A stretch of 52,193 nucleotides of DNA from Thiomicrospira sp. (GTDB taxonomy: Bacteria > Pseudomonadota > Gammaproteobacteria > Thiomicrospirales > Thiomicrospiraceae). Location: NCBI RefSeq assembly GCF_014859555.1, contig NZ_JACUTY010000008.1, positions 1 through 52,193 of the forward strand, given 5' to 3'. The position numbers and the translations under genes are program-made. Under the pieces are notes generated by a model that was given only the letters and a program-made list of their open reading frames with translations, was not told the origin of the DNA and ran no database searches. Shown here piece by piece: positions 1-52,193 of the stretch; within the stretch, counting starts at the first letter, position 1, and each line of letters begins with the position of its first letter.

Positions 1-1
1 T

Positions 2-655
2 CAATCTCAATCTCAATCAGGATATTACCAGGCACTTGAAGGATTAGTTAACCAGGATCAAGCCTTTTATTGCGACTGCACGCGCAAACAGATTTTTGCA
101 CGCGACCCGCAAGGCCTGTACAAAGGTTATTGTCGTGAGAGAAAGCTAACGGCCTCAGATCGACACGCCGTGCGCTTTAAATCCCCCAATCAGCTTATGA
201 CTCTAACGGATTTAATTCAGGGCCAGGTTGAGCTTAATCTGGCTAGCGCATTAGGAGATTTTGTATTAAAGCGGCGCGATGGTTATTTTGGTTATCATCT
301 GGCCTGCGTGGTGGATGATTTAGCGCAGGGTGTAACCCATGTCATCCGAGGTTCAGATTTACTTGAAGCCTCCTTTGCACAAACCTTAGTTTGTCAGGCG
401 CTGACAGATACACAACTGCAGTATGGTCATCACCCCGTCGCCGTCAACTGCGCGCAGGTTAAATACAGTAAATCGGCTCACAGCCCCGCCATTGAACCGA
501 AACAAGCGAATGAGCAATTATGCGAAGCATTGAGGTTTTTAAATCAATCTCCACCGCAATATTTAAAGCAGGCTAACTTAAATGAGATTTGGCATTGGGC
601 CATTATTAACTGGAATTTAAGCCTTATTCCACCCAAAGGCAAAATTGAAACATGA
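2..655 (+). CDS. gluQ: Glutamyl-Q tRNA(Asp) synthetase, 5'-truncated by the window edge
   Basis: The open frame runs in from the left edge, so only the C-terminal part (217 residues) is present and the HIGH-type motif lies outside. The family attaches glutamate to queuosine at position 34 of tRNA(Asp), using a shortened GluRS catalytic core without an anticodon-binding domain. A zinc site of the GluQ type is visible: Cys codons at 71 and 77 (YCDC), then Tyr and Cys near 119-133. A KMSKS-like element (KYSKS) lies near 461-475. The end fits a GluQ protein of about 300 residues. Its TGA overlaps the next ATG (ATGA), so the downstream gene is probably co-translated. The frame opens with the hexamer TCAATC three times, giving a QS repeat. 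Confidence 0.93.
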   Translation, partial: QSQSQSGYYQALEGLVNQDQAFYCDCTRKQIFARDPQGLYKGYCRERKLTASDRHAVRFKSPNQLMTLTDLIQGQVELNLASALGDFVLKRRDGYFGYHLACVVDDLAQGVTHVIRGSDLLEASFAQTLVCQALTDTQLQYGHHPVAVNCAQVKYSKSAHSPAIEPKQANEQLCEALRFLNQSPPQYLKQANLNEIWHWAIINWNLSLIPPKGKIET

Positions 656-2298
656 GTATTACCCAAGCAAACCAAGCCTTAATTAATTGGCTAAGTTATG
701 CGCCCAACTATTCAGACAGTGGTGAACAAATTCAGCGCATTGAAACACATATTTCATGTGTTTTCCTAACTGGTCAGTATGCTTATAAACTTAAAAAGCG
801 CGTGAACTTTGGCTTTTTAGACTTTACCCAGTTGAGCCAACGACAGCATTTTTGTGAAATGGAGGTGGAATTAAACCGCCGCACGGCCCCTCAGCTTTAT
901 TTAAGCGTTGTGCCGATCTACCAACACCCAGAACACCCAGATCAGATTAGTTGGGCACCACAACCAGGCCTGGTGGTGGCCGATTATTTAGTTAAGATGA
1001 ATCAATTTGATCCCGAAATGGTCCTCAGCCGTTATTTGCTGCATACGCCCTTATCCGATTCACAAATCAGCCAATTAGCCAACGCAATCGCCCGACTCCA
1101 CCAACAGGCCGAATCGATTCCGGCTGGCGACTTCTTAGGTTCACCGGCTTGTGTGCTCGAACCTATGACGGACAATTTTCCCTCTTTACTGGCGTTATTA
1201 GACTGCCCCCAACTTAAAACCACTCAGGACGATTTTGACTGCCAGACTTTACGAGATCGACTCAATCAGTTAGAACTTTGGACGCGTAACCAGCACACTT
1301 TGTTAGCGCCTATGATTGAACAACGCCAACAACAAGGCCATGTGCGTGCTTGTCATGGCGACCTGCACCTAGACAATATTACGCTGATAAACGATCAGCC
1401 GGTGTTGTTTGATGGGATTGAGTTTAACGATCAATTTCGTTGGATTGATACCTTAAGTGATTTAGCTTTCTTGTTGATAGATTTAGATTTTCGACAAAAA
1501 CCTGCCTTAGCTTTATCAATTTTAAATCGTTATTTACAACAAACCGGTGACTATGCTGGCCTGGTTTTATTGCGTTTTTATCAAACCTATCGCGCCCTAG
1601 TACGCGCCAAAATTACCGGCTTGCGTTACCAGCAACTCGACCCGACTTCAGCTGAAGCACGTTATGTTTTAACCACGATGGTGGCTTATATTGATTTAGC
1701 CGAACATTATGCTTACTTACATCAAGCCAGCCCAACCTTGTTTATTATGCAAGGTATATCGGGCTCGGGCAAAAGCTATTATGCCGAACAAATCCACCAA
1801 CAAGTCGGCGCTTTGGTAATCAGCTCTGATCGCGAACGTAAACGCCTTTATGGCATTCAAAACACCACGCGTGTATCGGATGCTGAAAAATCGGCTTTAT
1901 ATAGCCCACACATGAACCAAGCAACCTATCAAGCCTTGTACCAGGCCTGCCAATCGGCTTTACAGTCCGGCTTGAGTGTGGTGGCCGATGCGACGTTTTT
2001 ACAAGCCAAACACCGCGAGCGTTTTATCGAAATGGCTGAATCTGCTCAACGCCCGTATTTAATTATCAGCCTAGAACCCGATGCCGATTTAGCCGAGCAA
2101 CGCATTGCTGAACGCGAACAGCTTAATCTAGACCCTTCTGATGCGGATGCGCAAGTCATGCGCCGCCAACTTGACCAGTTTGAAGCACCTTTAGCCTGCG
2201 AACATAGCCTCAGTATTAAGATGGGTTCAGAATTGCCAAGCCTTAAGGATTACCTAAATCAGCCGATAACGCCTTTAGTTAAAGAAATAATCGGATAA
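652..2298 (+). CDS. APH-like phosphotransferase fused to a P-loop kinase (COG2187/COG0645 type)
   Basis: This is a 548-residue two-domain protein. Residues about 1-340 resemble the aminoglycoside phosphotransferase/choline kinase fold: HGDLHLDN (about 234-241) is the catalytic-loop signature and the following FDGIEFND replaces the DFG-like metal-binding segment. Residues about 360-520 form an AAA_33/zeta-toxin-like P-loop kinase with Walker A GISGSGKS (about 367-374) and a conserved SSDRERKR segment. The fusion is known as a conserved uncharacterised family, and the substrate is unknown. Its start overlaps the gluQ stop, and a periplasmic-protein gene follows after 5 bases. Two copies of the window's repeated palindrome (one exact, one variant) lie inside the gene. 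Aminoglycoside resistance should not be inferred. Confidence 0.85.
   Translation: MSITQANQALINWLSYAPNYSDSGEQIQRIETHISCVFLTGQYAYKLKKRVNFGFLDFTQLSQRQHFCEMEVELNRRTAPQLYLSVVPIYQHPEHPDQISWAPQPGLVVADYLVKMNQFDPEMVLSRYLLHTPLSDSQISQLANAIARLHQQAESIPAGDFLGSPACVLEPMTDNFPSLLALLDCPQLKTTQDDFDCQTLRDRLNQLELWTRNQHTLLAPMIEQRQQQGHVRACHGDLHLDNITLINDQPVLFDGIEFNDQFRWIDTLSDLAFLLIDLDFRQKPALALSILNRYLQQTGDYAGLVLLRFYQTYRALVRAKITGLRYQQLDPTSAEARYVLTTMVAYIDLAEHYAYLHQASPTLFIMQGISGSGKSYYAEQIHQQVGALVISSDRERKRLYGIQNTTRVSDAEKSALYSPHMNQATYQALYQACQSALQSGLSVVADATFLQAKHRERFIEMAESAQRPYLIISLEPDADLAEQRIAEREQLNLDPSDADAQVMRRQLDQFEAPLACEHSLSIKMGSELPSLKDYLNQPITPLVKEIIG
963..974. repeat. Iterated palindrome inside the APH-like/P-loop gene
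   Basis: Core at 964-973, read as P-G-L-V on the coding strand. Confidence 0.9.
1941..1950. repeat. Variant palindrome CCAGGCCTGC in the P-loop domain
   Basis: One base differs from the core. Read as Y-Q-A-C. Confidence 0.6.
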
Positions 2299-2303
2299 AT
2301 TAT

Positions 2304-2906
2304 ATGTTTTTAAATCCATTGAAATGGGTGATGATTTCAAGTTTAGTGTCAATCAGCTTTTTATCGACACCCTATGCCCTCGCCCAAACACCGCCCCAAC
2401 AAGCCGAGTTATTGGGTATTAAGCTGACCGAGGCCGACATGCAATCGGTACGCACACATTTAGCTAATCTGGGTGGATTTAAACAAGATCGCGCCACCGC
2501 TGACCATCGTAATATGGATAAATTTTTTGCTTACTCCAATTTACGCGACAGTTATTACGTGCAATTTCGTTATGATGCCAATGGCAAAGTAGTCTCCGCC
2601 AAACGCCTTCTGCGGCGCTCAGGCACACACTTTAATAACGATTATCGCGATGTGGAAACCCAACAAGTAGCGCGACAACTCATTCAAACCTATGGTCAAC
2701 CTAATCAAGTTATCCGTAAAAGCTTAAATGGCTTACCCAGTTACGCCTCGTTTGTTTGGCAAGACGACCAAGTTAGGATTACAGTGGACCGAGTGGGCAG
2801 TGATCGCTACGCACCGATATTTATTGAATATGAAGTTACCACGGATCCTTATGTGGCTAAACAAGAAGAAAATGAAAACCAAAACCCAATCAATAATGTG
2901 CTTTAG
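2304..2906 (+). CDS. Secreted protein of unknown function
   Basis: This is a 200-residue protein that I do not recognise. The N-terminus is a classical Sec signal peptide: a hydrophobic stretch from about residue 8 to 21, then a likely cleavage site after ALA near residue 27. The mature part is hydrophilic with no cysteine and no recognisable catalytic motif. It contains regularly spaced Tyr and aromatic residues (YYVQFRYDANGK) that suggest a small beta-rich periplasmic domain. It starts 5 bases after the APH-like/kinase gene, so it is probably the last gene of the gluQ transcript. Confidence 0.7.
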   Translation: MFLNPLKWVMISSLVSISFLSTPYALAQTPPQQAELLGIKLTEADMQSVRTHLANLGGFKQDRATADHRNMDKFFAYSNLRDSYYVQFRYDANGKVVSAKRLLRRSGTHFNNDYRDVETQQVARQLIQTYGQPNQVIRKSLNGLPSYASFVWQDDQVRITVDRVGSDRYAPIFIEYEVTTDPYVAKQEENENQNPINNVL

Positions 2907-2933
2907 AAAATAACTGGAAAGCGCGATAAGCAC

Positions 2934-2962
2934 TTGTTTTCAAACCCAAGCAGTTTTAGTAT
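2934..2962 (+). promoter_or_regulatory. Candidate sigma-70 promoter of the flagellar-rod-like miniprotein
   Basis: TTGTTT (2934-2939) and TAGTAT (2957-2962) are separated by 17 bases. They lie about 60 bases upstream of the ATG at 3024, which has a good AAGGA ribosome binding site. I see no clear sigma-28 flagellar promoter. Confidence 0.4.
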
Positions 2963-3023
2963 ATTAAATTAGAAGTGAATAAAACACCTGCCAGAGCGGC
3001 AAGCTTTAACTAAAGGATACGCC

Positions 3024-3245
3024 ATGAATATTTCTGGATCGGCGATGCACAATGCCTACACTGGCATTCAAACGGGGTTCAAAAACCTTGAATTAAATAG
3101 TCAAAAAATTGCCAGCCCGAATGTGCCCGACAAAGCTGAACCGCTGATTATGCATAAGCTGGATGCGAATCTGGTGGAAACCTCAGCCAAAGTGATCAAA
3201 ACCAGTGATGAAATGCTGGGCACCTTACTTGATGTCATGGCTTAA
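3024..3245 (+). CDS. Flagellar rod/hook-like miniprotein (both termini, no core)
   Basis: This is a 73-residue protein. Its N-terminus (MNISGSAMHNAYTGI, then LNSQKIASPN) resembles the N-terminal motif of axial flagellar proteins such as FlgB/C/F/G, where an A..G....N..IAN helix is conserved. Its C-terminus (AKVIKTSDEMLGTLLDV) closely resembles the C-terminal helix of FlgC/FlgE/FlgG. The large central domain is absent, so this is effectively the two coiled-coil ends joined. It has its own promoter and a strong AAAGGA binding site, and no other flagellar gene is nearby. The function is unknown. It could be a degenerate rod gene, but the clean start, compact frame and signals argue for a real gene. 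Confidence 0.75.
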   Translation: MNISGSAMHNAYTGIQTGFKNLELNSQKIASPNVPDKAEPLIMHKLDANLVETSAKVIKTSDEMLGTLLDVMA

Positions 3246-3274
3246 TTTCTAACCAAACCCTGCAAACAAATCAA

Positions 3275-3296
3275 TAACCACCAGGCCTGGTGGTTA
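3275..3296. repeat. Iterated palindrome, 22-base perfect copy
   Basis: The core CCAGGCCTGG is at 3281-3290, with perfect symmetry extending over 22 bases. It sits between convergent genes and its last three bases are the stop codon of the PAS/GGDEF/EAL gene. It has no T-tract, so it is a poor intrinsic terminator. Confidence 0.9.
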
Positions 3297-5378
3297 GCTA
3301 GCACTTAACAAATAACTCTCCGGCTTGCCAAACAAGTAGCCTTGCAAATTATCAATTTCGAGATGTTTTACATAGTCGTATATACTTTCATCCGCCACGA
3401 ATTCCGCCACGGTTTGAATATTGAGTTTGCGTGCAAAGTTAATAATGGTTTCAGTAATAACTTGGGACGATTTATTGTGTTGAATATCGCGAATAATCGA
3501 ACCATCAATCTTAATAAAATCAATATCTAAACGCATAATGTAAATAAAGTTTGAATAGCCAGCGCCAAAGTCATCAATTGCGATTTTTACTCCGTACTGC
3601 TTCACTTCCCGAATGAAGTGATTCACCAGGTCGTAGTTTTGAATCCCTTCGGATTCAACGATTTCAAAAATCACACGTTCAGCAAAAAGACATGCGCGCA
3701 CTTTGTCAACAATCCAAGCACTGGTGATCGGGTCGACAATATCCTCAATCGATAAATTAATCGAAAAGCATTCCGGCTCATCTGCAAACTTTGCAAAGGC
3801 TTTTTCTAGCATACGCCGAGTTAATTGCGGATAAAGCTTAAGTTTTTTGGCGGTTTCCAAAAAGTTATAAGGTGCGACGATTTGACCATCAGTCTCAACA
3901 ATGCGAACCAAGCATTCATAATAATCAACTTTTAAGGTTTTCGCGTTGACCACCGGCTGAAAAAACGGCACCAAGCGATCTTCTTCCATTGCGCTACGTA
4001 AGCGTTTAATCCAGACTAAGTTATTTTCATAACTCTGTTTAATGTTTAAACTCGATTCGTAAAACACAAAGGGTTTACGTTGTTTTTTCGCCATTTTAAG
4101 CGCCATATCAGCCGCCACTAATGCATCTTTTGTCTGGTTATTGAGTAAGTCTGAAGATGCTAAACCAGCCGTTAAGGTTAGGTTAATTTGCGCCACACCG
4201 ACTTTAAAGCTGCGAGCCGATACCACTTCCAGCAAACTTTGTACAAACTGCTCCAGTTTTAAACGCGACCAATCGTTTTTAATCACAATCGCGAACTCAT
4301 CCACCGGCAACTTATATACCTGAGCGGGTAAACCTAAAGTCAATTCGACCAGCTTACGCGCCAGTACTTTCAATAACTTATCGGCCAAATAATGGCCATA
4401 GAATGTATTGATTTCGTTAAAACTGTCGATATTAAATAAAATAATGTGTTCTGATTGATTTGAGGCTTCTGCGTCGGCTAACAGTTTAATTCGATTGGGC
4501 AATTCGGTTAACGAATCATAATGCAACCGATGACTTAAGGCTTGGGTGGTTTCCATTAAAGGGGTCACATCATGGCTAATATTAACCAACTCAATGACCT
4601 CACCAGATTCATTGCAAATCGGAACAATACAGGCTTCGATATAAAATATACTGCCTGTTTTGGTTAACATGGTAACCATGCCATTCCAGTATGTGCCGGT
4701 TAATACCATTTCGGTGATTTCGGGCACGGCTTGCTTTGACTCGGCTGTCCACAAAAACGTACATTCCTGACCAATTAATTCTTCTCGGCTATAGCCAGAA
4801 CGCTCGCAAAGTGAGTCATTGACTTCTATAACACGTTTATCCAATCCGCACTTACTCACCATACTGCTGACATCAATCGCTTTTTTATAACTGGATAACA
4901 CCGCCATCTGATCATTTAGAATCTGGGTGCGCTCAGACACAATATCTGATAAATATTGGTTGTAGTGTTCGAGTTCTTGGGAGGTTTGGGTAAGTTTATT
5001 ATTGAGCTGATGGATCGGGGTTAGGTCGCGCACGCTGATAATTAAACCCACCTTGCCCTCATCGTCCACGAGGGTTTGCACGTTTTTTGAAATGTTTAGC
5101 AAAACGCCATCCGCGCGTTTAAAAATGGTTTCTTGGCCCTGACAGTAGCCTTTGGCATGTATTTCGGTTTGACACTCGGCCAAAATATTCAAGTCTTCTA
5201 AATGAGTCTTAATGTCACTGCCCACTAAGTCAGATTCGTCATACCCCATCAACTGGCAAAAAGCCGGGTTCACGTAACTAATCTTTAAATCACTATTAAG
5301 GGTAAACACACCGTCTGGAAAGTTTTCCATAATGTGTTTGAGAAGGGTCAAACTAGTCTGAGCTTGTGGTTGAATCAT
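3294..5378 (-). CDS. PAS-PAS-GGDEF-EAL protein, probable c-di-GMP phosphodiesterase
   Basis: This is a 694-residue cytoplasmic protein without membrane segments. The domains are PAS (about 10-120), a coiled-coil linker (about 125-155), PAS (about 160-280), GGDEF (about 285-440) and EAL (about 455-690). The signature GG[DE]EF is replaced by LPVDEF (about 357-362), which argues against diguanylate cyclase activity. The EAL domain keeps its key acidic and metal-binding positions: ECL in place of EAL (488-490, catalytic Glu retained), NLS, the Glu in FEIVES, DDFGAGYSN (from about 602), the Lys in FIKID and a late Glu in VAEF. It is therefore most likely a phosphodiesterase with a regulatory GGDEF module, sensing redox or a ligand through PAS. 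It is monocistronic. Confidence 0.92.
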   Translation of the reverse strand: MIQPQAQTSLTLLKHIMENFPDGVFTLNSDLKISYVNPAFCQLMGYDESDLVGSDIKTHLEDLNILAECQTEIHAKGYCQGQETIFKRADGVLLNISKNVQTLVDDEGKVGLIISVRDLTPIHQLNNKLTQTSQELEHYNQYLSDIVSERTQILNDQMAVLSSYKKAIDVSSMVSKCGLDKRVIEVNDSLCERSGYSREELIGQECTFLWTAESKQAVPEITEMVLTGTYWNGMVTMLTKTGSIFYIEACIVPICNESGEVIELVNISHDVTPLMETTQALSHRLHYDSLTELPNRIKLLADAEASNQSEHIILFNIDSFNEINTFYGHYLADKLLKVLARKLVELTLGLPAQVYKLPVDEFAIVIKNDWSRLKLEQFVQSLLEVVSARSFKVGVAQINLTLTAGLASSDLLNNQTKDALVAADMALKMAKKQRKPFVFYESSLNIKQSYENNLVWIKRLRSAMEEDRLVPFFQPVVNAKTLKVDYYECLVRIVETDGQIVAPYNFLETAKKLKLYPQLTRRMLEKAFAKFADEPECFSINLSIEDIVDPITSAWIVDKVRACLFAERVIFEIVESEGIQNYDLVNHFIREVKQYGVKIAIDDFGAGYSNFIYIMRLDIDFIKIDGSIIRDIQHNKSSQVITETIINFARKLNIQTVAEFVADESIYDYVKHLEIDNLQGYLFGKPESYLLSAS

Positions 5379-5575
5379 GATTTGGCAAGGCCTAAATATA
5401 TTTTATACAACGTGAATTCATATTAACCTCAGTCAAAATAGGGGGCAAACAAATCTACTATCACCACAATCACTAATAGCCAGATAAGTTTATTCTCGAC
5501 TAATCGGATAATAAAAACAATTTTATTCGAATAAAAAACGCATAAATAATACTAACATAGTTTAACTCAAAATGG

Positions 5576-5604
5576 TTCGCCCAACCGGTTAGGTCTGTTA
5601 AAAT
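5576..5604 (+). promoter_or_regulatory. Candidate promoter of the recJ-type gene
   Basis: TTCGCC (5576-5581) and TAAAAT (5599-5604) are 17 bases apart and about 30 bases upstream of the ATG at 5636. The intergenic stretch 5379-5635 is AT-rich and must also hold the divergent promoter of the EAL gene, which I could not place with confidence. Confidence 0.4.
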
Positions 5605-5635
5605 GCAGTGCCTAATAACTAACTGATCATTACCC

Positions 5636-7399
5636 ATGCTGAAGCCGCCTCGTATTACGCAACGCCCTTTAAATGCCACTAGCTTTGAAGCGGCTAAAGC
5701 CCTTGGTTTAACTGATCTGCAAGCACGACTCGTTGCTCAGCGTTTAGAATCGACCGATCAAATTGAAGCGATTATTACGCCACAGCTTAAGCACCTGCAA
5801 CACCCCAATCAACTCAAAAACTCACACCAAGCCGCGCAATTAATTGCCGATGCGATTCAGTCGGATGGGTTAATAGTATTGGCTACGGATTATGACACGG
5901 ATGGGGTCACCTCGGCCTGGGTGGCGAATCGTGCGTTAATTGATCATTTTAATGTGAATCCAGCACGTATTATTCACCTGATAGGTGAACGCAAAAACGG
6001 CTATGGCATTACCGATGCAATGTGTGATGAAATTTTAAGTTTAGAGCAGAGTGTCGATTTAGTGATATCGGCCGATCAGGGGTCAAGTGACCAACCGCGC
6101 ATTCAGCGTTTGGCGCAAGCGGGTATAAAAGTGTGTGTAACCGATCATCACAACATCCCCGCCGAAGGCCCGCCGGCGAGTGCTACCTGTACCGTTAATC
6201 CACAACAAAGCGGTTGTGAATACGACAAAACCATTGCGGGTTGTTTTGTTATTTTCTTGGTCATGACTCAGGTTCGTAATGAGTTGATAACGCGCGGTAT
6301 TTTACCCAAAGAAGCGCCCTCTTTAAAAGATTTAACCTTACATGTTGCACTCGGCACCATTGCCGACAGCGTGAGTTTAAAAAGCCCAAATAACCGCGCG
6401 ATTGTGTTGGCCGGCTTGCAACAAATTAATCAATTCGAACACCCCGCATGGCAAGCCTTTCGTAAACTAAATAACAATTCAGATCGGCCTTACAATGCCG
6501 AGTTTTTAGCCTTTCAGGTCGCTTCGCGCATTAATGCCGCCAGCCGTGTCAATGACGTTACCCAGGCCTTTCATTTTTTAAATGCCGACCATGTCGACCA
6601 GGCCTGGTTACATCTTCAACAACTTGAAACCGATAACCAAGAACGTCGCCAACAACAAGAAGGTTTAATGCGGCAAGCCATGCAAAAAGCACACGACTTG
6701 TACCATGATAAACGCTTTAGTTTAGCGATTTCCTTAGAAGGTAACGCGGGCATTCAAGGCATTGTCGCCACCCGTGTGGGTGAGAAATTTGGTTTACCTT
6801 GCGTGGCGATGACCGACTTAAATGATGGTACTTTAGCTGGCAGCGGACGCGGCATAGTGCCGGAATTTGATTTAATTCGTGCCTTTAATTGGATTGAAGA
6901 CCAACACCCTGGTCTATTTTTAGCCAAAGGGGGGCATAAAGGTGCGGCGGGTTGTCAGATTAATCTGAGCGATTTTACGATCTTTCAGCAAGCGCTAGAA
7001 GCCGCCGCACAGCAACAACTGGGCGACACCACCCCTACACCATTAATTGAAACCGATGGTGAGCTTGAAGGTCATCTATTTACGCCAGAATTAATGGATG
7101 AGTTAGAACGACTCGAGCCTTATGGTCGAGAATGGCCGCAACCCCAGTTTAATGGGCGGTTTAAAGTTTTAGATATCAAACAGATTGGCCAAGCCCAAAC
7201 CCATTTAAGTTTGCGACTCGTACCTGAAAACAGTCGCACGCCGGTTAAAGCGATTTACTTTGGCGCACTCGATGATAGCCAACAAACCTTGCCTTACAAA
7301 CAAAACGATTGGATTGAGTGTGTTTATCAGCCGACTCTAAACCAATATATGGGACGCACGTCCCTGCAACTGCGTTTGCAGTTCGCCTTTAAGGTTTAA
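5636..7399 (+). CDS. recJ: RecJ-type single-stranded-DNA exonuclease (DHH/DHHA1 family)
   Basis: This 587-residue protein has the normal length for RecJ, a 5'-3' ssDNA exonuclease of recombination and repair. DHH motifs are visible: DYDTDG (about 85-90, catalytic aspartates), a motif-II-like SADQGSSD near 144, TDHH (about 169-172), and a motif-IV-like LGTIADSVSL near residue 240. The DHHA1 half carries GSGRG and the substrate-binding GGHKGAAG near 440. Two positions differ from typical RecJ: motif I is usually DADG, and motif II usually has DNG where DQG occurs here. The catalytic aspartates are kept. It could be a second, divergent RecJ paralogue and not the housekeeping copy. It is followed by a strong hairpin terminator. 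Confidence 0.83.
   Translation: MLKPPRITQRPLNATSFEAAKALGLTDLQARLVAQRLESTDQIEAIITPQLKHLQHPNQLKNSHQAAQLIADAIQSDGLIVLATDYDTDGVTSAWVANRALIDHFNVNPARIIHLIGERKNGYGITDAMCDEILSLEQSVDLVISADQGSSDQPRIQRLAQAGIKVCVTDHHNIPAEGPPASATCTVNPQQSGCEYDKTIAGCFVIFLVMTQVRNELITRGILPKEAPSLKDLTLHVALGTIADSVSLKSPNNRAIVLAGLQQINQFEHPAWQAFRKLNNNSDRPYNAEFLAFQVASRINAASRVNDVTQAFHFLNADHVDQAWLHLQQLETDNQERRQQQEGLMRQAMQKAHDLYHDKRFSLAISLEGNAGIQGIVATRVGEKFGLPCVAMTDLNDGTLAGSGRGIVPEFDLIRAFNWIEDQHPGLFLAKGGHKGAAGCQINLSDFTIFQQALEAAAQQQLGDTTPTPLIETDGELEGHLFTPELMDELERLEPYGREWPQPQFNGRFKVLDIKQIGQAQTHLSLRLVPENSRTPVKAIYFGALDDSQQTLPYKQNDWIECVYQPTLNQYMGRTSLQLRLQFAFKV
6597..6608. repeat. Iterated palindrome inside recJ
   Basis: Core at 6598-6607, read as D-Q-A-W. 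A partial match (CCCAGGCCTT) lies 37 bases upstream in the same gene. Confidence 0.9.
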
Positions 7400-7428
7400 T
7401 AACCCGCCTTTTGATCTATTCAGGCCAT

Positions 7429-7466
7429 AAAAAAACCGCAGGAAAATCACTTCGCCTGCGGTTTTT
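7429..7466. terminator. Bidirectional intrinsic terminator between recJ and thrC
   Basis: AACCGCAGG pairs with CCTGCGGTT across a 12-base loop, with an A-run on the left and a T-run on the right. It can therefore terminate both convergent genes. Confidence 0.9.
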
Positions 7467-7487
7467 GATATCAAATAATCTGTTCGA

Positions 7488-8960
7488 CTACTTAAAGAAG
7501 CTCAAAATCTCGGTTTCAATATTCTGTTTATCAATGACTTTAGCCTGTGTGGCCGGCAAATCAAATAAACGCGAAATTTGCTGTGGAATCGGGATTTGAC
7601 CTTTATCGGCTATGCGTTTTAACGCGTCGATATCGGAGGTAATCTCACCACCAAACAAGGTTTTGGCAATTACTGGTGAAAATTTAGTCCACTCTGCAGT
7701 TGAATAAGCAATGGTTTTGAGCTTTTGATCTCGTTTGGTATCGTACACTTTTAAACAGGTTGCAGTATGTGGGTCCATTAAATAGCCGTCTTCATAGGCT
7801 TGTTTAATGTAATCTTGACCTTCTTGGTCGGTACAAAAGTCGGCCGCGAAAATACCTTGAACCGTCGCTAACTCATCGGTAGTTAGTTGATAAAACTTAT
7901 CTTTATCCAACGCCAACATAAGTTGTTTGGTGCGCTCAGCACCGAATAAATCAAACAAAATACGTTCGATGTTAGATGATTTCAAAATATCCATCGCTGG
8001 AGAAGTTGTAGCTATCACACCACTCTCTCTTAAATCGTATTTACCTTGTTCAATAAACTGGGTTAAGACATTGTTTTGATTAGAAGCGATTAAAATTTTC
8101 TCAACCGGTAAGCCCATTTTATAAGCGTAATAACCCCCTAACGCATTACCAAAGTTACCACTTGGTACATCTAAATAAACCTTATCGCCCAAGCTAATTT
8201 CTTGCTGACGTACCAGCTCTAAGTAGCTGTGGATGTGGTAAATGGTTTGGAAAATAATACGACCGAAGTTGACCGAATTAGCCGCCGAAACCTGCACACC
8301 CTGCTGCATTAAAGTATCGCGGAAACTGGTTGAAACTAATAAAGATTTCAGCGCGGTTTGGGCATCATCAAAATCGCCTTTAATGCCAATCACTTTTAGG
8401 TTTTCACCACTTTCAGTCACCATCTGCAAGCGCTGTACGTCTGAGGTGCCGCCGTCTGGATACATACAAACCACTTGTACATTTGGTTTGTTTCGGAAAG
8501 TATCTAATGCCGCAGGGCCTGTGTCGCCACTGGTCGCCGCTAAAATTAAGAATTTTTCGTTGCGTTTTTGCGCCACTGCGGATAACACCGTGCCAAACGG
8601 TTGCAACGCCATATCTTTAAACGCACGCGTTGGGCCGTGATAAAGCTCACTGACAAACAAATCATCACGCACTTTAACCACTGGCACGGGGTTTGCCGGA
8701 TCATCAAACTGATCATAAAGCGCAAGTGCTTGATCAATCACAGGTTGGTCAATGTCGACTTCAAATTCAGCCAATACCGCTTTCGCCAGAGTTTTATAAT
8801 TTGAATTTAAGTGGGTCTTTAAAAAATCCAACCCCAGCACCGGTAAGCTTTTGGGTGAATAAAGTCCGCCAAACGAAGACATCGGACTTAAAATAGCTTG
8901 TGAAAACGTGACTTCTTTTGGAAAGTGACCGTCGTTACCGCGTGTTTCTATAAAATTCAT
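7488..8960 (-). CDS. thrC: Threonine synthase
   Basis: This 490-residue protein is a PLP enzyme that converts O-phospho-L-homoserine to threonine. It begins with the long-form family signature (ETRGND near residues 5-10, then FGGLYSP). It carries the PLP-binding Lys in TRAFKDMAL (Lys about 115), the SGDTGPAAL phosphate loop and a PSGNFGNA glycine-rich loop. It is the last gene of an Asp-family cluster with hom and an aminotransferase, but it also has a promoter of its own immediately upstream. The length and both ends agree with the family. Confidence 0.97.
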   Translation of the reverse strand: MNFIETRGNDGHFPKEVTFSQAILSPMSSFGGLYSPKSLPVLGLDFLKTHLNSNYKTLAKAVLAEFEVDIDQPVIDQALALYDQFDDPANPVPVVKVRDDLFVSELYHGPTRAFKDMALQPFGTVLSAVAQKRNEKFLILAATSGDTGPAALDTFRNKPNVQVVCMYPDGGTSDVQRLQMVTESGENLKVIGIKGDFDDAQTALKSLLVSTSFRDTLMQQGVQVSAANSVNFGRIIFQTIYHIHSYLELVRQQEISLGDKVYLDVPSGNFGNALGGYYAYKMGLPVEKILIASNQNNVLTQFIEQGKYDLRESGVIATTSPAMDILKSSNIERILFDLFGAERTKQLMLALDKDKFYQLTTDELATVQGIFAADFCTDQEGQDYIKQAYEDGYLMDPHTATCLKVYDTKRDQKLKTIAYSTAEWTKFSPVIAKTLFGGEITSDIDALKRIADKGQIPIPQQISRLFDLPATQAKVIDKQNIETEILSFFK

Positions 8961-9013
8961 GAGTTCTTGCCTTGCGTGCTGACGAATTCGCCAGATTTCA
9001 AAATAATGCGCGG

Positions 9014-9042
9014 ATTATACCAAAAACCCGCTCAATCGCTAA
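9014..9042 (-). promoter_or_regulatory. Candidate thrC promoter
   Basis: Reading the minus strand, TTAGCG (9042-9037) and a perfect TATAAT (9019-9014) are 17 bases apart. A TGG precedes the -10, and a GC-rich discriminator (CCGCGC) follows it. This suggests thrC can be transcribed independently of hom and may be sensitive to ppGpp. Confidence 0.6.
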
Positions 9043-9067
9043 ATTCATGTGATCTAAGTGCTTTAGA

Positions 9068-10081
9068 CTAGGATTTAAGTGGATTGCGCCAGCGTCGCCA
9101 GAAACGGCGTAAATGTGAAGGTTCAATTAAAAAACCTTTGGTGTCGCCTAAGTCAATAAATAGAGAGTGAATACGAGCTTGCTTAAGATCCTCCAACAAG
9201 CCCTGCATCCAGTCTTTCTCTAGCTTTAACAGCAGTTGATTATCTGTAGTCTCTGTATCTGGTTCCATTAACGGCTTTAAATCCAGCGTAATCAAATGCG
9301 CTTGTTGTGTTCTATCCAAGCACCAGGCCTGGTGATCACTTGGGGTTTTCTGAAATTGAGCTTGAGCTAAATTTGCTAGGCCTTTTAAATAAGCATGATG
9401 ACCCCAAATTTTCGCTTGCGGGCGCATTTGAATAGTATCCAGCTTAATTTGACCTTCGCCCCACACCCAAACACTGTTAATTTCAGCTTGGCCAAGTTCG
9501 CGCCGCGCCAGATTAACCGGATGCTGATAAAACAACATTTGAACTTCATTCATCAAGGTTCGCCAATAAGAACCAGCATGGCCGCTTGGGTAAAGCCCGT
9601 GTAAGTTGCGATAGTTGGCTTGTGCCAAATCGGTGGTTTGCAGATCCACCGCTTGCGGTAAACGCATATACCAGGAATCATTAGCGCCCCACTCCAGCTT
9701 GACGCCATCTTCGGCGAAATGTTGGTTAAACGCGTCTAACAAGGCTTGTGATTCGACTTGTGTAATGTCAAGATCTTGAGCCGAAACCAATACCAAGGTA
9801 TCGCGATCTGGAATCATCTGAACCGGATCCACTTTTAACCAAAAAGCCTGCGGATCGAAGTCGGCCAGCTCGACCGAGGCCATAGTGGCCGCGGCACTGA
9901 GTGTTTGTGGTTGGTGAAACAGTTGACTTGCTCTTTCTATAAAAGAGTAGGGTTTAAGCGGATAAACATCGGCTTTATTTAGCAACGTTTGAAAAGCGGA
10001 GCCCGACCACCAGGCCTGCTGGTCGGGTTTAAAATGATCTAATAAACCAGGAATCCATAAGGTCACGGCCTGGTTGGTCAT
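9068..10081 (-). CDS. COG4255/RpfE-type protein of unknown function
   Basis: I take the ATG at 10081 (337 residues), because GAGGGG lies 7 bases upstream. A TTG in frame at 10096 overlaps the hom stop and lacks such a site. The hallmark segment WRTLMNEVQMLFYQHPVN, followed by INSVWVWGEG, matches a family annotated as RpfE-type regulatory protein or, loosely, phosphoglycerate mutase. The true function is unknown to me. No signal peptide or membrane segment is visible. It lies between hom and thrC, so it may be tied to threonine synthesis or simply be co-transcribed. Two copies of the repeated palindrome are inside, both encoding QAW. Confidence 0.75.
   Translation of the reverse strand: MTNQAVTLWIPGLLDHFKPDQQAWWSGSAFQTLLNKADVYPLKPYSFIERASQLFHQPQTLSAAATMASVELADFDPQAFWLKVDPVQMIPDRDTLVLVSAQDLDITQVESQALLDAFNQHFAEDGVKLEWGANDSWYMRLPQAVDLQTTDLAQANYRNLHGLYPSGHAGSYWRTLMNEVQMLFYQHPVNLARRELGQAEINSVWVWGEGQIKLDTIQMRPQAKIWGHHAYLKGLANLAQAQFQKTPSDHQAWCLDRTQQAHLITLDLKPLMEPDTETTDNQLLLKLEKDWMQGLLEDLKQARIHSLFIDLGDTKGFLIEPSHLRRFWRRWRNPLKS
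9321..9334. repeat. Iterated palindrome inside the COG4255 gene
   Basis: Core at 9323-9332, symmetric over 14 bases. Read as H-Q-A-W on the minus strand. Confidence 0.9.
10002..10027. repeat. Extended variant palindrome inside the COG4255 gene
   Basis: The core is the CCAGGCCTGC variant (10010-10019), but symmetry extends to 26 bases with one mismatched pair. Read as D-Q-Q-A-W-W. Confidence 0.8.
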
Positions 10082-10092
10082 GTTTGAACCCC

Positions 10093-11406
10093 TCAAAAAT
10101 CGCTAACGCGGATTTTGGTGATTTTGCCTTCGACGTCATCCAGACCTTCCAGCACCGCCAAGGCTTCACCAAACTGACCTTCATTAACCACATTAGTGGT
10201 TAACACCACCAAGGCAAACTCAGGCTCGTCGCCGATAGGTTCTTGATGCAAATGTTCAATACTAATATCGCAGTCCGCTAAGGTTTGCGACAAACGCGCC
10301 AACACACCCGGTTGGTCCTTAACCATAAAACGCACATAAAACGCGGTGTCAATATCATCAATCGACATAATATTCGCGTCTTTGTATATTGCATCGGCTT
10401 GATAACCTAGGCCTGGTACATGGGCGTCAAATGGCGCATCCCAGCAACGAGCTAAATCCATCAAATCCGCCATGACAGCCGAAGCGGTTGCTCCGCCACC
10501 GGCCCCAGCGCCGTAATACATGGTAGAACCCACATGGTTGCCGTGAATCAATACCGCGTTCATCACACCATTAACATCCGCCAATAAAACTTTTTTAGGG
10601 ACTAAGGTTGGATGAACACGTAATGAGAATCCATTATCGTCGCCCCGACTCGCAATACCCAAGTGTTTGATTTCATAACCAAATAGATTGGCAAAACGCA
10701 CATCATCGCCACTAATATGACTAATACCTTCAGTATAAACCCGCGAATAACTCAGTTCGATACCAAATGCGAGTGACGCTAGAATCGTTAACTTGTGCGC
10801 CGCATCAATACCTTCGACATCATAAGTCGGATCGGCTTCGGCATAACCTAAATCTTGAGCGGTTTTTAATACGGCTGAAAAATCGGCATTAGGCTTTTTC
10901 ATTTCGGTCAAAATGTAGTTGCCTGTGCCGTTAATGATGCCCGCTAACCAGTCAATCTGGTTACCGGCTAAACCTTCACGTAAGGCTTTAATAATTGGGA
11001 TACCACCCGCTACAGAGGCTTCGTAATAAATTTGCACCTGATGCTTTTCGGCTAACTCAAACAGTTCGTTCCCGTGTAACGCAATCATGGCTTTGTTTGC
11101 GGTCACAATGTGTTTGCCGTTTTTAATCGCTTGTTCGACCAAATCACGTGCCAAAGTCGTGCCGCCCATTAATTCAACGACAACTTGAATATTTGGGTTT
11201 TGCACGACTTCAAACGGATCATCGGTTAACGGAATATCACGCGTATCAATTCGACGAGGTCGATTTAAATCTCTGACTGCAATACTGCCAATCTCAAAAC
11301 GCTTACCTAAGCGACGTTCAATTTCGGTTGAACTGGTACGTAAAATATTAACTAATCCACTGCCAACCGTGCCTAGCCCTAAAAGTCCTAGTGTTATTGC
11401 CTTCAA
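10093..11406 (-). CDS. hom: Homoserine dehydrogenase
   Basis: This 437-residue enzyme reduces aspartate semialdehyde to homoserine with NAD(P)H. The N-terminal Rossmann motif is GLLGLGTVGSG (about 6-16). NGTGNYILTEM marks the catalytic domain, followed by the GLGYAEADP-type segment (DLGYAEADPTYDVEG). The C-terminal ~90 residues form an ACT domain (FMVKDQPGVLARL), so threonine feedback inhibition is likely. The start is TTG, supported by AAGGAG six bases upstream. Only one base separates this start from the stop of the preceding aminotransferase gene, so the genes form one operon. Confidence 0.97.
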   Translation of the reverse strand: MKAITLGLLGLGTVGSGLVNILRTSSTEIERRLGKRFEIGSIAVRDLNRPRRIDTRDIPLTDDPFEVVQNPNIQVVVELMGGTTLARDLVEQAIKNGKHIVTANKAMIALHGNELFELAEKHQVQIYYEASVAGGIPIIKALREGLAGNQIDWLAGIINGTGNYILTEMKKPNADFSAVLKTAQDLGYAEADPTYDVEGIDAAHKLTILASLAFGIELSYSRVYTEGISHISGDDVRFANLFGYEIKHLGIASRGDDNGFSLRVHPTLVPKKVLLADVNGVMNAVLIHGNHVGSTMYYGAGAGGGATASAVMADLMDLARCWDAPFDAHVPGLGYQADAIYKDANIMSIDDIDTAFYVRFMVKDQPGVLARLSQTLADCDISIEHLHQEPIGDEPEFALVVLTTNVVNEGQFGEALAVLEGLDDVEGKITKIRVSDF

Positions 11407-11407
11407 A

Positions 11408-12604
11408 CTATACTCCTTGGATCAAGCCGTCTTTTTTGAACATCTCACGAATTCCCCGAATGGCTTGACGGGTACGGTGTTCATTTTCGATTAAACTGAA
11501 GCGCACATGACCATCGCCATAAGTACCAAAACCAACGCCCGGTGACACGGCGACCTTTGCTTCAATCAAGAGTTTCTTTGAGAATTCAATTGAACCTAAT
11601 TCACGGTAGGCTTCTGGGATCGGTGCCCATAAAAACATGGTCGCCTTTGGATAGTCCACTTCCCAACCAATCGCGTTTAAGCCTTGGCAAAGCACATCAC
11701 GACGTAGTTTGTACATATCACAGATTTCTTGCACACAATCTTGTGGGCCTTCTAAGGCCGCAATCGCCGCCACTTGAATCGGTGTAAAGGTGCCATAATC
11801 CAAGTAAGATTTCATACGCTTAAGCGCATTCACTAGGGTTGGGTTACCAACCATAAAACCAACCCGCCAGCCTGGCATGTTATAGCTTTTTGATAAAGTA
11901 TAAAATTCAACTGCAATATCTTTTGCACCTTCAACTTGCATAATAGAGGGCGCAACATAACCGTCAAATACAATGTCGGCATAAGCCAAATCGTGAATAA
12001 CCCAAATATTGTGCTCTTTGGCAATTTCAATCACGCGCTCAAAAAAGGCCAAATCAACCGTTTGAGTAGTTGGGTTACCAGGAAAGTTCAACACCAACAT
12101 TTTGGGTTTGGGCCAGGAATCTTGAATCGCTTTTTGCAACTCTTCAAAAAAATCGACGTTCGGCGACATTTCAACATGACGAATATCCGCACCCGCAATT
12201 ACAAAGCCGTAAGGGTGAATCGGATAAGCCGGATTCGGCACTAAAACCGTATCGCCCTGCTCAACCGTCGCCAAAGCCAAATGCGCCAAGCCTTCTTTTG
12301 AACCAATTGTAACCACGGCTTCCTTGTCGGGGTCTAAATCCACGTCAAAACGGGTTTTATACCAGTTACAAATCGCCTTACGTAAACGTGGAATACCCTG
12401 CGATACCGAGTAGCGATGCGTGCCTTCACGCTGAACCACTTCAACTAATTTGTCGACAATGTGTTTTGGTGTGTCCTGATCCGGATTCCCCATGCCGAAG
12501 TCGATAATATCTTCGCCTCGACGACGGGCCTCGGCTTTTAACTCGCCAACAATATTAAACACGTAAGGTGGTAGACGTTTGATTCTTTGAAATTCGCTAG
12601 TCAC
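11408..12604 (-). CDS. alaC: PLP-dependent class I aminotransferase, AlaC type
   Basis: This is a 398-residue fold-type I aminotransferase. The N-terminal [17 protein letters not shown] is typical of the alanine-synthesising AlaC/YfdZ group. [18 protein letters not shown] and the PLP lysine in SKSYNMPGW (Lys about 239) are present, as is the C-terminal [10 protein letters not shown] arginine. It probably interconverts pyruvate and alanine with glutamate, though a role in Asp-family metabolism is suggested by hom just downstream. The start is GTG with only a weak AAGG site. A promoter with an internal palindrome lies about 85-110 bases upstream. Confidence 0.88.
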
Positions 12605-12687
12605 GAAAAGGCCTTTTCAAGATTGCTGCAAAAATTGCGAGATTGTTTAAAAAACTGATGGTCAAAATGACGTTATTAAGCCGATAA

Positions 12688-12715
12688 ATGATACAGAATC
12701 TATTAGATTCGTCAA
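12688..12715 (-). promoter_or_regulatory. Promoter with internal operator-like palindrome for alaC-hom
   Basis: On the minus strand, TTGACG (12715-12710) and TATCAT (12693-12688) are 16 bases apart. A 15-base interrupted palindrome, GAATCTA-T-TAGATTC on the plus strand (12696-12710), lies in the spacer and touches the -35. A bound regulator there would block polymerase. Confidence 0.6.
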
Positions 12716-12744
12716 TTGAATTTCGGGTAAAACTAGGATTAAAT
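12716..12744 (+). promoter_or_regulatory. Candidate promoter of the Mth938-like gene
   Basis: TTGAAT (12716-12721) and TTAAAT (12739-12744) are 17 bases apart. Its -35 abuts the -35 of the divergent alaC promoter, so the two promoters are back to back. Confidence 0.45.
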
Positions 12745-12773
12745 AGAGACTTCACTTATAAAAGAAGCATCCA

Positions 12774-13145
12774 ATGAAATTTACGGAACATCGCGACCCT
12801 AAAATCAACATGATTAACGGCTATGCAGCAGGCCTAGTATCCGTTAATAACCAGGATTACCAAACCAGTTGCATTATTACTCAACAAAATCTCAATCCAG
12901 ATTGGTCGGTCAAAAATTTGGACGACTTGACCCCTGAAAAAATACAGCAACTTTTAGACTTTTCACCGGAAGTGCTGATCTTAGGTACGGGTGAAATTCA
13001 GCAGTTTCCCTCAGCTGAGATTTTTGGGTTATGTGCACAACATGGCGTCAGTTTAGAAGTTATGAACAATGCCTCAGCTTGTCGAACCTATAACGTGCTC
13101 ACCACCGAAGATCGTGAAGTCGTGCTGGGATTAATATTTAATTAA
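12774..13145 (+). CDS. Mth938-like/Xcc1710-like domain protein (COG3737)
   Basis: This is a 123-residue soluble protein of the conserved Mth938/NDUFAF3-like fold. The diagnostic segments are the PEVLILGTGE strand-turn near residues 64-72 and the C-terminal MNNASACRTYNVLTTEDREV, where TYN is highly conserved. Human NDUFAF3 of the same fold assembles respiratory complex I. The bacterial role is not established, though these genes often sit near secretion or respiratory-chain genes. Here it is monocistronic, divergent from alaC and convergent with nlpD. rpoS is often found next to nlpD in other gammaproteobacteria and is absent here. Confidence 0.8.
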   Translation: MKFTEHRDPKINMINGYAAGLVSVNNQDYQTSCIITQQNLNPDWSVKNLDDLTPEKIQQLLDFSPEVLILGTGEIQQFPSAEIFGLCAQHGVSLEVMNNASACRTYNVLTTEDREVVLGLIFN

Positions 13146-13218
13146 CCTTTGAAACCGCTTTAAATAAACTTAAAAACCAGTTACAAAACAAAGAATTGGC
13201 ACAAAAACTTAAGTCATT

Positions 13219-13905
13219 CTATGGCTGCTTCAACAAACCTTCAGCCGCCACTTTTCGACCATGTAAACGTGCTTCAAAATACAGCTTAGGTAAACCTGTT
13301 GAACCGGAACGGCCTAAGTTGGCAATCACCTCACCCCGCTTAACGATTTGACCTTCTTTAACCTGTAAACGCTGATTGTGGGCATAAACGGTTAAATAAC
13401 CATTTTCGTGACGAATAATCACCATTAAACCAAAATTACTCACACTATTATCGGCAAACACAACTTCACCGGCATCCACACTTTTGATTAAACTGCCGGT
13501 TTCAGAATAAATATTCAGGCCAGAAATGCCAGCCGAATCCTTCACATAATCAAACTTATCAAAATGTTCGACCGGCCAAACCCAATCTGGCTTTTGCACC
13601 GTAACTGAAGTCTGAGCTTTTTTATCAGGCAGATTTAACTCCTGACCTGGATACAATACATAAGGTGGAAAGATACTGTTCTTTTTAGCCAGTTCATTAA
13701 AGCTAACCTGACAACGCACCGCAACTTGGCTTAACGTATCGCCTCTAGCGACAACATAATGACCGCCTTCACATTTGCCAGCACTTTGATTTAAAGGGTT
13801 GGATTGAGCCGTTTGCCCCGCCTGAAAATAACTGCGGGGCGCTTGGCCACAGCCAAATAAACTAATGGAAATAATTCCAACCAATAACACTCTAAACATC
13901 GACAT
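13219..13905 (-). CDS. nlpD: NlpD-type LysM/LytM lipoprotein, probable amidase activator
   Basis: This 228-residue protein starts at the ATG that overlaps the yqaA stop (TAATG), or at the ATG two codons later. It begins with a lipoprotein signal ending in LFGC (Cys 19). A LysM domain follows (YVVARGDTLSQVA to YPGQELNLP), then an M23/LytM domain. The zinc ligands of active M23 enzymes are missing: the HxH histidine is replaced (YFEARLHG) and the first His/Asp motif is NIYSETG. It is therefore probably not a peptidase but an activator of a cell-division amidase, as NlpD and EnvC are. It closes the surE-pcm-yqaA-nlpD operon, without the usual rpoS. Confidence 0.88.
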   Translation of the reverse strand: MSMFRVLLVGIISISLFGCGQAPRSYFQAGQTAQSNPLNQSAGKCEGGHYVVARGDTLSQVAVRCQVSFNELAKKNSIFPPYVLYPGQELNLPDKKAQTSVTVQKPDWVWPVEHFDKFDYVKDSAGISGLNIYSETGSLIKSVDAGEVVFADNSVSNFGLMVIIRHENGYLTVYAHNQRLQVKEGQIVKRGEVIANLGRSGSTGLPKLYFEARLHGRKVAAEGLLKQP

Positions 13906-14477
13906 TACCTGAATACAATATACATAATCACTAATACCACAAAGGCCCAACCTAGCCACTCAACCCAGCGCCGAATCAGCGGTTCATAACGCGGGCCGCC
14001 CCATTTCATTAACCAAGCCACCAAAAAGAAGCGTGCGCCTCGGCCTACGAATGAGGCCAATAAAAATGGCACCAGCGCCATCCCAGTGGCGCCGGCACTA
14101 ATAGTAAACATCTTATAGGGTAAAGGGCTAAAACCGGCGACAAATACAATCCAGACACCGTAAAGGTCAAAAAACTCCACAATTTGGTGATAGTGATGTT
14201 CATACCCGGCCGATACAATAAATGGCCACACCGACCCCAACAATAACATGCCAATCAAATAACCCAGCAAACCGCCTAAAGTTGAAAAAATCGTCGTGAT
14301 CCAAGCAAAACATAATGCTTTATTCGGCTGCGCTAAACTCATCGGCATCAACATAACATCCGGTGGAATCGGAAAAAATGACGATTCGGCAAAACTCATG
14401 CCACTTAAATACCAAGGGGCTTTGGGGTGTTTAGACCAACGCAGGGTTAAATCATATAAAGGGCCAAATAATCTCAC
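13905..14477 (-). CDS. yqaA: YqaA-family inner-membrane protein (SNARE-associated/DedA superfamily)
   Basis: This 190-residue protein has about four hydrophobic segments (roughly residues 55-75, 82-95, 105-150 and 170-188). An FAESSFFPIPPDVMLMPM segment near residues 29-46 carries the DedA-superfamily signature, with an acidic residue and prolines in a re-entrant loop. An F.G.GARFF segment follows near 143-151. Family members act in lipid or undecaprenyl-phosphate flipping, but the exact role of YqaA is unproven. The start is GTG and overlaps the pcm stop (GTGA), and the stop overlaps nlpD, indicating translational coupling. Confidence 0.88.
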   Translation of the reverse strand: MRLFGPLYDLTLRWSKHPKAPWYLSGMSFAESSFFPIPPDVMLMPMSLAQPNKALCFAWITTIFSTLGGLLGYLIGMLLLGSVWPFIVSAGYEHHYHQIVEFFDLYGVWIVFVAGFSPLPYKMFTISAGATGMALVPFLLASFVGRGARFFLVAWLMKWGGPRYEPLIRRWVEWLGWAFVVLVIMYIVFR

Positions 14478-15184
14478 ACTTCAACCCCGGTTTTTAATGG
14501 TACAAACATCACTTCTCCTAAAAAACTTTCTTTGATGCCGGTTGAGGTTTTTTCATAACCTTTTAAAACCTGCACTTCTTTACCAATTGGCAACACCAAA
14601 CGCCCACCCTCGTTTAATTGATCCAGCAAACTTTCTGGTAACTTATCGGGGGACGCCGCGCATAAAATTGCGTCAAACGGGGCTTTTTGCGGCCAACCCC
14701 AATGGCCATCACTGATATCAAACTCAATATTCGTTAAACCTAATTTTTGCAAAACTTGCTGAGCGCGAATTTGCAATGGCGCAATCCGCTCAACACTATA
14801 AACCCGCTCCGCCAACAATGACAAAATCGCGGCTTGATAACCCGATCCGGTGCCAATATCCAACACCTTATGCAAAGGTCGACCCGCCCGAATCCAACGG
14901 GTCATGATCGCCACCACCCAGGGTTGCGATATGGTCTGACCATAACCGATCGGTAAAGCCGTGTCTTCGTAAGACTGCCCGGTCATGGCTTCATCGACAA
15001 ATAAATGTCTTGGTACGATACGCATAACCTTTAGCACCTCGGCATCTTGAATGCCCAAAGCCATTAAACGCGCAATCAATCGATCTCGAGTACGTTGCGA
15101 GGTCAAGCCAACCCCTTGACACTGTTCAAACTCTGGCGTCGGATAAATGGGTTTTTGAGTTAGGTCTATTGCGGGCGCGGCCAT
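14474..15184 (-). CDS. pcm: Protein-L-isoaspartate O-methyltransferase
   Basis: This 236-residue enzyme repairs isoaspartyl residues in damaged proteins using S-adenosylmethionine. The family signatures are FVDEAMTGQSYEDTALPIGYGQTIS-like (shown here near residues 74-100), the SAM motif VLDIGTGSGYQAA and the post-I segment VYSVERI. A short N-terminal extension precedes the TSQRTRDRLI start of the conserved core. The gene overlaps surE upstream by 19 bases and yqaA downstream by 4. This is the classical gammaproteobacterial stress-survival operon. Confidence 0.96.
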   Translation of the reverse strand: MAAPAIDLTQKPIYPTPEFEQCQGVGLTSQRTRDRLIARLMALGIQDAEVLKVMRIVPRHLFVDEAMTGQSYEDTALPIGYGQTISQPWVVAIMTRWIRAGRPLHKVLDIGTGSGYQAAILSLLAERVYSVERIAPLQIRAQQVLQKLGLTNIEFDISDGHWGWPQKAPFDAILCAASPDKLPESLLDQLNEGGRLVLPIGKEVQVLKGYEKTSTGIKESFLGEVMFVPLKTGVEV

Positions 15185-15930
15185 TTTTTATCAATCCATT
15201 GGTGCATGGTATTCAACATCGCGTGATGAGTTAAATCAATTTGCAAGGGTGTAACTGAAACATAGCCCGATTCCACCGCATGAAAATCGGTGCCTTCGCC
15301 CGCATCCGCGGCACTGCCAGCCGGCCCGATCCAATACATCTTAACGCCTCTAGGATCGATGCCTTTTACAACCGGCTCAGAAGCATGACGTTTGCCTAGA
15401 CGCGTGACTTTGACACCTTTGATTTGCTCAAAGGGTAAATCCGGTACATTGATATTTATGATCGTGTTTTGGTCTAAATCTTGAGTGTTCAAATCTTCTA
15501 GCAAATTCGCCACGATTTTGGCCGCACTAGCAAAATGTTGCTCACCACAAAGCGATACCGCAATCGAAGGCTTTCCTAAAAACCGCCCTTCTGTGGCCGC
15601 GGCAACGGTGCCTGAATATAAAACATCATCGCCCATATTTGCGCCACTATTAATACCCGACACCACCATATCGGCACGATAAGACAAAGCGCCATTAATT
15701 CCCAAATGCACGCAATCGGTTGGTGTACCGTTAACACTATATATTTTTGGTTGATGTTGGGTAATGCGCAATGGGTCTAACAAGGTCAGTGAGTTACTGG
15801 CGGCACTGCGATTGCGATCCGGCGCGATTAAAACCAAGTCGTCAACCGATGCATGATTAATTAATGCATCAAACAAGGTTTGAATACCTGGTGCAAGATA
15901 GCCATCATCATTCGATAACAAGATGCGCAT
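15166..15930 (-). CDS. surE: 5'/3'-nucleotidase SurE
   Basis: This is a 254-residue metal-dependent nucleoside monophosphate phosphatase that can also act on polyphosphate. Metal-binding Asp8 and Asp9 are in LLSNDDGYLAPGI. The Ser/Asn ligands appear in RSAASNSLT and in GINSGANMGDDVLYSGTVAAA. The length and termini match the family. It is the first gene of surE-pcm-yqaA-nlpD. Its promoter must lie in the 48-base gap shared with the divergent Smr gene, or within that gene's 5' end. A ribosome binding site AAGG precedes the ATG. Confidence 0.97.
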   Translation of the reverse strand: MRILLSNDDGYLAPGIQTLFDALINHASVDDLVLIAPDRNRSAASNSLTLLDPLRITQHQPKIYSVNGTPTDCVHLGINGALSYRADMVVSGINSGANMGDDVLYSGTVAAATEGRFLGKPSIAVSLCGEQHFASAAKIVANLLEDLNTQDLDQNTIININVPDLPFEQIKGVKVTRLGKRHASEPVVKGIDPRGVKMYWIGPAGSAADAGEGTDFHAVESGYVSVTPLQIDLTHHAMLNTMHQWIDKKWPRPQ

Positions 15931-15978
15931 AGACCTTATATCCTTTAAAATAGAATTTGAATTACAAGGAATTATAAA

Positions 15979-16503
15979 GTGTCTAAGCTGTCAGAAGAAG
16001 ACAAATTACTGTTTGCGCAAGCAATGGAGGGTGCGGTACCGATCAATACTTCGGAAAAAGCAACATTAGCACGCCCAAAGTTAAAAGCCAAACGACCTAA
16101 AACATCCCATATTGACCTGATTGAAGCTAACAATGTTGAGTCGGTTGAAGCCGTGAGCGCACATCAAAGTTTGTTATTTCATGAAAAAGGTTTACGTCTA
16201 CAAGATCTCAGTCGATTACGCAAAGGCGAGTTCAGCATTCAAGCACGGTTAGACTTGCACGGCGATACCGAAGAGGTTGCGCAGCCGCGATTATTACAAT
16301 TTATTCAACAAAGTTATTTAGCAAACTACCGATTTGCTTTAATTATTCACGGCAAGGGGTATAACTCGGATATCGACTACCCTGTACTAAAAAACCTTGT
16401 CAATCAAACCCTTAGAGCTTTACCGCAGATAGTAGCCTTTTGCAGCGCACAACAAAAAGATGGCGGAACCGGAGCAGTTTATGTGCTGCTTAAAGCGCAT
16501 TAA
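15979..16503 (+). CDS. Smr-domain protein (SmrA/SmrB-like)
   Basis: This 174-residue protein has a basic N-terminal region (KRPKTSH) followed by a C-terminal Smr domain from about residue 90. The signature LDLHGDT and the catalytic-loop HGKGYNS are both present, ending in GGTGAVYVLLK. Stand-alone Smr proteins are nucleases: E. coli SmrB cuts mRNA at collided ribosomes, and SmrA nicks DNA in vitro. The GTG start is supported by AAGGA about nine bases upstream. It diverges from surE and converges with ftsB. Which Smr subgroup it belongs to is not decidable by eye. Confidence 0.85.
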   Translation: MSKLSEEDKLLFAQAMEGAVPINTSEKATLARPKLKAKRPKTSHIDLIEANNVESVEAVSAHQSLLFHEKGLRLQDLSRLRKGEFSIQARLDLHGDTEEVAQPRLLQFIQQSYLANYRFALIIHGKGYNSDIDYPVLKNLVNQTLRALPQIVAFCSAQQKDGGTGAVYVLLKAH

Positions 16504-16534
16504 GGTTTTAAAGAATATAAAGATTGAACACAAG

Positions 16535-16548
16535 CACCAGGCCTGGTG
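16535..16548. repeat. Iterated palindrome, 14-base symmetric copy
   Basis: The core is at 16537-16546, between the convergent Smr gene and ftsB. No other recognisable signal lies in this short gap. Confidence 0.9.
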
Positions 16549-16565
16549 GTTGTGATTGAAAGTGA

Positions 16566-16928
16566 TTAATCGTTGTGAATACGGTTAATGGGTTGAGGGT
16601 TTTCAATAACCGGCGTGGCCGATTGATCGGGTGACGGCGCCACTACATTAGTGGGTTTAATTTCTAATAACTGAACAAATACTTCATCTTTTGCCACCAT
16701 ACCCAAACGTTGACGGGCAATGGTTTCGACTGCGGTATCACCAGATTGCAAATCCAGCACTTCTTGTTTCAGCAAAGCATTCGTGTTTTGACGTTCATCA
16801 ACTTGAGTTTCAAGCTCAACCAAACGCGACTGTAATGAAAAAACCTCGCCCAAGCCTCCATTAGAAGACAATAGGCGAGCTAAAGATAAAAACAGTAAGA
16901 CGGCGAGGATAATTAAAAATACTCTCAT
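16566..16928 (-). CDS. ftsB: Cell division protein FtsB
   Basis: This 120-residue bitopic protein has a short cytoplasmic tip, a transmembrane helix (about residues 3-20) and a heptad-rich periplasmic coiled coil (LQSRLVELETQVDERQNTNALLKQEV). The conserved TVETIAR.RLGMV-type motif follows (here AVETIARQRLGMVAKDE). FtsB binds FtsL and FtsQ in the divisome. The C-terminal ~25 residues are proline- and asparagine-rich and poorly conserved. It follows eno by 14 bases, as in Pseudomonas. The usual next gene, ispD, is absent. Confidence 0.92.
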   Translation of the reverse strand: MRVFLIILAVLLFLSLARLLSSNGGLGEVFSLQSRLVELETQVDERQNTNALLKQEVLDLQSGDTAVETIARQRLGMVAKDEVFVQLLEIKPTNVVAPSPDQSATPVIENPQPINRIHND

Positions 16929-16942
16929 CCGTCTTTACCCGA

Positions 16943-18244
<1,302 letters not shown>

Positions 18245-18300
18245 TTAAAATTAAACTTACTATAAAACCACATCAAAAAAGCAGTATAAAACCTGCTTAT

Positions 18301-19137
18301 TTACATCAAATCGTTTTCAACAAAACCGTATTTTTTAACCGTATCATCTAGCGCTTTTAGCACCTCCAATACCGGCTTTAAATTATGCAACGGCCACATA
18401 TTTGGGCCATCGCTTTTAGCGTTAACTGGGTCTGGATGGGTTTCCATGAACACACCTGAAACGCCAGCGGCGATCGCTGCACGGGCTAACACGGGTACAA
18501 ATTCACGCTGTCCACCCGATGTCGAACCTTGACCACCCGGCTGCTGAACTGAGTGGGTTGCATCAAACACGACCGGACAACCCGTCTGGCGCATAGACGC
18601 CAAACCACGCATATCTGACACTAGGGTATTGTAACCAAATGAAGTGCCACGATCACACACCATAATCTGCTCGTTGCCCACTTCGCGCGCTTTCGCGACC
18701 ACTTGATCCATATCCCAAGGCGCTTGAAACTGGCCTTTTTTGATATTAACCGGAATACCTTGGCGGCATACGTTTTGAATAAAGTTAGTTTGACGCACCA
18801 AAAAAGCTGGGGTTTGCATCACATCCACCACCGACGCGACTTCGCTTAAAGGCGTATCTTCATGCACATCGGTTAAAACCGGCACACCAATTTCGTCTTT
18901 TACTTTTTGCAAAATACGCAGGCCTTCATCAATGCCTAAACCACGGAAACTAGCGGTAGACGAACGGTTCGCCTTGTCATAAGACGATTTAAAAATAAAA
19001 GGAATGCCTAGCGAGTCGGTCAACTCTTTTAACTGCCCGGCCGTATCAATCGCTAACTGCTCAGATTCAATCACACAAGGACCGGCAATTAAGAAAAACG
19101 GTTGATCAATCCCGACATTAAAATTACAAAGCTTCAT
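18301..19137 (-). CDS. kdsA: 3-deoxy-8-phosphooctulonate synthase
   Basis: This 278-residue enzyme condenses PEP with arabinose 5-phosphate to make Kdo-8-phosphate for the LPS inner core. Family motifs are GPCVIESEQ near residue 19, [19 protein letters not shown], the metal/PEP region [11 protein letters not shown] and ERGTSFGYN in the form DRGTSFGYN, then [11 protein letters not shown]. The length matches E. coli KdsA. It is preceded by pyrG (13-base gap) and followed by eno (77 bases). Confidence 0.98.
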
Positions 19138-19150
19138 ATTGATTCCTTAA

Positions 19151-20773
19151 CTATTTGTTTGTTTTAGCCGCTTGCACAAAGGCACTAAAAAGCGGATGAC
19201 CGTTACGCGGCGTAGACGTAAATTCGGGGTGGAACTGGCAAGCCACAAACCAAGGATGATCTGGAATCTCAATGGATTCAACGAGATGACCATCTTGCGA
19301 ATGCGCTGAAAACACCAGGCCTGCTTGCTCTAAACGACTAATATAGCCGTCGTTCATTTCATAACGATGACGATGACGTTCGCGAATTACATCTTTGGCG
19401 TAAATTCCGGCCAACTTTGTACCCGTCTTAACCACACAGTTTTGACCACCTAAGCGCATCGTACCGCCTAAATCAGAGGTTTCATTACGCTCGACTTTGT
19501 CGCCCTTCTCATCCGTCCATTCGGTAATCAAGGCCACCACAGGATGCGGTGTATTTGCATTCAGCTCAGTGCTGTGCGCCTTTTCTAAGCCTGCAACATG
19601 ACGCGCGTATTCGACTACCGCCATCTGCATACCTAAGCAAATCCCTAAATAAGGCTTTTTCGATTCACGTGCATATTGAATGGCTAAAATTTTACCTTCA
19701 ACCCCGCGTTCACCAAAGCCACCCGGCACTAAAATCGCGTGCATACCTTTAAGCTGATCAATGCCAACCTTTTCGAGTTCTTCTGAATCAATGTAATGAA
19801 TTTTGACCCGCGTGCGCGTGTGAATGCCGGCATGCAATAAGGCTTCAATTACCGATTTATAAGCCTCGGTAAGATCCACATATTTGCCAACCATCGCAAT
19901 ATTGACTTCATCTTGTGCGTTGAGCTGGGCATCCACTACTTGATCCCAATCCGATAAATCAACCGGTTTAAGATCTGTCATCTGTAGTTTTTTAACCACC
20001 AAATCATCCAAACCTTGCTCATGCAACATACGCGGAACTTGATAGATAGACTTGGCATCCAGTGAGCTAATAACGGCTTTTTCTTCCACATTAGTAAATA
20101 ACGCAATTTTGCGTTTTTCACTCTCACCTAATGGGATTTCAGAGCGACAAATCAACACGTCGGGCTGAATGCCGATAGAACGTAATTCTTTAACCGAGTG
20201 TTGAGTCGGTTTGGTTTTAACCTCACCTGCCACCGCAATATAAGGTAATAGGGTTAAATGCATAAACATCGCGCGTTCACGACCAACTTCAACGCCCATC
20301 TGACGAATGGCTTCGAGGAAAGGCAAGGATTCGATATCCCCCACCGTGCCGCCGACTTCGACAATCGTTACATCAAAACCATCGGAGGCTAATTTGATAC
20401 GTGTTTTAATTTCGTCGGTAATGTGCGGAATCACCTGTACGGTGCCGCCTAAATAGTCTCCACGACGTTCACGACGAATCACCGTTTCATAAACCTGACC
20501 AGTCGAAAAACTATTGCGTTTACCGCATGGGCGTTGCACAAAACGTTCGTAATGACCCAAGTCCAAATCCGTTTCGGCGCCATCATCGGTGACAAAGACT
20601 TCACCGTGTTGAAGTGGGCTCATGGTACCTGGGTCCACATTAATATAAGGATCCATCTTCAGCATACTGACTTTAAGGCCCCTTGCTTCTAGCAGAGCAC
20701 CTAAAGACGCGGCGGCAATGCCTTTACCCAAAGAAGACACTACACCACCGGTTACGAATATAAATTTAGTCAT
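19151..20773 (-). CDS. pyrG: CTP synthase
   Basis: This 540-residue enzyme aminates UTP to CTP with glutamine. The synthetase domain (1 to about 265) has [13 protein letters not shown] and the P-loop-like [13 protein letters not shown]. The class I glutaminase domain has the PGGFGERG oxyanion region, nucleophile Cys379 in GICLGMQ and the HPEF His/Glu pair near the C-terminus. A gap of about 110 bases upstream separates it from tilS and could hold a promoter, although I see no convincing one. CTP is needed by cdsA and by Kdo activation. Confidence 0.98.
19315..19324. repeat. Variant palindrome CCAGGCCTGC inside pyrG
   Basis: One base differs from the core. It lies in the C-terminal glutaminase half of pyrG. 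Confidence 0.6.
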
Positions 20774-20885
20774 TATTCACACTTTGTAGATAATTTAGAG
20801 AAGCTCGCCAACTATTCCTTTTAAGACGACCGGCGATTTCAGAGCTCAGAATGGAAACAAATTTTAACCTAAAAGCCGCCTGGCT

Positions 20886-22199
20886 TCAATTTAAACCCAC
20901 TAAGTTTAATGCTTTTTCATCAGATTTCGCCTGAAACCCATCTAAGGTTCGATAACCAACAATCACCGCGAGTTTAGAATTAATTTCGACCACCGGCCAA
21001 TTATGACGTTGCCAAGGTGGAATTTTCTGGGTTTGAAACCATTTTTTAAGTGAATCGCGATTTATCTCATCGTCTTCATGCAGCGAACGTAGCCGGACTT
21101 CATTATCTGACTTCAACCAATATTCGGCCAAGCCTTGTCCGACCGTTGGCTGCAACTTAATGCCATGCTTTTCCCAGTCCGAATCCTGCTGGATCAAAAC
21201 ATTAAACGGTGGCTTGATCGCGGAGTCATCAAGCAGGTAAATCCAGTTCTGATAACGTCGGATTTCGGTTTGCTTAAGTTTTCGTTTGGGTTGCGCGTTT
21301 GAATTTTCGTTAAACGCGTCAAACCGCAGCCAATCTAAACTTGCCTGATCAATTGAAATTTGATGAAAATGTTTAAACCAATAACGCAATAAATTTTTTT
21401 GCCGAGTCCAACTTAGTTTTTGCAGTTCCCGCCAATTGAACCGAGCTACGTCGTGCTCAATTAGAGCTAAATCATTTTGCGCTAACTCTTGAAGCAATTC
21501 AGCCGCTTCAGCTTGATGCCTACTCGCCTGAGCTAACTTGGCTTGCGGATTCGACCAGGCCTGGTCAAGCAGGGGTAATAATTGATGGCGAATAAAATTG
21601 CGCCGAAATTCAACATACTGGTTAGTCGGGTCTTCTACCCAACGTAATTGATGCTGTTTGGCATAGGTTTGAATCGCATCATAACTTGTATTTAATAAAG
21701 GACGCACCAACCAGGCCTGGTGGTTAGCTGAGTCGGTTTGATTATTTAAGACACGCCACTGCGGCATCGCACTTAACCCCTCTAGACCTGCGCCACGCAT
21801 TAAATTTAACAACAAGGTTTCGGCTTGATCTCGCTGATGATGGCCAGTGCAAATTACCTCATTAGCGCCCAGCCACTTTTCAAAAGCTTGATAACGCGCT
21901 TTTCGTGCAGCTGATTCGATATTCTGGCTTTTATCAACCGCGACATACTCAACCTGAAGTGGCACCTGAAGTTGATTACAAACCGCCTGACAATGCGTCA
22001 CCCAATCATCCGCTTCGGCTTGCAAACCGTGGTGCACATGAATCGCGTTTAATTCAACTTGAACCGGTTTAAGCTCAACCAAACACTGCAATAAAACATG
22101 CGAATCCAGTCCGCCGCTGTAGGCCAGCCAGACTTTTGATGTTTGAAGCGATTGATAAAATAGTTCAACGGCTTGCGTGACGGATTGCGAGGTTTGCAT
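20886..22199 (-). CDS. tilS: tRNA(Ile)-lysidine synthase
   Basis: This 437-residue enzyme converts C34 of the CAU-anticodon tRNA(Ile) to lysidine so that AUA is read as isoleucine. The PP-loop motif SGGLDS is at 28-33. GHHQRDQAETLLLNLMRGAGLEGLS-like and R-rich ATP/tRNA-binding motifs follow, shown here as the segment around residues 119-143. The C-terminal TilS domains are present (LRSLHEDDEIN, then WQRHNWPVV). Two exact copies of the repeated palindrome lie inside the gene, both read as QAW, at positions that are not conserved catalytic sites. accA lies upstream, separated by an intrinsic terminator. Confidence 0.95.
   Translation of the reverse strand: MQTSQSVTQAVELFYQSLQTSKVWLAYSGGLDSHVLLQCLVELKPVQVELNAIHVHHGLQAEADDWVTHCQAVCNQLQVPLQVEYVAVDKSQNIESAARKARYQAFEKWLGANEVICTGHHQRDQAETLLLNLMRGAGLEGLSAMPQWRVLNNQTDSANHQAWLVRPLLNTSYDAIQTYAKQHQLRWVEDPTNQYVEFRRNFIRHQLLPLLDQAWSNPQAKLAQASRHQAEAAELLQELAQNDLALIEHDVARFNWRELQKLSWTRQKNLLRYWFKHFHQISIDQASLDWLRFDAFNENSNAQPKRKLKQTEIRRYQNWIYLLDDSAIKPPFNVLIQQDSDWEKHGIKLQPTVGQGLAEYWLKSDNEVRLRSLHEDDEINRDSLKKWFQTQKIPPWQRHNWPVVEINSKLAVIVGYRTLDGFQAKSDEKALNLVGLN
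21553..21566. repeat. Iterated palindrome inside tilS, copy 1
   Basis: Core at 21555-21564, symmetric over 14 bases. On the coding strand it is read as D-Q-A-W. Confidence 0.9.
21710..21721. repeat. Iterated palindrome inside tilS, copy 2
   Basis: Core at 21711-21720, 12 symmetric bases, read as H-Q-A-W on the coding strand. It lies about 155 bases from the other tilS copy. Confidence 0.9.
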
Positions 22200-22218
22200 G
22201 GTTTTGAACGTCCTAAAA

Positions 22219-22240
22219 CAAAAAAAGCGCCAGTGGCGCT
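22219..22240 (-). terminator. Intrinsic terminator between accA and tilS
   Basis: On the minus strand, AGCGCC-ACT-GGCGCT is followed by a run of T. It lies in the 54-base gap between the accA stop and the tilS ATG, so tilS expression needs read-through or its own start signal. Confidence 0.8.
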
Positions 22241-22253
22241 CTTTTCTAATGGC

Positions 22254-23213
22254 TTATGCTACGTCAAAATTACCGTAACCCATGTAACGGTCATAACGTC
22301 GTTGTACTAATTGTTCTGGCGATTGGCTTTTGAAATTCTTCAACTGCTCCAGAAGCGCTGCTTTTAAGTTATCCGCCGCGGTTCTTGGGTAACGGTGTGC
22401 CCCACCAATTGGCTCTTGCACAATCACATCCACTAAACCTAAACTGTGTAAGCGCGGTGCGGTCACGCCTAAAGCGGCGGCCGCATCGGGTGCATTCGCC
22501 GCACTTTTCCATAAAATGGATGCACAACCTTCGGGCGAAATAACCGAGTAAGTGCTGAACTGCATCATCATGGTGACATCACCTACACCAATGGCAAGCG
22601 CACCGCCCGAGCCGCCTTCACCAATTACGGTACAAATGATCGGTACTTTCAGTTCCGCCATTTCAATTAAGTTACGTGCAATCGCTTCACTTTGACCACG
22701 CTCTTCGGCATCAATTCCAGGATACGCGCCCGGCGTGTCGATAAAGGTCAGAATCGGCAATTTAAAACGCTCGGCCATTTTCATTAAACGCAATGCTTTA
22801 CGATAACCTTCTGGACGTGGCATGCCAAAATTACGACGAATTTTTTCTTTAGTATCGCGCCCTTTTTGCTGGCCAATGACCATGACCGGCTGGCCATCAA
22901 TGCGTGCTAAACCGCCTACAATGGCCGCGTCATCCGCGAACGCGCGATCGCCGTGCAACTCGGAGAAATCAGTAAAAATATGTTCAATATAGTCCAACAT
23001 ATAAGGACGCTGAGGATGACGTGCCAATTGTGAAATTTGCCAATCCGATAAGTTCTTAAAAATGCTTTCCGTCAAGCCGTGACTTTTATTTTCAAGTGAA
23101 CTTATTTCTTGCAACAAGTCAAAATCCTGACCGCCTTCTAAATGGCGCAGTTCGTTTATTTTGGCTTCTAGCTCCGCAATCGGCTGTTCAAAGTCTAAAA
23201 AATCTAATTTCAT
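22254..23213 (-). CDS. accA: Acetyl-CoA carboxylase carboxyltransferase, alpha subunit
   Basis: This 319-residue subunit transfers the carboxyl group from biotin to acetyl-CoA, together with AccD, to make malonyl-CoA for fatty acids. The crotonase-fold landmarks are intact: [15 protein letters not shown], the [23 protein letters not shown] segment (positions about 120-142), DTPGAYPG, and [15 protein letters not shown] with its oxyanion glycines. The length matches E. coli AccA (319). A hairpin terminator follows. The 135-base gap to the divergent DUF481 gene must contain both promoters. Confidence 0.98.
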
Positions 23214-23285
23214 AATCTTGTCCTGAATAGGTTAAATCTTATATTTGCGTATTCTACCAAAAAATTTAAGCCTAAAGTCGCAGGG

Positions 23286-23314
23286 TTTAATCAAACCTAG
23301 CGAAACGTTATAAT
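23286..23314 (+). promoter_or_regulatory. Candidate promoter of the DUF481 gene
   Basis: TTTAAT (23286-23291) and a perfect TATAAT (23309-23314) are 17 bases apart and 34 bases before the ATG at 23348. Confidence 0.6.
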
Positions 23315-23347
23315 GTGCTATTCCATTTATAACCATAAAGGTCATTC

Positions 23348-24091
23348 ATGCCAAAAAATCGATTTTTATTAAGCGCCGCGTTGGCTCCCGCTCTATTCTT
23401 AAATACCGCACTGGTTAGTGCCGAAGCCTCAAATGACGAACTGGGGTTTCATGGTTCAGGTGAAGCTGGCTTTAATCAAAAAACCGGTAATGTGAATTCA
23501 GAATCTTTGTTAGCACGATTAAGTATAAATTACAGCCAAATACAAAACGATTATAAAGGCTTACTGGAAATCGAAAATAAAACTGAACAAGACGTCAAAG
23601 TTTCTGAGCGCTACGTTCTAGATTTGCAAGCGGATCGTTATTTTACTGAAGATAAAAACTACTATGCGTTTGTGAACGCACGTGGCGAACAAGATGAAAT
23701 CGCCGGTTTGGATCAAGATGTGAGTTTAACCTTGGGTTTAGGTAAGGTGCTTTATCGAACCAGTCAAACTCGGCTCAGTACCGAACTGGGTTTGGGTTAT
23801 CAAGAAGTCGATTATGTGAATGATTCTGAAAACGATTTTAACCAAACAACTGGACGTGCCAAACTTGATTTTAGCCACAAATTTAACGATAACGTTCGAT
23901 TTGTACAAGATTTAACTTACTTTACCGGCGCCGAACAGTACAAAACGGAGAGCCATTCAAGTTTACGTGTAGCCTTAAACAGTAAACTCTCGGTCAGTAC
24001 ATCCTACAAATATCGTTACAACTCCAACCCGGCGGATGCCGCTAAAAAAACCGACACTGAAACCAGTCTGAGCTTAATTTATAGCTTTTAA
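23348..24091 (+). CDS. DUF481/YdiY-like outer-membrane beta-barrel protein
   Basis: This 247-residue protein has a signal peptide (basic MPKNR, hydrophobic core, cleavage near VSAEA at about residue 26). The mature protein is built from amphipathic beta-strands with alternating aromatic and polar residues. It contains GSGEAGFNQKTGN, a typical DUF481 first strand, then strands such as YYAFVNARGEQDE and LGLGKVLYRT. It ends with the outer-membrane C-terminal signature LSLIYSF, with terminal Phe. Family members are salt- or stress-induced porin-like barrels of unclear function. It is monocistronic and convergent with ycaO. Confidence 0.85.
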   Translation: MPKNRFLLSAALAPALFLNTALVSAEASNDELGFHGSGEAGFNQKTGNVNSESLLARLSINYSQIQNDYKGLLEIENKTEQDVKVSERYVLDLQADRYFTEDKNYYAFVNARGEQDEIAGLDQDVSLTLGLGKVLYRTSQTRLSTELGLGYQEVDYVNDSENDFNQTTGRAKLDFSHKFNDNVRFVQDLTYFTGAEQYKTESHSSLRVALNSKLSVSTSYKYRYNSNPADAAKKTDTETSLSLIYSF

Positions 24092-24094
24092 ACA

Positions 24095-24106
24095 ACCAGG
24101 CCTGGT
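24095..24106. repeat. Iterated palindrome downstream of the DUF481 gene
   Basis: The exact core is at 24096-24105, starting four bases after the stop codon. A variant copy follows 15 bases later, making a near-tandem pair between convergent genes. Confidence 0.9.
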
Positions 24107-24120
24107 GCTTAAATTAACCA

Positions 24121-24130
24121 CCAGGCCTGC
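24121..24130. repeat. Variant palindrome CCAGGCCTGC
   Basis: This matches the repeat except that the last base is C. It is the partner of the copy at 24096 in the DUF481-ycaO gap. Confidence 0.7.
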
Positions 24131-24159
24131 TTTTATCAACGACTCAACGCCATTGATCC

Positions 24160-25881
24160 TTACTGATAAAAGGCCTGTTTCGCCTTGCGCGCTCGAGCAT
24201 AAACTTGCCACATCGCTTGATGACGTTGACTACCTAAAAAGGCTTGCTGACCCAATGGAATATCCCAGGCTTGTTTTTGTTGATTTAAGTGCTGCTCAAC
24301 ATTTAGCACACACTCTTCACCAAACAATTGAACCATACCCACTCGATAATCTTCCCACACCAATTCTTCAAGTTTGATATCCAGCGCAAAACTGAACGCT
24401 TCATATACTTTAGCCATAGGTTTATCTGGGTGAACATAAGCTTTACAAACTTGCAAGGAATCATAGGCCGCCGAATAATCTTGCGCCGCCAACTCAACCC
24501 AAAAACGCAAATCAATTATTTTCAAATCGTTCCATAAACACCCCGCATCTGGCATTAAGCCAATCAACGAGGCCACCCCTTGATGATCACTAAAGCCAAC
24601 CTCATCCAACAAATTCACTAATTCATTGGCTTCAGAACACTCTACGAAATGCTGAATTGCTTGACGTAATCGACGACCATCATTTTGATTTTTAACCAAC
24701 AACTCATCCATTGGATACACTTCCGACATGCCAGGGGCAACAATACGACAGGCTTTAAAGCCGTAATGTTCATAGTCGGCTAGGTAAACATCAAAACCCT
24801 GTTGAGCGGCCAAGTCCACTAACCAAGACCATTGTTGTTCAGTCGGATAATCCCAATTCCATTCGGTAAATTCGAAGTCAGGCTGATGTGAAATAAAGCG
24901 CGCGTTAATTAAGCCACTCGAATCAATAAAATGATTCTCTAAGTTTTCAGCTTCGGCCACCGCTTGTTGATCAAAGGTAGGCACTTGAAAACCATCTAAA
25001 AAGTCTAAATGACGACCTTGCAAGGATTCGGTTAAGGTGCGCTCCAAAGCGACTTCAAATATAGGATGCGCGCCAAATGAAGCAAAACACTGGCCTTTAA
25101 CTGGGTCAAACAAGGTCACATTCATGACTGGAAATTGACCACCTAACGAAGAATCTCGCACCGACACCTCTAAACCCTGCTGACGCAAAGCTGTTAGCGA
25201 CTGATAAATTGAAGGGAAACGTTTTAAGACCTGATCTGGCACTTCTGGTAAGCACAGGTTTTCAGTCAGAATTTTATTTTTCACCCAACGTTCAAATATT
25301 TCAGACAAACCTTGAACACGTGCTTCTTCAAGCGTATTGCCGGCAGACAATCCATTACTTGCATACAGGTTACTCAGTAAGTTCATTGGAAAATAGCTGA
25401 CTTCAGACGTTTTAGCATGGCGCATTTCAATCGCACGAATTTGATCGCCATCATCATTAAAACTTAACAAGTCTTTGGCTTGTAACTCATTATGTGGATC
25501 ATAAACAGACCATAATTGTGCGTCCAGACAAGATTTATACTCATCTAGTTCAAAGCGGCGTTCGGTTGGATAATACAACCAATCTGAGCCCGCCGATTCG
25601 GCTTGTAAGTAATAATCGGAGAAAAAATAGTTGGTCGACAAACGCTCTAAATACTCCCCTAACGCACTTGCCAAGGTCGCTTTGCGGCTCGCTCCCTTTC
25701 CATTCGTAAATAAACCGGGGCATACCCGGTCATGAATATGTAATGAAAAAATATTATCGACTGGGTTTAACCATTTAACCTGATTAATTTCAAACCCTTG
25801 TTGCTGCAAAATACCCTGCATAAATTCAATTGAGTTTTCAAGGCTTTCATCCTTGCCTTTAATATATGTAACTTCGCTCAC
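24160..25881 (-). CDS. ycaO: YcaO-type protein (S12 methylthiotransferase accessory factor)
   Basis: This 573-residue protein is close in length to E. coli YcaO (586). YcaO enzymes use ATP to activate amide carbonyls. The E. coli protein is linked to beta-methylthiolation of ribosomal protein S12, although its substrate is not settled. Residues about 45-90 (GLFTNGKGASRKATLASALGE) and 190-200 (GNTLEEARVQGLSEIFERWVK-like) contain the Glu and Arg motifs of the ATP site. The C-terminal ~160 residues form the TPR-like tail of the E. coli type. No thiazole/oxazole-modified microcin cluster is nearby, which supports the housekeeping type. The start is GTG. Confidence 0.88.
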   Translation of the reverse strand: MSEVTYIKGKDESLENSIEFMQGILQQQGFEINQVKWLNPVDNIFSLHIHDRVCPGLFTNGKGASRKATLASALGEYLERLSTNYFFSDYYLQAESAGSDWLYYPTERRFELDEYKSCLDAQLWSVYDPHNELQAKDLLSFNDDGDQIRAIEMRHAKTSEVSYFPMNLLSNLYASNGLSAGNTLEEARVQGLSEIFERWVKNKILTENLCLPEVPDQVLKRFPSIYQSLTALRQQGLEVSVRDSSLGGQFPVMNVTLFDPVKGQCFASFGAHPIFEVALERTLTESLQGRHLDFLDGFQVPTFDQQAVAEAENLENHFIDSSGLINARFISHQPDFEFTEWNWDYPTEQQWSWLVDLAAQQGFDVYLADYEHYGFKACRIVAPGMSEVYPMDELLVKNQNDGRRLRQAIQHFVECSEANELVNLLDEVGFSDHQGVASLIGLMPDAGCLWNDLKIIDLRFWVELAAQDYSAAYDSLQVCKAYVHPDKPMAKVYEAFSFALDIKLEELVWEDYRVGMVQLFGEECVLNVEQHLNQQKQAWDIPLGQQAFLGSQRHQAMWQVYARARKAKQAFYQ

Positions 25882-26012
25882 CGTTCCGCCTTATTAGTTT
25901 TTTGATTTAATGGATAAATAAATTTTTAATTTAACACCCGATTTACACGCTAGAATGAAACATGGCTTAATTGGTAAAATCTCTCAGCCATCATAACTTA
26001 GAGGACATAATC

Positions 26013-26294
26013 ATGAAGAAACTCGCCTTACTCGTTAGTGCATCACTAACCCTCGTTATATCCAACCCAAGCTTCGCGGGAAATCCAGAAGCGGGTAAAT
26101 CGTTACATGATGAAGCAAACTGTTTAAGATGCCATACCGCTCAACCTTACAACCCTGCTAAAACCAACACCTACGAAAAACTCGTGGCGGCCGTTAGTTT
26201 TTGTAATAACAATCTAAATGCCGGTTGGTTTGATGATGAAGTTGCAGATGTTGCGGCTTATTTAAACCAGAAATACTACAAACTTCCAAATTAA
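26013..26294 (+). CDS. Small periplasmic c-type cytochrome without a methionine ligand
   Basis: This is a 93-residue precursor. The ATG at 26013 is chosen because GAGG lies eight bases upstream and it begins a clean signal peptide (MKKLALLVSASLTL, cleavage after SFA at about residue 24). The mature protein has one heme site, CLRCH, near residues 39-43, in the class I context of NPEAGKSLHDEANC. It ends with an amphipathic helix VADVAAYLN typical of class I cytochromes. The mature part contains no methionine, so the usual His/Met heme ligation is impossible. A Cys in VSFCNNN lies near where the sixth ligand is normally found. It is monocistronic with a terminator. Confidence 0.85.
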   Translation: MKKLALLVSASLTLVISNPSFAGNPEAGKSLHDEANCLRCHTAQPYNPAKTNTYEKLVAAVSFCNNNLNAGWFDDEVADVAAYLNQKYYKLPN

Positions 26295-26316
26295 CTCAAC
26301 CATGTCTTCTCATAAT

Positions 26317-26342
26317 AAAAAGCCAGATTACTCTGGCTTTTT
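26317..26342. terminator. Bidirectional intrinsic terminator
   Basis: AAAAAGCCAGA and TCTGGCTTTTT form a perfect 11-base stem with a TTAC loop, between the convergent cytochrome gene and the secreted-protein gene. Confidence 0.92.
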
Positions 26343-26359
26343 ATATCTGGGCACCTCGA

Positions 26360-27208
26360 TTAAATTTTTGGTTTCCCCAGTGCTTCAAGATGTTTCGTTA
26401 AAGCTTGCACTTCTTCTGGATCAGCCTTTTCTAAATCTTCATACAATTGGTCATAAGCATCATTAACAAGCTTATCAATCGCCGTCATTAAGAAAAAGTT
26501 CCGAGAACTTGCTTTAACTTCCTCTTGAGCACGTGGTTTTTGTTGCCATAAACGCTTTAACGCAGGATCCTGCTCAAACAAGGCATCTACCTTGTCCAAC
26601 AAACCATTTAAGGCCGATACGGTTTCGTATGGCCAATATGGACGTCCCCAACCATTTTCATAAAAAGCAAAACGATGCGCAATTGCTAAGTCAAACGCAT
26701 CCGCCATTCCCTCTAATCCAATAGACTCCGCCGTTTTTTTAGCACGTTCTATACGCTCTGGAGCCAAGATCGGTGCATCCGACATCCAGCGACCAAACAC
26801 CACCCAGGTGTTATTGCGCTCAATATACTCATATTGTCCGGTGCGATACGCCATCACATTCTCGGCTGTTACAATATATTCAAGGTTAGGTTGATCAAGT
26901 TTTCTGGTGTCTTCCCAGCGCTCCCAGCCTTCTCCGTAATCGCTTTGTCTGTCAGGTAGATTAATCGCTACCGGCGTACAAAAGGCACCGTAGTCATGAC
27001 CTTCTACATAATCTTCTACTGAGATTTGGTAATCGCCCGACTCTAAAACACGCGTGACCTTACCCACAATAAAGGCATCGTCACGAATCGTAGTAGATGG
27101 AAAACCCACAAAAACACGATCGTCTAGTTTAAAATTTTGCGCGTAAACGTTACCCATTACTAAGAGCAACAGCCATAACCCAATTTTAGTTTGCTTGAAA
27201 AAAGTCAC
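26360..27208 (-). CDS. Secreted protein of unknown function, in an operon with usp
   Basis: This is a 282-residue protein that I do not recognise. The start is GTG with GAGGAG about seven bases upstream. A signal peptide spans residues 1-23 (WLLLLVMG core, cleavage after VYA). The first mature ~60 residues (LDDRVFVGFPST, VGKVTRVLESGDYQI) look like a small SH3- or Tudor-like beta-barrel. The remainder is helical and rich in Trp, Tyr and Glu, with a W.RPYWPYETVSALN segment. There is a single Cys in the mature part. It begins three bases after the universal stress protein stop, so the pair is co-transcribed. A stress-related envelope role is only an inference from this linkage. Confidence 0.7.
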   Translation of the reverse strand: MTFFKQTKIGLWLLLLVMGNVYAQNFKLDDRVFVGFPSTTIRDDAFIVGKVTRVLESGDYQISVEDYVEGHDYGAFCTPVAINLPDRQSDYGEGWERWEDTRKLDQPNLEYIVTAENVMAYRTGQYEYIERNNTWVVFGRWMSDAPILAPERIERAKKTAESIGLEGMADAFDLAIAHRFAFYENGWGRPYWPYETVSALNGLLDKVDALFEQDPALKRLWQQKPRAQEEVKASSRNFFLMTAIDKLVNDAYDQLYEDLEKADPEEVQALTKHLEALGKPKI

Positions 27209-27211
27209 AAC

Positions 27212-27664
27212 TTACTCCTCAATCTTAACGGCCAGCACATCACAAGCCGCTTCGTGCAAGATGGCATCAGCTGTCGAGCCAATTAAACGTTGCAAACCCG
27301 AAATGCCACGACGTCCGATCACAATCAAATCCGCATTCATCTGCTGAGCTTTAGCAATCACCTCAACTCTCGGAACACCGCTGATCACTTGGCAAGCCGT
27401 TGGCTCAATGCCATTTTGATCGGCCAAGACTTCCAAACGTTTTTGAGCGGCCTTATAAAGCTTATCGCCCAGCTCATCGTCCCAAATTCCTGGCATCCCG
27501 GTAATCGCAATATCTTCCAAAACCGGATAAGTCGGAATTTCAGTGACATGAATCACACTGAGATCCGCATCGTAAACTTGCGCCATTTGTTTAGCACGCT
27601 GTAAAGCTTGACCACTGTGTTGTGAAAAATCGATGGCCACAAGAATGGTTTTATAGTTATGCAT
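27212..27664 (-). CDS. Universal stress protein, UspA family
   Basis: This is a 150-residue single-domain protein. It begins with the typical TILVAIDFSQHS strand-loop and ends with the ATP-binding signature GRRGISGLQRLIGST (G-2X-G-9X-G-S/T), then CDVLAVK. It is therefore an ATP-binding subtype like MJ0577. UspA proteins accumulate under starvation and other stresses. A secreted-protein gene is in the same transcript three bases downstream. The ~110-base gap to tsaB contains an AT-rich stretch but no promoter I can place. Confidence 0.92.
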   Translation of the reverse strand: MHNYKTILVAIDFSQHSGQALQRAKQMAQVYDADLSVIHVTEIPTYPVLEDIAITGMPGIWDDELGDKLYKAAQKRLEVLADQNGIEPTACQVISGVPRVEVIAKAQQMNADLIVIGRRGISGLQRLIGSTADAILHEAACDVLAVKIEE

Positions 27665-27778
27665 TTTTCTTCCTTTTTTACACAGTTTCTGTGGATAAGA
27701 TTGTTAGCAACTCTTTAAATCTAGCAAAAACTTCAATAAAGTCTAGTGGATGCTGGCGATTGCCCATTTTTTTGGCAA

Positions 27779-28432
27779 TCATGAACTCACTGACGGTCTC
27801 AAATAAACTGGCTGAGGAATAAAGTCGGCCAAATACCTTGACTGTCCCACCTCACTCAAAGCCAGTCTGGCTAAGGCTTCCGCTTGAGGTACAGCCTTAA
27901 CCCAATTAGCGAAACAAGCGACTAGTTCCGGGTAAGTCTCAGCAATATCACCGACACCGTTTAAACCTGCTGCAAAGGCTTTAAAGTCATCTGGCTTGAC
28001 CAATTTCGGCGGTTTGGCCGTCATTTTTGCATGTTGTGGATCAAATTCACAAGACTGAACGTAAATCTCACCCATTCGAGCGTCTAAACACGCCCACCAA
28101 GTCGTTTTTCCAGTGGCTTCATAAGCTTGATAAGCTAAGGCTTTTAAAGAAGAAATCGCCAAAACCGGTTTATTCCAACCCAATGCTAAACCCTGCACCA
28201 CACCTGCCGCAATTCTCAAACCGGTAAAAGCACCGGGTCCTTCGCCAAATACTAAGGCCTCAATCTGCGCTGGCTCGATACCGGCTTGTTGCATCACCTT
28301 ATCAACCATCGGCAGAATAAGCTGAGCATGCTGTTGTGGCGCAAACTCAGCACAAGTGTATGCTTTATCGTTTACGATCAAACTGGCCGCGCAATTCGCT
28401 GTCGCGCTTTCTACCGCTAATACAATACTCAT
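27779..28432 (-). CDS. tsaB: tRNA threonylcarbamoyladenosine complex subunit TsaB
   Basis: This 217-residue protein has an ASKHA-type fold. The N-terminal AVESATANCAASL is the first strand with the ATPase-like loop. Q.HAQLILPM corresponds to the conserved H-S-x-x-L-P region, and FGEGPGAFTGLRIA.GVVQGLA is the family signature. TsaB scaffolds TsaD for the t6A37 modification needed to decode ANN codons. It follows yoaA (24-base gap), as in E. coli, where the two genes are also neighbours. Confidence 0.95.
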   Translation of the reverse strand: MSIVLAVESATANCAASLIVNDKAYTCAEFAPQQHAQLILPMVDKVMQQAGIEPAQIEALVFGEGPGAFTGLRIAAGVVQGLALGWNKPVLAISSLKALAYQAYEATGKTTWWACLDARMGEIYVQSCEFDPQHAKMTAKPPKLVKPDDFKAFAAGLNGVGDIAETYPELVACFANWVKAVPQAEALARLALSEVGQSRYLADFIPQPVYLRPSVSS

Positions 28433-28456
28433 GCTTTACTCATCACTTTTTTAAAC

Positions 28457-30385
28457 TCATTCCAAGTCTTGCTGGGCTTTTAATAAGGCCAAGGCTTGCT
28501 CTGGCTCAAACACCCAAGGAAAATTTGGCAAGCTATCAATAATACTCTGACCATATCGTTTAGTGGTTAAACGTGGATCACACAACATTAACACGCCTCG
28601 GTCAGTCTGGTCACGAATCAAACGTCCACTGCCTTGTTTTAAAGCCATCACCGCCTCAGGCAATTGAAAATGCGCAAAGCCGTTCAGACCTTTTTGCTTT
28701 AAATAACTTTCGCGTGCTTGCACCAATGGATCATCAGGAGGCGAAAACGGAATCCGGTCAATAATCACCAATTGTAGCGCTTTGCCTTTAACATCGACCC
28801 CTTCCCAAAAACTGCTGGTACCTAATAGTAACGCGGATTCTTCGGATTTAAAACGCTCTAATAATAGATTTTTAGGCGCTTCACCCTGTACCAACAAGGG
28901 ACCCGACCAGTGTTTTTGCAAAATGGCTTGGGCTTCACCCAACGCACGAAAACTGGTAAATAATAAAAAGGCACGCCCTTGGCTGGCTTTTAGTAACGGC
29001 CAAGCGGCTCTTAAACATATTTTAATATAATTAGGATCGCGCGGCTCGGGTAAACCGAGCGGATGATAAACCACGCCTTGTTTGGCATAATCAAAGGGGC
29101 TGGGCCAAACTGCGGTTTGGGCCGTATATAAACCTAAACGTTGCTGAAAATAATCAAATTGATGACGAACACTTAGTGTGGCAGACGTAAATATCCAGGC
29201 GCCACCAATAGACTCGCGTTGACGTTTAAACGGTTCAGCCACGCTTAACGGCGTCATATTAAGCTTAAATCGGGCTTGGGAAGACTCCGCCCAGCGTACC
29301 TCGGTTTCTTTTTCGGTTTCTAACCAAGCTTTTAGCTGTTTTTCGATTTCTTGGGTGCGTTTAGCCACGGCGGCTAACAGTTTGCCGCGTTCCTCCAAAC
29401 CTTTTAAGTGATCGGCTAATGCGCCCAAATGGTTTAACAGGCGCTTTAAACTGACTAAAAACACATCGGTGCTGGATAACTGTTGCCAAGTCCAGCGTTT
29501 TTCCCACTTGCCTAGGGCCTCATTCACCAGTTTGATTTGTTCGGCGAGCAAGTTAACCCGGTCAATTAAGTCTTCAGATTCGGGTGATTCTTGCAGTTTG
29601 GCTTGTTTAATATCACGACACAACTCATCGAGTTGATGGCGTGATACCGAGAAACCTAAAAACTGAGCCGCAATATCCGGAAGCTGATGAGCTTCATCAA
29701 AAATGGTAACATCTGCATTCGGCAATAATTCGCCAAAGCCTTGTTCACGCAAAGCTAGGTCGGCGCAAAACAAATGATGATTAACCACTAATACTTGGGC
29801 GTCATTGGCTTTTTGTTTCATTTGGGGATAAAAACAATCGGCTTCTTTCTGACAGCCGACCGCTTGACAGAATTCCAACCGAGCACAGACTTTTCGCCAA
29901 ATAGGATCACTTTCTTCAACTTTAATGCATTCGGCTAAATCACCGGTTTTGGTTTTACCTGACCAGTCGCGAATATCCGATAATTTTTGCCAATCCGATT
30001 TATTGTTCTGTTCTTGCGTTTCGGCTAAGGCCAAGCGTTGATTGCATAAGTAGTTTTCTCGGCCTTTAAATAAAACAATTTGGCCCTTTAAACCGCATAC
30101 TTTTTTAAGCAAGGGCAAATCTTTATCTACCAGCTGTTGCTGAAGTGTTTTGGTCGCGGTGGATACGATGACTTTTTTGCCTGATAACAGCGCCGGAATT
30201 AAATAGGCAAAAGTTTTGCCGGTGCCGGTGCCGGCTTCGGCAATCAACGTGGCTTCGGCTTCAATTGCTTGCGCAATCTGCTGAGCCATGTCAATTTGAG
30301 CATCACGAACGCCAAAGTCTTTGATCGTTTGCTCCAAGCCCCCGCCTGCCTTCAAAAAGGCTTCCACCTTATTTTGCAACGCCAA
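28457..30385 (-). CDS. yoaA: DinG/XPD-family iron-sulfur helicase YoaA
   Basis: This 642-residue protein has Walker A EAGTGTGKT (50-58), a DEAH box (FDEAHQLPD) and the late helicase motif QGSGRLIRD. Four cysteines of the XPD-type 4Fe-4S domain are visible at about 114 (YLCNQR), 173, 178 and 184 (CQAVGCQKEADC). YoaA in E. coli is a 5'-3' DNA helicase that works with the HolC subunit to rescue stalled forks. The start is TTG with AAGGG six bases upstream, and no better ATG exists. The tsaB-adjacent position favours YoaA over DinG. Confidence 0.92.
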   Translation of the reverse strand: MALQNKVEAFLKAGGGLEQTIKDFGVRDAQIDMAQQIAQAIEAEATLIAEAGTGTGKTFAYLIPALLSGKKVIVSTATKTLQQQLVDKDLPLLKKVCGLKGQIVLFKGRENYLCNQRLALAETQEQNNKSDWQKLSDIRDWSGKTKTGDLAECIKVEESDPIWRKVCARLEFCQAVGCQKEADCFYPQMKQKANDAQVLVVNHHLFCADLALREQGFGELLPNADVTIFDEAHQLPDIAAQFLGFSVSRHQLDELCRDIKQAKLQESPESEDLIDRVNLLAEQIKLVNEALGKWEKRWTWQQLSSTDVFLVSLKRLLNHLGALADHLKGLEERGKLLAAVAKRTQEIEKQLKAWLETEKETEVRWAESSQARFKLNMTPLSVAEPFKRQRESIGGAWIFTSATLSVRHQFDYFQQRLGLYTAQTAVWPSPFDYAKQGVVYHPLGLPEPRDPNYIKICLRAAWPLLKASQGRAFLLFTSFRALGEAQAILQKHWSGPLLVQGEAPKNLLLERFKSEESALLLGTSSFWEGVDVKGKALQLVIIDRIPFSPPDDPLVQARESYLKQKGLNGFAHFQLPEAVMALKQGSGRLIRDQTDRGVLMLCDPRLTTKRYGQSIIDSLPNFPWVFEPEQALALLKAQQDLE

Positions 30386-30496
30386 TTTTCACCCTTCACA
30401 TCCTTAAAATCGATTAAAAAGTATCCTAACCTTAACGGTTGAAGCGACTAGCATAACCAATAATCACTTTATTTCAATCAAAATCCCGATCAATAC

Positions 30497-30525
30497 TAGA
30501 CAAAGCCCCTACAAGCCAGTAGAAT
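30497..30525 (+). promoter_or_regulatory. Candidate promoter of the L36 gene
   Basis: TAGACA (30497-30502) and TAGAAT (30520-30525) are 17 bases apart and about 55 bases upstream of the ATG. The leader contains TTCAAATTTGAA and GAGTT-GTGA-AACTC, which are small self-complementary stretches. I see no clear Zur box. Confidence 0.55.
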
Positions 30526-30578
30526 TCGCGTTTCAAATTTGAATCGAGTTGTGAAACTCATTAACCTAGGTAATTATC

Positions 30579-30704
30579 ATGAAAATTTTATCTTCATTGA
30601 AATCAGCGAAAACTCGCCATAAAGATTGTCAAATTGTACGTCGTCGTGGCAAGGTGTATGTGATCTGCAAAACAAACCCGAAATTCAAAGCTCGTCAGCG
30701 TTAA
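30579..30704 (+). CDS. rpmJ: Ribosomal protein bL36, zinc-free (type B, YkgO-like)
   Basis: This 41-residue protein contains the L36 core [16 protein letters not shown] and ends NPKFKARQR. The zinc-binding pattern of the ordinary form (two Cys near the N-terminus, one Cys, one His) is incomplete. Only Cys17 and Cys30 remain, and the first Cys and the His positions are Arg and Lys. The N-terminus [14 protein letters not shown] is that of the type B paralogue. Type B proteins replace the zinc form under zinc limitation in E. coli. Whether this organism has both forms cannot be told here. It has its own promoter and terminator. Confidence 0.95.
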
Positions 30705-30731
30705 TATTTAACGTTTATTTGCTTTAAATAA

Positions 30732-30763
30732 AAAAGCCGTCCTGATCAGACGGCTTTTTTTTT
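30732..30763 (+). terminator. Intrinsic terminator of rpmJ
   Basis: AGCCGTC pairs with GACGGCT around CTGATCA, followed by nine or more T. An A-run on the left side gives it some bidirectional capacity. Confidence 0.92.
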
Positions 30764-30804
30764 GCCTAACATTTAATTTAAGACGGCATTTGTCTAAATT
30801 ACTC

Positions 30805-30826
30805 AAAGCACCAGGCCTGGTGCTTT
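30805..30826. repeat. Iterated palindrome, 22-base perfect copy
   Basis: The core is at 30811-30820, and flanking AAAGCA/TGCTTT extends the symmetry to 22 bases. It lies between the rpmJ terminator and the convergent cheV end, in non-coding DNA. Confidence 0.92.
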
Positions 30827-30854
30827 AGAATCCCTGTAGACATTAAATTATTAG

Positions 30855-31835
30855 TTAGCTAAGGCGGACAAAGTCCTTTTGAGCCTGTTGCAAGGTTTTT
30901 ACAATCAAATCCGTATCTACCTTACCAATAAAGTAATTCGCGCCCATCTCAATGACCTCACGGCTATTGTTATCGCTGGTCATCGAAGTATGCACGATAA
31001 TCGGTAAATTACGGGTTTTAGGGTTAACTCTTAACTCTTTAATCACCGTGTGACCCGAAGCCACAGGCATTTCCAAGTCGGTAAAAATAACCGAAATGTC
31101 GTCCAGGTTAGGTTGTTTAGCAATATAGTCCAACATTAAACGACCGTTATCAAACCCTTGTGATCGCAAACCAAGCTGCTCAAACACCATAGCCATGTAT
31201 TTTTGGATCGACTTACTGTCTTCAGCAAACAAAATCTGACGTTTTTTCATGGCCGAGCTAAACTGAACTTTAGACGCATCGACTTCTTTGGCGGATGAAA
31301 ATATCTTTTTCGCCATGACGGGCATGGCTTCAATCAATAGTTTCTCAATATCCAGAATATAGCACAGAGTTTCACTGCCTTCGAGATAGGTATGGTTAAC
31401 AATTTGATTGCGATTAACGTCTACATTGTAGTTTCCGGCCGGATGAATATTAGTCCATTCTTTTTCTTCGACACCATGAATATGCGCGACACGCAAACCA
31501 ATAAAGTTGCGACTAAAGTCGGCCACGATAATAATCGACTTTGCACGTTCTTCATCAGTCATATCGAACCCCATCCACTTGGGCAAATCAATTACCGGAA
31601 GATAGGTTCCGCGCAATTCAATCATGCCTTCAATCAGCGGATTACTATCTGGCATTTCAGACACGGGATACGCGCGGGCTTCCAAAACTTCGCGCACCTT
31701 AAATACGTTCATGCCGTAATAAGACGGTTCTCTTTGATTGGGTTGTGGAAACCGAACTTGAAAAACCATCAAACTTAACTGATTGTTTTTACTTAAATTA
31801 GCGGTCTTTTCAATTTGTTCCAGCGTTGTACTCAT
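30855..31835 (-). CDS. cheV: CheV-type chemotaxis coupling protein (CheW + receiver)
   Basis: This 326-residue protein has two domains. A CheW-like domain (about 20-175, with GMNVFKVREVLE and IEGMIELRGTYLPVIDL) couples chemoreceptors to CheA. A C-terminal receiver domain (about 200-320) has the acidic pocket in FAEDSK, phosphoacceptor Asp253 in FTDLEMP and the conserved Lys in FIGKVD. It is therefore a phosphorylatable adaptor used for adaptation. No other che gene is in the window. It sits downstream of rnhB where dnaE would be found in many relatives, and appears to be transcribed on its own. Confidence 0.93.
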   Translation of the reverse strand: MSTTLEQIEKTANLSKNNQLSLMVFQVRFPQPNQREPSYYGMNVFKVREVLEARAYPVSEMPDSNPLIEGMIELRGTYLPVIDLPKWMGFDMTDEERAKSIIIVADFSRNFIGLRVAHIHGVEEKEWTNIHPAGNYNVDVNRNQIVNHTYLEGSETLCYILDIEKLLIEAMPVMAKKIFSSAKEVDASKVQFSSAMKKRQILFAEDSKSIQKYMAMVFEQLGLRSQGFDNGRLMLDYIAKQPNLDDISVIFTDLEMPVASGHTVIKELRVNPKTRNLPIIVHTSMTSDNNSREVIEMGANYFIGKVDTDLIVKTLQQAQKDFVRLS

Positions 31836-31918
31836 CCGATATCACCTGTTTTAATTAGGGTTTATTGGCCTTATCTTAATACCAATCCCCAAAGATAAAA
31901 AGCCCAGACGGCCAGAAA

Positions 31919-32539
31919 CTAACTAATTTGATTTTTCTCAAGCCATTGTCTAACCGGCTTAAAACTGCTTCGATAGCCTTCAATTAAACCGTAACGTTCA
32001 ATCGCAGCTAAATGCTCAACCGTCGGATAACCTTTATGACGATCAAATCCGTAATCGGGATATTGAGCGTGCAGTTGCATCATTTGCTCATCACGATAGA
32101 CTTTGGCTAAAATCGACGCCGCACTAATTTCAGCAATTAGAGCGTCGCCTTTAACAATCGCCCGGCAGTCGCAGGATAACTCGGGACAGCGATTGCCATC
32201 CACTAGAACCACATCAAACGGCTGAGTTAAAGCTTCAACACTTTGACGCATCGCGAGCATGGTGGCTTGCAATATATTAATGTCGTCAATGGTCTTGGCA
32301 CAAACCCCTATTACCGCGTAATCGAGCGCCACTTCACGAATTTTTTCAGCCATCTCGACACGTTGGACATGCGTCATTTTTTTAGAATCTTTTAATTGCA
32401 AACGACAGTCGGCTGGCAAAATAACGGCCGCCGCAACCACTTCGCCCACTAACGGGCCGCGACCAACCTCGTCTACCCCCACTCGGATAATACCAGGCCT
32501 GGTGGTTAAGGATGCCTCAAATAAACTGGCTTGCTGCAT
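31919..32539 (-). CDS. rnhB: Ribonuclease HII
   Basis: This 206-residue enzyme cleaves RNA in RNA-DNA hybrids and single ribonucleotides embedded in DNA. Catalytic Asp23 and Glu24 are in VGVDEVGRGPLVGEV. The third Asp is in VLVDGNRCP and a fourth in the AKVYRDEQM helix. HKGYPT, which is conserved near the end, is present. The first base of its ATG follows the lpxB... supercluster directly: the rnhB stop is last, and its ATG lies immediately next to the lpxB stop on the minus strand. One exact copy of the repeat lies in the N-terminal ~15 codons, which are not conserved. Confidence 0.96.
   Translation of the reverse strand: MQQASLFEASLTTRPGIIRVGVDEVGRGPLVGEVVAAAVILPADCRLQLKDSKKMTHVQRVEMAEKIREVALDYAVIGVCAKTIDDINILQATMLAMRQSVEALTQPFDVVLVDGNRCPELSCDCRAIVKGDALIAEISAASILAKVYRDEQMMQLHAQYPDYGFDRHKGYPTVEHLAAIERYGLIEGYRSSFKPVRQWLEKNQIS
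32492..32503. repeat. Iterated palindrome inside rnhB
   Basis: Core at 32493-32502, read as T-R-P-G. This is the only copy in the window in this codon phase, and it lies in the variable N-terminus before the catalytic DEVGRG motif. Confidence 0.9.
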
Positions 32540-33697
32540 TTAATTAAGCTCAGCCCAATCAACTACCGCTTGAGCGGCCAATGAAGCACTGTCTTGTTTA
32601 AGCGCGGTTCGCTGCACACGGAAGGCTTTTAGCTGGGTTTCTCGGCGGCTTTTATCGAGCATTAAACGCCCCAATTCTAACGCAAGTTTATCGGGTGTGA
32701 CATCATGTTGAATCAACTCAACAACGACATCTTGCTGAGCCAAAATATTAGGCAATCCAATCCACTTGGAGATCGCTAAACGCTTCATAATCCAATAGGA
32801 AATAGGGTGAACTTTGATCGCAATCAGCATCGGACGCATCATTAAAGCCGCCTGCAAAGTCGCCGTGCCCGAGGTTACAATCATCTGATCACAGGCTTCC
32901 ATTACAGTTTGTGCTTGTTGATCTACCAATTTTATCGGTAATTTTGAGCCATAAAGTTTCACTGACACTTCAATGCGCTCACGCGCACGCTGATGTACAC
33001 ACGGAATGACAAACTGCATAGTGGGATGAATCAAAGCCAGCTTTTTGGCGGCTTGTATATAAATATCCACCATGCGATCAATTTCGCTCATACGTGAACC
33101 AGGCAACAGCGCTGTGACGGGTACATCCAGAGACAAGCCTAAGGTTTGACGAGCTTGCACCGCATTGGGTTCATTTGGGACTTGATTCGCTAGTGGATGA
33201 CCCACAAACTTGACCGGAATCTGATAACGTTCATATATCTCGGGTTCAAATGGAAACAGCACCAACACGCCATCAACTGATTTTTTAATATTATGTAAAC
33301 GTTTTTCACGCCAGGCCCATACCGAAGGCCCCACATAGTGAATGGTTTTTAAACCGGCTTGTTTAAGCTGGCGTTCAACATAGAAATTAAAATCCGGCGC
33401 GTCAATACCGATAAAAGCATCCGGTTTAAGCTCGAGTAGTTTTTGAATTAAGTGTTTTCTGAGACGGAGTAATTTTGGCAAATGTTTAAGAACTTCAAAC
33501 AACCCCATTACCGAAAGCGTCTCCATTGCAAACCAACTTTCTAAACCTTCCTGTTGCATATTTGGGCCGCCAATCCCAACAAAACGTGCGTCAGGATAAC
33601 GAGCTTTCAAGCCTCTTATTAAGTCAGCGCCCAATAAGTCTCCTGAGCTTTCACCGGCAACTAATGCAAAAGTGGGTTGAAATTGGTGGTCATTCAT
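32540..33697 (-). CDS. lpxB: Lipid-A-disaccharide synthase
   Basis: This 385-residue GT19 glycosyltransferase joins lipid X and UDP-diacylglucosamine. It has the N-terminal GESSGDLLGADLI, IGIDAPDFN, YVGPSVWAWRE and LPGSRMSEIDRM, and ends with the VTSGTATLQAALM nucleotide-binding segment. All are in the order of E. coli LpxB (382 residues). It directly precedes rnhB with no gap and follows lpxA by 9 bases, as part of lpxD-fabZ-lpxA-lpxB. Confidence 0.97.
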   Translation of the reverse strand: MNDHQFQPTFALVAGESSGDLLGADLIRGLKARYPDARFVGIGGPNMQQEGLESWFAMETLSVMGLFEVLKHLPKLLRLRKHLIQKLLELKPDAFIGIDAPDFNFYVERQLKQAGLKTIHYVGPSVWAWREKRLHNIKKSVDGVLVLFPFEPEIYERYQIPVKFVGHPLANQVPNEPNAVQARQTLGLSLDVPVTALLPGSRMSEIDRMVDIYIQAAKKLALIHPTMQFVIPCVHQRARERIEVSVKLYGSKLPIKLVDQQAQTVMEACDQMIVTSGTATLQAALMMRPMLIAIKVHPISYWIMKRLAISKWIGLPNILAQQDVVVELIQHDVTPDKLALELGRLMLDKSRRETQLKAFRVQRTALKQDSASLAAQAVVDWAELN

Positions 33698-33706
33698 AAC
33701 AGTTCA

Positions 33707-34477
33707 TTAACGCACAATACCGCGTTCAGCCTGCTGAATGAAGTTAATCAGAGAGTCAAGTGTGCCCTTGTCATCGTTGAATGATTTGATTTGCGCTAAC
33801 GCATCATCCAGCTTTAATCCACTTCGATACAATGCACGATAAGATTTTTTTACTAGGCTTAATTGATCTCGATCGTAACCGCGACGCTTTAAGCCTTCTA
33901 AATTCACCCCACGAGGTTGGGCTAAGTTTCCAGAAACCACTACATAATCGGGTACATCTTGATTGATCACACTGCCCATACCGCAAAAACTATGGGCGCC
34001 GATGTTGCAAAACTGGTGAACCAAGGTATATCCACCCAAAATAGCCCAATCGCTAACGGTTACATGACCTGCCAAAGCGGTCGCATTGGCGAAAATAGTA
34101 TGGCTGCCGATGACACAATCGTGTGCGATATGCACCCCGGCCATAATCCAGTTGTCATCGCCAATCAAAGTTTCACCACGATCTTGCGTAGTACCACGAT
34201 TTACCGTCACATTTTCGCGGAATGTATTGCCATTGCCAATCACTAGCGTAGTGGGCTCATCACGATATTTTTTATCTTGTGGCGCCGCGCCAATCGAGCA
34301 AAATTGGAAAAAATGGTTGGCTTGCCCTATCGTGGTTGGTCCCGTAATTACAACATGCGGCTCTAATACACAATCGGCCGCTATGACAACATTGGCTCCT
34401 ATTACACAATAGGCCCCAATTTTAACGCCTTCGGCTATTTGGGCACTTTCATCAATAATGGCTGTTGGATGAATCAA
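33707..34477 (-). CDS. lpxA: UDP-N-acetylglucosamine O-acyltransferase
   Basis: I place the start at the TTG at 34477, giving 256 residues beginning M-I-H-P-T-A, the usual LpxA N-terminus. AAGGTG from the end of fabZ lies seven bases upstream. A longer frame would start inside fabZ. The protein is a left-handed parallel beta-helix of hexapeptide repeats, with the catalytic His in IAHDCVIG and a C-terminal helical domain (GLKRRGYDRDQL). It transfers the 3-hydroxyacyl chain in the first step of lipid A synthesis. It lies 4 bases after the fabZ stop. Confidence 0.95.
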   Translation of the reverse strand: MIHPTAIIDESAQIAEGVKIGAYCVIGANVVIAADCVLEPHVVITGPTTIGQANHFFQFCSIGAAPQDKKYRDEPTTLVIGNGNTFRENVTVNRGTTQDRGETLIGDDNWIMAGVHIAHDCVIGSHTIFANATALAGHVTVSDWAILGGYTLVHQFCNIGAHSFCGMGSVINQDVPDYVVVSGNLAQPRGVNLEGLKRRGYDRDQLSLVKKSYRALYRSGLKLDDALAQIKSFNDDKGTLDSLINFIQQAERGIVR

Positions 34478-34481
34478 TCTA

Positions 34482-34919
34482 TTACACCTTTCTTTCCGCA
34501 CACATGAGATCGGCTGAGGCAATCACTTTGCCATCAATACGTGTTTCACATACAAACTTCCATATACCGCGTTTATTGCCCGTGGTACGCACTTCAAAAT
34601 CCAAACGATCACCCGGAATCGCCGGTTGTCTAAAACGACAGTTATCGATGGCGGCTAGATAGTACATCGTATCACCGTCGGGTTTTACTTCTTGGGTTTT
34701 GAAAGCCAGAATGCCAGTACATTGCGCCATCGCTTCTACAATCATAACGCCCGGCATAATCGGATTATTTGGAAAGTGGCCGGTAAATTGTGGTTCATTA
34801 AACGTCACATTTTTATAAGCTTTTAAGTATTGCCCTGATTCAAACTCGGTCACCCGGTCAACTAATAAAAACGGGTAACGGTGCGGTAAGTATTCAAAAA
34901 TATCTTTAACGTTAAGCAT
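34482..34919 (-). CDS. fabZ: 3-hydroxyacyl-[acyl-carrier-protein] dehydratase FabZ
   Basis: The ATG at 34919 gives 145 residues starting [23 protein letters not shown]-like (first ~23 residues), which is the canonical FabZ N-terminus. A TTG five codons earlier is possible but poorly placed. The hot-dog fold has catalytic His in [11 protein letters not shown] and Glu in VMIVEAMAQ. The enzyme dehydrates 3-hydroxyacyl-ACP in fatty-acid elongation and competes with LpxA and LpxD for the same substrate, hence its conserved place between them. Confidence 0.96.
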
Positions 34920-34967
34920 GAGTATGGATTCCAAGTTATATTATATATTCTTTACAGCAAACGAAAT

Positions 34968-36032
34968 TTAGGTTGGATTGGTTTGCTTTTCTAACTTATT
35001 TAATCGCTGGTTTAAACCTTTGATCTTCTCAGAGAATTTAGCCAAGTTTTTGGCATAAATCGCATTCTTTTGCCACTCGGCTAATGGGACCGCCGGAAAG
35101 CCGCTGTATACACCCGATTGATGAATGCTATGGGTCGCCACCCCGCGTCCCATGATAGTCACGCCATCAGTCAACTCGATGTGGCCAACCATGCCCGATT
35201 GGCCTGCAAAGGTACAGTTTTTACCCACAACGGCACTGCCCGCAAACCCAACTTGACCGGCAATCGCGGTGCCAGAGCCAATTTTTACGTTGTGTGCAAT
35301 ATGCACCAAATTATCTATAATGCAGTTATCTTCGATCACCGTATCGTCAATGGCTCCGCGATCAATCGTCACGTTATTACCAATTGAAACATGGTTACCA
35401 ACCAGCACTCGGCCAATCTGTGGAATTTTGACCCATTGCCCCTGATGTTTGGCCCAACCAAATCCATCCCCACCAATGACACTACCCGCTTCAACAATAC
35501 AGTCTGCACCGAGCTGGCAATCTTTCATAACGGTGACATTCGGAGCCAGTCGAGTATTTTTACCCAAACTTACATCGGCTTCCAATACACAACCTGCACC
35601 AATAATGACTCGCTCAGATAACACGACATTTTCACCAATCACGACATTCGCGCCAATCGAAACATTCGGCGCCAGTCTTGCCGAATCGGCTACCACCGCA
35701 CTTTCATGAATTCCACTCACATCAAGCGGTGCATAAAGTTTCTGTGCAACAAAGGCATAAGCCGCGTAAGGGTTATCGACAATAATCGCGGCATTAGGGC
35801 ATGAATCAGCGTGTTTGGAATGAACTAAAATAACCGAAGCCTTAGAATTCGGCAGATCCTTTAAATACTTCTCATCCGATAAAAAACTAATATCCCCCGC
35901 TTGGGCGGTTGATAAACGCTCGATTCTATTTACTTTTAATGAAGCGTCTCCACGCAACGTTAAGTTAAAACCTTTGTGTGTTAAATAATCGACAATCTGT
36001 TGTAACGTCAGATGGTTGGAAGCTTGTGCCAT
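34968..36032 (-). CDS. lpxD: UDP-3-O-acylglucosamine N-acyltransferase
   Basis: This 354-residue acyltransferase adds the second 3-hydroxyacyl chain in lipid A synthesis. The N-terminal ~100 residues are the uridine-binding domain. A hexapeptide-repeat beta-helix follows (for example VSIGNNVTIDRGAI, DNCIIDNLVHIAHNVKIG, with the catalytic His). The C-terminal helix (IKGLNQRLNKLEK) is the ACP-binding coil. The ATG at 36032 starts 11 bases after the skp stop. Confidence 0.97.
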   Translation of the reverse strand: MAQASNHLTLQQIVDYLTHKGFNLTLRGDASLKVNRIERLSTAQAGDISFLSDEKYLKDLPNSKASVILVHSKHADSCPNAAIIVDNPYAAYAFVAQKLYAPLDVSGIHESAVVADSARLAPNVSIGANVVIGENVVLSERVIIGAGCVLEADVSLGKNTRLAPNVTVMKDCQLGADCIVEAGSVIGGDGFGWAKHQGQWVKIPQIGRVLVGNHVSIGNNVTIDRGAIDDTVIEDNCIIDNLVHIAHNVKIGSGTAIAGQVGFAGSAVVGKNCTFAGQSGMVGHIELTDGVTIMGRGVATHSIHQSGVYSGFPAVPLAEWQKNAIYAKNLAKFSEKIKGLNQRLNKLEKQTNPT

Positions 36033-36043
36033 ATAAAACCTAT

Positions 36044-36586
36044 TTAACGATTAAAATTAGAGCCTTGCTTTTCGAAGTCTTTACTCAAATAATCCAAAAC
36101 AGCGGGCGTAAGGTCTATGCGTTTGTTGGTGTAGGCAATGCCTTCATACAAGATTAAGTCATAAGATTGGCTAGTACCTACTTCTCGGATAGCCGAGTTC
36201 ACCAAACTTTGCAGTTTGGCCAACTCTTCATTACGGCGAATATTCAACAACTCTTGTACATCGTTGCGTTTACGTTGAATTTCACGTGTCAACATCTGAA
36301 TTTCGCGTTCTTTAGCGCCTTGTTGCGCTTCGCTCATGGCTAAACTGTTACGCTTTAGATCATTTTTTTCTTTTTCAAGCTGGCTGTTTAGCTTTGCTAG
36401 CTCTTCTTGTTGTGGCGCAAACTCTCGTTCTAAGTTTGAACTGGCGGCTTTGGCTTGTGGCGACTGCTCTAACAACAAACCGACATTAACCACGCCCACT
36501 TTGATAGATTCATTTGCTTGTACCATCGCCGTTGAAGCTAGAAAAGCAAACGCTAACACTAAAAGTTTTTTTGCAAAATACAACAT
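36044..36586 (-). CDS. skp: Periplasmic chaperone Skp (OmpH)
   Basis: This 180-residue precursor has a signal peptide cleaved near VQANES (about residue 25). The mature protein starts with the Skp beta-strand KVGVVNVGLLLEQSPQA and continues as a long charged coiled coil (NSQLEKEKNDLKRN, LTREIQRKRNDVQE) that forms the tentacles of the trimer. It returns with SYDLILYEGIAYTNKRIDLT. It carries unfolded outer-membrane proteins to BamA, encoded about 100 bases upstream. Confidence 0.95.
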   Translation of the reverse strand: MLYFAKKLLVLAFAFLASTAMVQANESIKVGVVNVGLLLEQSPQAKAASSNLEREFAPQQEELAKLNSQLEKEKNDLKRNSLAMSEAQQGAKEREIQMLTREIQRKRNDVQELLNIRRNEELAKLQSLVNSAIREVGTSQSYDLILYEGIAYTNKRIDLTPAVLDYLSKDFEKQGSNFNR

Positions 36587-36685
36587 TATTTATTTTCCAT
36601 TTCGATGAGTGAAAACCCGTAAATAATAAACTATCTGCGACTTTGATAACAGCGAATAATCTTTTTTATCTTTCATTATGAGTAA

Positions 36686-38977
36686 TTAAAATGGTACACC
36701 TAAACTAAATTGGAACGATTGCAATTTATCGTCTTTTTTATAATGAACAGGTTTAGAAAAGCTGAACGCAAGTGGCCCAACTGGCGTTATCCAAGCAAAA
36801 GCTAAACCAGTAGCCGAACGGAACTCACTGGCTTCAACATCCTCAAAAGTTTCAAATACATTACCCGCGTCAAAAAACAAACTTAGTCTTAGGTTAGACG
36901 AGTCTTCAATTAATGGCATGGGGAACACAATTTCAGCCGAGGTTAAAGCTCGCATATCACCGCCTCGTGGACGATTAACATCCGTATAATAGCCACCCAG
37001 CGAGTTGGGATCAAACCCGCGCACCGAACCTATACCACCAGCATAAAAACGCTCGAAAAAGGGTAGTTTTTTAACGTCGCCATAACCCGCACCGTAAGAC
37101 AAGCCAGCACCCAGTTTCAAACTAAAGTTATCGGATAAAGGATAAAACCATTTTTCTTCGGCAAACACTTTATAAAACGTCATATCCGAGCTGCCTGGTA
37201 CCACCGCTTGAGCCGACAAACTGGCCGTTTGGCCCTTTGATGGGAAATAGAAACTATTACGTGTGTCATAACGCCAGCCAGCGGTAATCAATAAGTACTG
37301 GTTGTCTGCATCAAACTCGGCTAAGTGTTGCTCACAGGCTTCAAATGCCGTCAAACAACGTAGACTTTGGCTTTCGGCTCTCAAGCCGAAGTTAAGACGT
37401 GTTTGTTCACTCGTGGGGTAACCTAAGTTAACTCTTAAGCCCATTTTATCCAAGGTATAGTCGGTGATATTAAGTTCTGAGGCATCAATTTTACTATAAT
37501 AAACCCCTGTTCCTAAACTCACACCATCATCTGTAAAGTATGGGTTGGTGTACCCTATATCAGCGGACTTCATCGAGGCGCTGGAATTCATGGTTAAATT
37601 CAGTTCATTACCTGTGCCTAAAAAGTTCTTTTCTGAAATACCCAGGTTAAAGCTAACCCCATCCAATTGCGAATAACCAATACCCGCCGTAAAAGAGCCA
37701 GTTGGTTGCTCTTCAACCATAATGACCAAATCCACTTCATCTTCCGACACGCGGCGCGTATCAATATTAACTCTGGAAAAATAACCTAAGCGATTTAATC
37801 GGCTGGTTGATTGACGAACGGCGGCCAATGAATAAGGTGCGCTTTCTAGCTGACGCATTTCTCGGCGCAAAACATAATCACGCGTACGAGTGTTGCCTTC
37901 AACCTCAATTTTACGAACATACACCCGGCTCTTAGGCTCTATGTAAAAATCCAAATCCACCCGTTGAGCTTTAGGATCCATTTGAGTGCGAGGTTCAACC
38001 TCTGCAAACGCATAACCTTCTTCACTTAAGCGATCTCGAATTGCGGTAATCGCGGCAATGACTTCACTTCGCGAGAATAAATCACCGCTTTCTAAGTTCG
38101 CGAGCTTAACCAACTCTTCCTCACTGAGTTTAGTGACACCACTGAACTTAATATCATTTAATCGATATTGCGGGCCTTCAGTTAAGCTCGCCGAAATAAA
38201 CACTTTAGTTTTATCAGACGATAATGATACTTGCGAGGAATCAATCGAAAACTCAGCAAACCCGCGATCCATATAGAAAGACCGCAAGGTTTCCAAATCA
38301 GACTGGAGTTTAGGTCGCGCATATTTATCGCCACTGCCAATCAACACGCTTTCAGACAATAAAAATAGGCCTTTTAACCGATCATCTGGGTAGGTCGCAT
38401 TACCAACCAGCGTAATACGCTCGATACTGGCCGCCTGACCTTCATCAACGGTTATTTTAAGTTCAACCCGATTACGCGGTAACTCCAGCGCTTCAATCTT
38501 AATCGCGGCCGCATAATAACCTTGGTTGTGGTATTGACGTTTCAAATCAATATTGACGCGATCCATTTCAATCGCGTTGTAAATTTTTCCCTGGCTGATG
38601 CCCAGTGATCTTAACGCTTCCATTAAGTCATCGGTTTTAATCAACCTATTACCTTTCACATCGATTTGTGCAATCGAAGGTCGCTCAGTGACCTGAATAA
38701 TGAGCTCATTATTATCACCACGATAAAGCGCTATATCGTTAAAAAAACCAGTTTGATACAAGGCACGTAAACTTTCACGTTCTTTTTCAGGCGTCAATTT
38801 TTCTCCAATATTGACCGGAAGGTATGTATTCACGGTTTCAAAACCGATTCGTTCAGTACCATCAACAACAATATCGTTAATAATAAACTCATTCGCTAAC
38901 AGCGTGTGTGACAAGCCTAATAGGCATAAACCTATAACAAGTTTGGGGTTGAAAAATTTCTTCAAAATTTTATCCAT
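36686..38977 (-). CDS. bamA: Outer-membrane protein assembly factor BamA
   Basis: I choose the ATG at 38977 (763 residues), because it opens a proper signal peptide (MDKILKKFFN, hydrophobic core, cleavage after LLA at about residue 29). The open frame upstream of it is the tail of rseP. Five POTRA domains span about residues 30-425. A 16-strand barrel follows with VRGF (GSVRGFDPNS) and a C-terminal Phe in SLGVPF. BamA catalyses insertion of barrel proteins. Its start overlaps the rseP stop region, and skp follows. Confidence 0.97.
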   Translation of the reverse strand: MDKILKKFFNPKLVIGLCLLGLSHTLLANEFIINDIVVDGTERIGFETVNTYLPVNIGEKLTPEKERESLRALYQTGFFNDIALYRGDNNELIIQVTERPSIAQIDVKGNRLIKTDDLMEALRSLGISQGKIYNAIEMDRVNIDLKRQYHNQGYYAAAIKIEALELPRNRVELKITVDEGQAASIERITLVGNATYPDDRLKGLFLLSESVLIGSGDKYARPKLQSDLETLRSFYMDRGFAEFSIDSSQVSLSSDKTKVFISASLTEGPQYRLNDIKFSGVTKLSEEELVKLANLESGDLFSRSEVIAAITAIRDRLSEEGYAFAEVEPRTQMDPKAQRVDLDFYIEPKSRVYVRKIEVEGNTRTRDYVLRREMRQLESAPYSLAAVRQSTSRLNRLGYFSRVNIDTRRVSEDEVDLVIMVEEQPTGSFTAGIGYSQLDGVSFNLGISEKNFLGTGNELNLTMNSSASMKSADIGYTNPYFTDDGVSLGTGVYYSKIDASELNITDYTLDKMGLRVNLGYPTSEQTRLNFGLRAESQSLRCLTAFEACEQHLAEFDADNQYLLITAGWRYDTRNSFYFPSKGQTASLSAQAVVPGSSDMTFYKVFAEEKWFYPLSDNFSLKLGAGLSYGAGYGDVKKLPFFERFYAGGIGSVRGFDPNSLGGYYTDVNRPRGGDMRALTSAEIVFPMPLIEDSSNLRLSLFFDAGNVFETFEDVEASEFRSATGLAFAWITPVGPLAFSFSKPVHYKKDDKLQSFQFSLGVPF

Positions 38978-40361
38978 TTGTAATTCTGACCAAGTCATTC
39001 GTAAACGCCAAAATAGTAAGGCCAACGATTAACATCAAGCCAATCCGATAACCAATTTCCTCTACACGCTCACTTACAGGGCGACCGCGTATCATTTCGA
39101 CCAGGTAATACATTAAATGCCCACCATCCAACATCGGAATAGGCAATAAGTTCAAAATCCCTAAACTTAAACTTAACAGTGCCATTAAGCTCAAAAAGCT
39201 AATCAGCCCCGATTGCAGTGCTTGGCCTGAAAAATCCGCAATACTCAATGGGCCCGATAAATGGGCTAAACCCACCTCCCCAACTAGCATTTTCTTAAAC
39301 ATCACCAAGGTCATATTCAATAATTTAACCGACTGATGCCAACCCTGTTCAAACGCCGCAAATAGACCGAAACGTTGAATCGTATAAAATTCGCTGTGTT
39401 GCAATTGTGTTTGGTCAACCGAGGCTCCTAAGCGCCCGATTTGTTCGCCAGCCTGCTCAACCGCTTCAAACGTGATCATTACATCATATTGTGCCTGATT
39501 TCGTTCAAATGTAATCAAATGCGATTCATTTGGGTGTGCCCGAACAAACGTGACCAAGGCTTGCCAATCATTTACCACCTGACCATTCACCGCGCTAATC
39601 CGATCCCCCGACTGCAATCCGGCTTTAAAAGCCGGCGATCCGGTTATCACCTCATCAATCCAGGGCTCTAAACTGGGTGCTTTAGGCTTAAAACCCAACT
39701 CACTTAACCAATTGGATTTGACATTATTAAGATCGAGTCCAGATAAGTTCAGTTCAATCCGTTGAGGCTGAACCAACGTTGATTCGGTGTCAAAAGGATG
39801 CAGCAATAAACTTAGGTTCGTTTTATCATGCACCAATCCCTGCAAAACCGCTTGTTGCACCTGAGGCCAGCTGGACACAGCTTGCTGATCGATCTCAACC
39901 AACCACCAGGCCTGGTGGTTATTATCTAAATCGACCATCGCACTAGCCAGCGGTGATGATTCGGTTGGTGCTTCAAATATTGGTTTTAAACTGCTTACAC
40001 CGAGCATATTAATCACGGCAAACAGGAACCATGCAAACAACAAATTAATCAGCGGTCCGGCCAATACAATGGCAAAACGTTTATAAACCGATTGTTGATT
40101 AAAAGCCCGCGCCTTTTCATGTTCGGCTACCGACTCAACCCGCTCATCTAAAAACTTAACGTAACCGCCCAGCGGAATCAAGCCAATCTGATACTCGGTT
40201 TCACCGCGCTTAGTTTTATAAATCGCACGCCCAAAACCGACCGAAAACGTAAGGACTTTGACATTAAATAGACGCGCGACCGCAAAGTGCCCCCACTCGT
40301 GTATTGTCACCAATACACCTATTAGCAAGCTAAAGCCTAGCACGGCCCATAAAATACTCAT
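38970..40361 (-). CDS. rseP: Site-2 protease RseP
   Basis: This 463-residue intramembrane zinc protease has HEWGH (21-25) in the first membrane helix and LDGGH near residue 400 in the third helix, which supply the metal ligands. GFG..IY.T and GGYVKFLDE follow the first helix. Two PDZ-like domains lie in the periplasmic region: the second is clear (GSPAFKAGLQSGDRISAVNG) and the first is divergent. In E. coli it cleaves RseA to release sigma-E. An exact 20-base copy of the repeat lies in the divergent first PDZ region and encodes H-Q-A-W-W. dxr, normally upstream, is missing. Confidence 0.96.
   Translation of the reverse strand: MSILWAVLGFSLLIGVLVTIHEWGHFAVARLFNVKVLTFSVGFGRAIYKTKRGETEYQIGLIPLGGYVKFLDERVESVAEHEKARAFNQQSVYKRFAIVLAGPLINLLFAWFLFAVINMLGVSSLKPIFEAPTESSPLASAMVDLDNNHQAWWLVEIDQQAVSSWPQVQQAVLQGLVHDKTNLSLLLHPFDTESTLVQPQRIELNLSGLDLNNVKSNWLSELGFKPKAPSLEPWIDEVITGSPAFKAGLQSGDRISAVNGQVVNDWQALVTFVRAHPNESHLITFERNQAQYDVMITFEAVEQAGEQIGRLGASVDQTQLQHSEFYTIQRFGLFAAFEQGWHQSVKLLNMTLVMFKKMLVGEVGLAHLSGPLSIADFSGQALQSGLISFLSLMALLSLSLGILNLLPIPMLDGGHLMYYLVEMIRGRPVSERVEEIGYRIGLMLIVGLTILAFTNDLVRITNG
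39901..39920. repeat. Iterated palindrome inside rseP, 20-base perfect copy
   Basis: Core at 39906-39915. It is the longest genic copy. It encodes N-H-Q-A-W-W in the poorly conserved part of the first periplasmic domain. Confidence 0.92.
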
Positions 40362-40373
40362 ATCAGTTTAAGC

Positions 40374-41180
40374 TCACGTAAACGACCAAAACACCCAAAA
40401 TAGCGGTAACGCCAATAGTAGGCTATCAATTCGATCCAACACACCACCATGACCCGGCAGAATTTTGCCACTGTCTTTTATATTTACCTGACGTTTTAGT
40501 AGGCTTTCAAACAAGTCGCCATAAACCGACAAAGCGGCAATTAAACTCGTGATTAACACAAACACCACCAGGCCTGGCGAGTAAAAAGTTTGCGCCCATC
40601 CAAACCAAACCAGCACAGACATCAAGCCAACTAACATTACGCCACCCAGCACACCTTCCCATGTTTTACCTGGGCTGACGTGTGGCGCAAGTTTATGGCG
40701 ACCAAAACGACGGCCGGCAAAATACGCGCCCGAGTCCATCACCCAAATCATCGCCATACTGAACAACACAACCCAAGCCGAATAGGCTTCTCTTAACCAG
40801 ATTAAAGACAAGGCAAAACTAACCAAAAACAATAAACCAATCAGTCCAGCTGCAAATGGATTATTTAAGCCCGCTTGCCCGGCACTTAATTGATAACGTG
40901 TAACCGCCACCACCACAACAATCAGCTGAATAACCGCTAAATAGACAATCCAGTTATGCGCTTCAAAATATAAACCTATGCCAACTAAACAAGCGGTTAA
41001 GACACTAAATGCAAACCTCATAACTCGGTTGTCTAGACGCATAAATTGCGCCCATTCCCAAGCCCCTATCATCGAGACAAAAATCACCGCAACCTGCCAA
41101 GCCAATTGCTCGGCACCAAATAAGGCCCATAAAGAAACTACAATTAACACCAAGGCGGTGATCAGTCTTTGCTTTAACAT
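40374..41180 (-). CDS. cdsA: Phosphatidate cytidylyltransferase
   Basis: This 268-residue integral membrane enzyme has about eight hydrophobic helices and makes CDP-diacylglycerol from phosphatidate and CTP. The C-terminal signature SVYGDLFESLLKR.VNIKDSG, followed by LPGHGGVLDRIDS, carries the metal-binding Asp residues. The ATG overlaps the uppS stop (TAATG), and rseP starts only 12 bases after its own stop. One exact core of the repeat is read as P-G-L-V in a membrane helix. Confidence 0.95.
   Translation of the reverse strand: MLKQRLITALVLIVVSLWALFGAEQLAWQVAVIFVSMIGAWEWAQFMRLDNRVMRFAFSVLTACLVGIGLYFEAHNWIVYLAVIQLIVVVVAVTRYQLSAGQAGLNNPFAAGLIGLLFLVSFALSLIWLREAYSAWVVLFSMAMIWVMDSGAYFAGRRFGRHKLAPHVSPGKTWEGVLGGVMLVGLMSVLVWFGWAQTFYSPGLVVFVLITSLIAALSVYGDLFESLLKRQVNIKDSGKILPGHGGVLDRIDSLLLALPLFWVFWSFT
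40568..40577. repeat. Iterated palindrome inside cdsA
   Basis: An exact 10-base core, but the only one of the 14 not extended to ACCAGGCCTGGT (C follows instead of T). It is read as P-G-L-V. Confidence 0.88.
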
Positions 41181-41908
41181 TAGGATATTTGCTCACTGGT
41201 TTGGCCGAAACGGCGTTCTCTTTGGCCAAAAGAATCGATGGCCATATCTAAGCTGGCTTCATTAAAATCGGGCCATAAGGTGTCGGTAAAATAAAATTCG
41301 GCATAAGCCATTTGCCAAATCAAAAAATTGCTTATGCGCTGCTCACCGCCGGTACGAATCAAAAGATCCGGTTCCGGTAGATCGGACAAACATAAATAAG
41401 GCGCTAAATCGGCTTCAGAAAGAGCCGTCGAGGTTTGATTTGGATGCGCGGTTTGCCATGACTTAACCGCTTCTAAAATATCCCAACGCCCACCGTAGTT
41501 GGCGGCAATATTTAGAGCCAAACCGGTGTTGTTCTGGGTGAGCTGCTCGGCTTGTTGAATGTGTGACTGAATGGATTCACTAAAAGCTGAACGATCGCCA
41601 ATAATCCGCAATCGCACATTGTTTTCATGTAATTTGCCGACTTCTTTTTGCAAGGCCTGCAAAAACAAATCCATCAACTTACTGACTTCATCTGGCGGAC
41701 GTCGCCAATTCTCGGTACTGAAAGCAAATAAGGTTAAGGCTTTAGCGCCACGTTTGGCGCAATGCGCCACCACTTTACGCACTGCATTACGACCCTTTTG
41801 ATGCCCGATATAACGCGGTAGAAATCGCTTTTTAGCCCAACGACCATTACCATCCATAATGATGCCAATATGCTGGGGAATAGGTTGTGAGGGCTCAGTC
41901 TGTGACAA
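41180..41908 (-). CDS. uppS: Undecaprenyl diphosphate synthase
   Basis: This cis-prenyltransferase of about 242 residues condenses IPP units onto farnesyl diphosphate to make the C55 carrier. IIMDGNGRWAKKR contains the catalytic Asp. FAFSTENW(R)RP and the C-terminal RTGGEQRISNFLIWQMAYAEF-like segment are diagnostic. No ATG is available. A TTG at 41908 has AGGA six bases upstream and is preferred. A second TTG two codons earlier abuts that same site. The IPP it needs comes from a pathway whose genes dxr and ispD are missing from their usual neighbouring loci here. Confidence 0.95.
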   Translation of the reverse strand: MSQTEPSQPIPQHIGIIMDGNGRWAKKRFLPRYIGHQKGRNAVRKVVAHCAKRGAKALTLFAFSTENWRRPPDEVSKLMDLFLQALQKEVGKLHENNVRLRIIGDRSAFSESIQSHIQQAEQLTQNNTGLALNIAANYGGRWDILEAVKSWQTAHPNQTSTALSEADLAPYLCLSDLPEPDLLIRTGGEQRISNFLIWQMAYAEFYFTDTLWPDFNEASLDMAIDSFGQRERRFGQTSEQIS

Positions 41909-41979
41909 GGTCAATCCTAAATATTCTAAATCGCTATATACAAGCTTATAGCCAAGCCAAAATTGATGGCAAAGAATGA

Positions 41980-42001
41980 CAACGGCCCAGAAGGGCCGTT
42001 G
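41980..42001 (-). terminator. Hairpin after frr, possible terminator
   Basis: CAACGGCCC pairs with GGGCCGTTG around an AGAA loop. On the minus strand it is followed only by TCATTCTTT, a weak T-tract, so termination may be partial before uppS. Confidence 0.5.
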
Positions 42002-42046
42002 ATAAGTGCAGACGAAATTATGCCTTATTCAAGGCCAAAATTCGAC

Positions 42047-42604
42047 TTATATTTCCAATAATGAGGCTTCTTTTTCACTAAGAAATTTGTCAATTTTAGC
42101 GACAAAGTCATCGGTAAGTTTTTGAATATCATCATCCGATCGACGCGCTTCATCTTCTGTAATGGCTTTATCTTTTAACAGATTCTTCACATCACCATTC
42201 GCGTCACGTCGAATATTACGAATCGCAACACGCGCATTTTCAGCTTCGGTACGCGCCACTTTTGCAAATTCTTTGCGACGTTCTTCAGTCAACATAGGCA
42301 TTGGAATACGTATCATATTGCCATGCACAACTGGGTTAATACCCAAATCAGACGTCATAATGGCCTTTTCAACCTTCTGAAGCATCGGAGCCTCCCAAGG
42401 TTGAACCGTCAAAGTACGTGCGTCTTCAACATTGACATTCGCTACTTGGCTAATCGGTACATCCGAACCATAATAGTCCACCATCACGGAGTCCAAAATA
42501 CTTGGATGCGCGCGTCCGGTACGAATTTTTGCAAAATTTGCTTCCAGAGTTTCAAATGACTTTTGCATTCTGCTTTTCGCATCATCACGAATTTCTTTTA
42601 ACAT
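42047..42604 (-). CDS. frr: Ribosome recycling factor
   Basis: This 185-residue protein matches E. coli RRF in length. It has the three-helix bundle start (KSFETLEANFAKIRTGRAHPSILD) and the beta-domain VDYYGSDVPISQVANV, then PMPMLTEERRKEF. RRF splits post-termination ribosomes together with EF-G. Its ATG follows the pyrH stop after a single base, and the AGGAG site lies within the end of pyrH, so the two are translationally coupled. Confidence 0.98.
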   Translation of the reverse strand: MLKEIRDDAKSRMQKSFETLEANFAKIRTGRAHPSILDSVMVDYYGSDVPISQVANVNVEDARTLTVQPWEAPMLQKVEKAIMTSDLGINPVVHGNMIRIPMPMLTEERRKEFAKVARTEAENARVAIRNIRRDANGDVKNLLKDKAITEDEARRSDDDIQKLTDDFVAKIDKFLSEKEASLLEI

Positions 42605-42605
42605 G

Positions 42606-43325
42606 TTAGTCTCCTGTCGTTACTAGAGTGCCTTCATCTTCACCTAGTAAAATTCGATTAAGCGCGCCGTCTTTTAACATATCAAACACGCGTATGGGCA
42701 TTGCATGGTCACGACACAAGGCAAAAGCCGCCAAGTCCATTACCTGTAAATTCTGTTGAATAACGTCCGCATAGCTCAGCTGGGCAAAACGGATGGCTTG
42801 CGGATTCTTTTTAGGGTCCGAATCGTAAATACCATCCACCTTGGTGGCCTTAAGAACAACATCCGCGCCAACTTCAATTCCACGCAATGCCGCGGCCGTA
42901 TCGGTGGTAAAAAACGGATTACCGGTTCCACCAGCAAACACCAAAACCTCGCCACTCGCCAAACATTTTTGCGCATAGTTAGCATTAAAACCTTCAGCCA
43001 CACCCGCTACCGCACTGGCACTCATAATACGACTTTTTAAACCAATACTTTCAAAAACATCTCGCAGAGCCAAACCATTCATTAGCGTGGCCATCATGCC
43101 CATTTGATCTGCGGTACTGCGCTCAATCGCCTTTGATTGAACCTGACCACCACGAAACACATTGCCGCCGCCAACCACAATTGCGACTTCCACACCCTGC
43201 TCGCGAATCGACTTAACTTGCTCAGCCACCTGCTGCAAAACAGCCATATCCCAGCCAAAGTCAGCCTTTCCCATCAGGACTTCACCGCTAAATTTCAATA
43301 AAATCCGAGAGTACTTTAGTTTCAT
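42606..43325 (-). CDS. pyrH: UMP kinase
   Basis: This 239-residue hexameric UMP kinase of the amino-acid kinase superfamily opens with RILLKFSGEVLMG. It has the VGGGNVFRG phosphate-binding loop and TADQMGMMATLMNGLAL, then the FAGGTGNPFFTTDTAAALR motif. It makes UDP for UTP, CTP and UDP-sugars, upstream of pyrG and the lpx genes. About 180 bases separate it from the tsf terminator, and this gap contains an operator-like inverted repeat. Confidence 0.98.
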   Translation of the reverse strand: MKLKYSRILLKFSGEVLMGKADFGWDMAVLQQVAEQVKSIREQGVEVAIVVGGGNVFRGGQVQSKAIERSTADQMGMMATLMNGLALRDVFESIGLKSRIMSASAVAGVAEGFNANYAQKCLASGEVLVFAGGTGNPFFTTDTAAALRGIEVGADVVLKATKVDGIYDSDPKKNPQAIRFAQLSYADVIQQNLQVMDLAAFALCRDHAMPIRVFDMLKDGALNRILLGEDEGTLVTTGD

Positions 43326-43344
43326 GGCGAACCCTTTTATCTAT

Positions 43345-43359
43345 TTTACACTGTGTAAA
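43345..43359. promoter_or_regulatory. Inverted repeat TTTACAC-T-GTGTAAA upstream of pyrH
   Basis: This is a perfect 7-base dyad with one central base, ending about 20 bases before the pyrH ATG. It could be an operator or an mRNA hairpin next to the start. I could not place -35 and -10 boxes around it with confidence. Confidence 0.4.
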
Positions 43360-43445
43360 GTTTTTAAAATTACCGGCAAATGAGTAATTACACGCAATTC
43401 TAAAAACTTTCTAATTACTTCTTTCTGTTTTTATGCTTCAAGTAC

Positions 43446-43497
43446 AAAAAAACCATAACCACCAAGTCAAGTGTTCGACTGGCCGTTATGGTTTTTA
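43446..43497 (-). terminator. Intrinsic terminator of rpsB-tsf
   Basis: A 12-base stem (AAAAACCATAAC with GTTATGGTTTTT) encloses a smaller AGTC/GACT stem and is followed on the minus strand by a T-run. It lies just after the tsf stop. Confidence 0.88.
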
Positions 43498-43505
43498 TCA
43501 ACTAA

Positions 43506-44396
43506 TTAACCTCGCGCGGCTGCGGCGGCTGCGGCGGCTACTTCGTCTGCAAAGTTTAATACTTCTTTTTCGATACCTTCGCCTACTTCTAGACGAATGA
43601 AGCGAGTAACAGAAGCCTCGTTTGCTTTTAATAGTTTCTCTACGGTTTGATCCGGGTCCTTAACAAAAGGCTGACCAAGCAAGGTAATCTCTTCCAAGAA
43701 TTTACGGATACGACCATCAATCATTTTTTCAATGATTTCCATTGGTTTACCGCTTTCTTTTGCCTGCTCTGTCAAGATTTCACGCTCTTTTTTAAGCATG
43801 CCTTGATCAACGTCGTCAGACGAAATCGCTTGTGGCTTAGTTGCCGCAACATGCATTGCTACGTCACGAATAAGGGCTTCATTACCGTTATTCATCGCAA
43901 CCACAACACCGATTTTTTCACCGTGCTGGTAGCTACCGATTTCACCACTTGAGGTTTCAACAATCTCAACACGACGAATTTGCATGTTTTCGCCAATTTT
44001 AGCGACTAAGGCACGACGGGTTTCATCAATGGTTTTGCCAGACCCTAATGTTTGTTTTTCTAGGTCTTCAACACTCGTAAAACCTTTCTCAAGTACAACC
44101 TTAGCCACCGCATTTGCAAACGTCTGGAATTCATCAGCTTTTGCAACGAAATCTGTTTCACAGTTAACTTCAACAATCGCGGCTTTTTTCTTGTCATCAG
44201 AAATAGCAATCGCGATCACACCTTCTGAGGCTACACGACCGGCTTTTTTATCTGCCCCTGCCATGCCTTTAACGCGCAAAAATTCAATTGCCGCGTCCAA
44301 ATCACCCTGATTTTCATCCAAGGCTTTTTTACAATCCATCATGCCTGCGCCGGTTCTTTCGCGCAATTCTTTTACCATCGCTGCAGAAACTGCCAT
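43506..44396 (-). CDS. tsf: Translation elongation factor Ts
   Basis: I choose the ATG at 44396 (296 residues), with AAGGAA upstream and the canonical start [21 protein letters not shown]. An open frame 26 codons longer reads through the two intergenic palindromes and is not real. EF-Ts recharges EF-Tu with GTP. The TDFVAK motif that contacts EF-Tu is intact ([14 protein letters not shown]). The C-terminus is an unusual run of eight alanines followed by Arg-Gly, encoded by a GGC/GCG-type trinucleotide repeat. Confidence 0.97.
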
Positions 44397-44437
44397 GTTT
44401 AAATTCCTTCTAAATAATCTTTGCTTGGTTAGAAACA

Positions 44438-44449
44438 ACCAGGCCTGGT
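44438..44449. repeat. Iterated palindrome between rpsB and tsf, copy 1
   Basis: Core at 44439-44448, the first of an exact tandem pair in the 88-base gap. Confidence 0.92.
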
Positions 44450-44452
44450 ATG

Positions 44453-44464
44453 ACCAGGCCTGGT
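44453..44464. repeat. Iterated palindrome between rpsB and tsf, copy 2
   Basis: Core at 44454-44463, 15 bases from the start of copy 1, the closest spacing in the window. In the rpsB-tsf RNA the pair could form two short hairpins or one combined stem. Confidence 0.92.
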
Positions 44465-44484
44465 GATAATGCATTAAACCTTAA

Positions 44485-45231
44485 TTAAACGGCTTTTTCT
44501 TCCGTCTCTACGGCTTCAACAAACTCATCGGCAGCAGAGGCTGTCGTAATACTAGCTTTCGCTTCCATTACGGTATCCGCCATTGCTTCTAAATAAAGCT
44601 TGATCGCACGTAATGCATCATCGTTACCAGGGATAATATAATCCACGCCATCTGGATTGTTGTTAGTATCAACTACACCAATAACGGGGATACCTAGTTT
44701 TTTTGCTTCCAAAATGGCAATGTCTTCGTTACCAGTATCGATAACAAAAATAGCATCCGGCATCGCACGCATATCTTTAATACCGCCCAAAGACAACTCT
44801 AACTTATCTAGCTCACGAGTTAGGGTCAAAGCTTCACGCTTAGTGATTTTGTCGAAGGTGCCATCTTGCTGCATCGCTTCAAGCTCTTTCAAACGTTTAA
44901 TCGACTGTTTGATAGTTTTAAAGTTAGTCAACATACCACCTAACCAACGATGGTTTACATAAGGCATACCACAACGAGTCGCTTGCTCAGCAACGAGTTC
45001 GCGCGCCGCGCGCTTCGTACCAACAAACAAAATCTTACCTTTATTGGCGACAACTGAGCCGGCAAAGTTCAACGCATCGTTGAACATAGGAAGGGTTTTT
45101 TCAAGGTTTACAATATGGATCTTGTTACGAGCACCAAAGATGTATTGACCCATTTTTGGGTTCCAATAACGGGTTTGGTGTCCAAAGTGACAGCCCGCTT
45201 CAAGCATTTGACGCATTGTTACTTTTGCCAT
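44485..45231 (-). CDS. rpsB: 30S ribosomal protein S2
   Basis: This 248-residue protein has the conserved start [24 protein letters not shown] (first ~27 residues), the [11 protein letters not shown] segment, and the signature PDAIFVIDT followed by [16 protein letters not shown]. It ends with an acidic tail (VEAVETEEK). It is the first gene of rpsB-tsf, has a strong consensus promoter, and a structured leader of about 150 bases. S2 represses its own operon in E. coli, so the leader is a plausible regulatory target. Confidence 0.98.
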
Positions 45232-45259
45232 GTTTCTCTCCAGTTTTGGGTTAGGCCTC

Positions 45260-45330
45260 CGTTTACCCAGCTAAAACGAACTAAGCCAATCAATCTGAGC
45301 TTAGCACCCCGTTTTATGTTCCGGTAAACG
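45260..45330 (-). promoter_or_regulatory. Structured rpsB leader, candidate S2 autoregulatory element
   Basis: An 8-base stem (45260-45267 with 45323-45330, CGTTTACC/GGTAAACG) encloses a perfect hairpin (CTAAGC at 45281-45286 with GCTTAG at 45299-45304). It lies in the rpsB 5' untranslated region, ending about 30 bases before the ATG. Confidence 0.55.
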
Positions 45331-45386
45331 TGTGTTTTAATTAAAGTTGCGTTATTTTCAAAACGCGTTTAAAAATAAGCGCGGAA

Positions 45387-45415
45387 TTTATACCATAACA
45401 CCCCCTAATACTCAA
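45387..45415 (-). promoter_or_regulatory. rpsB-tsf promoter
   Basis: On the minus strand, TTGAGT (45415-45410) and TATAAA (45392-45387) are 17 bases apart, with a GC-rich discriminator (CCGCGC) after the -10. That arrangement is typical of stringently controlled ribosomal promoters. Transcription should begin near 45380. Confidence 0.75.
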
Positions 45416-45448
45416 GCCTTCAAGCTAGAAATAACATCAAAATAGGCC

Positions 45449-45470
45449 TATTAATAAATATTTATTAATA
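45449..45470. promoter_or_regulatory. 22-base perfect AT-only palindrome between rpsB and map
   Basis: The sequence is fully symmetric and made only of A and T. It overlaps a second perfect palindrome, AATAGGCCTATT (45441-45452). It lies upstream of both divergent promoters in the 326-base gap 45232-45557, which otherwise holds the rpsB leader and promoter and a map promoter candidate. Confidence 0.7.
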
Positions 45471-45476
45471 TCAGGC

Positions 45477-45505
45477 TTGTTAGCACTTTAGCTCCAGCCT
45501 AGATA
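45477..45505 (+). promoter_or_regulatory. Candidate map promoter
   Basis: TTGTTA (45477-45482) and TAGATA (45500-45505) are 17 bases apart and about 50 bases upstream of the map ATG. The fit is moderate. Confidence 0.4.
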
Positions 45506-45557
45506 TCTGTTAGACTTTAATGCATATTATATTGGCTTGGAATAAACACAATCGACT

Positions 45558-46334
45558 ATGAGTATTATCTTAAAAACCCCTCAACAAATTGAAAAAATGC
45601 GCGTAGCTGGCCGTTTAGCGGCTGATGTGCTTGAAATGTTAACCCCTCTTGTCAAACCGGGGGTCACCACCGAGGAACTTAATCAAAAAGCGCACGATTA
45701 TATGACTCAGGTACAAGACACCGTGCCGGCCACGTTGAATTACCATGGGTTTCCTAAGTCTATTTGCACCTCCATTAACCAAGTCGTCTGTCACGGTATC
45801 CCCGGCGATAAAAAACTCAAAAAAGGTGACATCATTAATATAGATGTCACGGTCATTAAAGATGGGTTTCATGGCGACACCAGCATGATGTTTGAAGTCG
45901 GTGAGGTAGCACCCTTTGCCTCTCGTCTCTGTCGCATCGCACATGAGTGTTTATGGAAAGGCATCCAGCAGGTTAAACCAAGAGCCACACTTTACGATGT
46001 TGCTTTTGCGATTGAACAACATGCCCATGCCAACGATTGTTCAGTGGTTAAGGAATACTGTGGACACGGGATTGGAGAGGATTTTCACGAAGAACCTCAG
46101 GTTTTGCACTACAGTTCTCAAGAACAAAAACGCATCCTACTCAAGCCCGGCATGACATTTACAATTGAACCGATGATTAACTTGGGACGCCCAGAGGTTA
46201 AGTTACTTGGTGACGGCTGGACAGTCGTAACGAAAGACCGAACCTTATCGGCTCAATGGGAACATACATTACTTGTTACCGAGTCTGGCTACGAAATTTT
46301 CACTTTAAGAACCGGTGAGCAACCTCTTTTATAG
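45558..46334 (+). CDS. map: Methionine aminopeptidase, type I
   Basis: This 258-residue enzyme removes N-terminal methionine from new proteins. The five metal ligands of the pita-bread fold are visible: Asp in INIDVTV, Asp in FHGDTSMMF, His in CGHGIGEDFHEEP, Glu in FTIEPMI and Glu in QWEHTLLV. KSICTSINQVVCHGIP is the substrate-side signature. It diverges from rpsB, as in E. coli, and is followed by glnD, whose start is at or just beyond the map stop. Confidence 0.98.
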   Translation: MSIILKTPQQIEKMRVAGRLAADVLEMLTPLVKPGVTTEELNQKAHDYMTQVQDTVPATLNYHGFPKSICTSINQVVCHGIPGDKKLKKGDIINIDVTVIKDGFHGDTSMMFEVGEVAPFASRLCRIAHECLWKGIQQVKPRATLYDVAFAIEQHAHANDCSVVKEYCGHGIGEDFHEEPQVLHYSSQEQKRILLKPGMTFTIEPMINLGRPEVKLLGDGWTVVTKDRTLSAQWEHTLLVTESGYEIFTLRTGEQPLL

Positions 46335-46350
46335 GCTAAAGACTCAAATA

Positions 46351-48969
46351 ATGCATTCTCAACCCGACCTGCCTAGCTTCATTAATGCGCTCAAACAACC
46401 GGATATCGCGGCGAAGGTCGGGCGCGATATGCTTCAAGGCTTTAGCACACACCAATTTAATCAATTTGACCAAGGTACGGCCGTTTCTGAATTGATTAAA
46501 GAGCGTTCAGTATTTATTGATCAAATCCTCAAAAAGATCTGGCACCACAGTTTTGATGCCGAAAACTTTGCCCTAGTGGCCGTAGGCGGATATGGACGCG
46601 GTGAACTCCACCCCCACTCGGATATTGATTTACTGATTTTATGTAAAACCCCCTTTACCGATGCCGATAAAATTAGTCAATTTATTACCCTACTATGGGA
46701 CATGGGGTTTGAAGTCGGGCATGCTATTCGAACCGTTGAAGAATGCCATCAAGCCGGTTTAGATGACATCACCACCGCTACCAACTTATTAGAAGCACGT
46801 TGGATTACCGGCAGTTACGAGCTGTTTGAAGCCTTGCAAACTATTTGGAAATTAGACGACTTCTGGCCCAGTCAAGCTTTTTTTGAAGCCAAACTCACAG
46901 AGCAAGCACAGCGCCATAAACGTTTTCACGACACGGTTTACCAACTCGAACCCAATATCAAAGAAAGCCCAGGTGGTTTACGTGATATTCAAACCATTTT
47001 CTGGGTCGCAAAACGCCATTTTAACGCCACCTCCATTCACCAATTGGTTCAAAAACAATTCATCACACCCGACGAATACCGCGAATTGGACGCGGCTTAC
47101 AAGTTTTTAAGCCGTGTGCGTTTTATATTACATCGCTTAAAAAATCGCCGTGAAGACCGTCTACTATTCGACAATCAACAACAAGTCGCCGAAACCTTTA
47201 ACTATCAAGACACCAGTGAAAAACTAGCGGTAGAGCAGTTCATGAATAGCTACTATCGAAACTTGCGTGCGGTGGTCAAACTTAACGAAATTTTACTGCA
47301 ACACTTTTATGAAGAAATCTTCACTCAACAATCCCAAAAAGTAACCAAGATTAACCAACGATTTCAACTGGTTAATAACTACCTCGACATCCGTACCGAA
47401 CAAGTATTTCAACAATTTCCAAGCGCCCTGCTTGAACTCTTTATTATTGTAGAAAATGATCCCAGCATTGCCGGTATCCGAGCTCGAACGATCCGACTGT
47501 TACGTGAAAACTTACATTTAATTGATGAATCGTTTCGTAACGACCCCATTAACAAAGCTTTATTTATAGAAATATTCCGCCAACCCAAAGGGGTCAACGC
47601 GTCCTTAAAACGTATGCATAGCTACGGCATTTTGGAGGCTTATATCCCCGCTTTCCATAAAATATCTGGCCTGATGCAGTTTAATATTTTTCACGCCTAT
47701 ACGGTCGATGAGCACACTATATTAGTGATTCGTTATTTAAGACGTTTTTTCATCAAAGAATATGCGTTTGAATTCCCCACGGCTCATCAAGTTGCACGCT
47801 CTATTTGCAAGCCCGAAATCCTGTTTCTGGCGGGCTTATTCCACGACATTGCAAAAGGTCGAAACGGTGCTCATGAAGTATTGGGAGCCGACGATGCATT
47901 ACAATTTTGCAAAGCGCATAACTTATCCGATAACGACACCAAGCTAGTGGCTTGGCTAGTACGACATCATCTTGAATTCTCAAGCGTTGCTCAGCGTAAA
48001 GATTTAAGTGATCCGAACGTCATTTTAGAATTTGCTCGCTTAGTCGGTGACCAAAACCGCCTGAACTATTTATATTTGCTAACCGTAGCCGATGTTTGCT
48101 CCACCTCGGACGATGTTTGGAACGACTGGAAAAACGCGCTATTTTTAGAGTTATTTAACGAAACCTCCAACGCGCTTGATAAAGCCCTCGAAGTTCCGAA
48201 AGACAAAACCAAAAAAGCCTTACTTCATCAAGAAAAAGCACGCGAAATCCTGGCCAAAAATGCCCTTAATGCCAGCGATTACCAAGCCTTGTGGAATAGT
48301 TTGAAAAAGACTGAGTTTTTTAATCGCCAAACACCGCTCGAAATTAGTCGAATTACACAACAACTTTATCAAACACCGCTCGAAGCAATGGCAATATCCA
48401 TTACCGGAAAAACCCACCGTGGTGCGTCTGAGTTAATGATCTACATGCCTAACCGAGACTTTTTATTTGCTCAGATCACCCAAACGCTGGATAACTTAAA
48501 CTTAAACATTGTAGAAGCCAAAGTCTATTCAACACGTGAAAATATGACCTTGGTTTTGGTCTACTTTTTAGATAGAGATCAAGTCGCAATTGAAGACCCG
48601 GATTTACTAGAACGAATCAAACTTAAATTGGAACACAACTTAATTGATCATCCACCGATTAAACCCTTGGTTAACCACACGAAAGAACGTCGAATCCGTC
48701 ACTTTAAAACCCCCACCAAAGTTCAATTTCAAGATTTAAGCAAAAAATTCACGGAAATCACAATTTTGACAAAGGATATACCCGGTCTGCTTTCACGTGT
48801 TGGCCAAGCTTTTAGAGACTGTGAAATCCGCATGCACGATGCCAAAATTAATACGGTCGGCGAAAAAGCCGAAGACACGTTTATAATTAGCACCACACTC
48901 AATGAAGCCATCCCGGTTGAGCACCAACAACAACTCACAAAAACCTTAATGACCTATATTGAGTCCTGA
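46351..48969 (+). CDS. glnD: Bifunctional uridylyltransferase/uridylyl-removing enzyme GlnD
   Basis: This protein has 872 residues from the ATG at 46351. A GTG at 46315 overlapping map would add 12, and neither start has a strong binding site. GlnD senses glutamine and uridylylates or de-uridylylates PII proteins. The nucleotidyltransferase motif GGYGRGELHPHSDIDLL is near residue 75. The HD domain (FHDIAKGRNGAHE, then VRHHLEFS) lies around 500-550. Two ACT domains form the C-terminus (TGKTHRGASELMIYMPNRDFLFA-like near 695, ILTKDIPGLLSRVGQAF near 810). The domain order and length match the family (about 890). Confidence 0.96.
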   Translation: MHSQPDLPSFINALKQPDIAAKVGRDMLQGFSTHQFNQFDQGTAVSELIKERSVFIDQILKKIWHHSFDAENFALVAVGGYGRGELHPHSDIDLLILCKTPFTDADKISQFITLLWDMGFEVGHAIRTVEECHQAGLDDITTATNLLEARWITGSYELFEALQTIWKLDDFWPSQAFFEAKLTEQAQRHKRFHDTVYQLEPNIKESPGGLRDIQTIFWVAKRHFNATSIHQLVQKQFITPDEYRELDAAYKFLSRVRFILHRLKNRREDRLLFDNQQQVAETFNYQDTSEKLAVEQFMNSYYRNLRAVVKLNEILLQHFYEEIFTQQSQKVTKINQRFQLVNNYLDIRTEQVFQQFPSALLELFIIVENDPSIAGIRARTIRLLRENLHLIDESFRNDPINKALFIEIFRQPKGVNASLKRMHSYGILEAYIPAFHKISGLMQFNIFHAYTVDEHTILVIRYLRRFFIKEYAFEFPTAHQVARSICKPEILFLAGLFHDIAKGRNGAHEVLGADDALQFCKAHNLSDNDTKLVAWLVRHHLEFSSVAQRKDLSDPNVILEFARLVGDQNRLNYLYLLTVADVCSTSDDVWNDWKNALFLELFNETSNALDKALEVPKDKTKKALLHQEKAREILAKNALNASDYQALWNSLKKTEFFNRQTPLEISRITQQLYQTPLEAMAISITGKTHRGASELMIYMPNRDFLFAQITQTLDNLNLNIVEAKVYSTRENMTLVLVYFLDRDQVAIEDPDLLERIKLKLEHNLIDHPPIKPLVNHTKERRIRHFKTPTKVQFQDLSKKFTEITILTKDIPGLLSRVGQAFRDCEIRMHDAKINTVGEKAEDTFIISTTLNEAIPVEHQQQLTKTLMTYIES

Positions 48970-49371
48970 TCACACCAAACCAGACCCAGCATCAAGCTTA
49001 ACGGCTTCAAAAAGCTCAACAGCATTGTGATCCAAATCTCTTAAAAATAAAGCCTGACGCCCTGAGCGGCTAAGCGTGTATTGAACACCTTGTTCGTCAA
49101 GCAACCGAGCAAACTCATCAATGCTGTCGACTCTTAAGGCAAAGTGCTGGTCTCGTCCACCATGCTGGGGTCGAGTTGCTTGCTCATAAGGATTCGGCAG
49201 CTGCATGATGTGCAAACTTTGCCCGTCCCCCAAACTTAGCCAATAACCGTCAAAGCCTAAATTGGGTCTATCTAAACAACTTAAGCCTAACAACCCTTGA
49301 TAAAACGCCAAACTCGCCTGAGCATCTTTTACCAAAATACTGACATGGTCGAAGCCGACTACTTTCGCCAC
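48970..49371 (-). CDS. VOC-superfamily protein (glyoxalase/dioxygenase fold)
   Basis: I start at the GTG at 49371 (133 residues), because GGAGG lies four to five bases upstream. An in-frame start further upstream would place this site inside the gene. The paired beta-alpha-beta-beta-beta modules are clear: GFDHVSILVKDAQASLAFYQGLLGL-type N-module (residues about 5-30) and FALRVDSIDEFARLLDEQG then FLRDLDHNAVELFE in the C-module. His in the first strand and Glu in VELFE are likely metal ligands. The substrate is unknown. Its stop abuts the glnD stop, so the two converge without spacer. Confidence 0.85.
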   Translation of the reverse strand: MAKVVGFDHVSILVKDAQASLAFYQGLLGLSCLDRPNLGFDGYWLSLGDGQSLHIMQLPNPYEQATRPQHGGRDQHFALRVDSIDEFARLLDEQGVQYTLSRSGRQALFLRDLDHNAVELFEAVKLDAGSGLV

Positions 49372-49457
49372 ACTGCCTCCTTTTTTCTTTAGGCCATAAA
49401 TCAAAAATGTTACAATTAAACAATTGTATTTTAATTAAGTAAACGGAAACTATAAAT

Positions 49458-50285
49458 ATGTCTGCGGATCTACAGCAAATTATTGAAGCGGCGTTTGAAC
49501 GTCGTGCCGAAATCACGCCAAAAAATGTTGATGCGGAAACCAAACGCGCCATTCAAGAAAGCCTACATTTATTGGACAGCGGCCAAATGCGTGTGGCAGA
49601 ACGTCAATCAGTCGGCAAATGGACCGTTAACGAATGGTTAAAAAAGGCGGTGTTACTGTCTTTCCGTACCGAAGATAACGTGGTAATGAACTCGTCTGAA
49701 ACTCGTTATTTTGACAAGGTGCCGTCCAAATTCGCCGATTATTCACAAGCCGATTTTGAAGCGGCTGGCGTGCGTGTTGTACCACCTGCCATGGCACGTC
49801 GCGGCTCTTACATTGCACCAAGCACGGTTTTGATGCCGTCTTATGTCAACATTGGCGCTTATGTCGACTCAGGCACCATGGTTGATACCTGGGTAACGGT
49901 GGGTTCTTGTGCGCAAATTGGTAAAAACGTACACTTATCTGGCGGGGTTGGTATCGGTGGCGTACTTGAGCCATTACAAGCCGCGCCGACGATTATTGAA
50001 GACAACTGCTTTATCGGTGCACGCTCTGAAGTAGTTGAAGGCGTGATTGTTGAAGAAGGCTCTGTTATCTCGATGGGCGTTTATATAGGCCAATCAACTC
50101 GTATTTATGATCGCGAAACTGGCGAAATCCATTACGGACGAGTACCGGCTGGGTCAGTTGTGGTTTCTGGAAACCTACCATCAAAAGATGGCTCATACAG
50201 CCTATATTGTGCGGTAATCGTGAAAAAAGTGGACGCCAAGACACTCGGAAAAGTGGGCATTAACGAGTTGTTACGCGACATTTAA
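49458..50285 (+). CDS. dapD: Tetrahydrodipicolinate N-succinyltransferase
   Basis: This 275-residue trimeric acyltransferase performs the succinylation step of lysine/diaminopimelate synthesis. The N-terminal helical domain precedes a left-handed beta-helix with the Gly-rich [35 protein letters not shown] and [14 protein letters not shown]. The length matches E. coli DapD (274). dapE lies about 430 bases downstream on the same strand, beyond a strong terminator, so the two are probably transcribed separately. Confidence 0.98.
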
Positions 50286-50293
50286 TCACCCCC

Positions 50294-50316
50294 AAAAGGC
50301 GCTTTTAGCGCCTTTT
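50294..50316 (+). terminator. Intrinsic terminator of dapD
   Basis: AAAAGGCGCT and AGCGCCTTTT form a perfect 10-base stem with a TTT loop, continuing into more T. It begins eight bases after the stop codon. Confidence 0.93.
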
Positions 50317-50379
50317 TTGATTTAACCAAACATCAAGCTTAAACTCAAACAATCAAACTTTTTCTGGAACACCCTTTAC

Positions 50380-50715
50380 ATGATGACTCTCTATGGCATT
50401 TCAAATTGCGATACTGTCCGCAAGGCACGAAAATTTTTAGAGTCTGCCGGACACAGTTTTCAGCTTCATGATTTTCGCAAGGATGGATTAAACACTAAAA
50501 CTATTCAAACCTGGTTAACCTATACCGACTACAGCGACCTGATCAATAAACGCAGCACTACTTGGAAACAGCTTTCCGATACCGAACAGGCTGCGATTGA
50601 GCATCAAGATCTAGCCCTATTGATCCAACACCCAACCTTAATTAAACGGCCGGTTCTGCAACTTGATCAAAGACTACTGATCGGCTTCAAATTGGAAGAA
50701 TATCAAAACTTATGA
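50380..50715 (+). CDS. yffB: ArsC/Spx-family thioredoxin-fold protein YffB
   Basis: This 111-residue protein has the ArsC/Spx fold start [19 protein letters not shown], with a single active-site-like cysteine (Cys10) in CDTV. It lacks the second Cys of the CxxC of Spx. The C-terminal segment [22 protein letters not shown] is the conserved RP-and-GF motif of the family. YffB in other gammaproteobacteria is a putative glutathione-dependent reductase of unknown substrate and is conserved next to dapE. Two successive ATGs are possible. Its TGA overlaps the dapE ATG (ATGA). Confidence 0.92.
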
Positions 50716-51851
50716 GTGCCACGATTGATTTAGCCCAAGCTCTACTCCAGATCGACTCCGTGACCCCTGATGACAAAGGCTGTCAGGATTTAATTGCCGA
50801 CTTTCTTAAGCCACTCGGATTTAACTGCGAACCCATGCCTTTTGGCGACGTCAGTAACCTGTGGGCACGCAAAGGAGACACCGGGCCGCTGTTTGTATTT
50901 GCAGGCCATACCGATGTTGTACCAACAGGCCCGTTAGGTAAGTGGAAGCACCCGCCCTTTTCAGCTGAAATTGATCAGGGAATGATGTATGCGCGCGGTG
51001 CAGCTGATATGAAAAGCAGTATTGCTTGTTTTATGGTTGCCACCGAGCGTTTTATTAAGAACTACCCACAACATAACGGCTCGATTGGATTCTTAATCAC
51101 CAGTGATGAGGAAGGTCCGGCAATTGACGGTACTGTAAAAGTGATCGAAACACTTGAAGCGCGTAATGAAAAAATCGACTATTGTTTGGTTGGTGAACCC
51201 TCAAGTGATATTAAGCTAGGTGATTCAATTAAAAATGGTCGGCGTGGCTCATTAAATGCCAAATTGACGATTAAAGGCATACAAGGCCATATTGCCTACC
51301 CACAATTAGCCGATAATCCAGTTCACAAAGCCCTACCCGCCCTAGCCGCCTTAATCGGTATTGAATGGGATCAAGGAAATGACTATTTCCCACCGACTTC
51401 TCTGCAAATATCAAACGTTCAATCTGGCACGGGTGCGACTAATGTGATTCCGGGCGAAATAGAGGTTATGTTTAATTTCCGTTTCTCTACCGAACACACC
51501 CCTGAGTCGCTCAAACAAGGTGTAATAGATTGTTTGGCTCCCTTTAACATAGACTATCAGATTGACTGGAATTTATCAGGCTTGCCGTTTGTAACACCCG
51601 CTGAAGGCGAATTAATCCAAGCCACCTCAGATGCAATTCACCAAGTGCTAAATTATCACCCCAATCTTTCCACTGGTGGCGGTACGTCAGATGGACGCTT
51701 TATTGCCCCAACTGGCGCACAAGTGATTGAGTTTGGCCCGCTAAACGACACTATTCACAAGGTGAATGAATGTGTTAGTGTTAAGGATCTCGAATTGTTA
51801 ACCGATATCTATTATCAAATGATGATTAACCTGCTCATACAAAAGGCGTAA
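50712..51851 (+). CDS. dapE: Succinyl-diaminopimelate desuccinylase
   Basis: This 379-residue M20-family di-zinc hydrolase releases succinate to give LL-diaminopimelate for lysine and peptidoglycan. The metal and catalytic motifs are [26 protein letters not shown], and the general-base pair in [13 protein letters not shown]. Then come VGEPSS and, near the C-terminus, [11 protein letters not shown] with HKVNE. The length matches E. coli DapE (375). It is coupled to yffB by a 4-base overlap. A small membrane-protein gene follows three bases later. Confidence 0.98.
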
Positions 51852-51853
51852 TT

Positions 51854-52084
51854 ATGGAACTCCCTATCTGGCTGGAATATTTACTTATTGGCCTTCAAAT
51901 CGGTGCCTTATTTGTTTTTATATGGCTGGTATGGCCGCTGATTAAAGGGGAAAAATGGCGTAAAAAGTTTATTGAAAACAAGCAAGCTTTTTCCATTCTG
52001 ATCGTCTTCATTCTCGTATTTATATTTGTATACGGTTTAAGCTTTCTATTCGATGCATTATTTCCGGTCGAAACCCTCTATTAA
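51854..52084 (+). CDS. Small two-helix membrane protein of unknown function
   Basis: This is a 76-residue protein with two strongly hydrophobic segments (about residues 8-29 and 45-68). They are separated by a basic loop (KGEKWRKKFIENKQ), which by the positive-inside rule would face the cytoplasm, leaving both ends outside. No known family is recognised. AAGGCG about six bases upstream and a two-base gap after the dapE stop indicate co-translation. E. coli also has a small membrane-protein gene (ypfN) after dapE, but that protein has one helix and no clear similarity here. Confidence 0.75.
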   Translation: MELPIWLEYLLIGLQIGALFVFIWLVWPLIKGEKWRKKFIENKQAFSILIVFILVFIFVYGLSFLFDALFPVETLY

Positions 52085-52193
52085 AACCCATTTCTATTTA
52101 AACTTTTAAGCTCTAGTAAGGAATCGTAAAAAAATGGGCACCTCGATTAACCCAGAATGAATTCTGGCAACGCCAAGTTTGTCAGATCAAGGC

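Follow-up and report, generated by a model that had tools for sequence, protein, structure and literature searches.

A 73-residue protein of Thiomicrospira sp. and its relatives as candidate D0-only kin of flagellar axial proteins

The window analyzed here is the whole stretch of 52,193 nt of contig NZ_JACUTY010000008.1 of Thiomicrospira sp. In this stretch, ORF calling places a frame of exactly 73 codons at 3024–3245 on the forward strand, starting with ATG, as a previous sequence-only reading had reported, and the constraint on this frame and its homologues go beyond what chance would give. Direct reading of the sequence identifies a Shine-Dalgarno-like TAAAGGA (3011–3017, forward strand) upstream of the start codon and, downstream, a perfect and terminator-like palindrome of 22 nt (TAACCACCAGG/CCTGGTGGTTA; 3275–3296, no strand), which sits between this gene (hereafter, the mini gene) and a convergent PAS-GGDEF-EAL-like gene, named from its translation. 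Two genes on the same strand precede it. At position -1 (2304–2906) is found a 200-aa protein with a signal-peptide-like N-terminus and no Pfam family at E ≤ 0.01, a homologue of which occupies the same position in 28 of the 58 loci compared; at position -2 (652–2298) lies a 548-aa protein identified by Pfam as APH-AAA_33 kinase-like, with a homologue at -2 in 27 of the 58. All these homologues fall within the window's own family, so that the region 652–2906, a kinase-like gene followed by a probable exported protein, is kept upstream of the mini gene in 27 and 28, respectively, of the 30 loci of that family, although neither gene has an evident functional link to the mini gene. Flagellar genes are not found near the mini gene of the window. 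The length of its product varies from 67 to 85 aa across 30 loci, the window's own among them, and from about 67 to 100 aa among members of the mini family. Examination of synteny and orthologues had been proposed by the sequence-only reading; the former revealed the conserved kinase-like and 200-aa upstream genes in the window's family and neighbors of which most, where read, have no flagellar identity (they include bio genes and the kinase), and the latter revealed homologues across the Pseudomonadota.

Purifying selection on the mini gene is indicated by dN/dS ratios of 0.03–0.11 in the eight orthologue pairs having a finite dS; four further pairs were saturated, and one pair of unequal length was left out. 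The genes of this genome that carry the rod/hook domain PF00460 are located on other contigs (C14 and C31), and no second match to the mini ORF exists in its own genome at E ≤ 10. Because dN/dS is low, the flg genes lie elsewhere and the genome holds no other match, the mini ORF of the window is a genuine gene under selection rather than a piece of a neighboring flg gene. The sequence-only reading had pointed to recent deletion of an intact neighboring flg gene as the finding that would count against its interpretation, and this origin is now excluded by the same observations together with the homologues. A deletion remnant, or a spurious ORF, might be imagined from the very short length of the frame and from its Pfam match to Flg_bbr_C, which remains sub-threshold (residues 52–70 of the protein; 3177–3233, forward strand); however, the dN/dS values, the conservation across the class and beyond, and the own-genome search contradict it, and such an origin is scarcely credible.

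Regarding sequence kinship, the Flg_bbr_C segment of the window protein reaches 19.3 bits (cut-off 23; E 8e-4), and this family (PF06429) is matched by 30 of 44 members of the mini family at E ≤ 0.1, with a best value of 1.3e-10, in a tally that found 16 Pfam families for these members at that threshold. The N-terminal rod model Flg_bb_rod (PF00460) was found at E ≤ 0.1 neither in the window protein nor in any of the 44 members, and therefore the proposal that both ends of an axial protein are present is less well supported for the N-terminal half. Profile searches of the PDB extend the picture. Thus, 12 of the 13 matches obtained at E ≤ 1 with profile A4 (44 rows) are FlgE, FlgG, FlgK (HAP1) or FlgC, the best with an E of 6e-4, and 12 of the 14 matches of profile A3 (20 rows) are flagellar, with the best-aligned stretches at the C-termini of axial proteins; weak extra alignments of A3 put profile positions 5–34, 7–34 or 5–46 onto the N-terminal ends of FlgK, FlgE and FlgG, and do so in the right order. 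The narrower profile A1 gives a weak result: its 13 matches at E ≤ 10 are headed by an artificial repeat protein (E 0.0018), and 5 of them are flagellar, with a best value of 0.18. NCBIfam has no family for the window protein; among the 44 members at E ≤ 0.1, in a tally that lists no cut-offs, models of FlgK, FlgG and FlgE are matched, FlgK ends being found in 10 members (best 5.6e-6). Other small-protein families were also considered. Homology to FliE and to YjfB, the latter a family of putative motility proteins, was rejected since neither Pfam model matches any of the 44 members at E ≤ 0.1, and weak matches to the type III secretion inner-rod protein YscI in three members (best 0.0033) were not counted. 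The FxxxPhi motif, which marks early export substrates, occurs within the first 50 residues of only 11 of the 44 members.

The AlphaFold (AF2) model of the mini protein is a two-helix hairpin (helices 3–30 and 38–72; pLDDT 90.8), in which the N- and C-terminal helices are predicted to pair in the antiparallel manner of a D0 domain. Foldseek searches with this model gave no match at E ≤ 0.001, and no flagellar chain was present among the best 50 rows (best E 0.3). When the candidates were realigned with VIA-align, FlgC became first among the best 50 rows (7bin_V; Z 9.0, rmsd 2.0, 71 residues aligned, 13% identity), accompanied by FlgG (7cbm_A; Z 8.3, 24% identity over 68 residues) and FlgE (3a69; Z 7.9, rmsd 1.3, 60 residues aligned, 25% identity); the remaining rows among the 50 listed do not exceed 19% identity, except for a second distal-rod row (8wki_s, 24%). 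The aligned ranges of FlgC, FlgG and FlgE begin with the first residues of those chains and finish with the last ones, so that the hairpin overlies both termini at once. Since the best 50 rows of Foldseek held no flagellar chain, these flagellar rows come only from the VIA-align step, and the fold by itself is weak evidence because helical hairpins are common and Z values of 8–9 are not decisive for them. Nevertheless, profile and predicted fold agree on an axial D0 kinship, and the best reading of both is that the mini protein is kin to the D0 portion of axial proteins and probably works like it.

The distribution of the family has been followed mainly in one set of genomes. A single mini protein used as query matched 37 of 93 genomes, its own included, and profile A4 matched 202 of 369 genomes of the class at E ≤ 0.01, many of these matches being full-length axial proteins. 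Stand-alone copies, taken as open frames of up to 200 aa with E down to about 2e-6 among the matches listed, which reach an E of about 3e-5, are present in at least 91 of the 369 genomes; this count leaves out G132 and G121 (very long open frames) and G154 and G274 (full-length FlgE-like proteins), and includes copies of G279 and G163 in which the match is confined to the C-terminal half. The A4, FlgI and PF12118 searches are taken to cover one and the same draw of 369 genomes, and the comparison with FlgI is restricted to that draw, a table that added genomes examined only as mini-positive having been set aside. FlgI was found in 195 of the 369 genomes, and a stand-alone mini gene in at least 81 of these 195 vs at least 10 of the 174 FlgI-negative genomes (Fisher p 9e-17; among the matches listed, 81 genomes with both, 114 with FlgI only, 10 with mini only and 164 with neither), a p value that overstates independence because the genomes are related by descent. 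Six of the ten FlgI-negative carriers have FlhA, and another, G141, has flagellin and was therefore rejected as a flagellum-less genome. Within the genus of the window, G002 and G007 possess FlhA and gave no mini copy with the single-protein query, and in G005 FlhA, FlgI, flagellin and the mini gene are all absent. As no copy was counted in 114 of the 195 FlgI-positive genomes, nor found in G002 and G007, the mini gene looks dispensable.

A sample of the phylum gave matches at E ≤ 1e-6 in 39 of 329 genomes. Seven of these genomes do not belong to the class; in five of the seven the open frame measures 83–215 aa, and in G461 and G547 it measures 608 and 275 aa, respectively. Carriers that could be named include Methylophaga, Glaciecola, Ferrimonas, Andreprevotia, Caulobacter, and Pseudomonas. 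Literature searches, one of them limited to whole words and guessed locus numbers, gave no description of this small family, which is apparently old, widespread, unstudied and mostly present in flagellated bacteria. As side observations, a copy on a contig titled Mycobacterium sp. MBM (L097:3735–4028) is nearly identical to that of Pseudomonas weihenstephanensis, and this assembly looks contaminated. Other short axial-like proteins, of about 100–120 aa, were seen in a member of the Desulfobulbaceae (L089:3151–3513, with a readable N-terminal rod motif), in a member of the Alphaproteobacteria (L091:105–650), and in a Proteobacteria MAG (L094, near 8001). Separate reduced axial proteins may thus exist besides the mini family.

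A recurrent link has been found between the mini gene and a gene for a SprA-related protein. A gene with the loose motif RDxEVRxHExxH lies near mini in 19 of 83 loci, all outside the window's family; those tested belong to the Pfam family SprA-related (PF12118). This family is present in 81 of the 369 genomes of the class (73 of the 195 FlgI-positive and 8 of the 174 FlgI-negative ones). Among the matches listed, 57 genomes have both genes, 34 mini only, 24 SprA only and 254 neither (p 3e-24), and within the FlgI-positive genomes the same classes count 51, 30, 22 and 92 (p 8e-10); both p values overstate independence because of shared ancestry, yet several gene contexts recur. Both genes are on one contig in 36 of the 57 genomes, and in 32 of the 57 the matches are less than 300 bp apart, always on the same strand. 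For example, the order comF/bioH-mini-SprA is found in G199, G725 and G406, and bioF-bioH-bioC-bioD-mini-SprA in G595, whereas SprA is upstream of mini in G140, G182 and G296; the bio, comF and acyl-CoA dehydrogenase names used here were assigned from translations and carried over by tblastn, without a family search. On the other hand, 34 of the at least 91 mini carriers are without a SprA-related gene, G222 with its Pseudomonas-like neighbor among them. The genome of the window has a SprA-related gene that does not adjoin the mini gene; it lies on another contig (C32; L171:6188–6994, reverse strand), next to genes for a GGDEF response regulator and a methyl-accepting chemotaxis protein. In Campylobacter jejuni, the SprA-related protein CJM1_0395 was present in the supernatant of the wild type and absent from that of a flgG mutant, and a CJM1_0395 deletion mutant grew and swam as well as the wild type (PMC5223770). 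A zincin-like fold has been predicted for PF12118 (PMC3650047), and the zincin assignment rests on that source because the model of one SprA member (mean pLDDT 65.9, with a confident core and residues 9–53 and 69–95 below pLDDT 50) found no PDB match at E ≤ 0.001.

Some genomes keep both genes but few or no flagellar markers. In G158 and G422, where FlhA, FlgI, flagellin and full-length axial genes were searched, none of these was found, and G091, which is without FlhA, FlgI and flagellin, also retains its adjacent mini-SprA pair (G422 and G091 are among the 32 close pairs). Together with the mostly non-flagellar neighbors, such as bio genes and the kinase, these cases would fit a flagellum-independent envelope or protease module that has borrowed an axial hairpin, the flagellar link being a correlation of lineages. 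We regard this explanation as unlikely, given the association with FlgI (its p value inflated by shared descent), the axial homology and the sigma-28-like promoters described below; moreover, the assembly of G158 is broken into 560 contigs and its mini and SprA copies look incomplete, and in G091 three further Flg_bbr_C matches exceed the cut-off.

The C-termini provide a second link. The mini protein of the window ends in D-V-M-A, all 44 rows of profile A4 end in A or V, and D occupies position -4 in 42 of the 44. C-termini of the type D/N-[ILV]-x-[AV], as in mini proteins, are common among the SprA-related proteins: 16 of the 28 in the set fit [DNS][ILVFM]x[AV] vs 14 of 731 background ORFs, although the 16 are not independent events because the 28 proteins are mutually related, and 15 of 27 have D at -4 plus a terminal A or V. 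The SprA-related protein of the window's genome does not have a tail of the D-x-x-[A/V] type. The slot that mini occupies beside SprA in other genomes holds, in G154 and G274, a 395-aa full-length FlgE-like protein in which Flg_bb_rod, D1, FlgE_D2 and Flg_bbr_C each exceed the Pfam cut-offs. This paralogue ends in SLFDATA and scores 39–43 bits with the mini profile, while other axial-length frames do not exceed 32 bits among the matches listed (the very long frames of G132 and G121 aside). Both copies of this FlgE-like hook paralogue (L169:1584–2771 and L170:1332–2519), with their mini-type C-terminus, lie off the contig of FlgI. We read the paralogue as linking the mini family to a FlgE-like protein, the direction of the change being a matter of inference. 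The original suggestion that only the two ends of an axial protein are kept, with the middle gone, is thus favored by the profile, by the fold and, in one lineage, by the FlgE-like paralogue in the same slot, its N-terminal part being weak by sequence.

Promoter searches have been carried out upstream of the mini genes with a sigma-28-like consensus scored out of 12 (TAAAG-N14-GCCGATA). Outside the window's family, sites scoring at least 10/12 occur upstream of 5 of 45 mini genes, where dinucleotide shuffles would give 0.20, and of 2 of 33 in a second set, where simple shuffles would give 0.2; each set includes one perfect 12/12 site, in Glaciecola (L082) and G675. In the window's family, scanned with consensus variants from its own flagellin genes, no enrichment was detected (1 of 29 at a score of at least 10, with about 1 expected). 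A looser scan of 83 upstream regions at p ≤ 0.05 gave sigma-28-like sites in 12 and sigma-54-like promoters in none. Sigma-28 control of mini genes is therefore supported, as judged from promoter motifs, in some lineages, the window's own family not being among them. The sequence-only reading had suggested that the protein could be a cap, decoy, adaptor or export-pacing protein; these promoters in other lineages and the SprA partner point to a late, secretion-related accessory rather than a builder of the rod. A structural role has nevertheless to be weighed, in which the protein would be a spacer located where hook and filament join or within the proximal rod, similar to FliE and unlinked to SprA. 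The D0-only architecture, the rod protein FlgC as top-ranked superposition and the carriers without SprA (34 of at least 91) would agree with it; but no copy was counted in 114 of the 195 FlgI-positive genomes, Pfam FliE is unmatched in all 44 members at E ≤ 0.1, and the recognizable promoters are of the late sigma-28-like kind and not those of early genes (sigma-54-like, 0 of 83), all of which makes a spacer very unlikely.

Some information about localization may come from Pseudomonas. In Pseudomonas lundensis (L101) and in G473, G477, G556, G693 and G540, the mini gene follows bioF-bioH-bioC-bioD and an acyl-CoA dehydrogenase gene lies some kb downstream; no SprA motif was found in the 14-kb stretches of the last five. 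We take this position, after bioD and before the acyl-CoA dehydrogenase gene, to be that of the PA0505 locus in P. aeruginosa, and if PA0505 is indeed an orthologue, as gene order and locus numbers would have it, it is the mini member of that species. In one study, PA0505, without predicted localization, was captured at the surface of intact cells (PMC3511353); this is weak support because ribosomal and other cytoplasmic proteins were captured as well, as the same text indicates (PMC3511353). Such capture, if the orthologue is right, together with the pairing with SprA, whose Campylobacter relative is extracellular (PMC5223770), speaks against a protein that stays inside the cell, where its hairpin would mimic D0 ends, bind a flagellar chaperone or the export gate and tune export as a regulator or decoy. 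That role would be compatible with a very short, D0-only protein missing the central domain, with the window copy lying away from flagellar genes, with sigma-28-like promoters in some lineages, with flagellated relatives in which mini was not found, and with the scarcity of the FxxxPhi motif (11 of 44 members), and we consider it rather doubtful.

Our preferred reading, held with about even confidence, is that the mini protein is a late, flagellum-associated, D0-only subunit, probably exported and often cooperating with a SprA-type protein. It would be a stand-alone axial subunit made of the paired terminal helices of hook and rod proteins with D1/D2 missing, synthesized late in flagellar assembly and presumably exported by way of the flagellar type III export gate, like hook and rod subunits. 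Its hairpin could then pack against D0 helices, either those of the axial structure or those belonging to other export substrates, and the protein may act as an accessory that adapts the conduit for secreted proteins, such as those of the SprA type, or escorts them, with the D-x-x-[A/V] C-terminus on mini and SprA as a possible common recognition handle. A more specific version is put forward only tentatively, as a possible case: a two-gene flagellar accessory-secretion module formed by a D0-only pseudo-axial subunit derived from a FlgE-like protein and a SprA-type HExxH protein, both with D-x-x-[A/V], in which mini would dock on axial D0 helices or the export gate and the flagellum would secrete or display the predicted protease after filament start. 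This kinship is of biological significance because flagellar axial proteins are usually seen as a closed parts list, and mini would be a D0-only relative outside it; its presence in about two fifths of the FlgI-positive genomes sampled, pseudomonads included, and its recurrent predicted-protease partner suggest an accessory layer of flagellar export. The mini-SprA pairing also offers a testable route to how non-flagellar proteins exit via the flagellum.

Comparison with known systems helps to place the family. The mini protein should not be classed as FlgE, FlgG, FlgC or FliE, because the features that define these proteins were looked for and not found in it. FliE, a small, helical, axial-like proximal rod or adaptor protein, resembles it in these three traits; however, FliE is general in flagellated bacteria whereas mini is found in at least 81 of 195 FlgI-positive genomes, and none of the 44 members has a Pfam FliE match. 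The uncharacterized PA0505, compared by position alone, shares with mini genes a matching place in gene order. The SprA-related proteins of PF12118, which include CJM1_0395-like predicted zinc metalloproteases, are frequent neighbors and often carry the same tail type, but they are distinct proteins for which no homology to mini is claimed. In its own genome, the FlgC-, FlgF- and FlgG-like proteins end without the D-x-x-[A/V] of mini (the ends of FlgE and FlgK being outside the loci read). Finally, the hook and rod proteins FlgE, FlgG, FlgF, FlgC and FlgK differ from the mini protein in size and location, since the latter, with about 67–100 aa in the family and 73 aa in the window, is too short for the central D1/D2 domains of the FlgE/F/G type and is encoded in the window away from flagellar genes; but they resemble it in the C-terminal helix, as judged by profile, and their D0 domain shows the paired-helix arrangement predicted in the mini model.
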